A stretch of DNA of 53,598 nucleotides from Candidatus Aegiribacteria sp. (GCA_021108005.1 JAIORS010000069.1:1-53598); one strand, 5' to 3'. Shown: positions 1 through 53,598, numbered from the stretch's first letter. The notes: a model not told the origin generated them from the letters alone. Numbers and translations: made by a program.

Positions 1-11
1 AACAATGATTC

Positions 12-44
12 TGTAGAGTCTACAATCAGTTCTACGATGTAGAA
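12..44. promoter_or_regulatory. two adjacent short palindromes upstream of the integrase remnant
   Basis: TGTAGA-G-TCTACA (12-24) and TTCTAC-GAT-GTAGAA (30-44) are two perfect inverted repeats sharing the TCTAC/GTAGA core, five bases apart. They lie about 75-110 bases before the first possible start of the recombinase remnant. They could be an operator or part of a recombination site (attI-like). The sequence alone does not decide, and the area is decayed. Confidence 0.35.
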
Positions 45-120
45 TATTATTACAATATGCTCATAGTAATCATGAGTCAAGCAGTATTCTCAGCACAGGG
101 TTGACTTAAGGAGTAAACAT

Positions 121-1315
121 ATGTACACTAAACCTGGTGAATTCAGTGGATATGTCGACTCTATATATCAGGGAGGTTCAATATACATGAAGTACGACTT
201 GAATGACTTAAAACAGCCAAGTGATGCTGAATATTCCGATATTCTTTCTGAAGAGGGAAAAAAGGATTGGCAAATTCGGCAGGCTCTTGATGCAGTTAAG
301 TTGTTTCATGAAGTATTTCCCAAAGGCAATAATGAACAGAGGGTTGATGGAGATGATCCTTTGAGGCGAATGAAAGAGCATATGAGGATCAAGCATTATG
401 CGAAAAGTACAGAAAGGCATATTTATCTTGGGTCTACAGATATGTTCATTATTGTGAAGAGAGCAGTATTGATACCAGATCAGATTCTTCCTTCAGGAAT
501 TTTCTTAGCCATCTTGCTTTGAAAAGAAGAGTTGCAGCATCAACATAGAATCAGGCGTTCAATTCATTGTTGTTTCTATTCCGGAATGTTTTTCACAGAG
601 AACCGAAGGAAATAGACGCTGTTTGCGCAAGAAAACCATCAAGATTACCTGTTGTTCTATCCAGGGAAGAAGTAGGACAGGTAATTTTGGAAACTGATGG
701 TATAGCGAATCTGGTTATTAGATTGCTCTATTCAAGTGGGTTGAGATTATCTGAGGCATTAAGATTACGAATTCAGGATGTGAACCTTGAAAGAAAGTCG
801 GTTACTGTAAGAAGCGGGAAGGGAGATAAAGACAGAATCACTGCTGAAGAGAATGTGGCAGTGGGAACCGCACCGATGTAAGAAGCGGGAAGGGAGATAA
901 AGACAGAATCACAGTTCTCAGTTCCAGAATCATCCCGGATTTAGAGAATCAGATTGAAAAATCTCGGAGTATGTCTAATGAATCAAAAATCCCCGTATCT
1001 CTGCCAGGTGTTCTTGGAAGAAAATATCCAAATGCTGGTCGTGAATGGAAATGGCAGTATTTATTTCCGTCAGGAAATGCAGCAGTTGATCCAATAACCG
1101 GTGTAGTATTAAGACATCATTTACACCGATCAGGAATTCAGAGAGCCATGCGAAATGCTGTCAGGAGTTCAGGTATAGCTAAACATGCTAGCATTCATAC
1201 GTTAAGACATTCATTTGCAACTAACAATAGGAATCTTGATTTCAAACCGTTCCAGGAATTGTCCCGAAACAGCATATCTGTCTCAATATCACCCAATATA
1301 TATGCCAGAAATTGA
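121..1315 (+). pseudogene. integron-type tyrosine recombinase (IntI-like), degenerate
   Basis: This is a broken gene of the integron integrase branch of tyrosine recombinases. Starts at 121 (AAGGAG upstream) or 187 (GGGAGG upstream) open an N-terminal SAM-like DNA-binding part (WQIRQALDAVKLFHEV, then MRIKHYAKSTERHIY). Near 415 the frame shifts. The continuation, which reads like TEKAYLSWVYRYVHYCEES, carries an in-frame TAG near 548 where the family has Gln. The catalytic part resumes at 567 with the first active-site Arg in SSGLRLSEALRLR. A 71-base duplication (806-912) shifts the frame again. The last piece has KYPNAGREWKWQYLFPS, the extra segment typical of integron integrases, and box II HTLRHSFAT, but the following HLLExGxD/QELLGH stretch is corrupted and the usual GH box is lost. 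At least four lesions make it inactive. The family assignment rests on remembered motifs. Confidence 0.8.
806..912 (+). repeat. 36-bp direct repeat with 35-bp spacer inside the integrase remnant
   Basis: A 36-base stretch beginning TGTAAGAAGCGGGAAGG and ending GACAGAATCAC occurs at 806-841 and again at 877-912. The repeat unit is 71 bases, not a multiple of three, so it shifts the reading frame. In the second copy the frame meets TAA at once. It looks like a local duplication acquired after the integrase lost selection. Confidence 0.85.
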
Positions 1316-1848
1316 CTATGCAGCCCGAAACAAGCCTGGTCAAACATGTCTTCCCGCAGGTTTTCACTGATTTTCACTGGAAGCACCGCATCATGGTGCA
1401 CTACCCCCTGAAGCCGGATCAATGACAACTTACCCAACCTCTATTTCAGGAACATCGTCTTGCCATGGAACGTAGTCCGCGCATGGCTCACAGACAAGTT
1501 CCAGTGGCTAAGGCGGCACAATACCAGGTATGTGACAGTACGGTTAGCATTATGAAGATAGACCTTCGAAACACCTTGAAAATGGCTTCCTGTGGGGATC
1601 CACACACTCTCAGAAGGGCAGAGTACATTCTGGAATGAGAATGGTAGTTGAATGAAGCCAATTGGGGGCGAAAAACGAAAAAATCAAATAATTCCGGCAA
1701 ATCACTTCTCAGGGGTAGGGAATGTGAGCTCAGAACCTCGATCCAGATACATTGGAAGCGCTCGTATGGAAAAAGAAATATACATCAAAATTATCACCCA
1801 AAAGGAAATTCGATAGTGTGATATCTGATAAGATGGTTTCAGGGCTTG
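1316..1848. other. 533 bases without a supported gene
   Basis: No credible complete gene is visible on either strand. A short plus-strand stretch (1424-1555) reads like protein (NIVLPWNVVRAWLTDKFQWL) but has no start and is closed by stops on both sides. It may be a remnant of a mobile gene that I cannot name. The transketolase on the minus strand ends at 1849. Confidence 0.5.
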
Positions 1849-3774
1849 TCAGGATAGTTCAGTCAGTATGTACTCCGCTATCTGTTCGGGGAGCAGCCCT
1901 GCCATCCTGTAAAGGTCTTCGGAATCGCCCGATGCTCCGTACTGCGTTATGCCTTTTCTCCTGAGATTAATCGTTTTCTGGAAGCGGGAGATGGCGACTG
2001 CCATCTTCGATCCCATGCCGGTATCCACATCATGATCCTCAAGCGTCAGGACAAGTCTGTAGTCCGATAATTCATCCAGCAGTCCAGGATTAATGCACAG
2101 GGGACAGCTTACAGCGTAGACGGCCGCTGAAATACTGCTATCACGCAACATTTCTCTTGTTTTTATCGCTCTATAGACCATGTTGCCCATGGCTACAATG
2201 GCAATATCGGAACCTTCTCCGATGTGATCGTGGAGGCCGTATTCGAATCTGTAATCCCTGCCGAAGAATGGTTCTCCGTTCTCTTTCGTGATAACCGGGA
2301 GTTTCGATCTTCCCATGGCGATGAAAAAATTTCCCGGATGTGTCGCCGCGTACCTGATCACCCTGTCGGTCTGGTTAGGGTCAGCGGGTACGACAGTGTT
2401 GTAATGGTAGAGCGTTCCCATAAGGCTTATGTAATTAATACAATGATGTGTTTTTCCATCCATTCCGACATCAAGCCCGCAATGGGTTGCAACAACCTTC
2501 AGGTTCGTTAAATTGATATCGTTGAGCCTGTGCTGGTTGAAGGTTTCGTCGGCAGCGAAAACCCCGAAATCCGACCAGAAAACAACTTTCTCTGATATTG
2601 AGGCGGCACCGGCAGCGGTCGCGGTATTATGCTCCATGATGCCGGACTGAAAGAAATGATCTGGATATTCGATTCCGAACTGCTTTGTTTTTACAGATCC
2701 GGCAAGGTCACAGTCGAAAACAATCGGCAGGTTATCAGCGTTCATCTTTGCGAGGTCTAAAAGCGCGGCGCCGAAAGCGCTTCTGTTATCTCCTTTGTGA
2801 TTCCTTTCGTAGATAATAGGTGTTCCTTCATTATCAAGTACCCTGCAGGAAAATTTCAGGTTGAAGTCTTCCTTGTTCTTCCAGCCGCATTCTCTTAATC
2901 TGGCGAGTTCATCAAGATCGTTATTCAGCCCGAGTTCGGACAACGCTGATCCAGCCTGCTCGGGTGTGAGGGCTTTACCATGGTACTGGGCATCATTTTC
3001 CATGAATGAGACACCTTTTCCCATGACGGTCATCGCCATGACAAGCCTGGGTTCTCTGGATGTCTCATCCGGTCTCAGCGCCCTGTAAAGCGCGGAAAGG
3101 CTGTGGCCGTCAACCTCGGTGACATCCCATCCGTCAGCCCTGTATCCGGCGGCTATATCCGTATACATCACTCTGTCCGTGCGTCCGGATATCTGAAGGC
3201 CGTTGCAGTCCACAACAACTGTAATATTGTTCAGCCCGTAGTTCCGAATGAATCGCCGGGCTTCAGCTATCTGCCCCTTCTGCTGTTCTCCGTCACCGGT
3301 GACAACCCATACATGGTTATGTATGCCCCTGGTCCTGTCGGCGAGCGCCATTCCCGCTCCGGCCGATACTCCCTGGCCGAGGTTACCTGTTGTCAGCTCG
3401 ATTCCCGGGATTGATCTTTCTATATGCCCCTCAAAAGGGCTTCCGGCTTTTCTGAAGGTAGCGACAGCCCTCTCGATATCGAAGTACCCCAGTCCGCCAA
3501 GTGTGGCATAGACTCCGGGGGAAGTATGCCCGTGACTCACGATTATCCTGTCCCGGCCGTCCTTCAGAGGTTTCTTAGGGTCTACGCTGGCCTGGGACCA
3601 TAGCAGGGCAAAGATTTCGAGTGAAGACATCGAACCGCCGGGATGGCCGCTTCCCGCAAGTGTAGTCATCTTTATAATATCGCCTCTGGCGTTCCGGCAG
3701 AATTCCTTCAGGGTTTTCTGTGTACTGGATGAAATATCAAGAGGTTTAAACTGTGTTCGCTCTATAATGCTCAA
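1849..3774 (-). CDS. tkt: transketolase (single-chain, 641 aa)
   Basis: A thiamine-diphosphate transketolase of the non-oxidative pentose phosphate pathway, moving two-carbon ketol units between sugar phosphates in the cytoplasm. The N-terminal domain shows AGSGHPGGSMSS, DRIIVSHGHTSPGVYA and the ThDP/metal motif GDGEQQKGQIAEA...DCNGLQISG (about residues 160-200). The pyrimidine-binding domain follows (about 330-500, with FFQSGIMEHNTATAAGAAS, where the Glu is the usual cofactor activator) and then the C-terminal domain. At 641 residues it matches full-length transketolase rather than the split archaeal form, although the N-terminus resembles the split type. Its start codon overlaps the end of ftcD by 4 nt (ATGA), so the two are probably translationally coupled. 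Fructose- versus sedoheptulose-type substrates cannot be told from sequence. Confidence 0.9.
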   Translation of the reverse strand: MSIIERTQFKPLDISSSTQKTLKEFCRNARGDIIKMTTLAGSGHPGGSMSSLEIFALLWSQASVDPKKPLKDGRDRIIVSHGHTSPGVYATLGGLGYFDIERAVATFRKAGSPFEGHIERSIPGIELTTGNLGQGVSAGAGMALADRTRGIHNHVWVVTGDGEQQKGQIAEARRFIRNYGLNNITVVVDCNGLQISGRTDRVMYTDIAAGYRADGWDVTEVDGHSLSALYRALRPDETSREPRLVMAMTVMGKGVSFMENDAQYHGKALTPEQAGSALSELGLNNDLDELARLRECGWKNKEDFNLKFSCRVLDNEGTPIIYERNHKGDNRSAFGAALLDLAKMNADNLPIVFDCDLAGSVKTKQFGIEYPDHFFQSGIMEHNTATAAGAASISEKVVFWSDFGVFAADETFNQHRLNDINLTNLKVVATHCGLDVGMDGKTHHCINYISLMGTLYHYNTVVPADPNQTDRVIRYAATHPGNFFIAMGRSKLPVITKENGEPFFGRDYRFEYGLHDHIGEGSDIAIVAMGNMVYRAIKTREMLRDSSISAAVYAVSCPLCINPGLLDELSDYRLVLTLEDHDVDTGMGSKMAVAISRFQKTINLRRKGITQYGASGDSEDLYRMAGLLPEQIAEYILTELS

Positions 3775-5477
3775 GAGTTCCGGTCCTCCATTTTTTGAAT
3801 GAGTTTTTCCCGAACTTGATTGAATACGCTGTCGGCGCTTTTCAATGATTTCGCCAGGTATTCCTCCGCTTTTTTCTTTGTACTCTCAGCGAACTTCGTA
3901 TCCTCGATCTCTCCAAGATTAATAAGCACATTGTAGTACGCGCTCACCGCTGCAGCCCTGGCTGCCGCAGCGGCCACACCAGCATCGGAAACCGAGGCCT
4001 GCATTCCCTTTTCTTCAAGTGATAAAGCCATTTTTATAATATCGGGGCACTGCATGAGTACCCTGAGGGGAACTTCTATCGCCATTTTCACGGCTGTCTG
4101 TACGTCTCCTCCGTGCCTGGCCGCGTCCATCCAGGCGTTGAAGGCGGCGGTGTCATCATCGATAGCGTTAAGCAGATTATCCTTGAGGGATTGAGCTTCC
4201 GGGGCGATCTCCCGCATGAGATCCCAGTCACTCCGGCACTTTCTGTTCTTTACCGTCAGGTTGGCTACCATCGCGTCCAGTGAAGCCCCGAGGGCTCCCA
4301 TAAGCGCCGCGGCTGAACCGCCCCCCGGAGCGGGAGAGTCGGTCGACAGTACGTCAGCAAAATCCCTGCATGTCATGCCCGAAAGGTTCACGTTCTTCTC
4401 GGCGACCATGTACTCGATGATTTTCTCTTCAGGATCGAAGGGAGCGACATCCCCTAGACCCATTGACTTGATGGCGGTTTCAATCAGTTCCCTCTGAGGG
4501 ACGCCGGTTGTCTTGCCCTGTCTTCCGGTCGAAGAAAGCCCCCTGTTCTGCTTTTCGATATAGAACCTTCCAGCGTCAAGCATAGCTTCGAGAGGCAGAA
4601 GTCCGACCACTTCTGAGCCCGTGACTCTCACACCAAGCTTCTCAGCCTCATCCTTTACAGCCTCGAAACCCATATGAAGGGGAGTAACTGAAATATCCGT
4701 GAGATTCATTGTAACCTGGGCCGTATCGTACTCCTCTATGTACCAGCCTGTTGCCTTGCAGTACCGGAGCTTGCCCTGCTGCTTCGTTTTGTTACCGTTT
4801 TCATCACGGATGAATTTCCAGTTACTGTCACGAAGAAATCTGCCGTTGTCTCTGATGGTAAGGCCTATGTCCCGGGCTACGCCGGGATCTTTCGTGTTGA
4901 GGTTCACATTGTAAGCTATGAGGAAATTTCTTGCTCCTATTGTACAAACTCCGGTTCTCGCGATGTTTTCATTCCATTCGTTGGGGCCGAAATCCGGTTT
5001 CCATTCGGGTTTGCCAAGTTTTTCCGGAAGAGCCTCGTATTCACCCTCCCGGATGTTGGGAAGCTTCTCCCATTCCGGTTTTGAAGCAGCCTTCTCGTAA
5101 AGGTAAACAGGTATTCCAAGTTCCTCGCCAACCCGCTTGCCGAGTCTCCTGGCGAGTTCGGCGCACTCCTCCATCGTTACGCCTGAAACGGGTACGAAGG
5201 GGCAGACGTCGGTGGCGCCGTGCCTTGGATGCTCACCTGTCTGATTTCGCATATCGATTAGTTCTCCGGCCTTCTTTATAAGCCGAAATGATGCTTCCAT
5301 TACCGCTTCGGGGTTGCCTGCTATTGTTATTACTGTTCTGTTCGTAGCGGCTCCCGGATCGACATCGAGAACCTTGCAGCCGGCTACAGAGGATGCGGCT
5401 TTTACAACTTCATCGATAAGCTCTTTATTCTGTCCTTCCGAAATATTAGGAACGGATTCGACTATTTTTCTGGACAT
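3771..5477 (-). CDS. ftcD: bifunctional glutamate formimidoyltransferase / formimidoyl-THF cyclodeaminase
   Basis: This enzyme moves the formimino group from formimino-glutamate (histidine breakdown) to tetrahydrofolate, then closes the ring to methenyl-THF with release of ammonia. The formiminotransferase N-domain starts at residue 1 (SVPNISEGQN, GAATNRTVITIAG, HPRHGATDVCPFVPV). Its C-subdomain runs to about 330. The cyclodeaminase domain covers about 360-560 and has the glycine-rich SPAPGGGSAAALMGALGASL. The length (568 aa) equals that of the fused mammalian-type protein. The ribosome binding site is AGGAGG five bases before the ATG. It is upstream of and coupled to transketolase. hutH, the first step of the same pathway, is about 19 kb away, so histidine fermentation feeding one-carbon metabolism is plausible. 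The link to transketolase is unusual. Confidence 0.95.
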   Translation of the reverse strand: MSRKIVESVPNISEGQNKELIDEVVKAASSVAGCKVLDVDPGAATNRTVITIAGNPEAVMEASFRLIKKAGELIDMRNQTGEHPRHGATDVCPFVPVSGVTMEECAELARRLGKRVGEELGIPVYLYEKAASKPEWEKLPNIREGEYEALPEKLGKPEWKPDFGPNEWNENIARTGVCTIGARNFLIAYNVNLNTKDPGVARDIGLTIRDNGRFLRDSNWKFIRDENGNKTKQQGKLRYCKATGWYIEEYDTAQVTMNLTDISVTPLHMGFEAVKDEAEKLGVRVTGSEVVGLLPLEAMLDAGRFYIEKQNRGLSSTGRQGKTTGVPQRELIETAIKSMGLGDVAPFDPEEKIIEYMVAEKNVNLSGMTCRDFADVLSTDSPAPGGGSAAALMGALGASLDAMVANLTVKNRKCRSDWDLMREIAPEAQSLKDNLLNAIDDDTAAFNAWMDAARHGGDVQTAVKMAIEVPLRVLMQCPDIIKMALSLEEKGMQASVSDAGVAAAAARAAAVSAYYNVLINLGEIEDTKFAESTKKKAEEYLAKSLKSADSVFNQVREKLIQKMEDRNS

Positions 5478-5559
5478 CTAATCCTCCTGCTGAGATTGAC
5501 GGTATTTCTGAGAACGAAAATTTCATGTAGATTCAAGTATCAAAGCTAGGAAAAGGTAC

Positions 5560-5572
5560 CCTTGAAGTCAAC
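5560..5572 (-). promoter_or_regulatory. 13-base motif shared with another minus-strand upstream region
   Basis: GTTGACTTCAAGG (minus strand) lies about 85 bases before the ftcD start. The identical 13-mer occurs at 12021-12033, about 65 bases before the secreted-propeller gene ending at 9130. The TTGACT core looks like a -35 hexamer, but no good -10 lies 17 bases downstream in either case. It may be a promoter or a shared regulatory site. Confidence 0.35.
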
Positions 5573-5592
5573 GAGTTTTGAATGGGGAATTC

Positions 5593-6780
5593 ATGTTATG
5601 CGGAATCGTTGAAGGTTTTTATGGCAGGCCGTATAATCCACGAAGGAGGAGCATCTTAATCGATTATCTATCGATGCTGGATAAAGCCGGATACGTATAC
5701 GCTCCCAAGAACGATGCCTTTCACAGACTCAGGTGGAGAGAGCATTATCCTGAAGATGAATGGTCGGAATTGTCGGGAACGATTGATGCCGCCGTCAGCC
5801 GCGGACTGGAGTTCATATTCGGTATAAGTCCATGGCAATTCCGAAGTGGAGATTCAGGTACTCTCAGAAGTAAGGCTGAAAGGGCTGTTGACGCAGGAGC
5901 AGCGGGGGTAGCTGTTCTCTTTGATGACATACCCGAAAGAGCGGACGCGTCACTTGCTGTCCGCCAGCTTCAACTGGCGGAAGAAGCTCTGGAAGGTTTC
6001 GACTGCACGATATATCTCTGTCCTTCAATATACTGCATGGAACTTCTGGACAGGTACGATGGCGGTGAATACCTTGCGGCCTGGAGGGACAATATACCCC
6101 GCGAATGGCACACATTCTGGACGGGGGACGGAGTGATCTCAAAAGAGCTTGACAAAAACTCTTTAACGGCAGCACAGGAATTGCTGGGCGGGAAGCCGAT
6201 TTTATGGGATAATCTCCTGGCTGACGATTACTGTCTTAGAAGAATATACCTTGCCGGCCTGGAGGGAAGGATACCGGAAGGTTATTCGTACTTCCTCAAT
6301 CCTTCCTCATGTTTTCTGGTGGCTCTTCATTCGGTTTATATGCTTCTTAAGGCTTCAGGCGTCAGCTGCGGATGGTTTCCGGAACTGGGTGATATGCCGG
6401 AGGCCTGGAAAATCATCAGTGGATTTCACCATCTTCCCTGGCATACGGATAACAGGACTGAATCCCTGCTGGGGGAACTCAAAAACGCCGTTTCTGAAGG
6501 TCCTTCAGAACAGCTGATCGCAGAACTCAGGTACATGTCCTGTATTCTGGGCAGATTCATCGATTCTCTGGGGGAAACCGAGGATGGCTTTGAATTGATG
6601 TCTTATGTTGCTGATGTGAAGAAGATCATCGGCTGGTGGGAAGATGCGCTTGAGCTACAATCCCCTTCAGAGCGAATCTCAAGGCTTACATATCTCATGT
6701 TTCAAAGGCTTCCTTTTGATCATCCACTCTCAATGATTACCGCGGAGCTTTCAACGAACAACAGAAAAGGGGAACAATGA
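5593..6780 (+). CDS. GH84 family beta-N-acetylglucosaminidase-like protein
   Basis: The protein matches the catalytic domain of glycoside hydrolase family 84 (O-GlcNAcase/NagJ type), which removes beta-linked N-acetylglucosamine by substrate-assisted catalysis. It opens directly with the strand-1 motif GIVEGFYGRPY, then YVYAPKNDAFHRLRWRE (about residues 35-50) and the catalytic Asp pair in AVLFDDIPE (residues 111-112). I chose the ATG at 5593 because the family fold begins at once; a TTG at 5578 would add five residues. At 395 aa it is essentially the catalytic core, with no signal peptide, carbohydrate-binding module or C-terminal extension, so it looks cytoplasmic, unlike most secreted bacterial members. 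Its stop overlaps the start of the ThyX-like gene (ATGA). The substrate is unknown: protein O-GlcNAc, muropeptides or chitobiose are all possible. Confidence 0.8.
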   Translation: MLCGIVEGFYGRPYNPRRRSILIDYLSMLDKAGYVYAPKNDAFHRLRWREHYPEDEWSELSGTIDAAVSRGLEFIFGISPWQFRSGDSGTLRSKAERAVDAGAAGVAVLFDDIPERADASLAVRQLQLAEEALEGFDCTIYLCPSIYCMELLDRYDGGEYLAAWRDNIPREWHTFWTGDGVISKELDKNSLTAAQELLGGKPILWDNLLADDYCLRRIYLAGLEGRIPEGYSYFLNPSSCFLVALHSVYMLLKASGVSCGWFPELGDMPEAWKIISGFHHLPWHTDNRTESLLGELKNAVSEGPSEQLIAELRYMSCILGRFIDSLGETEDGFELMSYVADVKKIIGWWEDALELQSPSERISRLTYLMFQRLPFDHPLSMITAELSTNNRKGEQ

Positions 6781-8084
6781 ATATCCAGCTGGCTGGATAC
6801 AACACCGATGTACAGAACGGGGGAAATACGCCTGAAACACTTTCCGCTTCCTATGCGCGGATAAGCCGGGATCCAAGGCCGATCAATGTTCTTCGGAAGG
6901 AAGCAGCCGGTGAAGTGAAAAAAGCCCGTGCTTCAAACAGGCGCATCATCTTCGATTACGGCCACGGGTCCGTCGCAGAGCATGCCGTTTTTAATTTTGA
7001 TATTCTGGATGTTTCAAGGCTCGCGGCCGAGGAGCTTCAGAGTTTCCGCCTTGCCAGTTTTACAGAGAAGTCACAGAGGTACATCCGCATAGGTGAGGAT
7101 CTGATACTGCCCCCGGAACTTGATGATTCGTCAGGTTTCAGAGAAACCGCTTCAGGTCTTTTCCAGCTTTACAACAAACTTTACGACGGTCTTCTCAGAA
7201 ACGGTTTGAAAAAGGACAATGCGAAAGAGGATGCCAGATACATTCTTCCCCTTGCCACCTCATGCCAGATGGGCATGACAGTGAATGCAAGGGAACTGGA
7301 ACACATGGTGCGGAGACTGTCGTGTCATCCCTTTGCTGAAGTAAGGATGATTGCCGGCAAACTTCTGGAACTCGCCATGGATGCTGCTCCATCACTGTTC
7401 CTGTTTCTCGAGCCCACAGCCATGGATTTATTTTCTCATTCGATGTCCCCGGTTGAATCCCCGCAATCGGATAGCGTAGTTCTTCTTGATTGCGATGACG
7501 ATTCAAAGGTGGGACCTCTTCTTGTTCAGTGGAACAGCGGCTTGTCCATCAAGACCGCCGGTAAGAAATGGGCTGAACTTGGCGAACAGGGCAGGGAGGG
7601 GCTTTTCGCTGAAGTCCTTTCCGGGATTGGAATTCATGATTCGTTACCCAGAATCTGGGAGTTTTTCAGGGCGGAGTTCCAGCTGATTCTTTCGGCTACG
7701 GCTTACGCCCAGCTTAAACGCCATCGACTATGCACCAGGCTGGTTTCGGTGTACGATCCCATTCTGGGTGTTACCGTTCCTCAAAGCATTTCCGATGCAG
7801 GTCTCGAAGAGGAATTTTTAAAAGGTACAGAAGAAGCGGAAAAAACGGCAGGCACACTGGAAGAACTGTATCCGTATATGTTGACCAATGCGAATAGAAG
7901 AAGAGTGATACTGAGCATGAACGGCCGGGAGCTTCACCACTTCTCAAGACTTCGGGAAGATGCCCACGCTCAGTGGGACATCAGAGAGATCGCTCATAGA
8001 ATGATGTTAATCCTGAAAGAGAAGGCGCCCCTTACCTTCATGATTAGCGGCGGTAAATCCGAAGTATCAGATCTGTTGAAATGA
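6777..8084 (+). CDS. thyX: tandem-domain ThyX-like (flavin-dependent thymidylate synthase family) protein
   Basis: Two ThyX-like halves are joined in 435 aa, where ThyX is usually 210-260 aa. The first half has YGHGSVAEHAVFNFDI, then FRLASFTEKSQRYI, which keeps the S-x-RY end of the ThyX signature but has lost its leading RHR. It also has MTVNARELEHMVRRL. The second half (about 285-430) has AQLKRHRLCTRLVSV, which keeps RHR but lacks the S-x-RY end, and then ILSMNGRELHHFSRLREDAHAQWDIREIA, the C-terminal motif for folding and dUMP contact. The two halves therefore complement each other's motifs. ThyX makes dTMP from dUMP with FAD, NADPH and methylene-THF. Whether this version is catalytic is inference. 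It is coupled by a 4-nt overlap to the GH84 gene. Confidence 0.8.
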   Translation: MNIQLAGYNTDVQNGGNTPETLSASYARISRDPRPINVLRKEAAGEVKKARASNRRIIFDYGHGSVAEHAVFNFDILDVSRLAAEELQSFRLASFTEKSQRYIRIGEDLILPPELDDSSGFRETASGLFQLYNKLYDGLLRNGLKKDNAKEDARYILPLATSCQMGMTVNARELEHMVRRLSCHPFAEVRMIAGKLLELAMDAAPSLFLFLEPTAMDLFSHSMSPVESPQSDSVVLLDCDDDSKVGPLLVQWNSGLSIKTAGKKWAELGEQGREGLFAEVLSGIGIHDSLPRIWEFFRAEFQLILSATAYAQLKRHRLCTRLVSVYDPILGVTVPQSISDAGLEEEFLKGTEEAEKTAGTLEELYPYMLTNANRRRVILSMNGRELHHFSRLREDAHAQWDIREIAHRMMLILKEKAPLTFMISGGKSEVSDLLK

Positions 8085-8114
8085 AAGGATTATCTGAGGG
8101 TCATCGAAAAAAAC

Positions 8115-8138
8115 GAGGGCATGGATTTTCATGCCCTC
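8115..8138 (-). terminator. intrinsic terminator, mainly for the minus-strand gene
   Basis: A 9-bp perfect stem, GAGGGCATG/CATGCCCTC, with a 6-base loop. Read on the minus strand it is followed by GTTTTTTT, a good U-tract, and lies about 40 bases past the stop of the secreted protein at 8176. On the plus strand it sits 30 bases after the ThyX-like gene but lacks a U-tract. It may serve both convergent genes. Confidence 0.8.
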
Positions 8139-8175
8139 ATTCCGTTCACTTAAATGTGAATCAGGTACTTATAAC

Positions 8176-8976
8176 TTAAAACTCGGTCTTGATAGATCCC
8201 CATGTTGACCGCTGAAGAGGAACCAGGTCTCCTTCAAGAATAAACAGGAAGCCCTGCCCGTTTCCTCCGTTTACAACAGGCACGTAAGTGGAGCCGCCAT
8301 CCGTACTCTGAAGGCCGTTTCCGGTAACCTGAGTTCCCCATATCGCAAGAGGAGGAGCCCATGGGCCTGAAGAGAGGCTTCCATTGAGCTGATATACAAG
8401 CCAGTAGGTTCCTTCTGTAAGAGTCCAGGGTGTTGCATTATCTGCGGTGACGGCCATAATGGGTCTGTTGGTCGTTGTGCCGGAGCCTGCCTCGTTAACA
8501 CGGTAGACTCCACTCCAGGCGGCACTTGAGAATGCGTTCGTACTGAGATCGCCGTATACCAGTGTTCCGGTTGTAGGAGGATCATCGTAGCAGGCGATGT
8601 ACATACCATTGATAGTTGGTGTTGTTGATGAACCGGTTTGGTACCCCGCAACCGTAACGGAGGTGATATCCCAGGTTTCGCCTGAGGGAACTACGAAGTC
8701 ATCGGCAACAAGGTTATCATAATTGAGCTGGCATCCGAAGCCATAGATGGTTCCCCATGTTTCAAGTATCGACTCGTCAGCGCCGCCGGAACCTGTGCCT
8801 GCGCTGTTGAACCAGGCGCCGTTGGTGTACATCTCAGCGAGAGGTCCGAACCATACCGGGCCTGGTGCCGCATTGAGAAAACCATCGGACGGGACCACTG
8901 AACTTGCGTCATCGTATGCATCATTTGCGAAAGCAAACGAAACAAGAATCACTGTAGCAAGAACTGAAAATTTCAT
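8176..8976 (-). CDS. secreted protein with C-terminal TWGSIKTEF tag, function unknown
   Basis: A 266-aa exported protein of unknown function. The start at 8976 (MKFSVLATVILVSFAFA, a clear signal peptide) is preceded by AAAGGAGAG; an upstream in-frame start would add 14 residues and spoil the signal. The mature part is rich in Gly, Ser, Thr and aromatic residues and predicts as beta-sheet. It contains LVADDFVVPSGETWDITSVTV and GTYWLVYQLNGS, a pattern seen in secreted beta-sandwich proteins with an ADDF motif. The last residues, STWGSIKTEF, closely match the end of the secreted protein at 52473 (DTWGAIKAAF). Shared tails like this can be sorting or anchoring signals, but I know of no established assignment. 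It is a single gene with its own terminator. Confidence 0.7.
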   Translation of the reverse strand: MKFSVLATVILVSFAFANDAYDDASSVVPSDGFLNAAPGPVWFGPLAEMYTNGAWFNSAGTGSGGADESILETWGTIYGFGCQLNYDNLVADDFVVPSGETWDITSVTVAGYQTGSSTTPTINGMYIACYDDPPTTGTLVYGDLSTNAFSSAAWSGVYRVNEAGSGTTTNRPIMAVTADNATPWTLTEGTYWLVYQLNGSLSSGPWAPPLAIWGTQVTGNGLQSTDGGSTYVPVVNGGNGQGFLFILEGDLVPLQRSTWGSIKTEF

Positions 8977-9077
8977 TCTCTCTCCTTTCGAATGTTGCTT
9001 AAATTTATAATAACACATTCCTCCGCCTCGTCAATATGTAAAAAATAGGCTAAATGTGAATCTATCAATCGTTATGG

Positions 9078-9121
9078 ACATTCTGAAGCCAGCCAGGCTT
9101 GGAGCCCGTAAACCAGAATGT
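9078..9121 (-). terminator. structured element after the propeller gene, possible terminator
   Basis: ACATTCTG (9078-9085) pairs with CAGAATGT (9114-9121) and encloses a second small stem AAGCC/GGCTT. It begins 9 bases after the stop at 9130 on the minus strand. There is no U-tract, so it may be a factor-independent terminator of low strength or simply an mRNA 3' structure. Confidence 0.35.
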
Positions 9122-9129
9122 TGAAAGGA

Positions 9130-11958
9130 TTACCTGAGAGCCATCTCCAGAATTCTTGGTGTTCCCATAATTGATCCAGAGACAGGTGTTATTTTCAGGA
9201 GAACCTGGCCCGGTCTGCCGCCAAGATCCATTTCGTAGTGCCATGTGAGCCTGCCTTCGTAGTTGCCGCTGTATCTTCCGAACAGATCTCCGGCGACTGT
9301 TGCTTCATGCCATGTTTTACCGTTATCCATGCTGAAAGTAACCTGAAGGTCGATGGAACGTTCACGGGGATCCGACAGTTCGTACGAAATGGTAATGGTG
9401 CTGCTTTCCAGCGAAACATCACTTACCGCTGCCTGCATTACAGAAGGTATGCTGGAATTGTCAATCGAGAGAGGACCTATGATTTCGGAGAAGGTTGTAT
9501 CTCCATCAATGGCACCAAGTCTTATACTTAATTCGATAGGTTCGATTCCAGGAAGATCTTCCGATGAGTTCCAGCTTGCTGTTGAAGTGTATGAAGATGG
9601 CAGATAGCTTTCGTGCGCGTTCAGACCCGCAGCGGAAATCCATGTGGACGAACCTTCCAGTTTGTACTGAAGTTCAAGGGATATATCATCTCCTTCGGTA
9701 TCGGAGATAGTGAATGAGATTGGAACGGAGCCGTCAAAGTGACCCCATTTGGCAGGCGATGTAATAGTGATTGAAGGGTATCTATTGTTGTCAACGTGGA
9801 ATGGGGAGGAGGGGACTGCGATTCCTATATCAAGGTCTTCAGGGACAGCTCTGAATTTGACCTGAAAACCGTCGAATCCGGGTATATCCGTCTCCGATTC
9901 CCAGATTATTTCGTATTGATATGTACCTGTAGCGGGAATGGAACTCTCCAGCACTGTTGCGGTTCTCCAGTTTCTTCCCGCGTCGGTGGAATATTCGTAC
10001 CGGACATCAAGAGGATTCTGCTCTGGATCGGAAAGCCTGACGCCAAGGGTAATCCTGCCTGAAACTTCTTGCTCCGGAGCCAGTATCTGACCCGATGGAA
10101 GCCGGTCGGAATCAAGATGAAGATTGCTGAGAACGCTCCAGGGACCCGGGTCGGTGTCCGCCGCTCTTACCCTCAGAGCAACATTCTCTATATCTAAATG
10201 ACCGATATCGTTCTTAGCGTTCCAGCTGAAGGGTTCTCCGTAAAACCAGGAAGGAATTTCGAATGTGCTGCCTGTCAGGTGGGCGTTGTTCCAGGTTACC
10301 TGGTCATTGATTGAATACTGTGCCTGCAATTGTATTATATCTCTTTCGGGATCTTCCACTGCATATTGAAGAAGGTACCATCCGTCGGATTCTTCTTCGG
10401 ATGTGGAAAGGTAGAGTGTGGGCGGAATATTATTATCCGCGTGAAAAATATTAGACAGTCCGCTGATACCAGGGCCATAGGAGCAGTACGGTGTGATTTT
10501 AAGGACGCATTCTCTGATATCCTGGCCCGGAAGGTCTTCGTCGCTGAACCATATTATACTGCCTCCGTTATCACGGAAACTGCTGGTCTCGTTCCATGAA
10601 TACCCCGCGTTTGTTGAATATGCGAGGGAAATTCCTGTGATACTGCTGCCTCTTACGCTGTAGGCTAATGTTACGCCACCTGAGGATTCGGATGTTATTT
10701 CGCCAGCATGAGCAACGGGAAGGTAGGATAGTCCGTAACTGCCTGAATTGGATTCGTCACAAAGCATCTGAGCCCATGAACCTGCAGCCATGCCGATGCC
10801 GGATAAAGTGTAAGTTGCAAGCCTGCCTGATCTGCCCAGAACAACGAGTTCCTGACTTCCATCACCGTCTATATCACCGGATGCAGGGGTTCTGGATATC
10901 GGTTGACCGAAATGAATTGGAAAGCCGTCGATATTTCTTCCTTCCGCATTCCAAGCATAGACATCACCGTTGTCGGAACCAACGATGACACCCAATCCTC
11001 CGCTTGTTCTTGCAATAATCGGTGACGTTGGAATGCCGCCTGTAACGTTTGGCCATCTCCACGTTCCGGCAATGCTTCCATTCCCGTTGATTAAAGTTAC
11101 TGAACTGTCCAGGCATGATATGGCAAGCTGAAGTCCCGGAATGTCAGGATCAAGATGACCTATGGCTACCGCTCCCCTTGTTGACCTGTCATCAAGAAAG
11201 AAAGGCCATCCATCGATACCGCTTCCGCTTGAGCTTACCGCATACAATCTATCATTGTATGTAGCGAAAATAACGTCTCCCAGCCCATCAGCATCTATGT
11301 CAGCTGTTATGGGAATACTGCCGGAAGAGTACCCTGTGTTGATAGGCCAACCCGGAAGGGTGGAACCATCCAGTGAAAGTACGTATACCCTTGTAGTTAC
11401 AAGAGCGCATACGAGTCCGTATCCATGATTGCCGCCAAGTGATATCTGGGAGGGCTGCCACTGCAATTTTGCAGGGAACTCCATAGGCCAGCCCGGAAGT
11501 GGATTGCCATAAATGTCAAGAAGATGTACTTTGCAATCGGCTGAACCAAAAGATATCTCCGGATAGGAATCATCATCAAGATCTACTGCTGAAATACCCG
11601 TGATTATTCCGGGTCCGGCAAATACTGGCCAGCCTGGCTGTTCAAACCCGCTGTGATCGATCATATGAATGTAACCGGTATTATCTGCGAAAATTACAAC
11701 ATGACCGGTGAGGGGGGAATAGAAAGCAGCTGGCTTTTTTGATACACCTCTATCGCAGGAAACCGGAAAACCCTCCAGCATCTGACCTGATCCGTTCCAT
11801 CCGCCAAGGCCATGATCCCCAAGGGAGATGAAAATGTCCATTGATCCTGAAGCATTTTCGGCCAGGAGAGGATTGCTAAGGGGCAAATAGCCAATATCTG
11901 TTTCCCATTCGGGCATCTGCATCAGGAATGCTGCCGACAGAAGAAAAACCAGAGACAT
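9130..11958 (-). CDS. secreted FG-GAP-type beta-propeller protein with repeated C-terminal sandwich domains
   Basis: A large exported protein (942 aa). I chose the ATG at 11958 because GGAGG lies five bases before it and a signal peptide (MSLVFLLSAAFLMQ) follows directly. Residues about 20-430 form a propeller of repeats, each ending in a Gly-Trp-Pro or Gly-Phe-Pro turn (EGFPVS, PGWPVF, PGWPMEF, PGWPINT, DGWPFFL, DGFPIHF) with DIDADGLGD and DIDGDGSQE calcium-type loops. The second half holds five repeats with a YS-x-D-x-G-x-x-W signature (for example YSTDAGRNWRTATV and FSMDNGKTWHEATV), like the sandwich repeats of cell-surface sialidase/BNR-type proteins. It lacks the T9SS-like tail seen at 26173. 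A role in adhesion or cell-surface binding is inferred. It is transcribed divergently from the envelope operon. Confidence 0.75.
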   Translation of the reverse strand: MSLVFLLSAAFLMQMPEWETDIGYLPLSNPLLAENASGSMDIFISLGDHGLGGWNGSGQMLEGFPVSCDRGVSKKPAAFYSPLTGHVVIFADNTGYIHMIDHSGFEQPGWPVFAGPGIITGISAVDLDDDSYPEISFGSADCKVHLLDIYGNPLPGWPMEFPAKLQWQPSQISLGGNHGYGLVCALVTTRVYVLSLDGSTLPGWPINTGYSSGSIPITADIDADGLGDVIFATYNDRLYAVSSSGSGIDGWPFFLDDRSTRGAVAIGHLDPDIPGLQLAISCLDSSVTLINGNGSIAGTWRWPNVTGGIPTSPIIARTSGGLGVIVGSDNGDVYAWNAEGRNIDGFPIHFGQPISRTPASGDIDGDGSQELVVLGRSGRLATYTLSGIGMAAGSWAQMLCDESNSGSYGLSYLPVAHAGEITSESSGGVTLAYSVRGSSITGISLAYSTNAGYSWNETSSFRDNGGSIIWFSDEDLPGQDIRECVLKITPYCSYGPGISGLSNIFHADNNIPPTLYLSTSEEESDGWYLLQYAVEDPERDIIQLQAQYSINDQVTWNNAHLTGSTFEIPSWFYGEPFSWNAKNDIGHLDIENVALRVRAADTDPGPWSVLSNLHLDSDRLPSGQILAPEQEVSGRITLGVRLSDPEQNPLDVRYEYSTDAGRNWRTATVLESSIPATGTYQYEIIWESETDIPGFDGFQVKFRAVPEDLDIGIAVPSSPFHVDNNRYPSITITSPAKWGHFDGSVPISFTISDTEGDDISLELQYKLEGSSTWISAAGLNAHESYLPSSYTSTASWNSSEDLPGIEPIELSIRLGAIDGDTTFSEIIGPLSIDNSSIPSVMQAAVSDVSLESSTITISYELSDPRERSIDLQVTFSMDNGKTWHEATVAGDLFGRYSGNYEGRLTWHYEMDLGGRPGQVLLKITPVSGSIMGTPRILEMALR

Positions 11959-12020
11959 CATTACCTCCAAAATCATCAATTGCAATTCGATCAATATACA
12001 TTATACTAGTCGCAGTAATA

Positions 12021-12033
12021 CCTTGAAGTCAAC
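12021..12033 (-). promoter_or_regulatory. second copy of the GTTGACTTCAAGG motif
   Basis: Identical to the 13-mer at 5560-5572 and in the same orientation towards its minus-strand gene. A TATAAT lies 21 bases beyond the TTGACT on the minus strand, too far for a standard sigma-70 spacing. Confidence 0.35.
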
Positions 12034-12075
12034 TCTGCATTTTTGTTGTATTAATTCAGAAAACCATAGTAGAGG

Positions 12076-12104
12076 TTGACTCGTGAGAAGATATATTGAA
12101 TAAT
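12076..12104 (+). promoter_or_regulatory. sigma-70-like promoter of the envelope operon
   Basis: TTGACT (12076-12081), a 17-base spacer and AATAAT (12099-12104), 57 bases before the first start codon at 12161. This is the best promoter match in the divergent intergenic space and would drive the whole 12.2-22 kb operon. Confidence 0.6.
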
Positions 12105-12160
12105 CGTATTTAAGGTAATGAGCGTTATTACCGGCTTGCGAGAAGGGAACAGGAGAAATT

Positions 12161-12763
12161 ATGAAATACGGTACACTTTTTATTCTACTTTTATTGTTTG
12201 CTACTGTTCAGGCTGGATCTCTTCCATTTTCCCGTGCCGGCGTTCTGGATTGTCCTGATGCATACGTGCTTCAGCATACTGAAATAGAAATTGGGCTTGC
12301 AGCCTCGGCATATTCTGTCGAAGACTCCACTGGTGTTTCGAACAGTGAATTTATGGTTACCGGACACCTTGACATCGGGCTTTTTCGTTACGGTCAGATA
12401 GGAATCTCATTTCTGGGCGACGGCGGAGTCGTTGGTAACATGAAAGTTGCTGTACTGCACGAAGGAATTTCGGTTCCCGCATTTGCGATCGGCCTTGAGA
12501 ATATTACAGGAGAAAAGTACGTTGACTGCTTCAAGATTGATTCAGCCGGTGTGGAAATAATGTACCCCTACGATCATTCACAAAATTGGTCAGCATACGG
12601 TGTTGTATCCAAAGATCTCAGTTTTCTGCTGGGTATTCCCGCTACGGTTAACCTTGGTATTGGAATAGGGCGCTTTGTGGGAATAGTGGATTCCGGCGCT
12701 ATGGGTATTGGAAGTTCTGTGGCTCACGGACTCTTCGGATCGGTTGTTTACAGTTTCTATTGA
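12161..12763 (+). CDS. outer-membrane beta-barrel-like protein, N-terminal part (frameshifted)
   Basis: First gene of the envelope operon, with GGAGAA before the ATG and a signal peptide (MKYGTLFILLLLFATVQAG). The mature part alternates polar and apolar residues with many aromatic strand ends (GHLDIGLFRYGQIGISFLG, VNLGIGIGRFVGIV), as in outer-membrane barrels. The frame closes at 12763 just after GLFGSVVYSFY. One frame over, the sequence continues smoothly as SIEQDGRDLNLGASYE, so a single extra base in the TTT near 12752 seems to split a protein of about 306 aa. This may be a sequencing error, a real mutation or a programmed +1 shift. A role as the outer-membrane partner of the downstream TolQR/TonB-like complex is inferred from position. 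Confidence 0.65.
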   Translation: MKYGTLFILLLLFATVQAGSLPFSRAGVLDCPDAYVLQHTEIEIGLAASAYSVEDSTGVSNSEFMVTGHLDIGLFRYGQIGISFLGDGGVVGNMKVAVLHEGISVPAFAIGLENITGEKYVDCFKIDSAGVEIMYPYDHSQNWSAYGVVSKDLSFLLGIPATVNLGIGIGRFVGIVDSGAMGIGSSVAHGLFGSVVYSFY

Positions 12764-13082
12764 ACAGGATGGACGCGATCTAAATCTCGGAGCCTCATAC
12801 GAGATCAACAAACACGTTATTCTTCAGATGGCATGGGCTGAGTTCGAACAGACGATATTCCCCGCAGAAAACCAGAACAAAGCCGATATCATGCAAAATT
12901 CAAAGGTTACGATTGGAATTCAATCAAGATTTGGTCCCATTTTAGGTGCCCAGAGGATTGTCCTTGAACGTGAACAGCAGCGAATTGAAAGAGCAAGGGG
13001 TCGACTTGAGGAACTCGAAGCTCGCAGAAGAGCTGCAGAGGCCGAACTCCAGAGACTCCGGGATCTTCTTGAGAACCGCTGA
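12708..13082 (+). CDS. outer-membrane protein, C-terminal part with coiled-coil tail (frameshifted continuation)
   Basis: This frame opens at an ATG at 12708, but meaningful sequence begins near 12754, where it takes over from the preceding frame. It reads QDGRDLNLGASYEINKHVILQMAWAEFEQ (two probable membrane strands) and then a last strand, KVTIGIQSRFGP. The end is a charged heptad-like coiled coil of about 45 residues (EREQQRIERARGRLEELEAR...LQRLRDLLENR). A barrel followed by a C-terminal periplasmic coiled coil suggests contact with the inner-membrane complex or the TPR protein encoded next, 20 bases downstream. It is probably not an independent gene. Confidence 0.55.
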   Translation: MEVLWLTDSSDRLFTVSIEQDGRDLNLGASYEINKHVILQMAWAEFEQTIFPAENQNKADIMQNSKVTIGIQSRFGPILGAQRIVLEREQQRIERARGRLEELEARRRAAEAELQRLRDLLENR

Positions 13083-13102
13083 AGAAACGGTTTATTAATA
13101 AT

Positions 13103-16100
13103 ATGAATATCCATTCATCATTAATAGTACTGGTATTGTTTACATGCTCTTTTGCTACATATGGTCAGACGGAGAACGATTCCTTCGAGACTGCCGAGCC
13201 GGCAGATACGACCGAAGTTACAAGTGTTCTCCTGGAAAGAGCTTCATTGGAACTGTCTGAACTCGAAGTTCAGATACTCAGAGAAGAAGAGCGGCTTGAA
13301 CGGATTATGACCGAGCTGATTCAACTTAGAAGGCAGCATGCAATGCTGGCCAATGCTGAAAGCGCTTTTCTTCTCGGTGAAGAACTCTACACGTCCGGTT
13401 CGATAGTATGGGCAAGAGACGCATACAAATCGATAATTGACAATTTTGCCGGTTCGATCTACTACACTGACGCGCTGTTCAGGCTTGAGCTTATTGCATT
13501 CGAACTCCAGGATTATGAAGGAGCGATCGAGTATTTCAACAGCCTGTTGGAAGCCAATCCCGCTTTTGAATTCATCGATCTGGCATACATAGCTGCTGGC
13601 CTGTCAACATACAATCTGGGGGACTTCTCAGAATCAAGGCTGTTCTACAACAAAGTACTTCCCTCAAGTGAATATTTTATACTGTCGGAATACCTGGAAG
13701 CAGTTTCGTACGTTGAAGAGGGCAATATTGATGCTGCCATGGTTGCCCTCCGTGCGATAATCGATGATACCGGAGTTTCTTCGGATAACGCTGACCTTGC
13801 GGACAGAGCCAGGATCGCCCTTGCGCAGATACTTGTTGATAAAGAGGAAGAATACGAAACTGCCCTTGAGCATTACTCCAGAGTATCATCCTTCAGTTCC
13901 TATTACGATGTCGCCATGCTTGGAAAAGTCTGGACATTGATGCGTCTTGAGAAATATCAGGATGCGTACAACCTTGCTGAACAGGTAATTGAAGATGTTC
14001 CGAATTCGGAACTGATATCGGAGTTTGAACTTGCCCAGGCTAATTGTGCCCTGGGAGCTGAAGACCTGGCTATTGCCATCAGGATGTACGAAGATCTTCT
14101 CGCCGAGCACAGCGAAACTGAGGATTACTACGATCTTTTCCTTTCAGGATCATCCCTTACCCATGAGGAGTACCAACTTGAAAGGGAACGCCTTGATAGA
14201 ATCAGACTGGGGCTGGCTGAACTTAAGGAGGAAGCCTATACCCAGGGCGACATGGAGCTTGTTGAGATGATAGAAGAAGAAGAAGCTTTTATGAGGGAGC
14301 TTTTCACAGAAATCAGTTATCTCGAGACAGTTCTTTCTCTGCCGGTTGAAATGGACACCGAGGATCTGGAGCGTGAACTGAGCATTCTTATCCAGCGGAG
14401 CAAAAGCAATACGGAGGTTCTTTCCCTTGCAGCAGGAGAAGTGCATGCACTGACGGAATCCGCGGGAACCGAACAGGACCGCCAGGACCTTATCGAGCTT
14501 GAAAAGGAAATCGAAAGAATAAAGCTTTCTCTTCAGGATCTCTCCTCGAAGTTCGGGGGAGGGATGACTGCTGAACATGACTGGGTTCAGGAAACCCAGT
14601 ACGGAATAGCCGTGGCAACATTCATGGAACGCGAACTGAGACGCGATTCCATCGATTATCTTGGTGCTTATTACAGGAACAGGATACAGGAAGCGCTGGA
14701 AAAGGGAGATTCTCTTGAGGCGGTAGCGCTTGACAGTAAAAGAACGCGCGAGATCAACATCCTTAATAGAAGAATAGATGAATCAGCCATTGAGTGCGCG
14801 GGGCATTTTGAGGAATATCTGGCCAGCTACCCGGATTCAAGATTTATATCCGATGTTCTGGTCAGGCTGGCTCAACTTTACTATGACATAGATAATCTTC
14901 AGCACAGCGAACGGCAGGCGGCAGCAGGAATAGAGGAATTCATACCGGAGGATTACTCCCGATCCATAGAACTTTATCAGCATATTCTTACTGAATTTCC
15001 CGGTAGCGAAGTCGAGGACATCGCATTCTATTCACTTGGATACTGCCTTGAATCGATGATGGATTTCGAGGGATCAGTTGAGAATTACAGAAATTTGCTG
15101 CAGGAATATCCTGAAAGCGACCTCGCTGCTGAATGCAACATCCGCGTGGGCAATTATTACTTCGATATAATCCAGTACGATTCAGCCCTGGTTTATTTCC
15201 AGAATATTCTGGATTATCCCAGCTGCAGCCCGAATCTTTACCAGCATGGTCTTTACAAGCTTGGCTGGACTCAATATCTGACCAAGGATTTCAGGCAGTC
15301 CGTCGCGACCTTCGCTTATCTGCTCAGGGATGACCAGGCCATTGACAGTCTGGGAATACAAAGAAAGGGTGATATCAGGATCCTTAACGAAGCTCGGGAA
15401 TACATGGCGTACGATTTCCTCGAAATGCATGACATGTCTGTTACTGCTATACCTGCTGCTGTCAGCTTTCTTACAGATTTCGACGATTCAGTTACTACTG
15501 TAAGTGTTCTTGGAAAAATGGCAGAGGTTTCTTCAGAAATGACCAACTGGGAAACCTCGATAGAGGCGTACAATGCCCTGCTTTCCGAGAATCCGTACTG
15601 TACCGAAGCACCTGTTTTTCAATTAAGGATCGCACAGGCTTACGAAGAGCTCGGAGAATTCGCTCTTGCTGCTGATGCCCGCGATGCGCTTGTTTCCACT
15701 TATGGAGAGAACAGCGACTGGTACAACAACGTGGGAGATGAATCTGTACTGGCCCTGACCGACTCCCTGCGAGGCTCTTCATTCGAAGAAGCGATACAGT
15801 ACTACCTTGAGCAGACGGTAACTTCAAAGGATGATCCCATTTTGTATACGCAGGCCAACATAGCTCTAATTGAGAGAATAGAGAATTATCTTCAGCAGTA
15901 TCCCTCTTCACCCAAGGCTTACGAGTATCAGTTCCACCTTGGTGATGCTTACTACCATACCGAACAGTACGTAAAGGCTGGGGATGTGTATTTCGAAGTT
16001 GCGATGGACAGCAGTTCCTTCCAGAGACAGGAAGATGCTTTCAACAATGCTTTTTCATCCTATCTCATCGCTTACGAAGAAGTACCGGGTGTGGACAGCC

Positions 16101-17659
16101 TGACATTGAGGGGAAATCTGCGTGAAACGGCTCTTACTTACTCCGACCTGTTCCCCGATGACGAGAATGTCTCGTTCTTCCTGTGGGCCTCGGCTCCGAA
16201 ATTCTACAACGCAGGGGAGTACGAAAATGCCAGGGAGATGTTCAAAATAATCTATAACAACTATTCCGGTTCAGGTTACGAAGCGCGTTCAGCCAAGTTC
16301 ATCGCTGATTCCTACCAGCAGGAAGAACTGTACGCTGAAGCTGAGGAATGGTACGGACTGGCATCACAGGCCGCTGCCATCAGCGGAGAGGATCTTGGCG
16401 CTGACATCGAGTATCTGGCTGCTTCTTCAGCGTATAACGATGCTGCTACGCTTGCCGAAAGCGAAAATACGGATGATTTGCTGGCCGCAGCGGCAAGATG
16501 GGAGCAAACAGCACACGAACACTCCGGGTCAGATGTAGCTCCGGTGGCACTGTTCGATGCTGCTGAAACCTATGGTAAAGCTGGCTCCATCGATAACGCG
16601 GTAAGGATGTTCCAGGAGCTTGCCACATCGTATCCCGCCAACGAAAATGCTCCGGGCGGCCTGCTTCGGGCTGCGTACCTTCTAAGGGAGGATGAGCAGT
16701 ATATAAGGGCCGCACAGCTGTACCTTGAAGCCTATAATACTTTCCCCGGTGCGCCGGATATGAACGCAGCTCTATCCAGTGCCGCACAGTGTTACGAAGA
16801 CGGCGACAGACAGGATCTGGCTATCGGGGTTTACCAGCAGATCGCGTCTGAGGGCGCCGGAACTGCAGGCGTTGTGGTCGAAGCGTACGCAAAAATCGGA
16901 GAATACAATTACGATATAGGGAATTATTCGATTGCGCAGAGCAATTTCGAGAATTGTATTTCGATCTACGATCAGTACAGAGATGGACGGATAACCTATC
17001 CGGCAATGTCAGCATACCATGTTGGTGAGATATTCGCAGCAGATTATTATGCTCTGACGTTTACAAATACTGATAATGTAGAATACAAAACACAGCTTTT
17101 CAATGGAACTGTTGCGAATTATAACAGAACATTCTCGTACCTTGATGATGATTACGTGTTCAGAGCCGTTCTGAAGATCGGTAAGCTACAGGAGGATTTT
17201 GCGAACACAGTAGGTTTCATGGACCCGCCGGAAGGCTACTCACCTGAGGATGAGGAGGACTTTTACACTACTCTCATGATTGTGTATGACGATTATATTC
17301 AGCGTGCCATAGGAACATATAGAAACGGTCTTCAGCTTGCGGTATCCAACGGTATTCGAACCGAATATACGGATACGATAGCTACTAATCTCGATCTGCT
17401 TCTTCCCGGAGCTGGCGCTGAAGTAGGCTATTCCTCCTCAACGACGATTATTGAGGAACCGGCAGCAACTCCGGACAGTACCGGTACTGTAATTGATGAC
17501 GGGTTTTCTCCTGAAACCGGTGACGATACCGGTGAATCCGGAACCACAGATGATTCGCAACTTCCCGATTCTGGCGATACGGAAATCCCCGCAGTTGAAT
17601 CTGAATCCGATGAACAGTCGGATGACGGTGGAGGGGGGTGCTTCCTGTGGCCCTTCTAA
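13103..17659 (+). CDS. 1518-aa periplasmic TPR-repeat protein
   Basis: Signal peptide (MNIHSSLIVLVLFTCSFATYG), then a coiled coil (about residues 45-95, LSELEVQILREEERLERIMTELIQLRRQ), then tetratricopeptide-like repeats nearly to the end. Typical units are YEGAIEYFNSLLEANP, DFEGSVENYRNLLQEYPESDLA and FNNAFSSYLIAYEEVPG, which resemble the TPR_6 type in CpoB/YbgF, BamD and GltE/AglT. A second coiled stretch lies near 455-500. The end is an acidic, threonine-rich low-complexity region (about 1455-1505) closed by GGGGCFLWPF. No enzyme motif is seen. It sits between an outer-membrane protein and TolQ/TolR genes, so a periplasmic scaffold linking the two membranes is the likely role. There is no obvious Shine-Dalgarno before its ATG, suggesting dependence on upstream translation. 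Confidence 0.8.
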   Translation: MNIHSSLIVLVLFTCSFATYGQTENDSFETAEPADTTEVTSVLLERASLELSELEVQILREEERLERIMTELIQLRRQHAMLANAESAFLLGEELYTSGSIVWARDAYKSIIDNFAGSIYYTDALFRLELIAFELQDYEGAIEYFNSLLEANPAFEFIDLAYIAAGLSTYNLGDFSESRLFYNKVLPSSEYFILSEYLEAVSYVEEGNIDAAMVALRAIIDDTGVSSDNADLADRARIALAQILVDKEEEYETALEHYSRVSSFSSYYDVAMLGKVWTLMRLEKYQDAYNLAEQVIEDVPNSELISEFELAQANCALGAEDLAIAIRMYEDLLAEHSETEDYYDLFLSGSSLTHEEYQLERERLDRIRLGLAELKEEAYTQGDMELVEMIEEEEAFMRELFTEISYLETVLSLPVEMDTEDLERELSILIQRSKSNTEVLSLAAGEVHALTESAGTEQDRQDLIELEKEIERIKLSLQDLSSKFGGGMTAEHDWVQETQYGIAVATFMERELRRDSIDYLGAYYRNRIQEALEKGDSLEAVALDSKRTREINILNRRIDESAIECAGHFEEYLASYPDSRFISDVLVRLAQLYYDIDNLQHSERQAAAGIEEFIPEDYSRSIELYQHILTEFPGSEVEDIAFYSLGYCLESMMDFEGSVENYRNLLQEYPESDLAAECNIRVGNYYFDIIQYDSALVYFQNILDYPSCSPNLYQHGLYKLGWTQYLTKDFRQSVATFAYLLRDDQAIDSLGIQRKGDIRILNEAREYMAYDFLEMHDMSVTAIPAAVSFLTDFDDSVTTVSVLGKMAEVSSEMTNWETSIEAYNALLSENPYCTEAPVFQLRIAQAYEELGEFALAADARDALVSTYGENSDWYNNVGDESVLALTDSLRGSSFEEAIQYYLEQTVTSKDDPILYTQANIALIERIENYLQQYPSSPKAYEYQFHLGDAYYHTEQYVKAGDVYFEVAMDSSSFQRQEDAFNNAFSSYLIAYEEVPGVDSLTLRGNLRETALTYSDLFPDDENVSFFLWASAPKFYNAGEYENAREMFKIIYNNYSGSGYEARSAKFIADSYQQEELYAEAEEWYGLASQAAAISGEDLGADIEYLAASSAYNDAATLAESENTDDLLAAAARWEQTAHEHSGSDVAPVALFDAAETYGKAGSIDNAVRMFQELATSYPANENAPGGLLRAAYLLREDEQYIRAAQLYLEAYNTFPGAPDMNAALSSAAQCYEDGDRQDLAIGVYQQIASEGAGTAGVVVEAYAKIGEYNYDIGNYSIAQSNFENCISIYDQYRDGRITYPAMSAYHVGEIFAADYYALTFTNTDNVEYKTQLFNGTVANYNRTFSYLDDDYVFRAVLKIGKLQEDFANTVGFMDPPEGYSPEDEEDFYTTLMIVYDDYIQRAIGTYRNGLQLAVSNGIRTEYTDTIATNLDLLLPGAGAEVGYSSSTTIIEEPAATPDSTGTVIDDGFSPETGDDTGESGTTDDSQLPDSGDTEIPAVESESDEQSDDGGGGCFLWPF

Positions 17660-17700
17660 CAAACACAGTCAGCTGTGGATCCGTGGGAACTGCAAGAAGA

Positions 17701-18147
17701 ATGATTCTTCTTTTCGTTGTTGTTACAATGGCCGTCACCGCTGTTTATGCCCAGGAAGGCGTAGAAGAAAGTGAAGGAGCAAGCTGGGAAGGGGGAAGGC
17801 TCGTTCTTGAGGAAATAACTATCAGAGGAGAGCTTCGAACTCCCCAGGCTCTTTTCATGATGCTGAAGGCTACCCCGGATCTCAGCAATGTGCTTTTACA
17901 AAGAAGTTTTATTGAAGATATCATCAAACCCGTCTATCCAGGCGCATTCGCAGATGAACCAGATCTTGGAGCCGGGCGTGAAATGATAGTTTTACCTATG
18001 TGGGTAAGATACGGCTCAGTTGCGGTACTTGGTGGTATATCAGGATATCGATATTATCAGGGAGACGACGAACAGGGGCTGGTTTTTGGTGTAGTTGCTG
18101 GTCTTGACCTTATTGGTAATCTTATACTTGATCTTGTTGGAAATTGA
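17701..18147 (+). CDS. small exported membrane-associated protein of the envelope operon
   Basis: A protein of unknown function. From the ATG at 17701 it has a signal peptide (MILLFVVVTMAVTAVYA) and 148 aa. A GTG at 17638 in the same frame, just after a purine-rich run, would overlap the TPR gene and add 21 residues. The mature part has EEITIRGELRTPQALFMMLKATPDLSNVLLQRSFIEDI, then two hydrophobic stretches (YGSVAVLGGISGYRY and LVFGVVAGLDLIGNLILDLVG) that may form a hairpin in the inner membrane. It lies 31 bases before the TolQ-like gene. The LEEITIRGELRTP segment recalls short conserved proteins in gliding/energised-envelope clusters, but I cannot name the family. Confidence 0.6.
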   Translation: MILLFVVVTMAVTAVYAQEGVEESEGASWEGGRLVLEEITIRGELRTPQALFMMLKATPDLSNVLLQRSFIEDIIKPVYPGAFADEPDLGAGREMIVLPMWVRYGSVAVLGGISGYRYYQGDDEQGLVFGVVAGLDLIGNLILDLVGN

Positions 18148-18178
18148 AACTAGATTGTTATTCGAGAGGAGATCATAG

Positions 18179-19042
18179 ATGAAACGGATAACACTTCCAA
18201 TTTTACTCGCTATTTCAATCCTTCTGATAGGAGGATCCCTGTTCGCACAGCAGCCGGTAGAAGCTGCTGACAGTACGGCAACCGATTCTACCGCGGTTGA
18301 TTCAACCGCCGTTCAGGAGGATCCGGTTGCACCTGTAGAAGAAGAACCGGTTGAGCCGGAAATTGTTGAAGCTGCCGAGATTGAAGCTGAGGAGCTTGAA
18401 AAGGGAGGTCTGCTTTCCGACATGGCTGCGTTCTTCCGCGATGGTGGACCGGCGATGTGGGCTATTCTCGTATTCCTTGCCGCAGGTATAGCGATAATAG
18501 TTGAACGATTCATTTTCCTTTTTGGTATTGCGGATATGAAACCTGAAAAATTCATGGGCAGGATAGCTGAACTGATAAGAAAGGGCAGTATTGAAGGCGC
18601 AATCGCCTCCTGCGCGGATAAGAACGCTCCTCTTGCCCGAATAATAGAAGCAGCTCTCAGGAATTACAGGAATACTGAACGTGACATACAGAATGCTGTT
18701 GATGAGATGGCACTTGCCGAACTGCCACGGCTCAATGCCCGTACCGGGTATCTGGCAATGCTTGCGAATGTTTCAACCATGGTTGGTCTCCTGGGTACCA
18801 TTTTCGGATTGATTGCCGCTTTCGAATCGGTTGCTGCCGCTGATCCCGCAGAGAAGAGTATAATGCTCGCGAACGGTATCTCTATGGCAATGAGTACAAC
18901 CGCATTCGGACTGATTTCCGCTATACCGCTTCTGATAGCACACTCTTTCCTTACAGCCAAGACCGATGCTCTTATAGATGACATAGACAGGTACTCGGTC
19001 ATGGTCATCAATATGCTTGCCCAGGCCAGGAAGGAAGGCTAA
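18179..19042 (+). CDS. TolQ/ExbB/MotA-family proton channel protein
   Basis: Inner-membrane proton channel subunit that, with ExbD/TolR, turns proton motive force into motion of a TonB-like protein. It has a cleavable-looking signal (MKRITLPILLAISILLIGGSLFAQ), an unusual acidic, Ala/Thr/Pro-rich periplasmic segment (about 25-75), then the ExbB core: TM1 at about 95-115 (MWAILVFLAAGIAIIVERFIF), a cytoplasmic loop, TM2 and TM3 with NVSTMVGLLGTIFGLIAAF and STTAFGLISAIPLLIAHSF. Total 287 aa, longer than TolQ (about 230) because of the N-terminal extension. GAGGAG precedes the ATG. The stop and the next start overlap (TAATG). Similar extended forms occur in FCB bacteria. Confidence 0.9.
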   Translation: MKRITLPILLAISILLIGGSLFAQQPVEAADSTATDSTAVDSTAVQEDPVAPVEEEPVEPEIVEAAEIEAEELEKGGLLSDMAAFFRDGGPAMWAILVFLAAGIAIIVERFIFLFGIADMKPEKFMGRIAELIRKGSIEGAIASCADKNAPLARIIEAALRNYRNTERDIQNAVDEMALAELPRLNARTGYLAMLANVSTMVGLLGTIFGLIAAFESVAAADPAEKSIMLANGISMAMSTTAFGLISAIPLLIAHSFLTAKTDALIDDIDRYSVMVINMLAQARKEG

Positions 19043-19602
19043 TGGCACAAGCAGCAACTGGTAGAAGTCATAGAATCAGGCATTCGCCGGAGCTTGATCT
19101 CCTCCCGGTTATGAACCTGTTCTGCGTGATAATACCATTCCTGCTACTGAGTGCGTCATTTCTGGAGATATCGATCATTGAGATGTCTCCAACCGAAGGT
19201 ATCAGTTCGGGAGCCGGAACTACCAGTCTGGCCCAGTCGGAGGAACAGCAGCTTCAACCCAAAGTAATCATAACAAATGAGGAAATGTTCCTGGGTACAG
19301 TATTCGGAACCAGATCCATAGGAAGAGTGTATCTTGAGGAAAGAGGCGGGGAAATGGTAAACAGCTACGATTATGATTCTCTAGCTGAAGCTCTTGAAGA
19401 ATTCAGGGAGGATATTAACGAAGCTTTCCCGTCCATTCCGGTTCACAAGATAACAATACTTACCGTCGATGATGTCCGCTACGACAATATCGTGATGGCA
19501 ATAGATGTATGCGCTGATCACGGCTTTGATCAGCCCGGTCTTCAGGTGGCAGCGTATAACGTGCTTCAGAGAGCGATTGCTGCCGGAGCTGGAGGTGAGT
19601 AA
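19042..19602 (+). CDS. ExbD/TolR-family protein, first copy
   Basis: A biopolymer-transport stator subunit, 186 aa, with a short cytoplasmic N-terminus, one membrane span (about 20-45, LLPVMNLFCVIIPFLLLSASFLE) and a periplasmic C-terminal domain ending in a TolR-like fold (VPVHKITILTVDDVRYDNIVMAIDVC). The usual membrane Asp of ExbD appears to be the Asp of SPELDLLPVMN, but the L-D-x-x-P-x-x-D pattern is not complete: the second acidic position is Asn. This suggests that the copy is specialised, while the next gene keeps the acidic residue. It is co-translated with TolQ by a 1-nt overlap. Confidence 0.85.
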   Translation: MAQAATGRSHRIRHSPELDLLPVMNLFCVIIPFLLLSASFLEISIIEMSPTEGISSGAGTTSLAQSEEQQLQPKVIITNEEMFLGTVFGTRSIGRVYLEERGGEMVNSYDYDSLAEALEEFREDINEAFPSIPVHKITILTVDDVRYDNIVMAIDVCADHGFDQPGLQVAAYNVLQRAIAAGAGGE

Positions 19603-19604
19603 AC

Positions 19605-20144
19605 ATGAGTAGTGCGCCAACCAAACGGCATCTTCCTCTCATGCTCGGATACAAAAAAAGCAAGGCAGTTATAAGGGGTAAGGATAAGAAAGTAACACTG
19701 AATCTTACATCAATGATAGATATGTTCACTATTCTTGTAGTTTTCCTGCTTAAGAGTTACAGCGCGGAAGGGCAGATTGTTACCGTAAGTGACGCACTTA
19801 CGTTGCCCGAGTCCAGAGCAGAGCAAAAAATTGAGCTGAATCTGGAGATAATTGTGACCAATGATGCTATAGTCGTAGACGGAGAACCTATTGTATTCGT
19901 TGACGAATCAATAATGCGTGAAGGCAATCCCATTCCAATCCTTGTGGATAGACTTTCCGACCATTTGGAATATACCAGGCAGATGCGTGGTATAACAGAT
20001 ACGGAGGAAATGAAGGTCAACATTCAGGGAGACGTTGCGACGCAGGCTATTCTTCTTCAAAGGGTCATGAGCAGCTGCGCCCAGGCTGGTTACGCCACCC
20101 AGAATCTGACCGTAATCAAGGTGGAAGGTGGCGATGAAGAATGA
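19605..20144 (+). CDS. ExbD/TolR-family protein, second copy
   Basis: A second ExbD/TolR-like stator subunit, 179 aa. The N-terminal segment is basic (KKSKAVIRGKDKKVTLNL), followed by SMIDMFTILVVFLLKSY, in which the conserved proton-carrying Asp of ExbD/TolR is present. A periplasmic domain follows (about 60-179), with VIVTNDAIVVDGEPI-type strands and a C-terminal TolR-like helix-strand pattern. GGAGG lies within the end of the preceding gene. The ATG of the next gene overlaps its stop. Two different ExbD-type subunits per channel are also found in the Agl motor of myxobacteria (AglQ and AglS). Confidence 0.88.
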   Translation: MSSAPTKRHLPLMLGYKKSKAVIRGKDKKVTLNLTSMIDMFTILVVFLLKSYSAEGQIVTVSDALTLPESRAEQKIELNLEIIVTNDAIVVDGEPIVFVDESIMREGNPIPILVDRLSDHLEYTRQMRGITDTEEMKVNIQGDVATQAILLQRVMSSCAQAGYATQNLTVIKVEGGDEE

Positions 20145-22012
20145 CACCTGAAAAGGAAAAAGCAAAAAAAGTACTCGCGATTGCCATTATGCAGGATGGC
20201 AAAATTGTTAACAAGCTGATTCCAGGCAGGGAATCCGTTAGGATTGGTACCGGATACAATAATAACATTATTGTTGAGGGAGCCAACCTCCCTGACAGTA
20301 TGCTATTCATTACACCTGGCGAAGATACTCAAACCTGGATTCTCAGGCTTTCAGACGATATGGACGCTTCAATCGAATCCGGGGACGGCGCGGTTCTCAA
20401 ATTCGCTGATATGCGGGATCTGGGAATATTCCCTGTTGACCCTGATGGATTATATCTTCTCAATATCAAATATCTGGACCAGGGGCAGATCAATGTAGGC
20501 CCATTTCTGATCCATTTCGGGTTCATTGTTCCCCCGGAGAAGCCGAAAGCTAAACCGCAGGAAAAAATAGAGAAGAAGGTTAAAGCCGCAAAGGCTGCGA
20601 GTATAAAGGCGGAAAAACCCGATAACAGGGTTCTTAAAATTACCATTGAAGATACTAATGGAAAAACAGAACTTGTACCCAACGCTGGTTTAATGACAGT
20701 TGGCGAAGCCGACTACAACACCGTAACGGTGAAGAACATTAAACTTCCAAGAATTCATACTTTACTTGAGCCTCATAATAGCAAGTATCTTTTAAGATTA
20801 ATCCCCGGAATCAAAGGCGGAGTAGAAGTTAAAGGAAGTGTCATACCTTTCCATACACTAATTGAGCGCAACCTCATGGAGAAGGAGAAACAGGGAGATT
20901 CCTACACATGGGTTTTCGATAAGAATGTGAGTGGCGTCTTCACCCTTGGAAATACAGAGGTATTCTTCAGTTTCGAAGAACCTCCGAAAGTTCTGAAAAA
21001 ACCTGAGCCCAAAGCCGAACTTCCCAGGAAGAAGTACGTTGCCCCTGAATACGACTGGGACAATTTTGCATCCAGACCTCATGATGGGCTGGCGATGAAG
21101 GGGAACCGTGAGGAATCAAACAGAATTGCGGTAGTATTCGGGCTTGGTCTTGCGATTGCCCTTCTAACAGGCTCGGTCTTTGACAGATTTGTTACCGTGA
21201 TCCGAGAAACCAAAGAGCAGAAGCTTCGAAGAGCTCCAACCGCCAGGGTAGCTACACTTGCCAGCCAGACCAGACAGACCGAGGGTGTTGGCGAGGAGAT
21301 AGTAACAGACATGACCATAGGCGAGGAAACTGTTGAAGCTGGTTCCGGAGGCGGCGGAGGAGCCGGAAGCGGTGAATCAAATGGTGTATCTGACGGTACG
21401 GCCGCAGGTGAAGCCGTTCTTCAGAGCATAGGGTTTGCCGCATACGGAACCGGAAGCACCGGCGGCTCCGCAGGCATCGCAAGTGATTTGCAGTCGGCTG
21501 CGGCTACCGGAGCCGGGCTCGCGTCCGGAGGAGGCGGGCAAGCAGTGATTGCAGGAGCCGGCGGAGGCGGTTCAGGGGGTATCGGTGGTCTTATTGGTAG
21601 TGGCGGCGGCCCCAGCGCAAGTATTGAAGGAGTATCCTCCAGCGAAGTTGAAGCAGTTCACAGGGCAGCTGAAGTATCCTTCTCCACCCATTCATCGAGT
21701 TCAGAAATCGGTGTTCAGGGTCGCAGCATGACAGATATCAGGCGGAAGATCAATATGATCAACATGAGGGTAAAGCGTGCTTACGAAGATCTTCTGAGAA
21801 ACAATCCCTCGGCCGGTGGGACTATCAGTATAAGTTTTTCAATTACACCCAGCGGATCTGTTGTTGGAATAAGTGTTTCAGCAGCTGGAAGCTTGTCCTC
21901 ATTACAACCTGCTGTCAGGGCTGCAGTACAGTCCCTGAGCTTCGGAGCATCAAGTGAACAGGTTGAGAATATTCCCATGAGCGTACCAATGAACCTGGTG
22001 CCGCCGGAATAG
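20141..22012 (+). CDS. AgmX/PglI/GltG-like TonB-family protein with two N-terminal FHA-like domains
   Basis: A 623-aa energy-transducing protein. Two related N-terminal cytoplasmic modules (about 10-130 and 165-290) each have an FHA-like strand set (VRIGTGYNNNIIVEGANLP; MTVGEADYNTVTVKNIKLP) and end in a segment like INVGPFLIHFGFIVPP or FTLGNTEVFFSFEEPP. One membrane span follows near 330-345 (IAVVFGLGLAIALLTGSVF), then a very Gly/Ser/Ala-rich periplasmic linker (about 395-510) and a C-terminal TonB-like domain (about 525-623, VKRAYEDLLRNNPSAGGTISISFSI...). This order of FHA, TM, Gly-rich linker and AgmX/PglI C-domain matches GltG/AgmX of the myxobacterial gliding complex. Its start overlaps the second ExbD gene by 4 nt. 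It probably spans the periplasm and contacts the outer-membrane partner. Confidence 0.82.
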   Translation: MTPEKEKAKKVLAIAIMQDGKIVNKLIPGRESVRIGTGYNNNIIVEGANLPDSMLFITPGEDTQTWILRLSDDMDASIESGDGAVLKFADMRDLGIFPVDPDGLYLLNIKYLDQGQINVGPFLIHFGFIVPPEKPKAKPQEKIEKKVKAAKAASIKAEKPDNRVLKITIEDTNGKTELVPNAGLMTVGEADYNTVTVKNIKLPRIHTLLEPHNSKYLLRLIPGIKGGVEVKGSVIPFHTLIERNLMEKEKQGDSYTWVFDKNVSGVFTLGNTEVFFSFEEPPKVLKKPEPKAELPRKKYVAPEYDWDNFASRPHDGLAMKGNREESNRIAVVFGLGLAIALLTGSVFDRFVTVIRETKEQKLRRAPTARVATLASQTRQTEGVGEEIVTDMTIGEETVEAGSGGGGGAGSGESNGVSDGTAAGEAVLQSIGFAAYGTGSTGGSAGIASDLQSAAATGAGLASGGGGQAVIAGAGGGGSGGIGGLIGSGGGPSASIEGVSSSEVEAVHRAAEVSFSTHSSSSEIGVQGRSMTDIRRKINMINMRVKRAYEDLLRNNPSAGGTISISFSITPSGSVVGISVSAAGSLSSLQPAVRAAVQSLSFGASSEQVENIPMSVPMNLVPPE

Positions 22013-22056
22013 AAAATAAGTGACGGAGGATTTTGCGTCCATCATTAATAAAGAAA

Positions 22057-22080
22057 AACCCCGGGCATTTGCCCGGGGTT
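22057..22080. terminator. bidirectional terminator between the envelope operon and groEL
   Basis: A perfect 10-bp stem AACCCCGGGC/GCCCGGGGTT with an ATTT loop, 45 bases after the plus-strand operon and 27 bases after groEL on the minus strand. On the minus strand it is followed by TTTCTTTATT, a good U-rich tail. On the plus strand the tail is CTCTCTTATT. Confidence 0.88.
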
Positions 22081-22106
22081 CTCTCTTATTAACGGTAGAA
22101 CGTCTT

Positions 22107-23744
<1,638 letters not shown>

Positions 23745-23758
23745 TTATACCTCCTTAA

Positions 23759-24061
23759 TTATTCGCTAAGCACTGCGAGAATATCATCCTCGCGTACAAT
23801 AACGTACTCGTCGTCCAGTACTTTAACTTCCGTACCGGAGTATTTGCCTATAAGAACGTGATCTCCCTTTTTAACGATAGGGGCCACGAAGCCGTCTCCG
23901 CTATCGTTTCTTTTACCCTGTCCGACAGCTTCAACGGTACCCTCGAGTGGTTTCTCCTTTGCGGTATCGGGAATAACAATACCACCTTTTACCATTTCCT
24001 TCGGCTCTTCCCGTTTGATCAGTACACGGTCGAAGAGCGGGTGAATTGCGTTTTTACCCAT
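23759..24061 (-). CDS. groS: co-chaperonin GroES (Hsp10)
   Basis: 100 aa, seven-mer lid of the GroEL chamber. It shows PLFDRVLIKREE, the mobile-loop region MVKGGIVIPDTAKEKPLEGTV and GTEVKVLDDEYVIVREDDILAVL at the end. It is the first gene of the groES-groEL operon. No CIRCE inverted repeat (TTAGCACTC/GAGTGCTAA) is visible upstream, so HrcA control is not supported. Confidence 0.97.
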   Translation of the reverse strand: MGKNAIHPLFDRVLIKREEPKEMVKGGIVIPDTAKEKPLEGTVEAVGQGKRNDSGDGFVAPIVKKGDHVLIGKYSGTEVKVLDDEYVIVREDDILAVLSE

Positions 24062-24361
24062 GTGTTTTCTCCCTTCTTTCCAATCCTTGATTTGGTTAAT
24101 GGATATTTCGAAATTTCGCAGTCACAAATTAAGCAAGGTAAATGCCAACTGGTGTACTATTACAAAACGAATCGTAAAAGGACTTATAGCACAGTGTCAT
24201 ATGGGTATGGCTGAGATCGGTAACAGCAAGGGAAGAACTGGATGCAGGTGCTCATGAGTCAGAATGACACATTTGCGTGAGCGGTATATTATTACTATCA
24301 GGAAAGCGGTATATTCAAATTGATATATTAAACGCATAATTTTCGCGCTGATGGAGTATGT
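24062..24361. promoter_or_regulatory. divergent groES / hutH intergenic region with a repeated GCGGTATATT
   Basis: This 300-base space separates groES (minus) from hutH (plus). GCGGTATATT occurs twice in direct orientation, at 24281-24290 and 24306-24315, 25 bases apart, and TGATATATTA follows at about 24321. The repeats sit 50-80 bases before the hutH start and could bind a regulator on one face of the helix (about 2.4 turns apart). No other gene is seen here. Confidence 0.4.
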
Positions 24362-25879
24362 ATGGACAGGATAATTATCGGAACAGAAGGAACAGAACTG
24401 GGTCAGGTTCTCAGAATCGCCGGGGGAGCGTCTGCAGAACTGTCGGAAGACGCAAGATTTGCTATAAGGAATTCACGAATAAGAACTGAAGAAGTAGTCA
24501 GCAGCGGCAAGCCTGTTTACGGTGTAAATACAGGATTCGGAAGGCTTGCCAATTCAATAGTGAGTCCGAATAAACTTGATCTCCTGCAGAAAAATCTGCT
24601 GCTGAGTCACGCCTGTGGAACAGGCCCAATATGTTCCAGATCCGTCACCAGAGTGATGATGTTCCTTAGAATCGCCTCTCTGGCAAGGGGAAGATCCGGC
24701 ATTCGCGAGGAAACCCTTGATCAGATGCTTGCAATCCTGAACAGTGATATTTATCCGGCAGTCCCAATCAAGGGATCTCTCGGGGCATCCGGTGATCTTG
24801 CTCCCCTTGCTCATCTGAGTCTTCCTCTCATAGGGGAGGGTAAGTGTGTGGATAACGATGAAATCATTTCGGGAGCGGAAGCCCTTGACAAAATCGGGTT
24901 GGATCCTGTTACTCTGGGAGCCAAGGAGGGGCTGGCCCTTATAAATGGTACTCAGACAATGACAGCCATTACATCACTCGCATACATTGAAGCGTGCCGG
25001 CTGGCAGATGCCGCGGATGCCGCCGCTGCGATGTCCCTTGAAGTTCTCCTGGGCACTACACGGCCTTTCAGCAGGGAACTGATAGGCCTCAGGCCACATA
25101 TGGGCGCGATAGAAACCGCTGACAACCTTCTGGCGTTAATCAGGGACAGTGAGATACTGATATCTCATAAAGCCTGCGATAAGGTTCAGGATGCTTACTC
25201 TCTGAGATGCGTTCCTCAGGTTCACGGAGCCACCAGAGACGCCTTGCGTTACATCCAATCGACCCTGTCAATTGAGCTGGCTTCTGTTACTGACAATCCC
25301 CTTTTGATGGAGGACGGCACCTTCGTAAGCGGAGGCAATTTCCACGGACAGCCGATGGCCTTTGCCGCGGATCACCTTGCCCTTTCAGTGGCGGAGCTTG
25401 CTGACATTTCCGAAAGGCGCATTGAGAGGCTGCTGAACCCTGATCTTAGCGGGTTACCTGCTTTCCTCACGCCTGATCCCGGTCTTAATTCGGGATTCAT
25501 GATAGCCCAGTACACCGCAGCTTCCCTCGTAAGCGAGAATAAGGTTCTATCCCATCCAGCCAGTGTGGACAGCATTCCGGTGAGCGGCTCTCAGGAGGAT
25601 CATGTATCCATGGGTACTACAGCTGCTTACCAGGCTTTGAATGTTGTCGAAAACTCAACCTACGTTTTAGCTACCGAGCTTGTATGCGCTGCCCAGGCGG
25701 CGGAATTCATTCACCGCGGAAAGCATGGGCGAGGAACAGGCAGGATATACGAAGCCATAAGGGAGAAGGTAGAACCACTACGGGAGGACAGGCAGTTCGC
25801 AGAAGATATAGAAGCTGTTGCGAAAATGATCGCTTCGGGTGTTTTCAGTGATATACTGAATACGGTTCAGGCTTCGTAA
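24362..25879 (+). CDS. hutH: histidine ammonia-lyase
   Basis: The first enzyme of histidine breakdown, releasing ammonia to give urocanate. It is a cytoplasmic homotetramer with the self-made MIO cofactor. It is 505 aa, the family's usual length. The MIO tripeptide Ala-Ser-Gly is at residues 142-144 in GSLGASGDLAPLAHLSLP, and the Tyr of PVYGVNTGFGRLAN (about 53) is the active-site residue. GGAG lies upstream of the ATG. No other hut gene is adjacent. The formimino-glutamate step (ftcD) is at 3771. Its last bases were once shared with the fmdB-like gene on the other strand (see the 64-bp repeat). Confidence 0.96.
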   Translation: MDRIIIGTEGTELGQVLRIAGGASAELSEDARFAIRNSRIRTEEVVSSGKPVYGVNTGFGRLANSIVSPNKLDLLQKNLLLSHACGTGPICSRSVTRVMMFLRIASLARGRSGIREETLDQMLAILNSDIYPAVPIKGSLGASGDLAPLAHLSLPLIGEGKCVDNDEIISGAEALDKIGLDPVTLGAKEGLALINGTQTMTAITSLAYIEACRLADAADAAAAMSLEVLLGTTRPFSRELIGLRPHMGAIETADNLLALIRDSEILISHKACDKVQDAYSLRCVPQVHGATRDALRYIQSTLSIELASVTDNPLLMEDGTFVSGGNFHGQPMAFAADHLALSVAELADISERRIERLLNPDLSGLPAFLTPDPGLNSGFMIAQYTAASLVSENKVLSHPASVDSIPVSGSQEDHVSMGTTAAYQALNVVENSTYVLATELVCAAQAAEFIHRGKHGRGTGRIYEAIREKVEPLREDRQFAEDIEAVAKMIASGVFSDILNTVQAS

Positions 25880-25903
25880 AGGCCCGGTGCTCTTGAAGGA
25901 GAA
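25840..25903. repeat. 64-bp direct repeat, copy A (3' end of hutH)
   Basis: Exact 64-base match to 28393-28456, beginning TGTTTTCAGTGATATACTG and ending CTCTTGAAGGAGAA. It covers the last codons and stop of hutH and, on the other strand, what would be the last codons of the fmdB-like gene. Sequence on both outer sides differs. Confidence 0.95.
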
Positions 25904-26082
25904 GTTCAATTGATGATTCCCTTGGAATACTCAGGAATAAACTGCTTTCGGAAGAAATCAGCGAATCGGAAATACAGTACCCGGAACACTGGTAATTGTA
26001 TCGAGTCACGACCCCGGTCATTGAGATCAATCGATTAATTACCCATATTCCCAGGAAGGGAACGAAGCAGGTATGGGATTGA

Positions 26083-26100
26083 GGAAAATCCACTTTCCTA
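26083..26100 (+). repeat. 18-bp inverted repeat, left arm
   Basis: GGAAAATCCACTTTCCTA. Its exact reverse complement lies at 28030-28047, directly after the stop codon of the surface-protein gene. The arms bracket that gene with about 70 bases of leader on the left, and the match ends exactly at 18 bases on both sides. Confidence 0.9.
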
Positions 26101-26172
26101 CTATTCGGAAAGGGAGAAACTCACTGGTCATTGGCAGACGGTTGGTTCGAGGTATTTGAAAAGAGGTAACCG

Positions 26173-28029
26173 ATGTACAAGTATTTTGTTGTTACAAGCA
26201 TTCTTTTTCTAGTCGCAGGCATTGCTGGTGCAGATACGACGCAGATCAGCTGGCGTAATGGCGGAGGAGTTCCGGGCCCTGTTTTGACTTGGTGGGGTCA
26301 CACTTTCTATCAGTCATCCGGCATATGCTTCTGGTGTGACGGTGATTCGAGTTTCCCCAAGCTTCTTCTATCGGCTGCAGAGAGAACTCTAATCGATGTA
26401 TCAAATGACGAACCCGTTTCCGTTTTTTCCTCTGATATCGACGGTGACGGAGATGAGGATGTCATAGCTCTCTTCGGTTACATGGGCGGAACTCAACAGG
26501 TACTCTGGTGGGAGAATCTCGATGGGGCAGGCTCCTCATGGGACGAACACGTGATCGATATTGGGTTTCCTTTAGGTGAATCCGTGGTTTCTGGAGATAT
26601 CGACGGCAACGGTACAATGGATGTCGCTGCCGGTGGCCGAGATGAATCCGTGTGCTGGTGGTCCAATACCGACGGTACTGGAACCCAATGGGAAGAACAC
26701 CTCGCCTGCGATAAGGCCGAATGGGTCGAGTGTGCTGATATGGATGGGGATGGTGATACCGATTTTGCTCTGGCTTCATGGTGGTTCGACACTTTCCTCT
26801 GGTGTGAGAACATCGATGGAATCGGGGAAACCTGGGTGGAACATGGTATCGCCCATAACATGCTAGGTGCCATATGCGGGAATCCATGCGACATAAACTC
26901 CGATGGATACCTGGATTTCATTGGACTGGAATGTCTCAATAATAAATTGTACTGGTGGGAAAACGAGGACGGCACAGGTACGACATGGATAGAGCATGTC
27001 ATCAGCACTTCTATAGTGAATCCACAGTCAATGCATGCGGGAGATATCGATGGTGATGGTGATTTCGATGTTGCCGCAGTATCCGCAACGGATGACGATG
27101 TTGTCTGGTTTAGGAACGACGATGGACTTGGAGGTGCATGGACGGAAGTAGCCGTTGCTCACCTCAGTATACCTTGGGGCAATGCACTGTTTGATGTTCA
27201 TACCGCTGATCTCGACGCGGATGGTGACATCGACATCTGTTCCCTGGTTCATTGTTCAGGCGGATGGGTTTTCTGGTGCGAAAATATGGATGGGATCGGA
27301 GAGAGCTGGGCCATACACACATTCGCACCCGCTGCAAATTCTCCATGGTCAGTTCATCCGTCCGATATCAATGGAGACGGAAAGAATGACCTGGTTACTT
27401 GCAAGTTGTCCGGAAAAATAACATGGTGGGATCTGAGTGAGGACGGTTATTCATCCGATGGTTATCTTGAATCCAGTATTCTTGATACCGATGTAATCTC
27501 GACCGACTATCAGACCCTCACATGGCAATCCGAGGTCCCTGCAGGAACGGTACTCTACTTGCAGATAAGAACTTCAGATGACCATACCGAGATGGGTAAC
27601 TGGTCTGAACCACTTTATACCTCCCCTGTACAGGTGGGTGCTGTGGTGGGAAACGGGGAGCAATACTTCCAGTACAGAGTTAACATGGAAACTACGGATT
27701 TCTGCGTTACCCCTTGGCTTTCCTTCGTACAGCTGACCTGGGATGAGCTGGGAATCGGCGAAGGTGACCTAGAGGACATGAGAATACTCTCGGTTTCCTC
27801 CAATCCCCTCTCAGACCTCGCCTCAGTTATACTGACTTGTGAAAATCCGATGACCATGGCACTTTCCGTATATGATCTCTCGGGAAGAAGGGTCCTTAAC
27901 GTTCCGGAGAAACAGTACGAAGCTGGAATCAGCACTGTTCGTATTCAGAATATCCCTCCCGGTATCTACATTTGCGTGCTGAATGGTGAGGATTTTCATG
28001 AAAGCCTTAGGTTCGTCCTGACTGAATAA
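26173..28029 (+). CDS. secreted VCBS/FG-GAP repeat protein with T9SS-like C-terminal sorting domain
   Basis: A 618-aa exported surface protein. Signal peptide MYKYFVVTSILFLVAGIAGA with GAGG before the ATG. Seven propeller blades each carry a calcium loop (DIDGDGDED, DIDGNGTMD, DMDGDGDTD, DINSDGYLD, DIDGDGDFD, DLDADGDID, DINGDGKND), with repeated W-W-E-N-x-D-G-x-G-x-x-W blade motifs in between. After a sandwich domain (about 430-525) comes a C-terminal region (about 535-618) with NPLSDLASVIL, ALSVYDLSGRRV, GISTVRIQNIPPGIYICVL and a final FVLTE. This is the typical type-A sorting domain of the Por/type IX secretion system. It is the only complete gene in the insertion and is unrelated to hutH. 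The ligand is unknown. Confidence 0.85.
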   Translation: MYKYFVVTSILFLVAGIAGADTTQISWRNGGGVPGPVLTWWGHTFYQSSGICFWCDGDSSFPKLLLSAAERTLIDVSNDEPVSVFSSDIDGDGDEDVIALFGYMGGTQQVLWWENLDGAGSSWDEHVIDIGFPLGESVVSGDIDGNGTMDVAAGGRDESVCWWSNTDGTGTQWEEHLACDKAEWVECADMDGDGDTDFALASWWFDTFLWCENIDGIGETWVEHGIAHNMLGAICGNPCDINSDGYLDFIGLECLNNKLYWWENEDGTGTTWIEHVISTSIVNPQSMHAGDIDGDGDFDVAAVSATDDDVVWFRNDDGLGGAWTEVAVAHLSIPWGNALFDVHTADLDADGDIDICSLVHCSGGWVFWCENMDGIGESWAIHTFAPAANSPWSVHPSDINGDGKNDLVTCKLSGKITWWDLSEDGYSSDGYLESSILDTDVISTDYQTLTWQSEVPAGTVLYLQIRTSDDHTEMGNWSEPLYTSPVQVGAVVGNGEQYFQYRVNMETTDFCVTPWLSFVQLTWDELGIGEGDLEDMRILSVSSNPLSDLASVILTCENPMTMALSVYDLSGRRVLNVPEKQYEAGISTVRIQNIPPGIYICVLNGEDFHESLRFVLTE

Positions 28030-28047
28030 TAGGAAAGTGGATTTTCC
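28030..28047 (-). repeat. 18-bp inverted repeat, right arm
   Basis: TAGGAAAGTGGATTTTCC, the exact reverse complement of 26083-26100, starting on the base after the TAA of the surface-protein gene. Confidence 0.9.
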
Positions 28048-28096
28048 GCGATCACTTTATTCAGTTATGATATAGCGATCAAAGGTGGTTAACAAT

Positions 28097-28390
28097 AAAA
28101 AAGATTGTCAATATTACAGAAATTATTCCTTTACGGTAATATGTTTGGTTCTTGTTCCAATCTTGATATTAATTGCCTGTAGCAATCCTGTGGAACAGCC
28201 TTCTTACTATTAATATTCTCCCGTTGATAGTGTATGGATGGCTATTGAAAATTTGGAATTTTCATAGGTCCTGATGACTTAACAGGCACTCCCGCTTACG
28301 GAACTGCGAATTTCATCTGCCGGCAGGATTCAATGGAAGAATGGTATATGTATGGCAGTGGTGGGATTATCCCGATCCCGGAAAGGCTCG
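28097..28390 (+). pseudogene. remnant of a lipoprotein gene
   Basis: One frame reads a signal peptide with a lipobox (VICLVLVPILILIACSNPVEQPSYY) and then, after in-frame stops, YSPVDSVWMAIENLEFS. A shifted frame continues as IGPDDLTGTPAYGTANFICRQDSM. The reading is interrupted by at least two stops and one frameshift, and it ends at the 64-bp repeat. It looks like an exported lipoprotein cut off at the insertion boundary and decaying. The family is not recognised. Confidence 0.5.
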
Positions 28391-28392
28391 GT

Positions 28393-28456
28393 TGTTTTCA
28401 GTGATATACTGAATACGGTTCAGGCTTCGTAAAGGCCCGGTGCTCTTGAAGGAGAA
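28393..28456. repeat. 64-bp direct repeat, copy B (3' end of fmdB-like gene)
   Basis: Identical to 25840-25903. On the minus strand it supplies the last 12 residues (SPSRAPGLYEA and stop) of the fmdB-like gene. On the plus strand it is a second, orphan copy of the last codons of hutH. Confidence 0.95.
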
Positions 28457-28830
28457 CCACCTTCCCCCGTATCGAAGCCCGATTCCTCAAGATCCCTTTC
28501 GATTTTTTCGGGATCTTCTCCGGCTTCCAGTCTTGATAGAGCTTCGTTAACCTCAGTCCCCAGATCCTCTCCCATTTCATCGGCCATATGACGAATGGCC
28601 TTTGCCATGGCTTTTGGATCTTCGGTATCAAGTCCCGCCATTGAAGGGTCATCAGCCATACTTTCAATTGAGGATGATCCGCTTTTCACGGAGAATGCGC
28701 TCATAACCCTTTCCATTTTGTCGTTTCTATCGCATTTGGGGCAGACTGGAGATGTTTTATCTGAGGGATGTCTGACGAGGAACTGAAAAATCGTATTGCA
28801 TCGAGTGCAGAGATATTCGTAAATAGGCAT
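28420..28830 (-). CDS. FmdB-family zinc-ribbon protein
   Basis: A small cytoplasmic protein, 136 aa, with the N-terminal FmdB/CxxC zinc ribbon (MPIYEYLCTRCNTIFQFLV...SPVCPKCDR, two CxxC pairs at about residues 8-11 and 30-33). A low-complexity acidic helix-rich tail follows. Proteins of this family are proposed regulators and their function is mostly unproven. Its start overlaps the pdxT stop, so it is the last gene of the pdxS operon. The last residues come from the 64-bp repeat and overlap what was once the 3' end of hutH. Confidence 0.85.
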   Translation of the reverse strand: MPIYEYLCTRCNTIFQFLVRHPSDKTSPVCPKCDRNDKMERVMSAFSVKSGSSSIESMADDPSMAGLDTEDPKAMAKAIRHMADEMGEDLGTEVNEALSRLEAGEDPEKIERDLEESGFDTGEGGSPSRAPGLYEA

Positions 28831-29426
28831 TATTTCTTTCCTTTCAGAATTCCATTACTTTCAAGAAAGAGCCTGTGTATTCTGCTGTCCTGAGTCAATT
28901 CCGGATGGAACGATGACAACCACAGATTATCCTGTTGTAACAGAACCGGGCCATCTTCGATCCGGCTCAGAATTTTCACATCTTTGGATAGAGGTAGAAG
29001 AAGGGGAGCTCTGATAAAAACTCCTTTGAAAGGTTCATTAAGGCCTGTAACTTCTATGGATTCAACGAAACTGCTTGCCTGACGGCCGAAAAAATTCCGG
29101 ACAGCTTTAACATCGGCAAGTCTGAGGCTATCCTGTTTAACAGTATGCTCCTTTTCGCTTATCTCCCCGGAAAGCAGAACAGCTCCAGCGCAGGTGCCGA
29201 AGATGGGAAAACCATTGTTTCCCATTTCTATCAATGGGAGCGTAAGTTCCCACCTGTTCATGAGAGAGATAAGTGTGGTTGATTCTCCCCCTGGAAGGAA
29301 AAGAGCCGAAATTAATTTCAGATCAGCCGGGATTCGAATCTCACGAACTTCGCACCCCAGTTTTGTGAGGATTGCAATATGTTCCGCTACTCCGCCCTGA
29401 AGAGCCAGGACTCCAACCGAAGGCAA
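28830..29426 (-). CDS. pdxT: pyridoxal 5'-phosphate synthase, glutaminase subunit PdxT
   Basis: Releases ammonia from glutamine and channels it to PdxS. It is 198 aa, a class I amidotransferase. Start motif VGVLALQGGVAEH, GGESTTL, the nucleophile Cys in FGTCAGAVLLS (about residue 78) and the His-Glu pair in SSFHPELTQDSRIH near the end. The gene lies 3 bases after pdxS and overlaps the fmdB-like gene by one base. Together with pdxS it gives deoxyxylulose-5-phosphate-independent PLP synthesis. Confidence 0.96.
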   Translation of the reverse strand: MPSVGVLALQGGVAEHIAILTKLGCEVREIRIPADLKLISALFLPGGESTTLISLMNRWELTLPLIEMGNNGFPIFGTCAGAVLLSGEISEKEHTVKQDSLRLADVKAVRNFFGRQASSFVESIEVTGLNEPFKGVFIRAPLLLPLSKDVKILSRIEDGPVLLQQDNLWLSSFHPELTQDSRIHRLFLESNGILKGKK

Positions 29427-29429
29427 GGT

Positions 29430-30323
29430 TTACCAGCCCCTGTCAGCCATTCGTTCTTCATCGGGGATTGTGGAAATGTTAATGCCCACCATCGCTTCGC
29501 CAAGATTTCTGGAAATATCAGCAAGCACTTTCGGTGAATCGAACCGGCTTACCGCTTCTACAATTGCTCTTGCGCGTTTTTCAGGCTCACCGCTTTTAAA
29601 TATACCGCTGCCAACAAAGACTCCATCCAGCCCCAGCTGCATCATCAGAGCCGCATCCGCTGGAGTAGCTACTCCTCCTGCCGCGAAATTCACAACAGGG
29701 AGGCATCCGTTTTCATGGACATATTTTACAAGGTCGTATGGAGCACCCATTTCCTTTGCGATGGTCATCAATTCTTCAGGTGGTGCAACTTTTAGTCTGG
29801 CGATGGCTCCGGTTACAGCTCTGGCATGCCTGACAGCTTCAACCACATTGCCTGTTCCCGCCTCACCCTTCGTGCGGATCATAGCCGCGCCTTCACCTAT
29901 CCTTCTAAGAGCTTCGCCAAGGTTGGTGGCTCCGCATACGAAAGGCACACTGAAATTGTGTTTGTTCACATGGAATTTTTCGTCTGCCGGGGTCAGGACT
30001 TCAGATTCATCGATGTAATCGATATCCATAGCTTCAAGTATCTGGGCTTCGACGAAGTGCCCTATCCTGCATTTCGCCATGACAGGAATATCAACTGCTT
30101 CCTGGATACTTCTTATCATATCGGGGTCTGACATTCTGGCCACGCCCCCCTGGGCACGAATGTCCGCGGGCACTCTTTCAAGCGCCATAACTGCTACAGC
30201 TCCCGCTTCCTGTGCGATTGAAGCCTGCTCCGAAGTGACAACGTCCATTATCACGCCGCCTTTAAGCATCCGGGCGAGCCCTGTTTTAGTTTCCCAGGTT
30301 CCCTCTTTTTTCGTACTTTTCAT
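29430..30323 (-). CDS. pdxS: pyridoxal 5'-phosphate synthase, lyase subunit PdxS
   Basis: Condenses ribose 5-phosphate, glyceraldehyde 3-phosphate and ammonia to PLP. It is a 297-aa TIM-barrel with [33 protein letters not shown], the catalytic Lys of [30 protein letters not shown] and [32 protein letters not shown]. Length and motifs are canonical. Its start overlaps the end of the upstream secreted-protein gene (ATGA). Confidence 0.97.
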
Positions 30324-30805
30324 TTAGCTTCCTCTTCCACGAATAATTCTAATAATTCAGTTTCATTGATGCGCCACAGAGAGTCGATACTAAGAAGTTC
30401 GCTTTCAAGTTCTATGCAGACAGTGCTTTCAGGTACACCCGCTTGATGGTAAGTACCCTGGATTACCGAAAACACTCTAAGGTATTCCTTTGAAGAAAGC
30501 AGATAAGCCGACCATGCTTCTGCGGTGCTGTCCGAGAATGTCGCTCCTGTGTTGAGTTTTTCAAATTCGTCAATGGCCGCTTCCGCCCGGAGCCAGGCAA
30601 GATCCAGAACCCAAAGCCTGACAGGTGTGTCAGGATAAACAGGACACTCCGGTACTGCTTCAAGGTAGGCGTCGAGCAGCCCGGATATTTCTCTGTCAAG
30701 ATTCATTATAAGCTGCATAGTCTGCGGTTCGGGCAACCGGGGACCAACCGCGTTTAACGGATAAGGTACAATAGCAGGAATCAATGCAAAAAATAATATT
30801 TTCAT
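30320..30805 (-). CDS. small exported protein upstream of pdxS
   Basis: Unrecognised protein, 161 aa from the ATG at 30805 ([21 protein letters not shown], a signal peptide). An in-frame start at 30895 would add an unlikely N-terminus. The mature part is helical and acidic ([56 protein letters not shown]). It may be periplasmic. It has a 4-nt overlap with pdxS and heads that operon, although nothing links it to vitamin B6 synthesis. Confidence 0.6.
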
Positions 30806-30933
30806 CGTAGTTGGAATATAGGAGTTTTTCGAAGGAGTTTCAAGAATCACGGATAAGGGTCTTTTCAGATTGGAAAGGTATTGGTAGATTAACAACCGAG
30901 TTGAGTTGACCCATTCTGGAAAAGAGTTTCAGT

Positions 30934-31314
30934 TTGAAAGCTATATTCGTTACCATACTGATCACATCAGTAGCAGCATGCGAAATATGCTCTGATCTTC
31001 AGGCAATTGGCGTTCCTGTTCATTCAGCTTTTCTGCAGGACAGTATGCTTGTAGTTTCGATGTCAGGTTCTCTGGCAGAAGGTGATTCCCTGCTGAAGCA
31101 TTACGGAGGTGTTTTCTTTGCAGCGATGGACAGTATAGTTGCCGGGTGGGACATTATCGGGATAGCTGTTGAACTGGATGAAGCCACGCTGGTTTTTCAA
31201 AAACGCCATATGACACAGATGTTCTTATGGATTACAGAAACCACTGATGATGAATCCATTGCCGAATGGGTTCTTAATCATACCAGGGTTATCAGGGGGC
31301 CGGAGTCAGATTAG
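30934..31314 (+). CDS. small probable lipoprotein
   Basis: 126 aa from a TTG start with AAAAGAG before it. The N-terminus LKAIFVTILITSVAACEIC looks like a lipoprotein signal with lipobox VAAC. The rest (QAIGVPVHSAFLQDSMLVVSMSG..., FQKRHMTQMFLWITETTDDES) is not recognised. It stands alone between the pdxST operon and the polysaccharide genes. Confidence 0.5.
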   Translation: MKAIFVTILITSVAACEICSDLQAIGVPVHSAFLQDSMLVVSMSGSLAEGDSLLKHYGGVFFAAMDSIVAGWDIIGIAVELDEATLVFQKRHMTQMFLWITETTDDESIAEWVLNHTRVIRGPESD

Positions 31315-31326
31315 CTGCGGAGCAGG

Positions 31327-32781
31327 CTACAGACCACCCTTGCCAAAAAGTATTACGGGAAAAGTTTTCAGAATAAACCTTATATTTGTGCCGTCCGTTC
31401 TGGACAGAACGTAGATGAAATCAAGGAACTGGGATTTCTTAAAATCGAGCCTGCTTCTGCCGTATATCTGCCATATTCCCGTAAGGCCCGGTTTTATTGT
31501 AAACCGCTCCTGGAGCCATTCGCTGGTATAGTGTTCCATCTCATAATCTATGCAAGGGCGCGGACCCACGATGCTCATTTCACCCCTGAGCACATTCAGA
31601 ATCTGCGGGATTTCATCCATTGATGTTTTTCTGATAATTCTTCCAATCGAAGTAACAGCCTTCGAACTGATGGTCTTGAATACTTCAACGTTTTCCGATT
31701 TTGAGGCTGCGTCTCCGTTCACGTACTTCATGAAATACTTTTTATGTACACTCCTCCTGTCATCAGCATCGATACGCATCGATCTGAACTTCAGAAAACT
31801 GAAGGGTTTTTTCCTGTAGCCGATTCTTGTCTGTTTGAAAAGAACCCCGCCGGGGCTTGTTAGCGCAATGGCGGGAACAATGACAACAATGAAAGGCAGG
31901 AAGACCAGCAGACCCACAAAGGCAATTAGAATATCGTTTGCGCGCCAGAGAGCGTTTGCAATTCCTGTCCATTTTCTGCTGCAGAATGTAAGAGCGGCGT
32001 ACCTGTCGATTGTTATCCATGGATCGAAGTAACCCAATTCCAGTATTTTCCTTGAGTATATTGAGAAAGGAATTCCGGCACGCCTTGTAAGCAGTGAAAA
32101 ACGGGCAATTGAATCGAAGTCTTCCTCATTGAACACCATGATGAGTTCCGTGGCGCCTTCATTTTTCAGAATCTCCATACATCTGGTGTATCGTTCGTCT
32201 GGATTGTCCGGCAGAGGTTGTGAATATATCTTGAATTCAAACAGTCGCTGGTAAACAGGAGATTTCAGAAATGTTGATCTAATCTTCTTACATACAGTAT
32301 TCGTGCCGAATAGTACTATCGTTATCTTTCCGAACCCCAGAGTTCTCAGCAGGCGAGGGAAAATTCTTGGGATAATCAGCAGCCTGTCAATTACTGTCAT
32401 CGTAAGCCACAGTATCATCAATATGAAAACCGCCAGTCTGCTGCAGATGAATACGTTTGTAGGGAAGTGTGCGAGGAAGAGAACAACGATGAAAAGAACT
32501 GAAATCGTAATTATCGTTCTTATCGTCCTGAAGATGTTCATTGTCCTGTTGACGGTTGTTCTAATCACGTAAAGATCTTCCACCATCATGGCCAGTATTT
32601 CAGCTATGGTCAGGAATACCCACGTTCCAGCAATTGCCGAGAATGACACTGTTGCTGTATCAAGAGAGCCGAAGCGTATCAGTATCGCGAACAGAATCGA
32701 TAGAGCGATTATTAGACAATCGCTTATCAGGAGTGTGAAGTAGTACAGGCGGTTTAAATAGCAAGTACGCCTGAGAGGCAA
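31327..32781 (-). CDS. polyprenyl-phosphate sugar-1-phosphate transferase (WbaP/WcaJ type)
   Basis: A membrane enzyme that starts a glycan by moving a sugar-phosphate from a nucleotide sugar to undecaprenyl phosphate. It is 484 aa. Four N-terminal membrane spans (about 12-125), a central CoA-binding-like Rossmann domain (about 150-270), a fifth hydrophobic hairpin (LIAFVGLLVFLPFIVVIVPAIAL) and the bacterial sugar transferase domain with GVLFKQTRIGYRKKPFSFLKFRSM, KTSMDEIPQILNVLRGEMSIVGPRP and RFTIKPGLTGIWQI are all seen. It is the last gene of the three-gene glycan set, 1 base after the aminotransferase gene. The sugar is not known. Confidence 0.92.
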   Translation of the reverse strand: MPLRRTCYLNRLYYFTLLISDCLIIALSILFAILIRFGSLDTATVSFSAIAGTWVFLTIAEILAMMVEDLYVIRTTVNRTMNIFRTIRTIITISVLFIVVLFLAHFPTNVFICSRLAVFILMILWLTMTVIDRLLIIPRIFPRLLRTLGFGKITIVLFGTNTVCKKIRSTFLKSPVYQRLFEFKIYSQPLPDNPDERYTRCMEILKNEGATELIMVFNEEDFDSIARFSLLTRRAGIPFSIYSRKILELGYFDPWITIDRYAALTFCSRKWTGIANALWRANDILIAFVGLLVFLPFIVVIVPAIALTSPGGVLFKQTRIGYRKKPFSFLKFRSMRIDADDRRSVHKKYFMKYVNGDAASKSENVEVFKTISSKAVTSIGRIIRKTSMDEIPQILNVLRGEMSIVGPRPCIDYEMEHYTSEWLQERFTIKPGLTGIWQIYGRSRLDFKKSQFLDFIYVLSRTDGTNIRFILKTFPVILFGKGGL

Positions 32782-32782
32782 A

Positions 32783-33934
32783 TCAGTCCTTCTTCAAGAA
32801 GTAGGATATCATGGCCGCAGCCACAGTATCCTGCTGGCTTTCCGTAATATCCGGGAACATGGGCAGTGTAACATTGTTCGTGCTGTTGTATTCCGCTACT
32901 GGAAAATCACCTGCTTCGTATCCCAGGTAGCTGTAAGCCTTCTGCACGTGCAGTGGGAGTGGGTAGTGAAGACCGGAAGCAACTTCCCGGTCACTCAGGA
33001 AGTTCCTCAGGGAATCTCTTTCCGGTAAATGAATGGCATAGAGGTGGTACACATGTCTTACATCTCCATTCTCTACAGGAAGCTCAACGGGAAGATCTGA
33101 AAGGAGTTCGTTATACCTTGACGCGGCTTCTCTTCTTCTGTCGTTCCATTGTGAGATATACTTGGTTTTTACGCCCAGAACTGCACCCTGGAAGGCCGAC
33201 ATTCTGTAGTTGTGTCCTATATAATCGTAGTAATATTTTTCCCTTGAACCGTGATCCCGCAGTGCTCTTACTTTCGCGGCGATAGCTTCGGAGTTTGTGG
33301 TTACAGCTCCGCCTTCACCGAAAGCTCCCATGTTTTTCCCGGGATAAAAACTGAATGCCGCGGCTGTGCCGAAACTGCCCGCGGGTCTTCCGTTTCTTGA
33401 GGCGTTATGAGCCTGGCAGGCATCCTCAAAAAGAAGAAGACCGTAATGCTCTGAGATTTTTTCAAGCTCCGGCAGTTCGGCAGGCTGTCCGTAAAGGTCT
33501 ACCGCGAGAATACCCCTGATCTCCGCTCCCGTTTTCGGATCGATGGGTCTGCCTCCTTCCGAACAGGATTCAAGAAAACTCTCAACTTTTTCAGGGGAAA
33601 GATTGAATGTATCTCTGTCTACGTCCACGAATACAGGAATATGTCCGGCCAGCACAATCCCCTCTGTAGATGCGGTGAAAGTGTTTGGAGGAACGATGAT
33701 ACCGCTTCCAGTGGGGAGATCTGCTGCCCATATCATAAGATGCACGGCTGCGGTGCCGCTGGATACAGCGACACAAAACCTGGTTCCGGTTATTTCAGCG
33801 AACTTCTCTTCAAAAGAGGCAACCTTGGGGCCAAGAACGTAATAGCAGGTATCAAGAACTTCAGTGAGTTCATTTTCGATTTCGCCTTTTATCTGTTTGT
33901 ACTGTGTCTTCAGGTCAAGGAATGGTACGGACAT
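32783..33934 (-). CDS. DegT/DnrJ/EryC1/StrS-family sugar aminotransferase
   Basis: A PLP-dependent enzyme that aminates a keto-sugar nucleotide for surface glycans. It is 383 aa. Motifs: SSGTAAVHLMIWAADLPTGSGIIVPPNTFTAST (PLP phosphate loop), LLLFEDACQAHNAS (Asp-x-x-Gln-x-His) and the Schiff-base Lys at 200 in FSFYPGKNMGAFGEGGA. GGAGGTAAAT lies before the ATG. It provides the amino sugar that the downstream transferase could use first. The exact sugar (for example UDP-4-amino-4,6-dideoxy) is inference. Confidence 0.93.
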   Translation of the reverse strand: MSVPFLDLKTQYKQIKGEIENELTEVLDTCYYVLGPKVASFEEKFAEITGTRFCVAVSSGTAAVHLMIWAADLPTGSGIIVPPNTFTASTEGIVLAGHIPVFVDVDRDTFNLSPEKVESFLESCSEGGRPIDPKTGAEIRGILAVDLYGQPAELPELEKISEHYGLLLFEDACQAHNASRNGRPAGSFGTAAAFSFYPGKNMGAFGEGGAVTTNSEAIAAKVRALRDHGSREKYYYDYIGHNYRMSAFQGAVLGVKTKYISQWNDRRREAASRYNELLSDLPVELPVENGDVRHVYHLYAIHLPERDSLRNFLSDREVASGLHYPLPLHVQKAYSYLGYEAGDFPVAEYNSTNNVTLPMFPDITESQQDTVAAAMISYFLKKD

Positions 33935-34037
33935 CGATTTACCTCCGTGTGGATTTAAGAACTGATTTGTCTTCGGTAATCTACTATATAATATCTGTTC
34001 GGTCAGTATGTTAACCTATCCAAGCATGGATTACGTG

Positions 34038-34937
34038 CTATTCAACCAGTATCCAGTTGGAATAGCCGCCTATCTTTCTTCCTATCAGTCTTTCGATGGC
34101 CGAGTGAACCCTGCTCAACAGTCGGAGGTGTTCGTGGTCAGGCGGGTTGTTCTGGTCGGAGTAATCCTCCGCTTTCCAGTTCTTGTTTCTGATCCGCTCC
34201 TGCATCGCGGAAGGATGTGTATCTTTAAAAAGAGGAATTCTGCTCAAGGGGCCGTAGTCCCAGGGTTTACCTGAATCTGAATGTTTTTTTTTCATCCATT
34301 CATCATCATGGTAGAAACTGTCCATTACTATCGTTTTTTTTCTCATCACCTCTGGATGACGAACCCATCCGTAGTGGTATATCCGTGCGCGGCAATCGAC
34401 AACCCGGAGTTTTTTACCATCTATTCTGAAGCTCTGCGCATCTTTCCAGCTTCGTACGTTTCTGCTGTTCCTGATAACCCGGATATCTCTGTCGTACCAG
34501 TTGTGGCTTCTATGGACCCTGCTGTAATCACCCCAGAAGTGGTTATATTGGAAAAGAAGCCCATCCACATCGTCTCTTGAGTCGTACTTCTCTATGGTGC
34601 CTGTTATTTTTTCATAATCATCTTCATGAACAACCTCATCAGCCTGAAGATAGAAACACCATGGATACCGGCATTGATCGAGGGCGATATTGGTCTGATC
34701 GGCAATTGTTGCGCCATCCACAAATCTGTCTGGGTTCCAGTCGGTCTCGATTATTTTTATTTTTTGATCCGGGATACTTCTGATCACTTCCAGTGTATTA
34801 TCGCTGCAGTCGCCAACATTGACTATGTACTCATCGACTATGGGAAGCGCTGATCTGATGGATTCCTCTATGGGATAATCAAGGCGGACAGCATCCCTTA
34901 CGAATGTGAATCCCGATATTTTAATATTACTGTTCAT
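34038..34937 (-). CDS. family 2 glycosyltransferase
   Basis: A cytoplasmic glycosyltransferase, 299 aa, with the GT-A fold. It starts KISGFTFVRDAVRLDYPIEESIRSALPIVDEYIVNVGDCSDNT and has a DxD-like metal site in WCFYLQADEVVHEDDY (about residues 93-108). This is the LPS-core/sugar type of GT2 with a long variable C-terminus (HNWYDRDIRVIRNS). It lies 103 bases before the aminotransferase start and probably belongs to the same glycan set. Confidence 0.85.
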   Translation of the reverse strand: MNSNIKISGFTFVRDAVRLDYPIEESIRSALPIVDEYIVNVGDCSDNTLEVIRSIPDQKIKIIETDWNPDRFVDGATIADQTNIALDQCRYPWCFYLQADEVVHEDDYEKITGTIEKYDSRDDVDGLLFQYNHFWGDYSRVHRSHNWYDRDIRVIRNSRNVRSWKDAQSFRIDGKKLRVVDCRARIYHYGWVRHPEVMRKKTIVMDSFYHDDEWMKKKHSDSGKPWDYGPLSRIPLFKDTHPSAMQERIRNKNWKAEDYSDQNNPPDHEHLRLLSRVHSAIERLIGRKIGGYSNWILVE

Positions 34938-34977
34938 AAAGGACAGATGCTTCTTCCATGCGCATAGTTTTGTGTAT

Positions 34978-35847
34978 TCAGTTAATTCCCAGTTTAATTT
35001 TCAAGGTGGTAACCAGCGTATTTCGATCTACGGGTTTCTGAAATATCCCGGCCAGTCCGAGTTCTCTGGTATCGAGATTGAACCTTACAGAATCACCGGC
35101 AGAGCTTAACAGATAGACCGGCCCCTCAAAACCGGAGGATTTGAGCTTTTGAGAGAATTTACTGCCCGCGTCAACGGTTTCCATCATCAAATCAACGATC
35201 ACTGCGTCAGGCTCAATTCGCTGGGCGATTTTAAGACCTTCCTCGCCCGTTGAGGCTTCGCCAACTGAAAATCCGGAGGCCTCCAGCATTATCCTCATCG
35301 ATGAACGAATATCCGAATCATCATCAATAATCAATATTACTTTTTCCACAGTATTACTCATATCACTTCCCTTCCACCCTTCAATTTTCCGGGTGATAAA
35401 AGAGAAAGCTGCAGACAGATTTCTTTCAGCCTTCTCGCTAAATACCTCATAAAGATCGAACTCATAACCCCTGATTCCGATCAGCCAGCACTCGGGAGCT
35501 TTGCTGAAGGCCTCCTGGCTTATAGCCAGAATTGATTCCGCGCTAACCAGATGGCTGGTAAAAGTTATATCAGCTGCCGGAGTCAGCCTTCTGACAGAAA
35601 AAGGTTCCTTACCTGTTGCTGCGGCATCGACAAATATGACCAGATCATGATCTGCTACTGCTGCCGCATCCTCAATATTCAACTGATATGCCGCATCTAC
35701 AGTTACACCGGTAAGGTCCAGGCTTTCAATCCTGTCGGCCAGGGCAGGGCCAAGCCCGTCATCGCCCCTGCCTGGATTCCCATAGCCCAAAACCAGTATT
35801 TTCCCGCGTTTGCCCTCAGGCGCAGCTTCAATAAGGTTTTTGCTCAA
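34978..35847 (-). CDS. hydrogenase maturation protease fused to a response-regulator receiver domain
   Basis: Residues 1-155 are a HyaD/HycI/HoxW-type endopeptidase (LGYGNPGRGDDGLGPALADRI; nickel-contact candidates Asp30, Asp74 and His99) that cuts the C-terminal tail of the hydrogenase large subunit. Residues 168-289 are a full receiver domain: acidic pocket Asp175-177 (IIDDDSD), phospho-acceptor Asp219 (AVIVDLMME), Ser248/249 and Lys271 (FQKPVD). The reading frame is continuous. An internal ATG at 35361 has AAGGGAAG before it, so a free receiver may also be made. The start overlaps hoxH by 4 nt. No histidine kinase is in the window. A phosphorylation-controlled maturation step is inference; a simple gene fusion without function is the alternative. 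Confidence 0.85.
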   Translation of the reverse strand: MSKNLIEAAPEGKRGKILVLGYGNPGRGDDGLGPALADRIESLDLTGVTVDAAYQLNIEDAAAVADHDLVIFVDAAATGKEPFSVRRLTPAADITFTSHLVSAESILAISQEAFSKAPECWLIGIRGYEFDLYEVFSEKAERNLSAAFSFITRKIEGWKGSDMSNTVEKVILIIDDDSDIRSSMRIMLEASGFSVGEASTGEEGLKIAQRIEPDAVIVDLMMETVDAGSKFSQKLKSSGFEGPVYLLSSAGDSVRFNLDTRELGLAGIFQKPVDRNTLVTTLKIKLGIN

Positions 35848-37286
35848 TCCTTAATCCTCTTCGATATCTCTTTTCCTTCAGCATCGAATAAACTCACCAC
35901 AAGTGGCATCTGGCCCAGGGCATGCGTTGCGCAGCTCAAACAAGGGTCGTAGGCCCTGATGGCCACTTCTACACAATTCAAGAGGCCTTCTGTTATCTCC
36001 TGTCCGGCCAGATACTCCTCTGCAACACTTTTTACCGCCCGGTTCATGGGCTCATTGTTACTGGTTGTGGAAACGATAAGATTCGCCATCGTCACCTGGT
36101 CATTGTCGTCAACTCTGTAATGATGAAAGAGAGTTCCTCGGGGAGCTTCCAGAAAACCCACACCTTCATTTCGGCGTTCTCCCCTTGTAACCAGATCATT
36201 ACCCTGAAGATCAGGATCATTCAGAAGTTCTTTCATCTTTTCCGCGGAGTAGATAGTTTCGATCAGACGTGCCCAGTGGTAGGCCAGTGTAGAATGAACA
36301 GGTCTGCCGTTGCCCAGCTCCATGAACTCCTGACGCTCTTTTTCAGCAATAGGCGAATCCATATAGTCGCAGTTATTTATCCTTGCAAGTGGCCCCACCC
36401 GGTACCAGCCTTTTTCCTGACCAAGAGGATAGATAAAGGGGAACTTCATATAGCTCCAGCTGCGCACTCCCTCGCGGATATAATCCAGGTAATCCTTGGG
36501 TTCAACCTGATCAAAAATGATATTACCGTCCGCGTCCTTGGCCCTCAGATTTCCGTCGTAGAGATCAAATGCGCCGTCTTCTCTTACTATGCTGACAAAA
36601 TTTGACTCAAAACTTCCAAAAGATGATAATCTGGCTTCATCCTTCTTATATATATCCTTGAAGAGGTTCAACCCCTCAATGGACCATTCAATCATTTCAT
36701 CGATCTTTTTCAGGAACTCATCACGCTCGGGTATTGAAAGATTCTTATTCACTCCACCTGGAATAGCGCCGTTGCCGTGTATCTTCTTTCCCGCCGTGGC
36801 TTTGATGATCTCCTGACCGAATTTACGCATGAGCACCGCTTTTGTAGCGATCTCCGGGTATTCCATGGCCACGCCGATTATATTGCGCCTGGCCACCGGA
36901 GCATCAAACCCGAAGAGCAGGTCAGGCGAAGAAAGATGGAAGAAGTGGAGCACATGGGACTGAAAGATCTGTCCGTAATGCATAAGGCGGCGCATTTTTT
37001 CGCCGGTAGCAGTAAGCTTATCCGCGCCAACGATTACATCCATGGCCTTGGCGGCGCAGAGCAGATGGCTTATAGGACAAATTCCGCAAAGTCGCTGAAC
37101 TATCACAGGAACTTCCCAGTAAAGACGGCCGAGTATAAAGCGCTCGAAACCGCGGAATTCAACGATGTGGAACCGGGACCGCTCTATCTGACCTGCTTCG
37201 TCAAGATGAATGGTAACCTTGCCGTGTCCCTCAACACGGGTTACCGGATTAATTACAATTTTTCTTTTCTTACTCATAGTTGTCAT
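35844..37286 (-). CDS. hoxH: [NiFe] hydrogenase large subunit, bidirectional NAD-linked type
   Basis: The catalytic subunit that holds the NiFe(CN)2CO centre. It is 480 aa. N-terminal RVEGHGK (residues 17-23), L1 motif RLCGICPISH (Cys67, Cys70) and L2 motif DPCLSCATH (Cys449, Cys452) are intact. A 25-residue tail (ALGQMPLVVSLFDAEGKEI...) follows His455, so the protein is made as a precursor that needs the maturation protease encoded next. GGAGG precedes the ATG. With hoxEF, hoxU and hoxY it gives a group 3d-like complex that exchanges electrons between H2 and NAD(P)H. Confidence 0.95.
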   Translation of the reverse strand: MTTMSKKRKIVINPVTRVEGHGKVTIHLDEAGQIERSRFHIVEFRGFERFILGRLYWEVPVIVQRLCGICPISHLLCAAKAMDVIVGADKLTATGEKMRRLMHYGQIFQSHVLHFFHLSSPDLLFGFDAPVARRNIIGVAMEYPEIATKAVLMRKFGQEIIKATAGKKIHGNGAIPGGVNKNLSIPERDEFLKKIDEMIEWSIEGLNLFKDIYKKDEARLSSFGSFESNFVSIVREDGAFDLYDGNLRAKDADGNIIFDQVEPKDYLDYIREGVRSWSYMKFPFIYPLGQEKGWYRVGPLARINNCDYMDSPIAEKERQEFMELGNGRPVHSTLAYHWARLIETIYSAEKMKELLNDPDLQGNDLVTRGERRNEGVGFLEAPRGTLFHHYRVDDNDQVTMANLIVSTTSNNEPMNRAVKSVAEEYLAGQEITEGLLNCVEVAIRAYDPCLSCATHALGQMPLVVSLFDAEGKEISKRIKD

Positions 37287-37318
37287 TAAACGACCTCCAT
37301 TATACTATGACTACGAAA

Positions 37319-37858
37319 TCAATCGTACTTGATCAGTTCGTATGGCAGGCTCGGTTCCTCGCCTTTCAGCAGGGAAGTTAGAGCGGCCCAGAAAACGTCA
37401 GCGCTGGGGGGGCATCCCGGCAGGAAATAATCTATCTTGACCACTTCATGGCAGGGATATACCCTGTCCAGAAGCAAGGGGATGTCCGGATCATTGGGAA
37501 TAACGCCATCCACGACTGTAGGACCTTGCAGGAAAGCCTCATCGAGGCACTCCTTCAAAGGCACCATATTACGCATTGAGGGTATGCCGCCGGTTAGAGC
37601 GCATTCCCCAACGGCTATCAACACTTTGCAATGCTTGCGGAAGGAACGCAGCACTTCTACATTTTCATCTGTAGAGCAGCCTCCTTCAATGAGACCGATA
37701 TCGACTGGTCCGGAGAACTCTTTTATATCATCTATCGGAGATTTGTTGAAATCAACAAGCTCGATCAATTCCAGTATTCGAGTGTCAATATCTAAAAGTG
37801 ACATATGACAACCAAAACATCCCGTCAAATTAGCTGTTGCTACTTTCGGTTTAGACAT
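37319..37858 (-). CDS. hoxY: [NiFe] hydrogenase small subunit
   Basis: The 179-aa electron-transfer subunit carrying one proximal [4Fe-4S] cluster. Ligands are Cys14 and Cys17 (TGCFGCHMS), GECALTGG and FLPGCPPSADV, with IEGGCSTDEN near the pocket. There is no Tat signal and no C-terminal cluster domain, as expected for the cytoplasmic group 3 small subunit rather than the membrane type. It lies 15 bases after hoxU and 32 bases before hoxH. Confidence 0.93.
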   Translation of the reverse strand: MSKPKVATANLTGCFGCHMSLLDIDTRILELIELVDFNKSPIDDIKEFSGPVDIGLIEGGCSTDENVEVLRSFRKHCKVLIAVGECALTGGIPSMRNMVPLKECLDEAFLQGPTVVDGVIPNDPDIPLLLDRVYPCHEVVKIDYFLPGCPPSADVFWAALTSLLKGEEPSLPYELIKYD

Positions 37859-37873
37859 ATTTCCATCCTTACC

Positions 37874-38590
37874 TTAGTTTATTGCCTTGTTCTTTTCGAT
37901 GTCCGAGCCAATAGGCTCTTTATCGTAAAGTCTGGTGCCGTAAGGCATTTCATAGCCTTTCCGCTTGATCACAATACTGCCGGTAGGGCACATTTCAGTC
38001 GCCTTATCAGCCGCTTCAAGAACTGTTGCGGCCAGGTTATATTCCGTGTCGATGGCAATACTGGTGTTAATACCGCGGCCCTCAAAGCCGAAAACCACCT
38101 TTTTATCCAGATCCCTGGAAGAACGGACACACCGCCCGCAGAGAACACAACGATCACGATCAATATAGACATCTTTATGTGAAGCATCCACCTTTTTCCG
38201 CTGGTAGAGATAGGGATAGGTGGGAGCCATAACGCCTAAACGGTAAGCCAGTGCCTGCAGCTCACAGTTACCGCTCTTCTCGCAGAAGGGACAGAAGTGG
38301 TTCCCCTCCACGAAGAGCATCTCAACAACCTTCCGACGTGCCTCATTAAGTTCATCGGTATCGGTTTCAATTACCAGCCCGTCAGCTACCGGAAAGGTGC
38401 AGGCACTGCAAGCTCTGCCGTTTACCTTGACTGTACATATGCGGCAGTGGCCTCCGGGTTCAAGATCATTGTGATAGCAAAGGCGGGGAATGTAGATTCC
38501 CGCGTTATCTGCGGCCTGCATAATTGTCTGATCGGCATTGGCTTGAATCTCCCGACCATCGATAATCATCGTTACGGTATTTTCATTCAT
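37874..38590 (-). CDS. hoxU: hydrogenase diaphorase ferredoxin-like subunit
   Basis: 238 aa, like the N-terminal part of NuoG. It has a [2Fe-2S] domain (CYHNDLEPGGHCRICTVKV...ACSAC), a His-Cys3 [4Fe-4S] site (GNHFCPFCEKSGNCELQ), then DRCVLCGRCVRSSRDL and MCPTGSIVIK as a ferredoxin-type site. It links the flavin subunit to HoxY. It starts 2 bases after the hoxEF stop. Confidence 0.92.
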   Translation of the reverse strand: MNENTVTMIIDGREIQANADQTIMQAADNAGIYIPRLCYHNDLEPGGHCRICTVKVNGRACSACTFPVADGLVIETDTDELNEARRKVVEMLFVEGNHFCPFCEKSGNCELQALAYRLGVMAPTYPYLYQRKKVDASHKDVYIDRDRCVLCGRCVRSSRDLDKKVVFGFEGRGINTSIAIDTEYNLAATVLEAADKATEMCPTGSIVIKRKGYEMPYGTRLYDKEPIGSDIEKNKAIN

Positions 38591-38592
38591 AC

Positions 38593-40377
38593 CTATTCTA
38601 CCTCCACCGTGGACTGATGCCCGGTTATTTCGCTGGACATGGCAATTGCCTTTTCAAAATCAAAAAGCGGAATAGCATCGGTATCGTTTATTCTTGTATT
38701 GTAAAGAGACGCGAAATCCTTCAGCGTAGTGAGTACTGGATTAGCCGCTGTTTGACCCAGCCCGCAGCGGCTCATCATTGTAATAGTATTTCCCAGTTCT
38801 TTCAGCTTTACCAGATCCTCCCTGGCTCCATGGCCTTGCAGGATTTTATCCAGATATTTAAGCAGAAGTGTAGTGCCCACCCGGCAGGGAGCACACCAGC
38901 CGCACGATTCCTCAACAAAAAACTCGGTGAATTCTCTAACAATCTGAAGAAGGTCGCGCTGTTGGCCGAAAACCATAATCGAGCCGCCTGTGGGCAGATC
39001 CTCAAAAGAAATACTCCGTCCGTAGTCTTTTGGGGCAATACAGCTTCCGGACGCTCCCCCCACCTGTACCGCCTGGGCATCTTCCGCATCGACCATGGAA
39101 AGGATATCATCCACGGTTAAGCCATACTCAACTTCATATACTCCAGGATGCGGGCAATCACCGGAAATGCTCAACAGCTTCGTGCCGGTGGAATCTCTGG
39201 TTCCCAGTTCAGTGAACCATTCACCGCCTTTCTCCAGAATACGCGCTGCGCAGCAGAGGGTTTCCACGTTATTGACCGAGGTAGGCTGATTGAAGTAACC
39301 GCTGGTCACCGGGAAGGGAGGACGATCTCTTGGAGCTCCCCGTTTTCCCTCTAAAGATTCGATCAAAGAGGATTCTTCGCCGCACACGTAGGCGCCGGCA
39401 CCGAGCTGAATACTTATATCGAAGTTAAAACCCTCCTTGCCGCAGATATTTTCTCCTAAAAGACCAAGATGGCGACGGCGATAGAGTACCTGCTGGAGGT
39501 GACCATAAAGGTATTCATATTCCCCGCGAAGATAAACCGTGCCGCTTTCAGCTCCGATTGCATAGCCGGCAATGGTCATGCCTTCGAAAAGCAGATCAGG
39601 GACCTCGGTAAGGATTACACGGTCTTTAAAGGTGCCCGGTTCGCCCTCATCGGCATTGCAGATCACGTAATGGGCTTCGCCTTTTGCCTTGCGGCAGAAA
39701 TCCCACTTCATGGCGGTGGGAAAACCGGCCCCTCCTCTTCCACGCAACCTGGAGATATTTATCTCGTTAATCACATCTTCAGGCGATTTGTTAATTGCTG
39801 CACGGATAGCTGCCCCATGTTCCATGGGAGCGAAGATCACTTCTCCGCTCTTGATAAGATTATTCTCAACCCGGTTGTACAGCGGAGTTTCTTCCATTCT
39901 CTTCGCGTAATCACCCTTGCGGATTGACTCAATCAGACCCGGAACATCTTCTACTTTCAGATTGGGAACCACGGTACTGTTCACCAGGGCCGCAGGTGCC
40001 TGATCACTCATACCTATACACGATGTATATTCCAGTGAAATAGCGCCATCATCACTGGTTGATCCAAAGGGCACACCAACTGCCTTCTCAAAGGCGACAG
40101 CAACATCCTCCATGCCGTGCATTTTCTCCACCACGGCGTTACAGAGACGAATTACCGTTTTCCCCTGAGGCCGCCTGGAAAGCAAGTGGTAAAAACTTAC
40201 CATATCCTGGACTTCCACCCTGTGTATTCCCAGCTCCCCGGCTATAGACTGGAGCGCCTGTTCGGAGATGTACCCCATTTCATCCTGTACATCGCGTACA
40301 ATATTCATCAATTGACTTCGATTCCTATCGTACTTGCCGACGATTTCCTCAACAGACGCCAGAGTATTAGCGGACAT
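38593..40377 (-). CDS. hoxF: fused HoxE-HoxF (NuoE-NuoF-like) NAD(H)-binding diaphorase subunit
   Basis: 594 aa. Residues 1-155 are a NuoE/HoxE-type thioredoxin fold. Only two Cys remain at the usual [2Fe-2S] site (RLCNAVVEKMHG and TSCIGMSDQAPA, where the second Cys of each pair is Val and Ser), so a normal four-Cys cluster is unlikely. Residues about 210-590 are the NuoF part: FMN/NAD site RGRGGAGFPTAMKW, CNADEGEPGTFKDR, GAGAYVCGEESSLIESLEGKRG, and the [4Fe-4S] site ESCGWCAPCRVGT plus SRCGLG. It is the first gene of the hox operon, with GGAGG before the ATG. Confidence 0.92.
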   Translation of the reverse strand: MSANTLASVEEIVGKYDRNRSQLMNIVRDVQDEMGYISEQALQSIAGELGIHRVEVQDMVSFYHLLSRRPQGKTVIRLCNAVVEKMHGMEDVAVAFEKAVGVPFGSTSDDGAISLEYTSCIGMSDQAPAALVNSTVVPNLKVEDVPGLIESIRKGDYAKRMEETPLYNRVENNLIKSGEVIFAPMEHGAAIRAAINKSPEDVINEINISRLRGRGGAGFPTAMKWDFCRKAKGEAHYVICNADEGEPGTFKDRVILTEVPDLLFEGMTIAGYAIGAESGTVYLRGEYEYLYGHLQQVLYRRRHLGLLGENICGKEGFNFDISIQLGAGAYVCGEESSLIESLEGKRGAPRDRPPFPVTSGYFNQPTSVNNVETLCCAARILEKGGEWFTELGTRDSTGTKLLSISGDCPHPGVYEVEYGLTVDDILSMVDAEDAQAVQVGGASGSCIAPKDYGRSISFEDLPTGGSIMVFGQQRDLLQIVREFTEFFVEESCGWCAPCRVGTTLLLKYLDKILQGHGAREDLVKLKELGNTITMMSRCGLGQTAANPVLTTLKDFASLYNTRINDTDAIPLFDFEKAIAMSSEITGHQSTVEVE

Positions 40378-40772
40378 AGTACTTACCTCCAGTTTAATTG
40401 GCGCTATCTAAAGACTATAGCATATCTTACATACATACTGATTGTTCTTCAACCGTGACAGATATTCTAATCAATCTGCATCAATTTAACAATAGAATTC
40501 AGCCGTCAAGAAAACGAAAGGCTGATAAGTTAGGAGAAGATCGAAAGTGACAACTTGACCTTATTTCGTTGATTCAATAAGTTGGATTAATCTAAAGCTA
40601 TTCCATTAAACTAACACTTGGGCTTTGCAGATTGCATCACTAAAGCCAGTATTCTTTCGAAATTCTTCTACAGCCAATTGTTTTGTATTGCTTTATGTTC
40701 TAATTTCAAGCTTACCACGAAGATGATAGTATTCCATGCCTTCAATCACAAGGGTTTTTTCGATACAACTGC
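40378..40772. other. 395-base space with an orphan iron-promoter-like copy
   Basis: The hoxEF leader occupies the left end. A stretch at 40549-40615 matches the promoter of the DtxR-feo operon (42824-42890) at roughly 80% of positions, including a DtxR-box-like TTGGATTAATCTAAAGCTA at 40582-40600, but no plus-strand gene follows. On the minus strand a short frame from 40737 (MEYYHLRGKLEIRT, stop, SNTKQLAVEEFRKNTG) looks like a decayed small gene. Confidence 0.5.
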
Positions 40773-40985
40773 CTATTCGTGATACTGGAACACATCATCA
40801 ACAGACACTCCAAACACTTTTGAAATCCTCAGGGCAAGCAGGAGAGATGGGTTATACCTGGATGCCTCAAGGGCAATGATGGTCTGTCGTGTAACATGAG
40901 CGAGATCAGCCAGTTTCTGCTGTGTCATTTCACCGTGCTCAAAACGTAAACGTCGGATTTGATTTTGTAGTTTAGCAGATTCCAC
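40773..40985 (-). CDS. Xre-family transcriptional regulator
   Basis: 70 aa. The classic helix-turn-helix is visible (TQQKLADLAHVTRQTIIALEASRYNPSL), followed by LALRISKVFGVSVDDVFQY, which closes the five-helix Xre/Cro fold. It overlaps by 14 bases the end of a membrane-protein gene. Pairs of this kind (short Xre regulator plus four-helix membrane protein) are common, and the regulator is likely to control the pair. Confidence 0.88.
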   Translation of the reverse strand: MESAKLQNQIRRLRFEHGEMTQQKLADLAHVTRQTIIALEASRYNPSLLLALRISKVFGVSVDDVFQYHE

Positions 40986-41394
40986 AGTTTGTGCCTCGTC
41001 GATACTGTGTTAGGGTAATAATAGAAGATACCAGAACCAGTAAAGCCCAACCAATCCATACAAACAAAGGGAAATAATCAATGGAGACAACTCCAGCATC
41101 AAGATGGCTGTAGTAAATCACCAAGGATGTGATAACGAAATACCCAAAGACAAAGGAAAGCGCACCTTTTAGAGACATTAGCTTTATAGAGGCATCGCGT
41201 TCATCTTCTATTACCTCCGAAGGACTCTTCTTTCGCAGGAAGATCAGATGACCAATGCCCAGAAAACCAAATACCGCGAACCCAGCATATGCCCGGCTGA
41301 TTCCCATGTTTTGCCAGATAAGGAAGAAAAGCAGAATGGCGACTGCAAGAATAGAGAGATTAAAAATCGCAAGTTTTTCGTGCCTGTTCAACAT
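40972..41394 (-). CDS. four-helix membrane protein paired with the Xre regulator
   Basis: 140 aa from the ATG at 41394, which has GGAGG six bases before it; an upstream in-frame start would add 12 basic residues. Membrane spans at about 10-30, 32-50, 75-95 and 110-130. A conserved-looking SPSEVIEDERDASIKLMSLKGAL cytoplasmic loop links spans 2 and 3, as in DUF2178-type proteins. The function is unknown. It is the upstream member of a two-gene operon with the Xre regulator. Confidence 0.7.
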   Translation of the reverse strand: MLNRHEKLAIFNLSILAVAILLFFLIWQNMGISRAYAGFAVFGFLGIGHLIFLRKKSPSEVIEDERDASIKLMSLKGALSFVFGYFVITSLVIYYSHLDAGVVSIDYFPLFVWIGWALLVLVSSIITLTQYRRGTNCGIC

Positions 41395-41821
41395 CTTAGA
41401 CCTCCGTTTTTCTAGAGTGCGGTAACACAAAGACGAATGTAATATATTTCATACAAAATGTCAAGTATATATTACCTGTAAAATTGATTCAGTAAGCAAA
41501 GTTCCGAAGTATAAATAATTTCACTGGATATTTATCCAGGAATCGGCAGAGATGTAAAGTATAATCAGGTATTGTCCGGATCCATCCAGAGAATTACATG
41601 GATTGCCTAGCATCGTCTGAGATATTTTTCAAAATTATTTGATTTGGAAAAGCCCGAAGCGGATTACATTCCATGGCAGGACGATATTTGACTGGTGGTT
41701 TCTCAGGTGGTATGCTCAGTTTCAGGCAGGAATTGGAGATTTATTGGGACGACTGGGCTGCTTTGTGAGCAGGTCATGGAATTGCGGAAAATCAATTATC
41801 CCGTTGCTCAATGAGGATTAT
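41395..41821. other. 427 bases without a supported gene
   Basis: An AT-rich divergent space between the membrane-protein gene and the nucleotidyltransferase. An open stretch in frame with the latter runs from 41639, but its sequence (MIWKSPKRITFHGRTIFDWWF) does not look like the family. No operator, terminator or RNA gene is recognised. Confidence 0.5.
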
Positions 41822-42370
41822 ATGAATGAGGAGTTAGAGGTACTGAGTATTGTTACGCATGCTCTGAATGGGGCGGGAATCGCATACATGATTACAGGAT
41901 CCGTTGCCATGAACTACTATGCTTTCCCAAGGATGACCAGAGATATTGATATCGTGATTGAACTTCATCGAAAAGATCTTTCCGTGTTTATTGATCTTTT
42001 TGAAAATGATTTTTTCCTTTATCCCGATTCAATAAAGGAAGCCATAATCAATCACGAGATGTTTAATATCATCCATAATAAATATGTGGTGAAACTTGAT
42101 TTCATAGTAAAAAAACCGTCTCCATATCGACTCACAGAGTTTCAAAGAAGACAGCAGGTTGTTATTGAGGGAATGTCAATGCGGATTGTGAGCCCCGAGG
42201 ATTTGATTTTGTCAAAACTCTGGTGGGCAAAGGATACCCAATCAGAGCTGCAGATAGGTGATGTAAAAAACATATTGTCCTCTGTAGACAATCTTGATAT
42301 TCCTTATATAGACCACTGGGTAGAGGAGATGAACCTGCAGGACATTTACCGAAAGGCAATTGATGCTTGA
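41822..42370 (+). CDS. nucleotidyltransferase-fold protein
   Basis: 182 aa from the ATG at 41822 (GAGGA five bases upstream); a longer in-frame start at 41639 adds 61 residues that do not fit. It has the nucleotidyltransferase signature YMITGSVAMNYYAFPRMTRDIDIVIEL (Gly-Ser, then Asp-x-Asp at about residues 41-43) and a third candidate acidic residue in VKLDFIVKK. It continues SPEDLILSKLWWAKDTQSE, typical of the AbiEii-like/DUF6036-type group. The partner gene overlaps its end by 8 nt. Small NTase pairs of this type often act as toxin-antitoxin or defence modules; that role is inference. Confidence 0.75.
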   Translation: MNEELEVLSIVTHALNGAGIAYMITGSVAMNYYAFPRMTRDIDIVIELHRKDLSVFIDLFENDFFLYPDSIKEAIINHEMFNIIHNKYVVKLDFIVKKPSPYRLTEFQRRQQVVIEGMSMRIVSPEDLILSKLWWAKDTQSELQIGDVKNILSSVDNLDIPYIDHWVEEMNLQDIYRKAIDA

Positions 42371-42617
42371 TACAAATCCGGTGATGGAAGCAAAGACAAG
42401 AGCTATGATGATGGAGAAGCCCCGGGAAGAAAGATTAGTAATAGGGTGCTCAATGTTTACCTTCGCCAGAACTATAGTCAGAGCCTCGATTCTGCAGAGA
42501 AACAGTGATATTTCTCCTGATGACCTTAGAAAAGAATTGTTTTTGAGATTCTATGGCAACGATATGGACAAAGATTCCAGAAACAGAATAGCACTCCGTT
42601 TTGCAAATTCTCAATAG
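42363..42617 (+). CDS. small partner protein of the nucleotidyltransferase
   Basis: 84 aa, starting at an ATG that overlaps the end of the preceding gene. The sequence (AKTRAMMMEKPREERLVIGCSMFTFARTIVRASILQ, then DDLRKELFLRFYGNDM) is helical and basic. It resembles the short proteins often found after this kind of NTase, but no catalytic motif is visible. Co-translation suggests that they act together. Confidence 0.65.
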   Translation: MLDTNPVMEAKTRAMMMEKPREERLVIGCSMFTFARTIVRASILQRNSDISPDDLRKELFLRFYGNDMDKDSRNRIALRFANSQ

Positions 42618-42823
42618 CAGTCAAGATTTTCTGATGTCTCCCGAAACGGACGCTTGACGGTCGAACTATCGTGGAAGCAACAGGCTTCTGTGCTATCGGT
42701 TCTGTAGGTAAAACACCTGCCTTCGCTCGACCTGGCTGTTCGACCCATAGTAGGTACTTCTTGGCCCCTTTGCGATCAATTTAGAGCTGGTGAGTGACCA
42801 GAAGTTACGTCCGACCCCAAAGA
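42618..42823. other. 206-base structured non-coding stretch
   Basis: Less AT-rich than its surroundings and without a gene. GGTCGAAC and its exact reverse complement GTTCGACC lie about 80 bases apart, with smaller hairpins between them. It could be an RNA or the edge of a decayed element. I cannot assign it. Confidence 0.35.
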
Positions 42824-42890
42824 GACAGCTTGACATTTTCCGTTGATTCAGTAAGTTAGATTAGGCTAAAGATATTACATAAAACTAATT
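42824..42890 (+). promoter_or_regulatory. promoter with DtxR/IdeR-box-like operator of the feo operon
   Basis: A -35-like TTGACA lies at 42830-42835. TTAGATTAGGCTAAAGATA (42856-42874) matches the known DtxR/IdeR operator TTAGGTTAGGCTAACCTAA at 13 of 19 positions, including the central TTAGGCTAA. It sits 35 bases before the start of a DtxR-family gene, so the regulator could control itself and the feo genes by ferrous iron. A related copy lies at 40549-40615. Confidence 0.7.
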
Positions 42891-42908
42891 CGAAAGGTAT
42901 TGATTAAA

Positions 42909-43406
42909 ATGGAACTCAGTTCCAGTCTTGAAGATTATCTTGAGGCTATCTACAATGTGATTAAAGTAAAAACTGCGGCAAGAGCTACCGACATCGCGAA
43001 GGTACTCGATGTAGCTAATTCCTCGGTTACAAATGCCCTTCAGATACTTGTTAATAAAGGTCTTATTAATCATGCTCCGTACGATATAATCACATTGACG
43101 CCCGAAGGCAGGGAAATAGCGAAGCAAATCGCATGGAAGCATGAGGTGTTCCGTGACTTCTTCACTACCGTACTCTCGATAGATTGTGATATTGCCAACA
43201 AATGCGCATGCAGCATAGAGCATATTATTCCGGACGAGGTTGTTAAGAGATTCGTCCAGTACCTCGATTTCGAGAGAGAATGCAAATATGGTGGAAAAAA
43301 GTGGGTTGAAGGAATCGGATTCATACACAAAGAAATACCCGATGAGATTGATCCATGCGAGGAATGTAAAGAGAAACAGGAAAAAGATGCACGGACGAAG
43401 AAGTAG
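42909..43406 (+). CDS. DtxR/MntR-family metal-dependent regulator
   Basis: 165 aa from the ATG at 42909 (AAAGG upstream); a TTG at 42900 is possible but MELSSSLEDYLEAIYNV is the usual family start. It has a winged helix-turn-helix (ATDIAKVLDVANSSVTNALQILVNKGLI) and a dimerisation and metal domain (WKHEVFRDFFTTVLSIDCDIANKCACSIEHIIPDEVVKRF) with the Glu, Cys and His metal ligands expected of DtxR proteins. No SH3 domain is attached; the two FeoA genes that follow have that fold. It heads the iron operon and overlaps feoA by 20 nt. Confidence 0.9.
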   Translation: MELSSSLEDYLEAIYNVIKVKTAARATDIAKVLDVANSSVTNALQILVNKGLINHAPYDIITLTPEGREIAKQIAWKHEVFRDFFTTVLSIDCDIANKCACSIEHIIPDEVVKRFVQYLDFERECKYGGKKWVEGIGFIHKEIPDEIDPCEECKEKQEKDARTKK

Positions 43407-43647
43407 AGCACACAGCCATTCTGTTAGCTTGAATGAACTGCGCCAGGGTCAGAAAGCCAGGATAATCGCGGTAAGGGGCGGCAGAGGATTCCGTGAGCGG
43501 TTCAGCGGAATGGGGTTGCATATAGGAAGTGAAATGGAAGTGCTCCAGTCAACCGGAACTAATGGAATGATTCTAATCAAAACCGGCGATACACGATTGA
43601 TGATAGGACATGGAATGGCACATAAGATACTCTTGCGACTTGAATGA
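43387..43647 (+). CDS. feoA: FeoA-family protein, first copy
   Basis: 86 aa, starting at an ATG inside the end of the regulator gene. SH3-like FeoA fold: SLNELRQGQKARIIAVRGGRGFRERFSGMGLHIGSEMEVLQ, then MILIKTGDTRLMIGHGMAHKILLRL. The N-terminus (MHGRRSRAHSHSVSL) is basic and His-rich, which is unusual for FeoA and may bind metal or the membrane. FeoA helps FeoB move Fe(II). Confidence 0.85.
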   Translation: MHGRRSRAHSHSVSLNELRQGQKARIIAVRGGRGFRERFSGMGLHIGSEMEVLQSTGTNGMILIKTGDTRLMIGHGMAHKILLRLE

Positions 43648-43716
43648 TCGGAATTTTTTTAACACAGGATTTAGATTTAACTAAATATTCTGATTTGAAC
43701 ACCGAAGGGAAACATT

Positions 43717-43947
43717 GTGAAAATCGGCGATCTTGATATCGGTTCAGAAGCGAAGATCACGGGATACGAACAGGGCAGCAGGGAATACCGTCATAAACTG
43801 CTGAGAATGGGACTCGTGAAAGGCAGCAGGCTCAGGCTTCTAAGGAAAGCGCCCATGGGGGATCCTGTTGAAATCGAATTGAAAGGCCAGAAGATCACGC
43901 TGAGAAAAAGCGAAGCTGACGTTCTTATCATCGACACCGTAGACTGA
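43717..43947 (+). CDS. feoA: FeoA-family protein, second copy
   Basis: 76 aa with a GTG start behind GAAGGG. MKIGDLDIGSEAKITGYEQGSREYRHKLLRMGLVKGSRLRLLRKAPMGDPVEIELKG shows the full FeoA SH3 fold. It lies 17 bases before feoB. Two FeoA genes before one feoB are common in anaerobes. Confidence 0.9.
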   Translation: MKIGDLDIGSEAKITGYEQGSREYRHKLLRMGLVKGSRLRLLRKAPMGDPVEIELKGQKITLRKSEADVLIIDTVD

Positions 43948-43963
43948 ATACACGGAGAGAAAA

Positions 43964-46270
43964 ATGAGAAATATTAAAATCGCGATAGCAGGTAATCCGA
44001 ATGTCGGCAAAACAACGCTTCTGAACGCTTTAACCGGATCCCGACAGAGAGTCGGCAACTGGCCCGGCGTAACAGTGGATCGAATTGAAGGAAGCTATAA
44101 ACATGATGATGTGGAAGTTGACGTAACAGACCTGCCCGGTATCTATTCCTTTACCGCGTTCTCAATAGATGAATCAATTGCAAGGAAGTACATTCTCAAA
44201 GAACACCCGGACCTTATAGTAAATATTCTTGATGCTACCAATCTGGAACGCAATCTCTTCCTGACAACCCAGCTGCTTGAGATGAAAGTTCCAATGATTG
44301 TCGCGCTCAACATGACGGATCTGGCGGCAAAACGGAAAATAAAGATCGAGATTGAACATCTATCCAGGCATCTCGACTGTCCTGTTATTCCTATCGTTGC
44401 TTCCAGAAACAAGGGAATCGATGAACTGAAGGATATGATTAACAGGGAAAGTGTGAATCGCTCCATTCCTGAAACGAAGGTTGCTTACGACTCGGTACTT
44501 GAAAAGGCAATACATATCATTCAGAACAGAGTGCAACAGATATCGAAAGAGAACGAAGTAGATCCCAGATGGCTTGCTATCAAGTTACTCGAAGACGATG
44601 AGTACGCGATTGAATTGTGCGGTGATTCCGTTCCCTGTGACTCTCTTAAATCCGAGATAGAACAGGTTGAAAAGCATGTTGGTGATGATATGGATATCAT
44701 CATGGCTGATGGAAGATACGGTTTCATACACGGCCTCTCAAAGGATGTGGTGCATCGGACAAGTGAAGTCCGGAGAAACGTATCCGATAGAATCGATATG
44801 GTTATTCTCAACAGAATTCTGGGGATACCCATATTTCTCGGGGTTATGTACATGATGTTCGTCATCACGATACATGTAGGCGCTCCTTTCATTGATTTTT
44901 TCGACGGTTTAACGGGAACCATTTTTGTGGACGGATTCAGGGTTCTTCTTGAAATATTCAAACTGCCGGAAATCCTTGTAACTTTTCTGTCAGATGGCAT
45001 AGGCGGCGGTATTCAGACAGTCGCGACCTTCATTCCACCCATTTTCCTTATTTTCTTCTGCCTTTCTCTCCTTGAGGATTCAGGTTATATGGCGAGAGCC
45101 GCATTCGTAATGGATCGGTCTCTCAGGGTGATAGGTCTTCCGGGTAAAGCGTTCATTCCAATGCTTGTGGGATTCGGGTGCAATGTACCTGCGATAATGG
45201 CAACCCGTACACTCGAGAACAATCGGGACAGGATTCTCGCGATAATGATGAATCCATTCATGTCCTGCGGAGCCAGATTGCCGGTCTACACTCTTTTCGT
45301 AGCGGCGTTCTTCCCGCGAAACGGAGGTTCTGTGCTCTTCAGTCTGTACATGGTGGGAATCCTTCTGGCCGTGGGAACGGGGCTTCTCTTCAAGAGAACG
45401 ATCCTTCAGGGCGAGACATCAACCTTTGTTATGGAGCTGCCACCGTATCATCTCCCGACATTCAAGGGAATAATGTACCATACGATCTACCGTTTGAAGA
45501 GTTTCATACTGAGAGCAGGAAGAGTTATCATCATTGTTGTGATTGTACTCAGCTTCCTCGGCTCAATTGGAACGGACGGCAGCTTCGGCAACCAGGATTC
45601 AGAAAATTCTGTTCTATCCGCGATCAGTAAAACAATAGCTCCCATATTCTACCCGATGGGACTTACCTCTGAAAACTGGCCGGCGGCCGTCGGTCTGTTC
45701 ACGGGCATTTTCGCGAAGGAAGCCGTTGTCGGTACACTCGATACACTGTACAGTGGAATGAACTCGCGGGAGAGGGGTTCCGAAGTAGAAGAAGAACCTT
45801 TCGATTTCTGGGCTGGAATCGCTGAATCCTTTGCCGCGATACCGGACGGTTTCAGGAATTTCGGAGGAGCGCTGAGAGATCCGATGGGTGTTGAGATAAG
45901 CGATGATCTGAGCAATACGGAAGAAGCCGCGGAAGAAATAGAGATTGAAACCGGTACTCTTGCCGCCATACAGGAGCACTTCAACGGAAAAGTGGGAGCT
46001 TACGCTTACCTTCTGTTCATACTTATCTACGCGCCGTGCGTGGCAGCTATTGCGGCTATCTACCGCGAGACGAATCTCCGCTGGGCGATGTTCTCCACGG
46101 TCTACCTCAGTATTCTCGCATGGGTGGTAAGCACTCTTTTCTACCAGATAGGAACGTTTACTGACAATCCGGCCGGTTCCGCGATGTGGATATCGATAGC
46201 CATTGGAACCCTCGGACTGATTTACGTCAGTCTGAAATTCATGTCCAGAAGAATGGTAGTTTCCGCGTAA
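43964..46270 (+). CDS. feoB: ferrous iron transporter FeoB
   Basis: An inner-membrane Fe(II) transporter, 768 aa. The N-terminal G domain has G1 GNPNVGKTT (residues 10-18), WPGVTV (G2), DLPGIYS (G3) and NMTD (G4). The helical domain follows (about 165-265). The two Gate regions of the membrane part have LVGFGCNVPAIMATRTLENNRDR and GIFAKEAVVGTLDTLYS. The C-terminus has YAYLLFILIYAPCVAAIAAIYRET. The last 160 residues are repeated exactly at 50767-51248. Its stop overlaps the feoC start (TAATG). Confidence 0.96.
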   Translation: MRNIKIAIAGNPNVGKTTLLNALTGSRQRVGNWPGVTVDRIEGSYKHDDVEVDVTDLPGIYSFTAFSIDESIARKYILKEHPDLIVNILDATNLERNLFLTTQLLEMKVPMIVALNMTDLAAKRKIKIEIEHLSRHLDCPVIPIVASRNKGIDELKDMINRESVNRSIPETKVAYDSVLEKAIHIIQNRVQQISKENEVDPRWLAIKLLEDDEYAIELCGDSVPCDSLKSEIEQVEKHVGDDMDIIMADGRYGFIHGLSKDVVHRTSEVRRNVSDRIDMVILNRILGIPIFLGVMYMMFVITIHVGAPFIDFFDGLTGTIFVDGFRVLLEIFKLPEILVTFLSDGIGGGIQTVATFIPPIFLIFFCLSLLEDSGYMARAAFVMDRSLRVIGLPGKAFIPMLVGFGCNVPAIMATRTLENNRDRILAIMMNPFMSCGARLPVYTLFVAAFFPRNGGSVLFSLYMVGILLAVGTGLLFKRTILQGETSTFVMELPPYHLPTFKGIMYHTIYRLKSFILRAGRVIIIVVIVLSFLGSIGTDGSFGNQDSENSVLSAISKTIAPIFYPMGLTSENWPAAVGLFTGIFAKEAVVGTLDTLYSGMNSRERGSEVEEEPFDFWAGIAESFAAIPDGFRNFGGALRDPMGVEISDDLSNTEEAAEEIEIETGTLAAIQEHFNGKVGAYAYLLFILIYAPCVAAIAAIYRETNLRWAMFSTVYLSILAWVVSTLFYQIGTFTDNPAGSAMWISIAIGTLGLIYVSLKFMSRRMVVSA

Positions 46271-46481
46271 TGCTGACAGAAGTACTTGAATTGCTCGAGA
46301 AGCACGGAAGGCTCTCCCTCCGTGAACTGGCAGGTTACTTTGTAATAGAATCGGCCGCGCTGGAGCCGATTCTTGATGTTCTTATGCGGAAGGGAAGGAT
46401 CCGGGCTGTATCCGCAGAATGCTCCGCGTCCGGTTCGTGCAAAGGCTGTTCCTGTTCCAGCAGGGAAGATATGCTTTCATT
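45789..46481 (+). repeat. 693-bp direct repeat, copy 1 (end of feoB and most of feoC)
   Basis: Matches 50767-51459 at every base I compared, including the whole 160-residue end of FeoB. Just past the end, a few bases differ (C/T at 46482, G/A at 46485) before the sequences part at about 46493. Confidence 0.95.
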
Positions 46482-46497
46482 CGAGATAGCGGAGTAG
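46270..46497 (+). CDS. feoC: FeoC-like winged-helix protein, upstream copy
   Basis: 75 aa. A small winged helix (MLTEVLELLEKHGRLSLRELAGYFVIESAALEPILDVLMRKGRI) is followed by a cysteine cluster CSASGSCKGCSCSS, the FeoC pattern that can bind an Fe-S centre and steady FeoB. It has a 1-nt overlap with feoB. The end reads SFEIAE and stop; in the second copy it is SFEIAGE. Confidence 0.85.
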   Translation: MLTEVLELLEKHGRLSLRELAGYFVIESAALEPILDVLMRKGRIRAVSAECSASGSCKGCSCSSREDMLSFEIAE

Positions 46498-46517
46498 TTA
46501 TGTAAAACAACATATCC

Positions 46518-46552
46518 GGTTAATCATCAATTCTACCTGTTGATGATGAACC
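46518..46552. terminator. hairpin after the upstream feoC copy
   Basis: GGTTAATCATCAA (46518-46530) pairs with TTGATGATGAACC (46540-46552) over 13 positions with one mismatch. It lies 21 bases past the feoC stop. There is no U-tract, so terminator function is only likely. The rest of the 46498-46733 space is AT-rich and holds no gene. Confidence 0.45.
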
Positions 46553-46733
46553 TCTCAGTCACCGAACTTTTTTCATCTGAATTTGAATTTGTTGTAAAAC
46601 ATCAGGTAAATAAGTTTACTAAACATTTTACATCAGTATCGGACTGTATCAATTAACACTACACTGATTAAATCACTCCAATGTTATTATCAGTTGGCAT
46701 TGATGTAAAAAAACAAAACTGCTAACCGGATCA

Positions 46734-47411
46734 TCAGCCCTCTCCAATACTCTCAATAACAGTAAGCCACTCATTGAAAATCGGACAACATTCCCTGATC
46801 TTTTTTAAACCAATCTCATTGGCAACAGTGATTCCGGTAGTGGTTTTCTTGAATCGCTTTGAAAGATTGAGCAATCTCTTGGAAGGAGCAGTTTGCTGAG
46901 AATCATTAATTTCTTCCGGTGACCCGCAAGCCGTAACAATATCAGTAACTTGAGACTCGGATACATTGAGATGAGAAGAAAGTACTGAAGGATCACTAAA
47001 CAACAGAGCTTCAAATTCATGTATGGATATGTACGGGACGAAGCGTTTCCCGGTGACGTATTCACCAAACATTTTCTTTGCCGCATCCATTGTTGCAAAA
47101 TTGATTACATTTGCTTTCTCAATTGAAGTCCTTTTTTCTCTTGATTCCAAGTAACCAGGCCAATCACGTTTAAGACCATAGTAATCCAAAAACAAAGTCA
47201 GATAAGTATCACTACGCTGTTTGAGATGGAGTTCAATGTCTTTTCTTATTCTGGAGAATTTAATGTCTCCACCTTTTTGTCCCGGCTTGGAAGCAATAAT
47301 TGGCGTAATGTAAACGCCTTTAGTATAAAGATACGGGCTAACCATACTCTGTATGAATATTTGCTCTGTTTTTCCCTCGACGATGGCGATGATCTCCGCT
47401 GATTTATTCAT
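46734..47411 (-). CDS. DUF4276-family (TOPRIM-like) protein, partner of the AAA ATPase
   Basis: 225 aa from the ATG at 47411, which overlaps the end of the ATPase gene by 8 nt; a longer in-frame start would lie inside that gene. It matches DUF4276: IIAIVEGKTEQIFIQSMV (TOPRIM-like Glu motif), KPGQKGGDIKFSRIRKDI, LTLFLDYYGLKRDWPG (Asp-x-x-x motif) and RFVPYISIHEFEALLFSDP. TOPRIM-like partners of AAA_15/21 ATPases act as nuclease effectors in phage defence (for example OLD, and PARIS AriB with another domain). That this is an effector is inference from fold and pairing. Confidence 0.82.
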   Translation of the reverse strand: MNKSAEIIAIVEGKTEQIFIQSMVSPYLYTKGVYITPIIASKPGQKGGDIKFSRIRKDIELHLKQRSDTYLTLFLDYYGLKRDWPGYLESREKRTSIEKANVINFATMDAAKKMFGEYVTGKRFVPYISIHEFEALLFSDPSVLSSHLNVSESQVTDIVTACGSPEEINDSQQTAPSKRLLNLSKRFKKTTTGITVANEIGLKKIRECCPIFNEWLTVIESIGEG

Positions 47412-48510
47412 ACACAGGTCCACCGGAAATGACATTCTTGCTCCATAGCTCACCAACAGAATAGGTTTCCAGCCATGAGCTGAAGTCAGAGAGTCGCAGC
47501 CTTTTAAAAGTGGATGCACCGTCTTCTCTATTAACCACGACAACATCTTCTACTTCAAAATGATCTACCAGAGCTGGAGATTGTGTAGCAACAATAATTT
47601 GTGTGCGGCGAGAAGCATCCTGAATCAACTCAGCCAGTACAGAAATAGCAGATGGATGCAGCCCAAGCTCGGGTTCGTCGATAATAATAGCCGCTGGAGG
47701 ATTAGGCTGAAGAAGTGCAGTGGCTAAACAAATGAATCTAATTGAACCATCAGAAAAAAGATGTGGTTGCATTGGATAATCAGATCCCTTCTGCAACCAG
47801 GATAAGTTCACTTTCTGCTTTTCTCCAAAAATCTCAACATCTAATAGAAACTTATCGAAGAAAGGCATAACCAATCGTACAGAATTTACAATTTCCTGAT
47901 ATATGCCTGCATGCTGCTTCTTTAGCCGAAGCAAATAAGGAGCAATGTTGGATGCATCAAAACGCAGATACTTTTTATCCTGAACAATCTCGAGACGTCT
48001 CATTCCTGCTGTAACGCTTGTATCGTGAAAGTGGTAGATCTTCCACGAAGTTACTGCCTCATATACAGGTTTGCTGTATTTACTGTCTCGTGAATCGCTC
48101 AGAGCCTCATCAACAAGCAAAGAGCTACCGTCAGCACTGCTACCTAATTCCCACCAACCAGTTCTTCCAGGTTCGTAATAACGAGCCTCATCCTCGATAG
48201 CAAAATTCTCAGAGAGACCTGGTTTAATATTGAAGCGATAACCTCGTATGCCAAAACGAGTTTCAAAATGCATTTCTGAGGTTATTTTAGGACCATTAAA
48301 TAGAAAATCACTAATACCACCACCTGATCGAATGTACTCGTTCAAGTTGCCAGTCATTACTTTCTGCAGCATTCGGAAGAATTCGATGAGATTACTTTTA
48401 CCAGCACCATTTCCCCCGATAAAGACATTCAAATTTCCTAGCTTGAAATCATTCAGTTCTCTTATTGATTTGAAACCTCTGATGGTCAGCCGGTCTAATG
48501 CATTACTCAT
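47404..48510 (-). CDS. AAA_21/AAA_15-type ABC-like ATPase
   Basis: 368 aa, a cytoplasmic ATPase of the SMC/OLD-like branch. Walker A GGNGAGKSN (residues 32-40), signature region FSDGSIRFICLATALLQP (about 252-269), Walker B IIIDEPELGLHP (about 275-286) and the switch His-type segment IIVATQSPALVDHF. The N-terminus LTIRGFKSIRELNDFKLGNLNVFIGG is typical. It is followed by the DUF4276 gene with an 8-nt overlap, so they form a two-gene unit like AAA-plus-TOPRIM defence systems. What it senses is not known. Confidence 0.9.
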   Translation of the reverse strand: MSNALDRLTIRGFKSIRELNDFKLGNLNVFIGGNGAGKSNLIEFFRMLQKVMTGNLNEYIRSGGGISDFLFNGPKITSEMHFETRFGIRGYRFNIKPGLSENFAIEDEARYYEPGRTGWWELGSSADGSSLLVDEALSDSRDSKYSKPVYEAVTSWKIYHFHDTSVTAGMRRLEIVQDKKYLRFDASNIAPYLLRLKKQHAGIYQEIVNSVRLVMPFFDKFLLDVEIFGEKQKVNLSWLQKGSDYPMQPHLFSDGSIRFICLATALLQPNPPAAIIIDEPELGLHPSAISVLAELIQDASRRTQIIVATQSPALVDHFEVEDVVVVNREDGASTFKRLRLSDFSSWLETYSVGELWSKNVISGGPVYE

Positions 48511-48536
48511 TTACACCCCCTTCATTGCCTGCTCTA

Positions 48537-48598
48537 ATATATATCACCTTAAAAGCCTTACACTGCCGGTTGCTATTCCCTGCATTCATTCTCTAAGG
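48537..48598 (-). repeat. imperfect palindromic element, copy 1
   Basis: This region upstream of the ATPase gene matches 50594-50646 at 26 of the first 32 positions and again around CTGCAT and TAAGG. Each copy has outer arms CCTTA/TAAGG and inner arms TGCAGG/CGGCA (minus-strand reading), so it can fold. It may be a shared operator, a promoter or a cassette-boundary site. Confidence 0.5.
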
Positions 48599-48618
48599 TT
48601 ATAGATGAAGGTTAATCG

Positions 48619-49023
48619 CTATTTTCTCAACGCTCTTCTTCTCAGTACTTCCTCATACGGTACAGACTCGCCTGATCCGTCAATGTACAAAAATGTTGCT
48701 ATATCATGACTTTCGTTAGGGAATACCCAAAATAGTAACTCATCGGGACACTCTGGGCTGTAGTAGTTCTCGTATCCAGTTAATAGAGCAGAAACAGTTT
48801 CCTCAATCGTTCCATACAAAGAACAATGGCTGTAAGGAGAACCTTGATCAGGTCCCCATATCTTGCAGTTTGAAGAAGCAAGAAACCTTGAACCTGGATA
48901 CTCAAATATCTTCACCTTAAACATAGGCGATCTTTCTAACTCAAAATCAAAAACATCGACCAGACGCCTGATACCTTTAATTATCTTTCTTTCTGTTGAA
49001 ATGCTCTCCCAGTTAAAAACCAT
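48619..49023 (-). CDS. 134-aa protein of the defence-like cargo, unrecognised
   Basis: GGAG ten bases before the ATG. A soluble, mixed alpha/beta sequence (MVFNWESISTERKIIKGIRRLVDVFDFELE, then SSNCKIWGPDQGSPYSHCSLYGTIEETVSALLTG and DELLFWVFPNESHDIATFLYIDG). No signal, membrane span or catalytic motif is seen. It lies between the AlbA_2 protein and the ATPase on the same strand and may be an immunity- or sensor-type protein. The family is not known to me. Confidence 0.65.
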   Translation of the reverse strand: MVFNWESISTERKIIKGIRRLVDVFDFELERSPMFKVKIFEYPGSRFLASSNCKIWGPDQGSPYSHCSLYGTIEETVSALLTGYENYYSPECPDELLFWVFPNESHDIATFLYIDGSGESVPYEEVLRRRALRK

Positions 49024-49136
49024 AATAATGCAACTCCTTTCTTATAACACGCTATTTCAATCCAGTTCTTCACGTTATCCCTAAAGAACTCCTCCAATCA
49101 AACAAACACAATCTGTATTCCTAAATATGTACAGTT

Positions 49137-50477
49137 CTAAACAAAGATACCTCGATTGGTTGGATTCTTTTGAATCAAATAAAGTAGTTCCTTCGAAGGC
49201 TCCGGTTTTTTGATTGTTGCACCCCGTCTTACAAGTATGGAATTGTCATGTAAAGCATAAGGTGTGTTGTATCCTTCCTGAACTTCGATTACAATTACAT
49301 TCTCTCCAGCCATTGGCAAAATGAGAACTTGGAATTCAGGTAAGGGTTTAAGACTCTCAGTAATAAGCTTTTTTACCCTCTTCACCGCAAGATTCAATGC
49401 ATCCTGGTAGGCACATTTGAATGCATTTTTTAGCATGGTTCCATTCTGCACACTTCCATCATCTCTCACACCAATGTAAATTCTTCCTCCCAATGTATTT
49501 GAGAATGCGACAACAGTTCTCAGTAACTCGTTTTCCTTCTTATGACCCTTTTCGATCCACGACTTGAATTCAACTGTATCTCCCTCGCCATTCTCAAAAT
49601 CATCTATGGCAATATCCTCGATAGTTCTTTCTCCATCCACAGCTTCGTAATCCTTGCCCTTCACTTGCATCTTGGCAAAATCTAAAAGCGAATTATCCCG
49701 ATGAATAAGGTAGAGTTCAACCGAATCAGTTGAGTCATCAATTTCGGCAAAAAACTTTTTTTTTGATAGTGTATCATTACTATTACTGAGTTCACCCTCG
49801 TTCCTTCGAAGGCCACTACCTGATTTCTCAATAATCTGTAGCGATAAATCCCCTGTGGAGAGAATTGTATTTACGTCAACAGTTAATGAGTCTGGTCCCC
49901 ACATCGCAGCCTCTATCCTCCCTCGCTTGTCCGGTATCACAATTTCAAGCTGATCCATACCCCGAACGAATTGTTCTTTGTTTGAGTCACCATAAATCCA
50001 TTCTGCTACCGCAAGGAGTTCAGATGCATATGCAGGTTTTCCAAATGCAACTAGCGGTTGATAATTATAATCTGAATTCTCCCTGTTTTGTGATCTTCCT
50101 ACGAAGGCGAATTCTCTCCATCCAGAAACAGAATTCTGGTCCGGAAGTCTCACATTATCATCCCATAAAGCGTACTCTCTAGAAATAATTTGATCTAGAA
50201 ATTGCCATTTCCCAGTTAGAATTGATCGAAGAGTCTTCTTGATCTCCGGAATGGTTAACCACTTGCTGTACAATATCATCTTGGGATATTCAAAAATTTG
50301 TTCTTTGCTCTCAACTTCTTGTTGAAACACAATCCTACCATTGGAAATATAGATTGATCCATCTTCTTTTCTTATTAGAGCGAGTTTTAGTAGTGCTCCT
50401 TCTAGCTCAGGTAGAGCATTATCGACAATATCAAATATCCTTTCGTACGCATCATTCTGATTGTTGTAGTATGCCAT
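49137..50477 (-). CDS. protein with C-terminal Schlafen AlbA_2 domain
   Basis: 446 aa from the ATG at 50477 (AGAGG 12 bases upstream); a TTG at 50537 would add 20 residues. Residues about 1-290 are not recognised. The C-terminal part (about 295-400) is an AlbA_2 domain: GDTVEFKSWIEKGHKKENELLRTVVAFSNTLGGRIYIGVRDDG, then VIVIEVQEGYNTPYALHDNSILVRRGATIKKPEPSKEL. AlbA_2 domains bind nucleic acids, and Schlafen-type ones can be RNases. It is often part of defence islands. It is the first gene of the cargo on the minus strand. Confidence 0.8.
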   Translation of the reverse strand: MAYYNNQNDAYERIFDIVDNALPELEGALLKLALIRKEDGSIYISNGRIVFQQEVESKEQIFEYPKMILYSKWLTIPEIKKTLRSILTGKWQFLDQIISREYALWDDNVRLPDQNSVSGWREFAFVGRSQNRENSDYNYQPLVAFGKPAYASELLAVAEWIYGDSNKEQFVRGMDQLEIVIPDKRGRIEAAMWGPDSLTVDVNTILSTGDLSLQIIEKSGSGLRRNEGELSNSNDTLSKKKFFAEIDDSTDSVELYLIHRDNSLLDFAKMQVKGKDYEAVDGERTIEDIAIDDFENGEGDTVEFKSWIEKGHKKENELLRTVVAFSNTLGGRIYIGVRDDGSVQNGTMLKNAFKCAYQDALNLAVKRVKKLITESLKPLPEFQVLILPMAGENVIVIEVQEGYNTPYALHDNSILVRRGATIKKPEPSKELLYLIQKNPTNRGIFV

Positions 50478-50593
50478 AGATTTTCTAAACCTCTTTACTA
50501 AGAATTCAAGATTGATTGGATGAGAACTGAACAGCAAATATTAAAATAAACTAATGCATCCATTGAATACTTTTTCATTCAGCATCAACCTTG

Positions 50594-50646
50594 ATATAAA
50601 TAACCTCACAATCCTTACTCTGCCGATACTCCTGCATAAACATAAG
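50594..50646 (-). repeat. imperfect palindromic element, copy 2
   Basis: Related to 48537-48598 (see there). It lies upstream of the AlbA_2-protein gene. The rest of 50478-50766 is AT-rich and without a gene. Confidence 0.5.
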
Positions 50647-50759
50647 GATACTGGATTATCACCATTTCACAAAAATCACACAAAACAGCATATCCGACCC
50701 AATATCAACCAATTTCACTATACAAAACTGACCATACTACTCGAACTCCTCCGCCGTCA

Positions 50760-51248
50760 ATGAAGAAAGAAGAACCTTTCGATTTCTGGGCTGGAATCGC
50801 TGAATCCTTTGCCGCGATACCGGACGGTTTCAGGAATTTCGGAGGAGCGCTGAGAGATCCGATGGGTGTTGAGATAAGCGATGATCTGAGCAATACGGAA
50901 GAAGCCGCGGAAGAAATAGAGATTGAAACCGGTACTCTTGCCGCCATACAGGAGCACTTCAACGGAAAAGTGGGAGCTTACGCTTACCTTCTGTTCATAC
51001 TTATCTACGCGCCGTGCGTGGCAGCTATTGCGGCTATCTACCGCGAGACGAATCTCCGCTGGGCGATGTTCTCCACGGTCTACCTCAGTATTCTCGCATG
51101 GGTGGTAAGCACTCTTTTCTACCAGATAGGAACGTTTACTGACAATCCGGCCGGTTCCGCGATGTGGATATCGATAGCCATTGGAACCCTCGGACTGATT
51201 TACGTCAGTCTGAAATTCATGTCCAGAAGAATGGTAGTTTCCGCGTAA
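50760..51248 (+). pseudogene. feoB fragment, last 160 codons
   Basis: Begins at an ATG that the junction happens to create in frame (MKKEEPFDFWAGIAESF), followed by the identical end of FeoB with its last membrane spans. It lacks the G domain and most of the transport core, has no ribosome binding site, and so is a duplication remnant rather than a working gene. Its stop overlaps the second feoC copy. Confidence 0.9.
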
Positions 51249-51459
51249 TGCTGACAGAAGTACTTGAATTGCTCGAGAAGCACGGAAGGCTCTCCCTCCG
51301 TGAACTGGCAGGTTACTTTGTAATAGAATCGGCCGCGCTGGAGCCGATTCTTGATGTTCTTATGCGGAAGGGAAGGATCCGGGCTGTATCCGCAGAATGC
51401 TCCGCGTCCGGTTCGTGCAAAGGCTGTTCCTGTTCCAGCAGGGAAGATATGCTTTCATT
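50767..51459 (+). repeat. 693-bp direct repeat, copy 2 (end of feoB and most of feoC)
   Basis: Matches 45789-46481. The left boundary is abrupt: the cargo sequence ends in CCGCCGTCAATGAAGA and then feoB sequence begins in mid-gene. Confidence 0.95.
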
Positions 51460-51478
51460 TGAAATAGCGGGTGAGTGA
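51248..51478 (+). CDS. FeoC-like winged-helix protein, downstream copy
   Basis: 76 aa, nearly identical to the upstream copy (46270) but ending SFEIAGE and stop, with a few silent changes near the end. It is complete but now separated from a full feoB by the cargo, and its promoter is unknown. Either copy could be the original. Confidence 0.75.
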   Translation: MLTEVLELLEKHGRLSLRELAGYFVIESAALEPILDVLMRKGRIRAVSAECSASGSCKGCSCSSREDMLSFEIAGE

Positions 51479-51494
51479 AGGAATAGTTCGTTTA

Positions 51495-52115
51495 TCAGAT
51501 AGAGTATGGTCCCGGAATGAGCCTCCATCCCCATACGTACTCCAGAACAGTCCAGAATAGAAGAAGAGAAGCAACAGACAGAGCCATCTTCCGGCTTGTT
51601 CTATGAGTTTTTCCGGAGAGAAGCACTGCCAGTATCCCAAGGGTAAGCGCGGCGCCTGCCGACGCATATGTACTCCAGTGGGTTCTCGAGAGATGTTCGT
51701 ACTGGTAAATCATCCACATGTGCAGCCCCCAGATACCGGCAAAGTGCCCGAACGCGAAACCGTATGACTTCCGAATGCCGTTCTGAAGGAGTATTACAAC
51801 AAGCATTGAAACCAGTACAAGCAGTATGGGCAGATAGCTTGAATCAGCAATTACCAGGTGGCTTCTCACTTCAAGGAATTCGCCGATAAATCCCCAGAGG
51901 AACAGCCCTGATATTATCCCGAACATATTTCGGGTAAAGGTGTTGAATTTCCTTCTTCCCGAAAGGACAAGAGCGGCAGGAGCCATAATCGCGAACAGGA
52001 CCCCAACGACGGAATAGAATTCGGATGATATCCTTGAGGAGAACACAAGAAGCATATAGGTTGCTCCGAATGCAGCCAATGTAATCAGGAACGTTTTTAG
52101 ATAGATTTTTTTCAT
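51495..52115 (-). CDS. six-span membrane protein, function unknown
   Basis: 206 aa from the ATG at 52115, with GGAAAGG upstream. It shows six or seven membrane spans (for example FLITLAAFGATYMLLVFSS, VVGVLFAIMAPAALVLSG, LPILLVLVSMLVVILLQNG, ALTLGILAVLLSG) with short loops. The motif GIWGLHMWMIYQYEHL lies in the middle. No family is recognised. It is convergent with the second feoC copy and not linked to it by function. Confidence 0.7.
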   Translation of the reverse strand: MKKIYLKTFLITLAAFGATYMLLVFSSRISSEFYSVVGVLFAIMAPAALVLSGRRKFNTFTRNMFGIISGLFLWGFIGEFLEVRSHLVIADSSYLPILLVLVSMLVVILLQNGIRKSYGFAFGHFAGIWGLHMWMIYQYEHLSRTHWSTYASAGAALTLGILAVLLSGKTHRTSRKMALSVASLLLFWTVLEYVWGWRLIPGPYSI

Positions 52116-52472
52116 CAACTTTACCTTTCCCTTTTCCTTCGTACCACCTCAGTTGAATAGTCCGATGCGTGATCGGTGAAGGGCTCGTATTCTCAGTAAA
52201 CCCCGGGGATTATTCTCATCGTTCTCTTAATATAATCCTCATACTACAGATCGAAGTGCTCAACCATCATTTTTTCCTCTATTAGGTATTAATAATATAT
52301 AGTATTGTCCAGGCTAAGTCTTCAACTGTTCCAACAATCCAATTTGATAGTAACAGCCGTTGGCGTTCTAACGAATCCATTGCCCGGCCATAGAATCGTG
52401 AATATGCTTTTAAATATCATCTTTCAATCTCACCTTCCCTGATTTTTCACCGGGAAGTTATCACGATGAACA
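52116..52472. other. 357 bases without a gene
   Basis: A leader of the minus-strand membrane-protein gene and spacer after the secreted protein at 52473. A small inverted pair CCGATGCGTGATCGG is visible at about 52162. No clear promoter, terminator or RNA gene is recognised. Confidence 0.5.
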
Positions 52473-53060
52473 TCAGAACGCTGCTTTTATCGCTCCCCAT
52501 GTATCCGGATTCAGTGCCTGGGGAAATACAAGTCTGAGATACGGGCTGTTGGCTGAGGTTTCCCGCGAGTGGAACTTGGTCCATGGATACACACCTGCCA
52601 CCTGCAGGACAATGCCGTGGTTCTCGATTGTCCCGTCCAGCCATGCCTGAACCAGATCAGAAACATCGACTCCGACCCATCCAGGATTGGAATAGTGATA
52701 CGACAGCCAGGATGTTGAACCGTGCTGAACATGGGCCCCGCTCCAGTTCTCGTCCCAGGATTCCGTCGCATGATAGAATTCAGTGTACGTTCCGGCAGCT
52801 GAAGGACACTGGAAGAAGATGTTTATGAAGAGTGTAGCACTGGTCGACGTCGCTCCCATGTATTCAGAGAGATCCCAAAGCATCATTGCTCTCTCGTCGG
52901 GATGCCCGCTGGCGGGTTTATTCGCGATTTGCATGTAGTTCAGAGCCCCGTAGCAGCCGCCGGAAGGGAGTGTGTACGTATCCGCTACCGGCAACAGGTC
53001 GAACGTATCGCTTAAACCGGATCCGGAAAGAATTAAAAGAACAACTGCTATATATTTCAT
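52473..53060 (-). CDS. secreted DNRLRE-like domain protein with TWGAIKAAF tail
   Basis: 195 aa. Signal peptide MKYIAVVLLILSGSGLS, then a single DNRLRE/CBM96-like sandwich: PVADTYTLPSGGCYGALNYMQIANKP, RAMMLWDLSEYMGATSTSATLFINIF, WVGVDVSDLVQAWLDGTIENHGIVLQV and SPYLRLVF are the usual strand order. It is probably a surface carbohydrate-binding or structural domain. The final DTWGAIKAAF repeats the pattern TWGxIKxxF found at the end of the protein at 8176. It lies 11 bases after the partial barrel gene. Confidence 0.8.
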   Translation of the reverse strand: MKYIAVVLLILSGSGLSDTFDLLPVADTYTLPSGGCYGALNYMQIANKPASGHPDERAMMLWDLSEYMGATSTSATLFINIFFQCPSAAGTYTEFYHATESWDENWSGAHVQHGSTSWLSYHYSNPGWVGVDVSDLVQAWLDGTIENHGIVLQVAGVYPWTKFHSRETSANSPYLRLVFPQALNPDTWGAIKAAF

Positions 53061-53071
53061 TTTGTATCCTT

Positions 53072-53598
53072 TCAGTACGCCAGGCCGAACCTTGCGGTTA
53101 ATACAGAGGCATCTTCACTTGATCCGTCCGGAGTGGCGGACGGAATGCGGTAATCCAGAGTGATGTAGGTGTCCGGACTGCCTATGCAGGTTTTCACTCC
53201 ACCTGTAAGCCATGAAAACTCGTAATCTCCTGAATCGGCATTGCTCCAGCGATCCCAGCTCTGGTAACTGAGATACGGTGTAATTGAAGGAATCTCTTCC
53301 GATCCGGTATTGAAGCTGTAACCGGCCTGGGCGAGCAGACACTTGTTCTCCACGTTTTCACCTGTATCCGTGCAGCCCTGCGGACGCATTCCCGGCATTA
53401 TACCTTTTACATTTACAACCTCTGTTCTTACCGCTATCCCGTCCGCTTCGAAGTCGAGACCGATACCGTACCTTGACGCGTCTTCGCACCCCTCAATTTC
53501 AGGGTTCGTTTCCATAGCCAGATCGGTATAAAATCCACCGATAGTGAGCCCTTTCACCGGAAGCCGGTAGAAAAGGGCGAAGTTGGCGTCATGTTCTT
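53072..53598 (-). CDS. outer-membrane beta-barrel protein, partial at the window edge
   Basis: At least 175 residues, open to the right edge (EHDANFALFYRLPVKGLTIGGFYTD...). Alternating strands such as GIGLDFEADGIAVRTEVVNVKG, CLLAQAGYSFNTG, ITPYLSYQSWDRW and TYITLDYRIPS end in an aromatic C-terminal strand (ASVLTARFGLAY), as in porins. The start lies outside the window. It is upstream of the DNRLRE-like gene and probably in one operon with it. Confidence 0.75.
   Translation of the reverse strand, partial: EHDANFALFYRLPVKGLTIGGFYTDLAMETNPEIEGCEDASRYGIGLDFEADGIAVRTEVVNVKGIMPGMRPQGCTDTGENVENKCLLAQAGYSFNTGSEEIPSITPYLSYQSWDRWSNADSGDYEFSWLTGGVKTCIGSPDTYITLDYRIPSATPDGSSEDASVLTARFGLAY

Follow-up and report, generated by a model that had tools for sequence, protein, structure and literature searches.

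Positions 12161-22012 of the window, the whole 53,598-nucleotide stretch of Candidatus Aegiribacteria DNA analyzed here, carry an operon that probably encodes an Agl-Glt/Nfs core-complex machine, in which proton flow drives an inner-membrane motor that is linked across the periplasm to an outer-membrane complex. The source genome is a 3.2-Mb Candidatus Fermentibacterota MAG, with the operon on contig C69, so that the original prediction of such a machine in a non-myxobacterial genome is upheld. The class of machine is already known. What is new is the phylum, the inclusion of a GltF-like gene and a barrel gene among the operon members, and the presence, in the two axle subunits, of what may be a single proton site.

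Layout and conservation of the operon

As predicted, seven genes follow one another on the plus strand in the order outer-membrane protein, TPR protein, small exported protein, TolQ-type motor subunit, ExbD1, ExbD2 and a transducer with FHA-like, transmembrane, Gly-rich and TonB-like parts. Pfam supports these assignments with matches to MotA_ExbB (3.7e-26), to ExbD twice (8e-9 and 1.8e-10) and to TPRs (1.6e-24), plus a weak TonB_C match (0.003). The junctions are tight. The TPR gene (13103..17659) and the small gene (17638..18147) overlap by 22 nt, a figure that depends on an uncertain start codon, since the true start of the small protein lies somewhere from 17638 to about 17701. The TolQ gene (18179..19042) and ExbD1 (19042..19602) have 1 nt in common, ExbD1 and ExbD2 (19605..20144) are separated by 2 nt, and ExbD2 and the transducer gene (20141..22012) overlap by 4 nt. 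Downstream, a strong two-way terminator-like hairpin (22054..22083) separates the operon from the convergent groEL. These features, with the conserved order described below, bear out the view, first drawn from overlapping starts, that most of the cluster is one operon. Upstream, 56 nt 5' of the first start codon, there is a plus-strand promoter-like site (TTGACT-17-AATAAT, 12076..12104), which is a consensus match alone; across the region, such sites are no more frequent than in shuffled sequence.

Gene order and content are identical in all 20 relatives inspected, which span several genera, and this is far beyond chance. (In one of them, L058, the contig stops before the end of the last gene, whose presence there comes from the phylum-wide search for that gene.) The last gene was found in 38 of the 42 Fermentibacterota genomes searched, and in every one of the 24 good genomes (completeness of 90% or more, contamination of 5% or less), which makes the operon a core feature of Fermentibacterota. 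A scan of contigs with phylum-specific patterns returned Fermentibacterota and one Alistipes locus; because this yielded no useful outgroup, outgroups were taken from other genomes. The order TPR, small protein, TolQ, ExbD1, ExbD2, FHA/TonB also occurs in many families of other phyla. Synteny with aspS, present in four other genomes, does not hold at the Fermentibacterota window operon.

The first gene is broken in this assembly. Its N-terminal part (12161..12763) encodes a signal peptide and the start of an outer-membrane beta-barrel protein; its C-terminal part (12708..13082) lies in another frame and ends in a 40-residue helix. Relative to four close relatives, 20 nt are deleted after about position 12747. 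The gene is intact in all 20 relatives (about 309-326 aa), and the predicted outer-membrane protein gene belongs to the conserved operon. Profile searches found barrel homologs in operons of other phyla (loci L252, 1e-51; L258, 1.3e-50; L244, 1.7e-33); by genome, barrel homologs occur in operons of G071/G218 and G158, with a weaker one at a G181 locus. A low-confidence model of an intact homolog (pLDDT 58) has about 12 strands and a C-terminal helix, and its best PDB matches, FapF, NanC and porins, support a predicted barrel and nothing more specific. The second gene encodes an exported TPR protein of 1518 aa with an N-terminal coiled coil, in a GltC/D/E-like position; L252 and L258 have two TPR genes in its place. 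GltD was matched at 1e-46, a similarity that is generic to TPRs and unranked against other TPR proteins; as the counterpart of GltE or GltI that had been proposed, the protein is a candidate.

Relationships of the motor, transducer and small protein

For comparison with myxobacteria, genome G336 was taken as Myxococcus-like, as it has a full-score GltG and AglR, AglQ and AglS of the published lengths (245, 162 and 194). In this genome AglR was the top match of the TolQ profile (8e-61), ahead of a second motor (2.5e-48); among the other TolQ/ExbB-type proteins none scored better than 6e-20. Two maximum-likelihood trees agree in placing the window TolQ, which has a signal-like N terminus and an acidic extension, in a single clade (100/99) together with AglR, that second Myxococcus motor and the motors of many other families, separate from both TolQ and ExbB. 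The motor is thus of the Agl type, as had been proposed. Inside this clade, seven AglR-type rows, six of them from Myxococcota, form a clade of their own (100/100), and Fermentibacterota lie outside it. PDB profile searches returned only TolQ/ExbB for the motor subunit and nothing useful for ExbD1 or ExbD2. By position and profile, ExbD1 is AglQ-like and ExbD2 is AglS-like.

The 623-aa transducer has the architecture of GltG, a conclusion supported by profile and predicted fold, with the curated GltG cut-off not reached. The NCBIfam GltG model matches its Gly-rich and C-terminal part at 4.4e-12 (45 bits, cut-off 650), a match limited to that part, to which low complexity may contribute. In the AlphaFold model (pTM 0.28, domain pLDDT about 80-88), two N-terminal beta sandwiches (20165-20530 and 20618-20980) precede a transmembrane helix at residues 323-343 (21107-21169), a disordered Gly-rich stretch (about 21323-21625) and a confident C-terminal TonB/TolA-like domain (21728-22000). 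Among the top Foldseek hits in the PDB, FHA domains predominate (probability as high as 1.00, E values from 1e-3 to 0.1), and the list also holds TolA and TonB C-terminal domains. Pfam found no FHA domain in the transducer. The layout is the same in Myxococcus GltG, whose first FHA domain is canonical and bears GR and SRIH motifs; in the window protein the first domain is without these motifs, the Arg and Ser usual for phosphothreonine binding are not evident, and the second domain keeps only an invariant His. The layout therefore agrees with GltG, and phosphothreonine binding is doubtful. Of the FHA-FHA label originally given to this protein, what survives is a likeness of the two beta domains by predicted fold only. 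The proposed likeness to GltG and GltJ divides in the same way: GltG is borne out by profile and layout, whereas for GltJ/AgmX there are just tail matches (NCBIfam AgmX/PglI tail, 1.4e-8, 35 bits, cut-off 40). A GltJ-like tail was also noticed in one other protein.

The small exported protein has no Pfam match. A profile built solely from the small genes of four operons, all from other phyla, finds the Fermentibacterota proteins at 3e-9 to 1e-4 and picks Myxococcus GltF at 2.2e-5 among 1707 ORFs. The small proteins and GltF have in common a core, I-x-G-x(I/L)-x-x-P...R...F, which in the window reads ...EITIRGELRTPQA...RSF.... These matches support the small protein as a distant relative of GltF. 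Luciano et al. (2011) found gltF restricted to Myxococcales and Bdellovibrionales (PMC3169522), and a GltF-like protein in Fermentibacterota would widen that range.

Proton site and possible roles

The aspartate at position 28 of AglQ, which is residue 28 in the AglQ of G336 as well, is replaced by Asn in the ExbD1 of the window (Asn25) and of all 20 relatives. Elsewhere, in other phyla and Myxococcota, 38 of 48 assignable loci have Asn, Ser or Gly at this site and the other 10 have Asp; L209 and L242 were excluded from the count because the first ExbD found there resembles ExbD2. ExbD2 has Asp at all loci where it is readable, including Asp39 of the window protein (TSMIDMFTILVVFLL). Seven of the 10 loci with an ExbD1 Asp fall within the AglR clade, and on the TolQ tree this label changes 4 times, compared with 9.3 in shuffles. 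A TPR or FHA/TonB gene was detected beside 1 of the 10 Asp loci as against 31 of the 38 others, several loci being cut by contig ends. In M. xanthus, D28N in AglQ abolishes proton conductance, motility and sporulation (PMC3858216); AglQ and AglS are both described as having the aspartate, and the state of the AglQ/AglS dimer is given as unknown (PMC9389320). We found no earlier report of the one-site ExbD1/ExbD2 pattern in the literature searched. From the sequences, we infer that this motor runs on one proton site and acts on an outer-membrane complex.

A mechanism can be proposed on this basis. A TolQ pentamer would surround the ExbD1/ExbD2 pair, with protons crossing through Asp39 of ExbD2 only, since ExbD1 has Asn at that site. 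The FHA-TonB protein would dock on TolQ by its transmembrane helix, by analogy with the contact between AglR and GltG seen by two-hybrid in M. xanthus (PMC3169522), and its Gly-rich linker would cross the wall, so that the pull of the TonB-like end would reach both the TPR/barrel complex at the outer membrane and the GltF-like protein. The latter has a conserved strand with which that end could naturally pair; GltF has been likened to a TonB box by Faure et al. (cited in PMC9389320). The FHA-like domains would face the cytoplasm, where they could regulate the machine. Because ExbD1 in its natural form has no proton-binding residue at the site essential for the gliding motor, the machine probably drives an outer-membrane job other than gliding, and we favor outer-membrane transport or surface assembly.

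One such job would be type 9 secretion, powered wholly or in part by this motor where the SprA translocon is present without GldL and GldM. The window genome has SprA (contig C38, 406 bits against a cut-off of 200), as do nearly all relatives; the window itself encodes a Por_Secre_tail-like protein, below cut-off; and profiles for GldL and GldM, which are narrow models, found neither in the phylum. Outside the phylum, SprA occurs in 24 of 47 motor-positive genomes and in 37 of the 201 other genomes (p near 1e-5, uncorrected for shared ancestry), and SprA status changes twice on the TolQ tree, compared with 14.3 times in shuffles. However, shared ancestry of the lineages that carry both traits could also account for this, and with organism phylogeny uncontrolled we do not take the co-occurrence as proof. 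In addition, 23 of the 47 motor-positive genomes are without SprA and 37 of the 61 SprA-positive genomes are without this motor, sprA lies on a contig other than that of the operon, and the TPR protein matches PorW/SprE only weakly (23 bits, cut-off 250). On balance we consider the link unlikely. Its more specific form, in which type 9 secretion in Fermentibacterota and other SprA-positive, GldLM-less phyla is driven by an Agl/Glt-type motor whose axle has just one proton site, with Asp in ExbD2 and Asn in ExbD1, as opposed to the acidic residue in both axle subunits of myxobacterial gliding motors, is a little less likely again. If the link is true, it would identify what powers secretion in phyla for which no power source is known.

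It is improbable that the operon is a Tol-Pal or Ton paralog for ordinary outer-membrane maintenance or nutrient uptake. The superfamily is the same, the transducer ends in a TonB/TolA-like fold, and the TPR protein exceeds the cut-off of the YbgF/CpoB model. But Pal, TolB and a TonB-dependent receptor are absent from the operon, and the genome has both systems elsewhere: a complete Tol-Pal set (TolQ, TolR, TolA, TolB, Pal and CpoB) on contig C58 and, on contig C225, a TonB-dependent receptor followed by ExbB, ExbD, ExbD and TonB. The window operon is therefore a third motor in this genome. We rejected a plain Tol-Pal identity on the missing TolB and Pal and the position of the motor outside the TolQ clade, and a Ton identity on its position outside the ExbB clade and the separate Ton operon. 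The Agl/Glt-like reading was, as stated beforehand, to be dropped if plain Tol-Pal or ExbBD-TonB, lacking the FHA and AgmX features, gave the best matches; this was checked, and they did not.

Least probable of all is a gliding machine working like Myxococcus Agl-Glt, one of the roles first suggested, for which nothing speaks beyond the parts it would use (AglR-type TolQ, GltG-type transducer, GltF-like protein and outer-membrane barrel), and against which stand the position of TolQ outside the AglR clade, an Asn where a change from Asp kills conductance and motility (PMC3858216), the occurrence of core complexes in bacteria not known to glide (PMC3169522), and a Ca. Aegiribacteria genome paper that lists pili and flagella genes and no gliding.

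Transport or surface assembly at the outer membrane stays our preferred role for the machine. More generally, in the wider family one axle subunit is without a residue that is essential to the gliding motor, and it can now be asked whether a TolQ/ExbD-type motor can turn on one proton site and whether the second acidic site is characteristic of the gliding lineage. The operon also supplies a conserved parts list for a widespread envelope machine.

Comparison with known systems

Judged by its sequences, the operon is a member of the Agl-Glt/Nfs core complex class, which outside myxobacteria has been on record since 2011 from Gammaproteobacteria and Fibrobacter (PMC3169522). Like those complexes, it combines in one operon an AglR-type motor, two ExbD proteins, a TPR protein and a GltG-type transducer; unlike them, it comes from a different phylum and includes the barrel and GltF-like genes. 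With M. xanthus AglRQS-Glt it shares the AglR-type TolQ, the AglQ/AglS-type pair, the GltG architecture and a GltF-like protein, and it differs in the Asn of ExbD1 at AglQ Asp28, in the placement of TolQ outside the AglR clade and in having its genes in one operon. The Agl-Nfs system of spore-coat transport, also in M. xanthus, sets the same kind of transducer complex on the Agl motor, and what it moves is a polymer at the surface, not the cell, using an AglRQS motor that, unlike ours, is common to gliding (PMC3858216). Motor-linked vWA force transducers (PMC12204202) similarly group a TPR gene, a TolQ-like gene and two unlike TolR-like genes, but they end in a vWA fold, whereas the window transducer has a TonB/TolA-like end and FHA-like cytoplasmic domains. 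Finally, GldLM of type 9 secretion and Bacteroidota gliding is likewise a motor of the 5:2 type that is driven by protons and acts on the outer membrane, and SprA is present in the window genome; the window subunits, in contrast, are of the TolQ/ExbD type, with no GldL or GldM detected.

Gene boundaries and protein termini within the operon

Relative to close relatives, the barrel gene lacks 20 nt at window positions 12740-12770 and is thereby interrupted; this loss may be either a true mutation or an assembly error. The TPR protein (13103-17659) ends in GGGCFLWPF, as it does in most close relatives, and the codons for this tail run into the beginning of the small gene downstream; in other genera, the TPR protein is found without the motif. 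At its N-terminus (18179-18420), TolQ carries a signal-like sequence and an acidic, Ser/Thr-rich extension. The Ton-type ExbB of the same genome starts in this way too; such a start is absent from most homologues elsewhere.

A second AgmX/PglI tail and the flanks of the operon

The AgmX/PglI tail also matches, above the cut-off (2.3e-15), a protein encoded on another contig of this genome (C139; L118:9636-10922). This is an apparently exported TPR protein devoid of FHA, and similar proteins are present in several relatives. Directly downstream of the FHA-TonB gene, some relatives (loci L053, L055, and L056) encode short proteins of 117-122 aa that consist mostly of a TonB-like end; in other relatives, a gene of this kind sits elsewhere. 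In four genomes of other phyla (loci L114, L198, L203, and L205), the same operon is immediately followed by aspS, an adjacency that suggests an old synteny, vertically kept.

Genes possibly related to type 9 secretion

An FG-GAP protein encoded at window positions 26173-28029 has a weak match to Por_Secre_tail (21.6 bits; cut-off 27). On contig C38 of the same genome, an 1864-aa SprA-like translocon is encoded (L225:2824-8415), adjoined by apparent LptF/LptG permease genes and by apparent ATPase genes of the type IV pilus/type II secretion kind.
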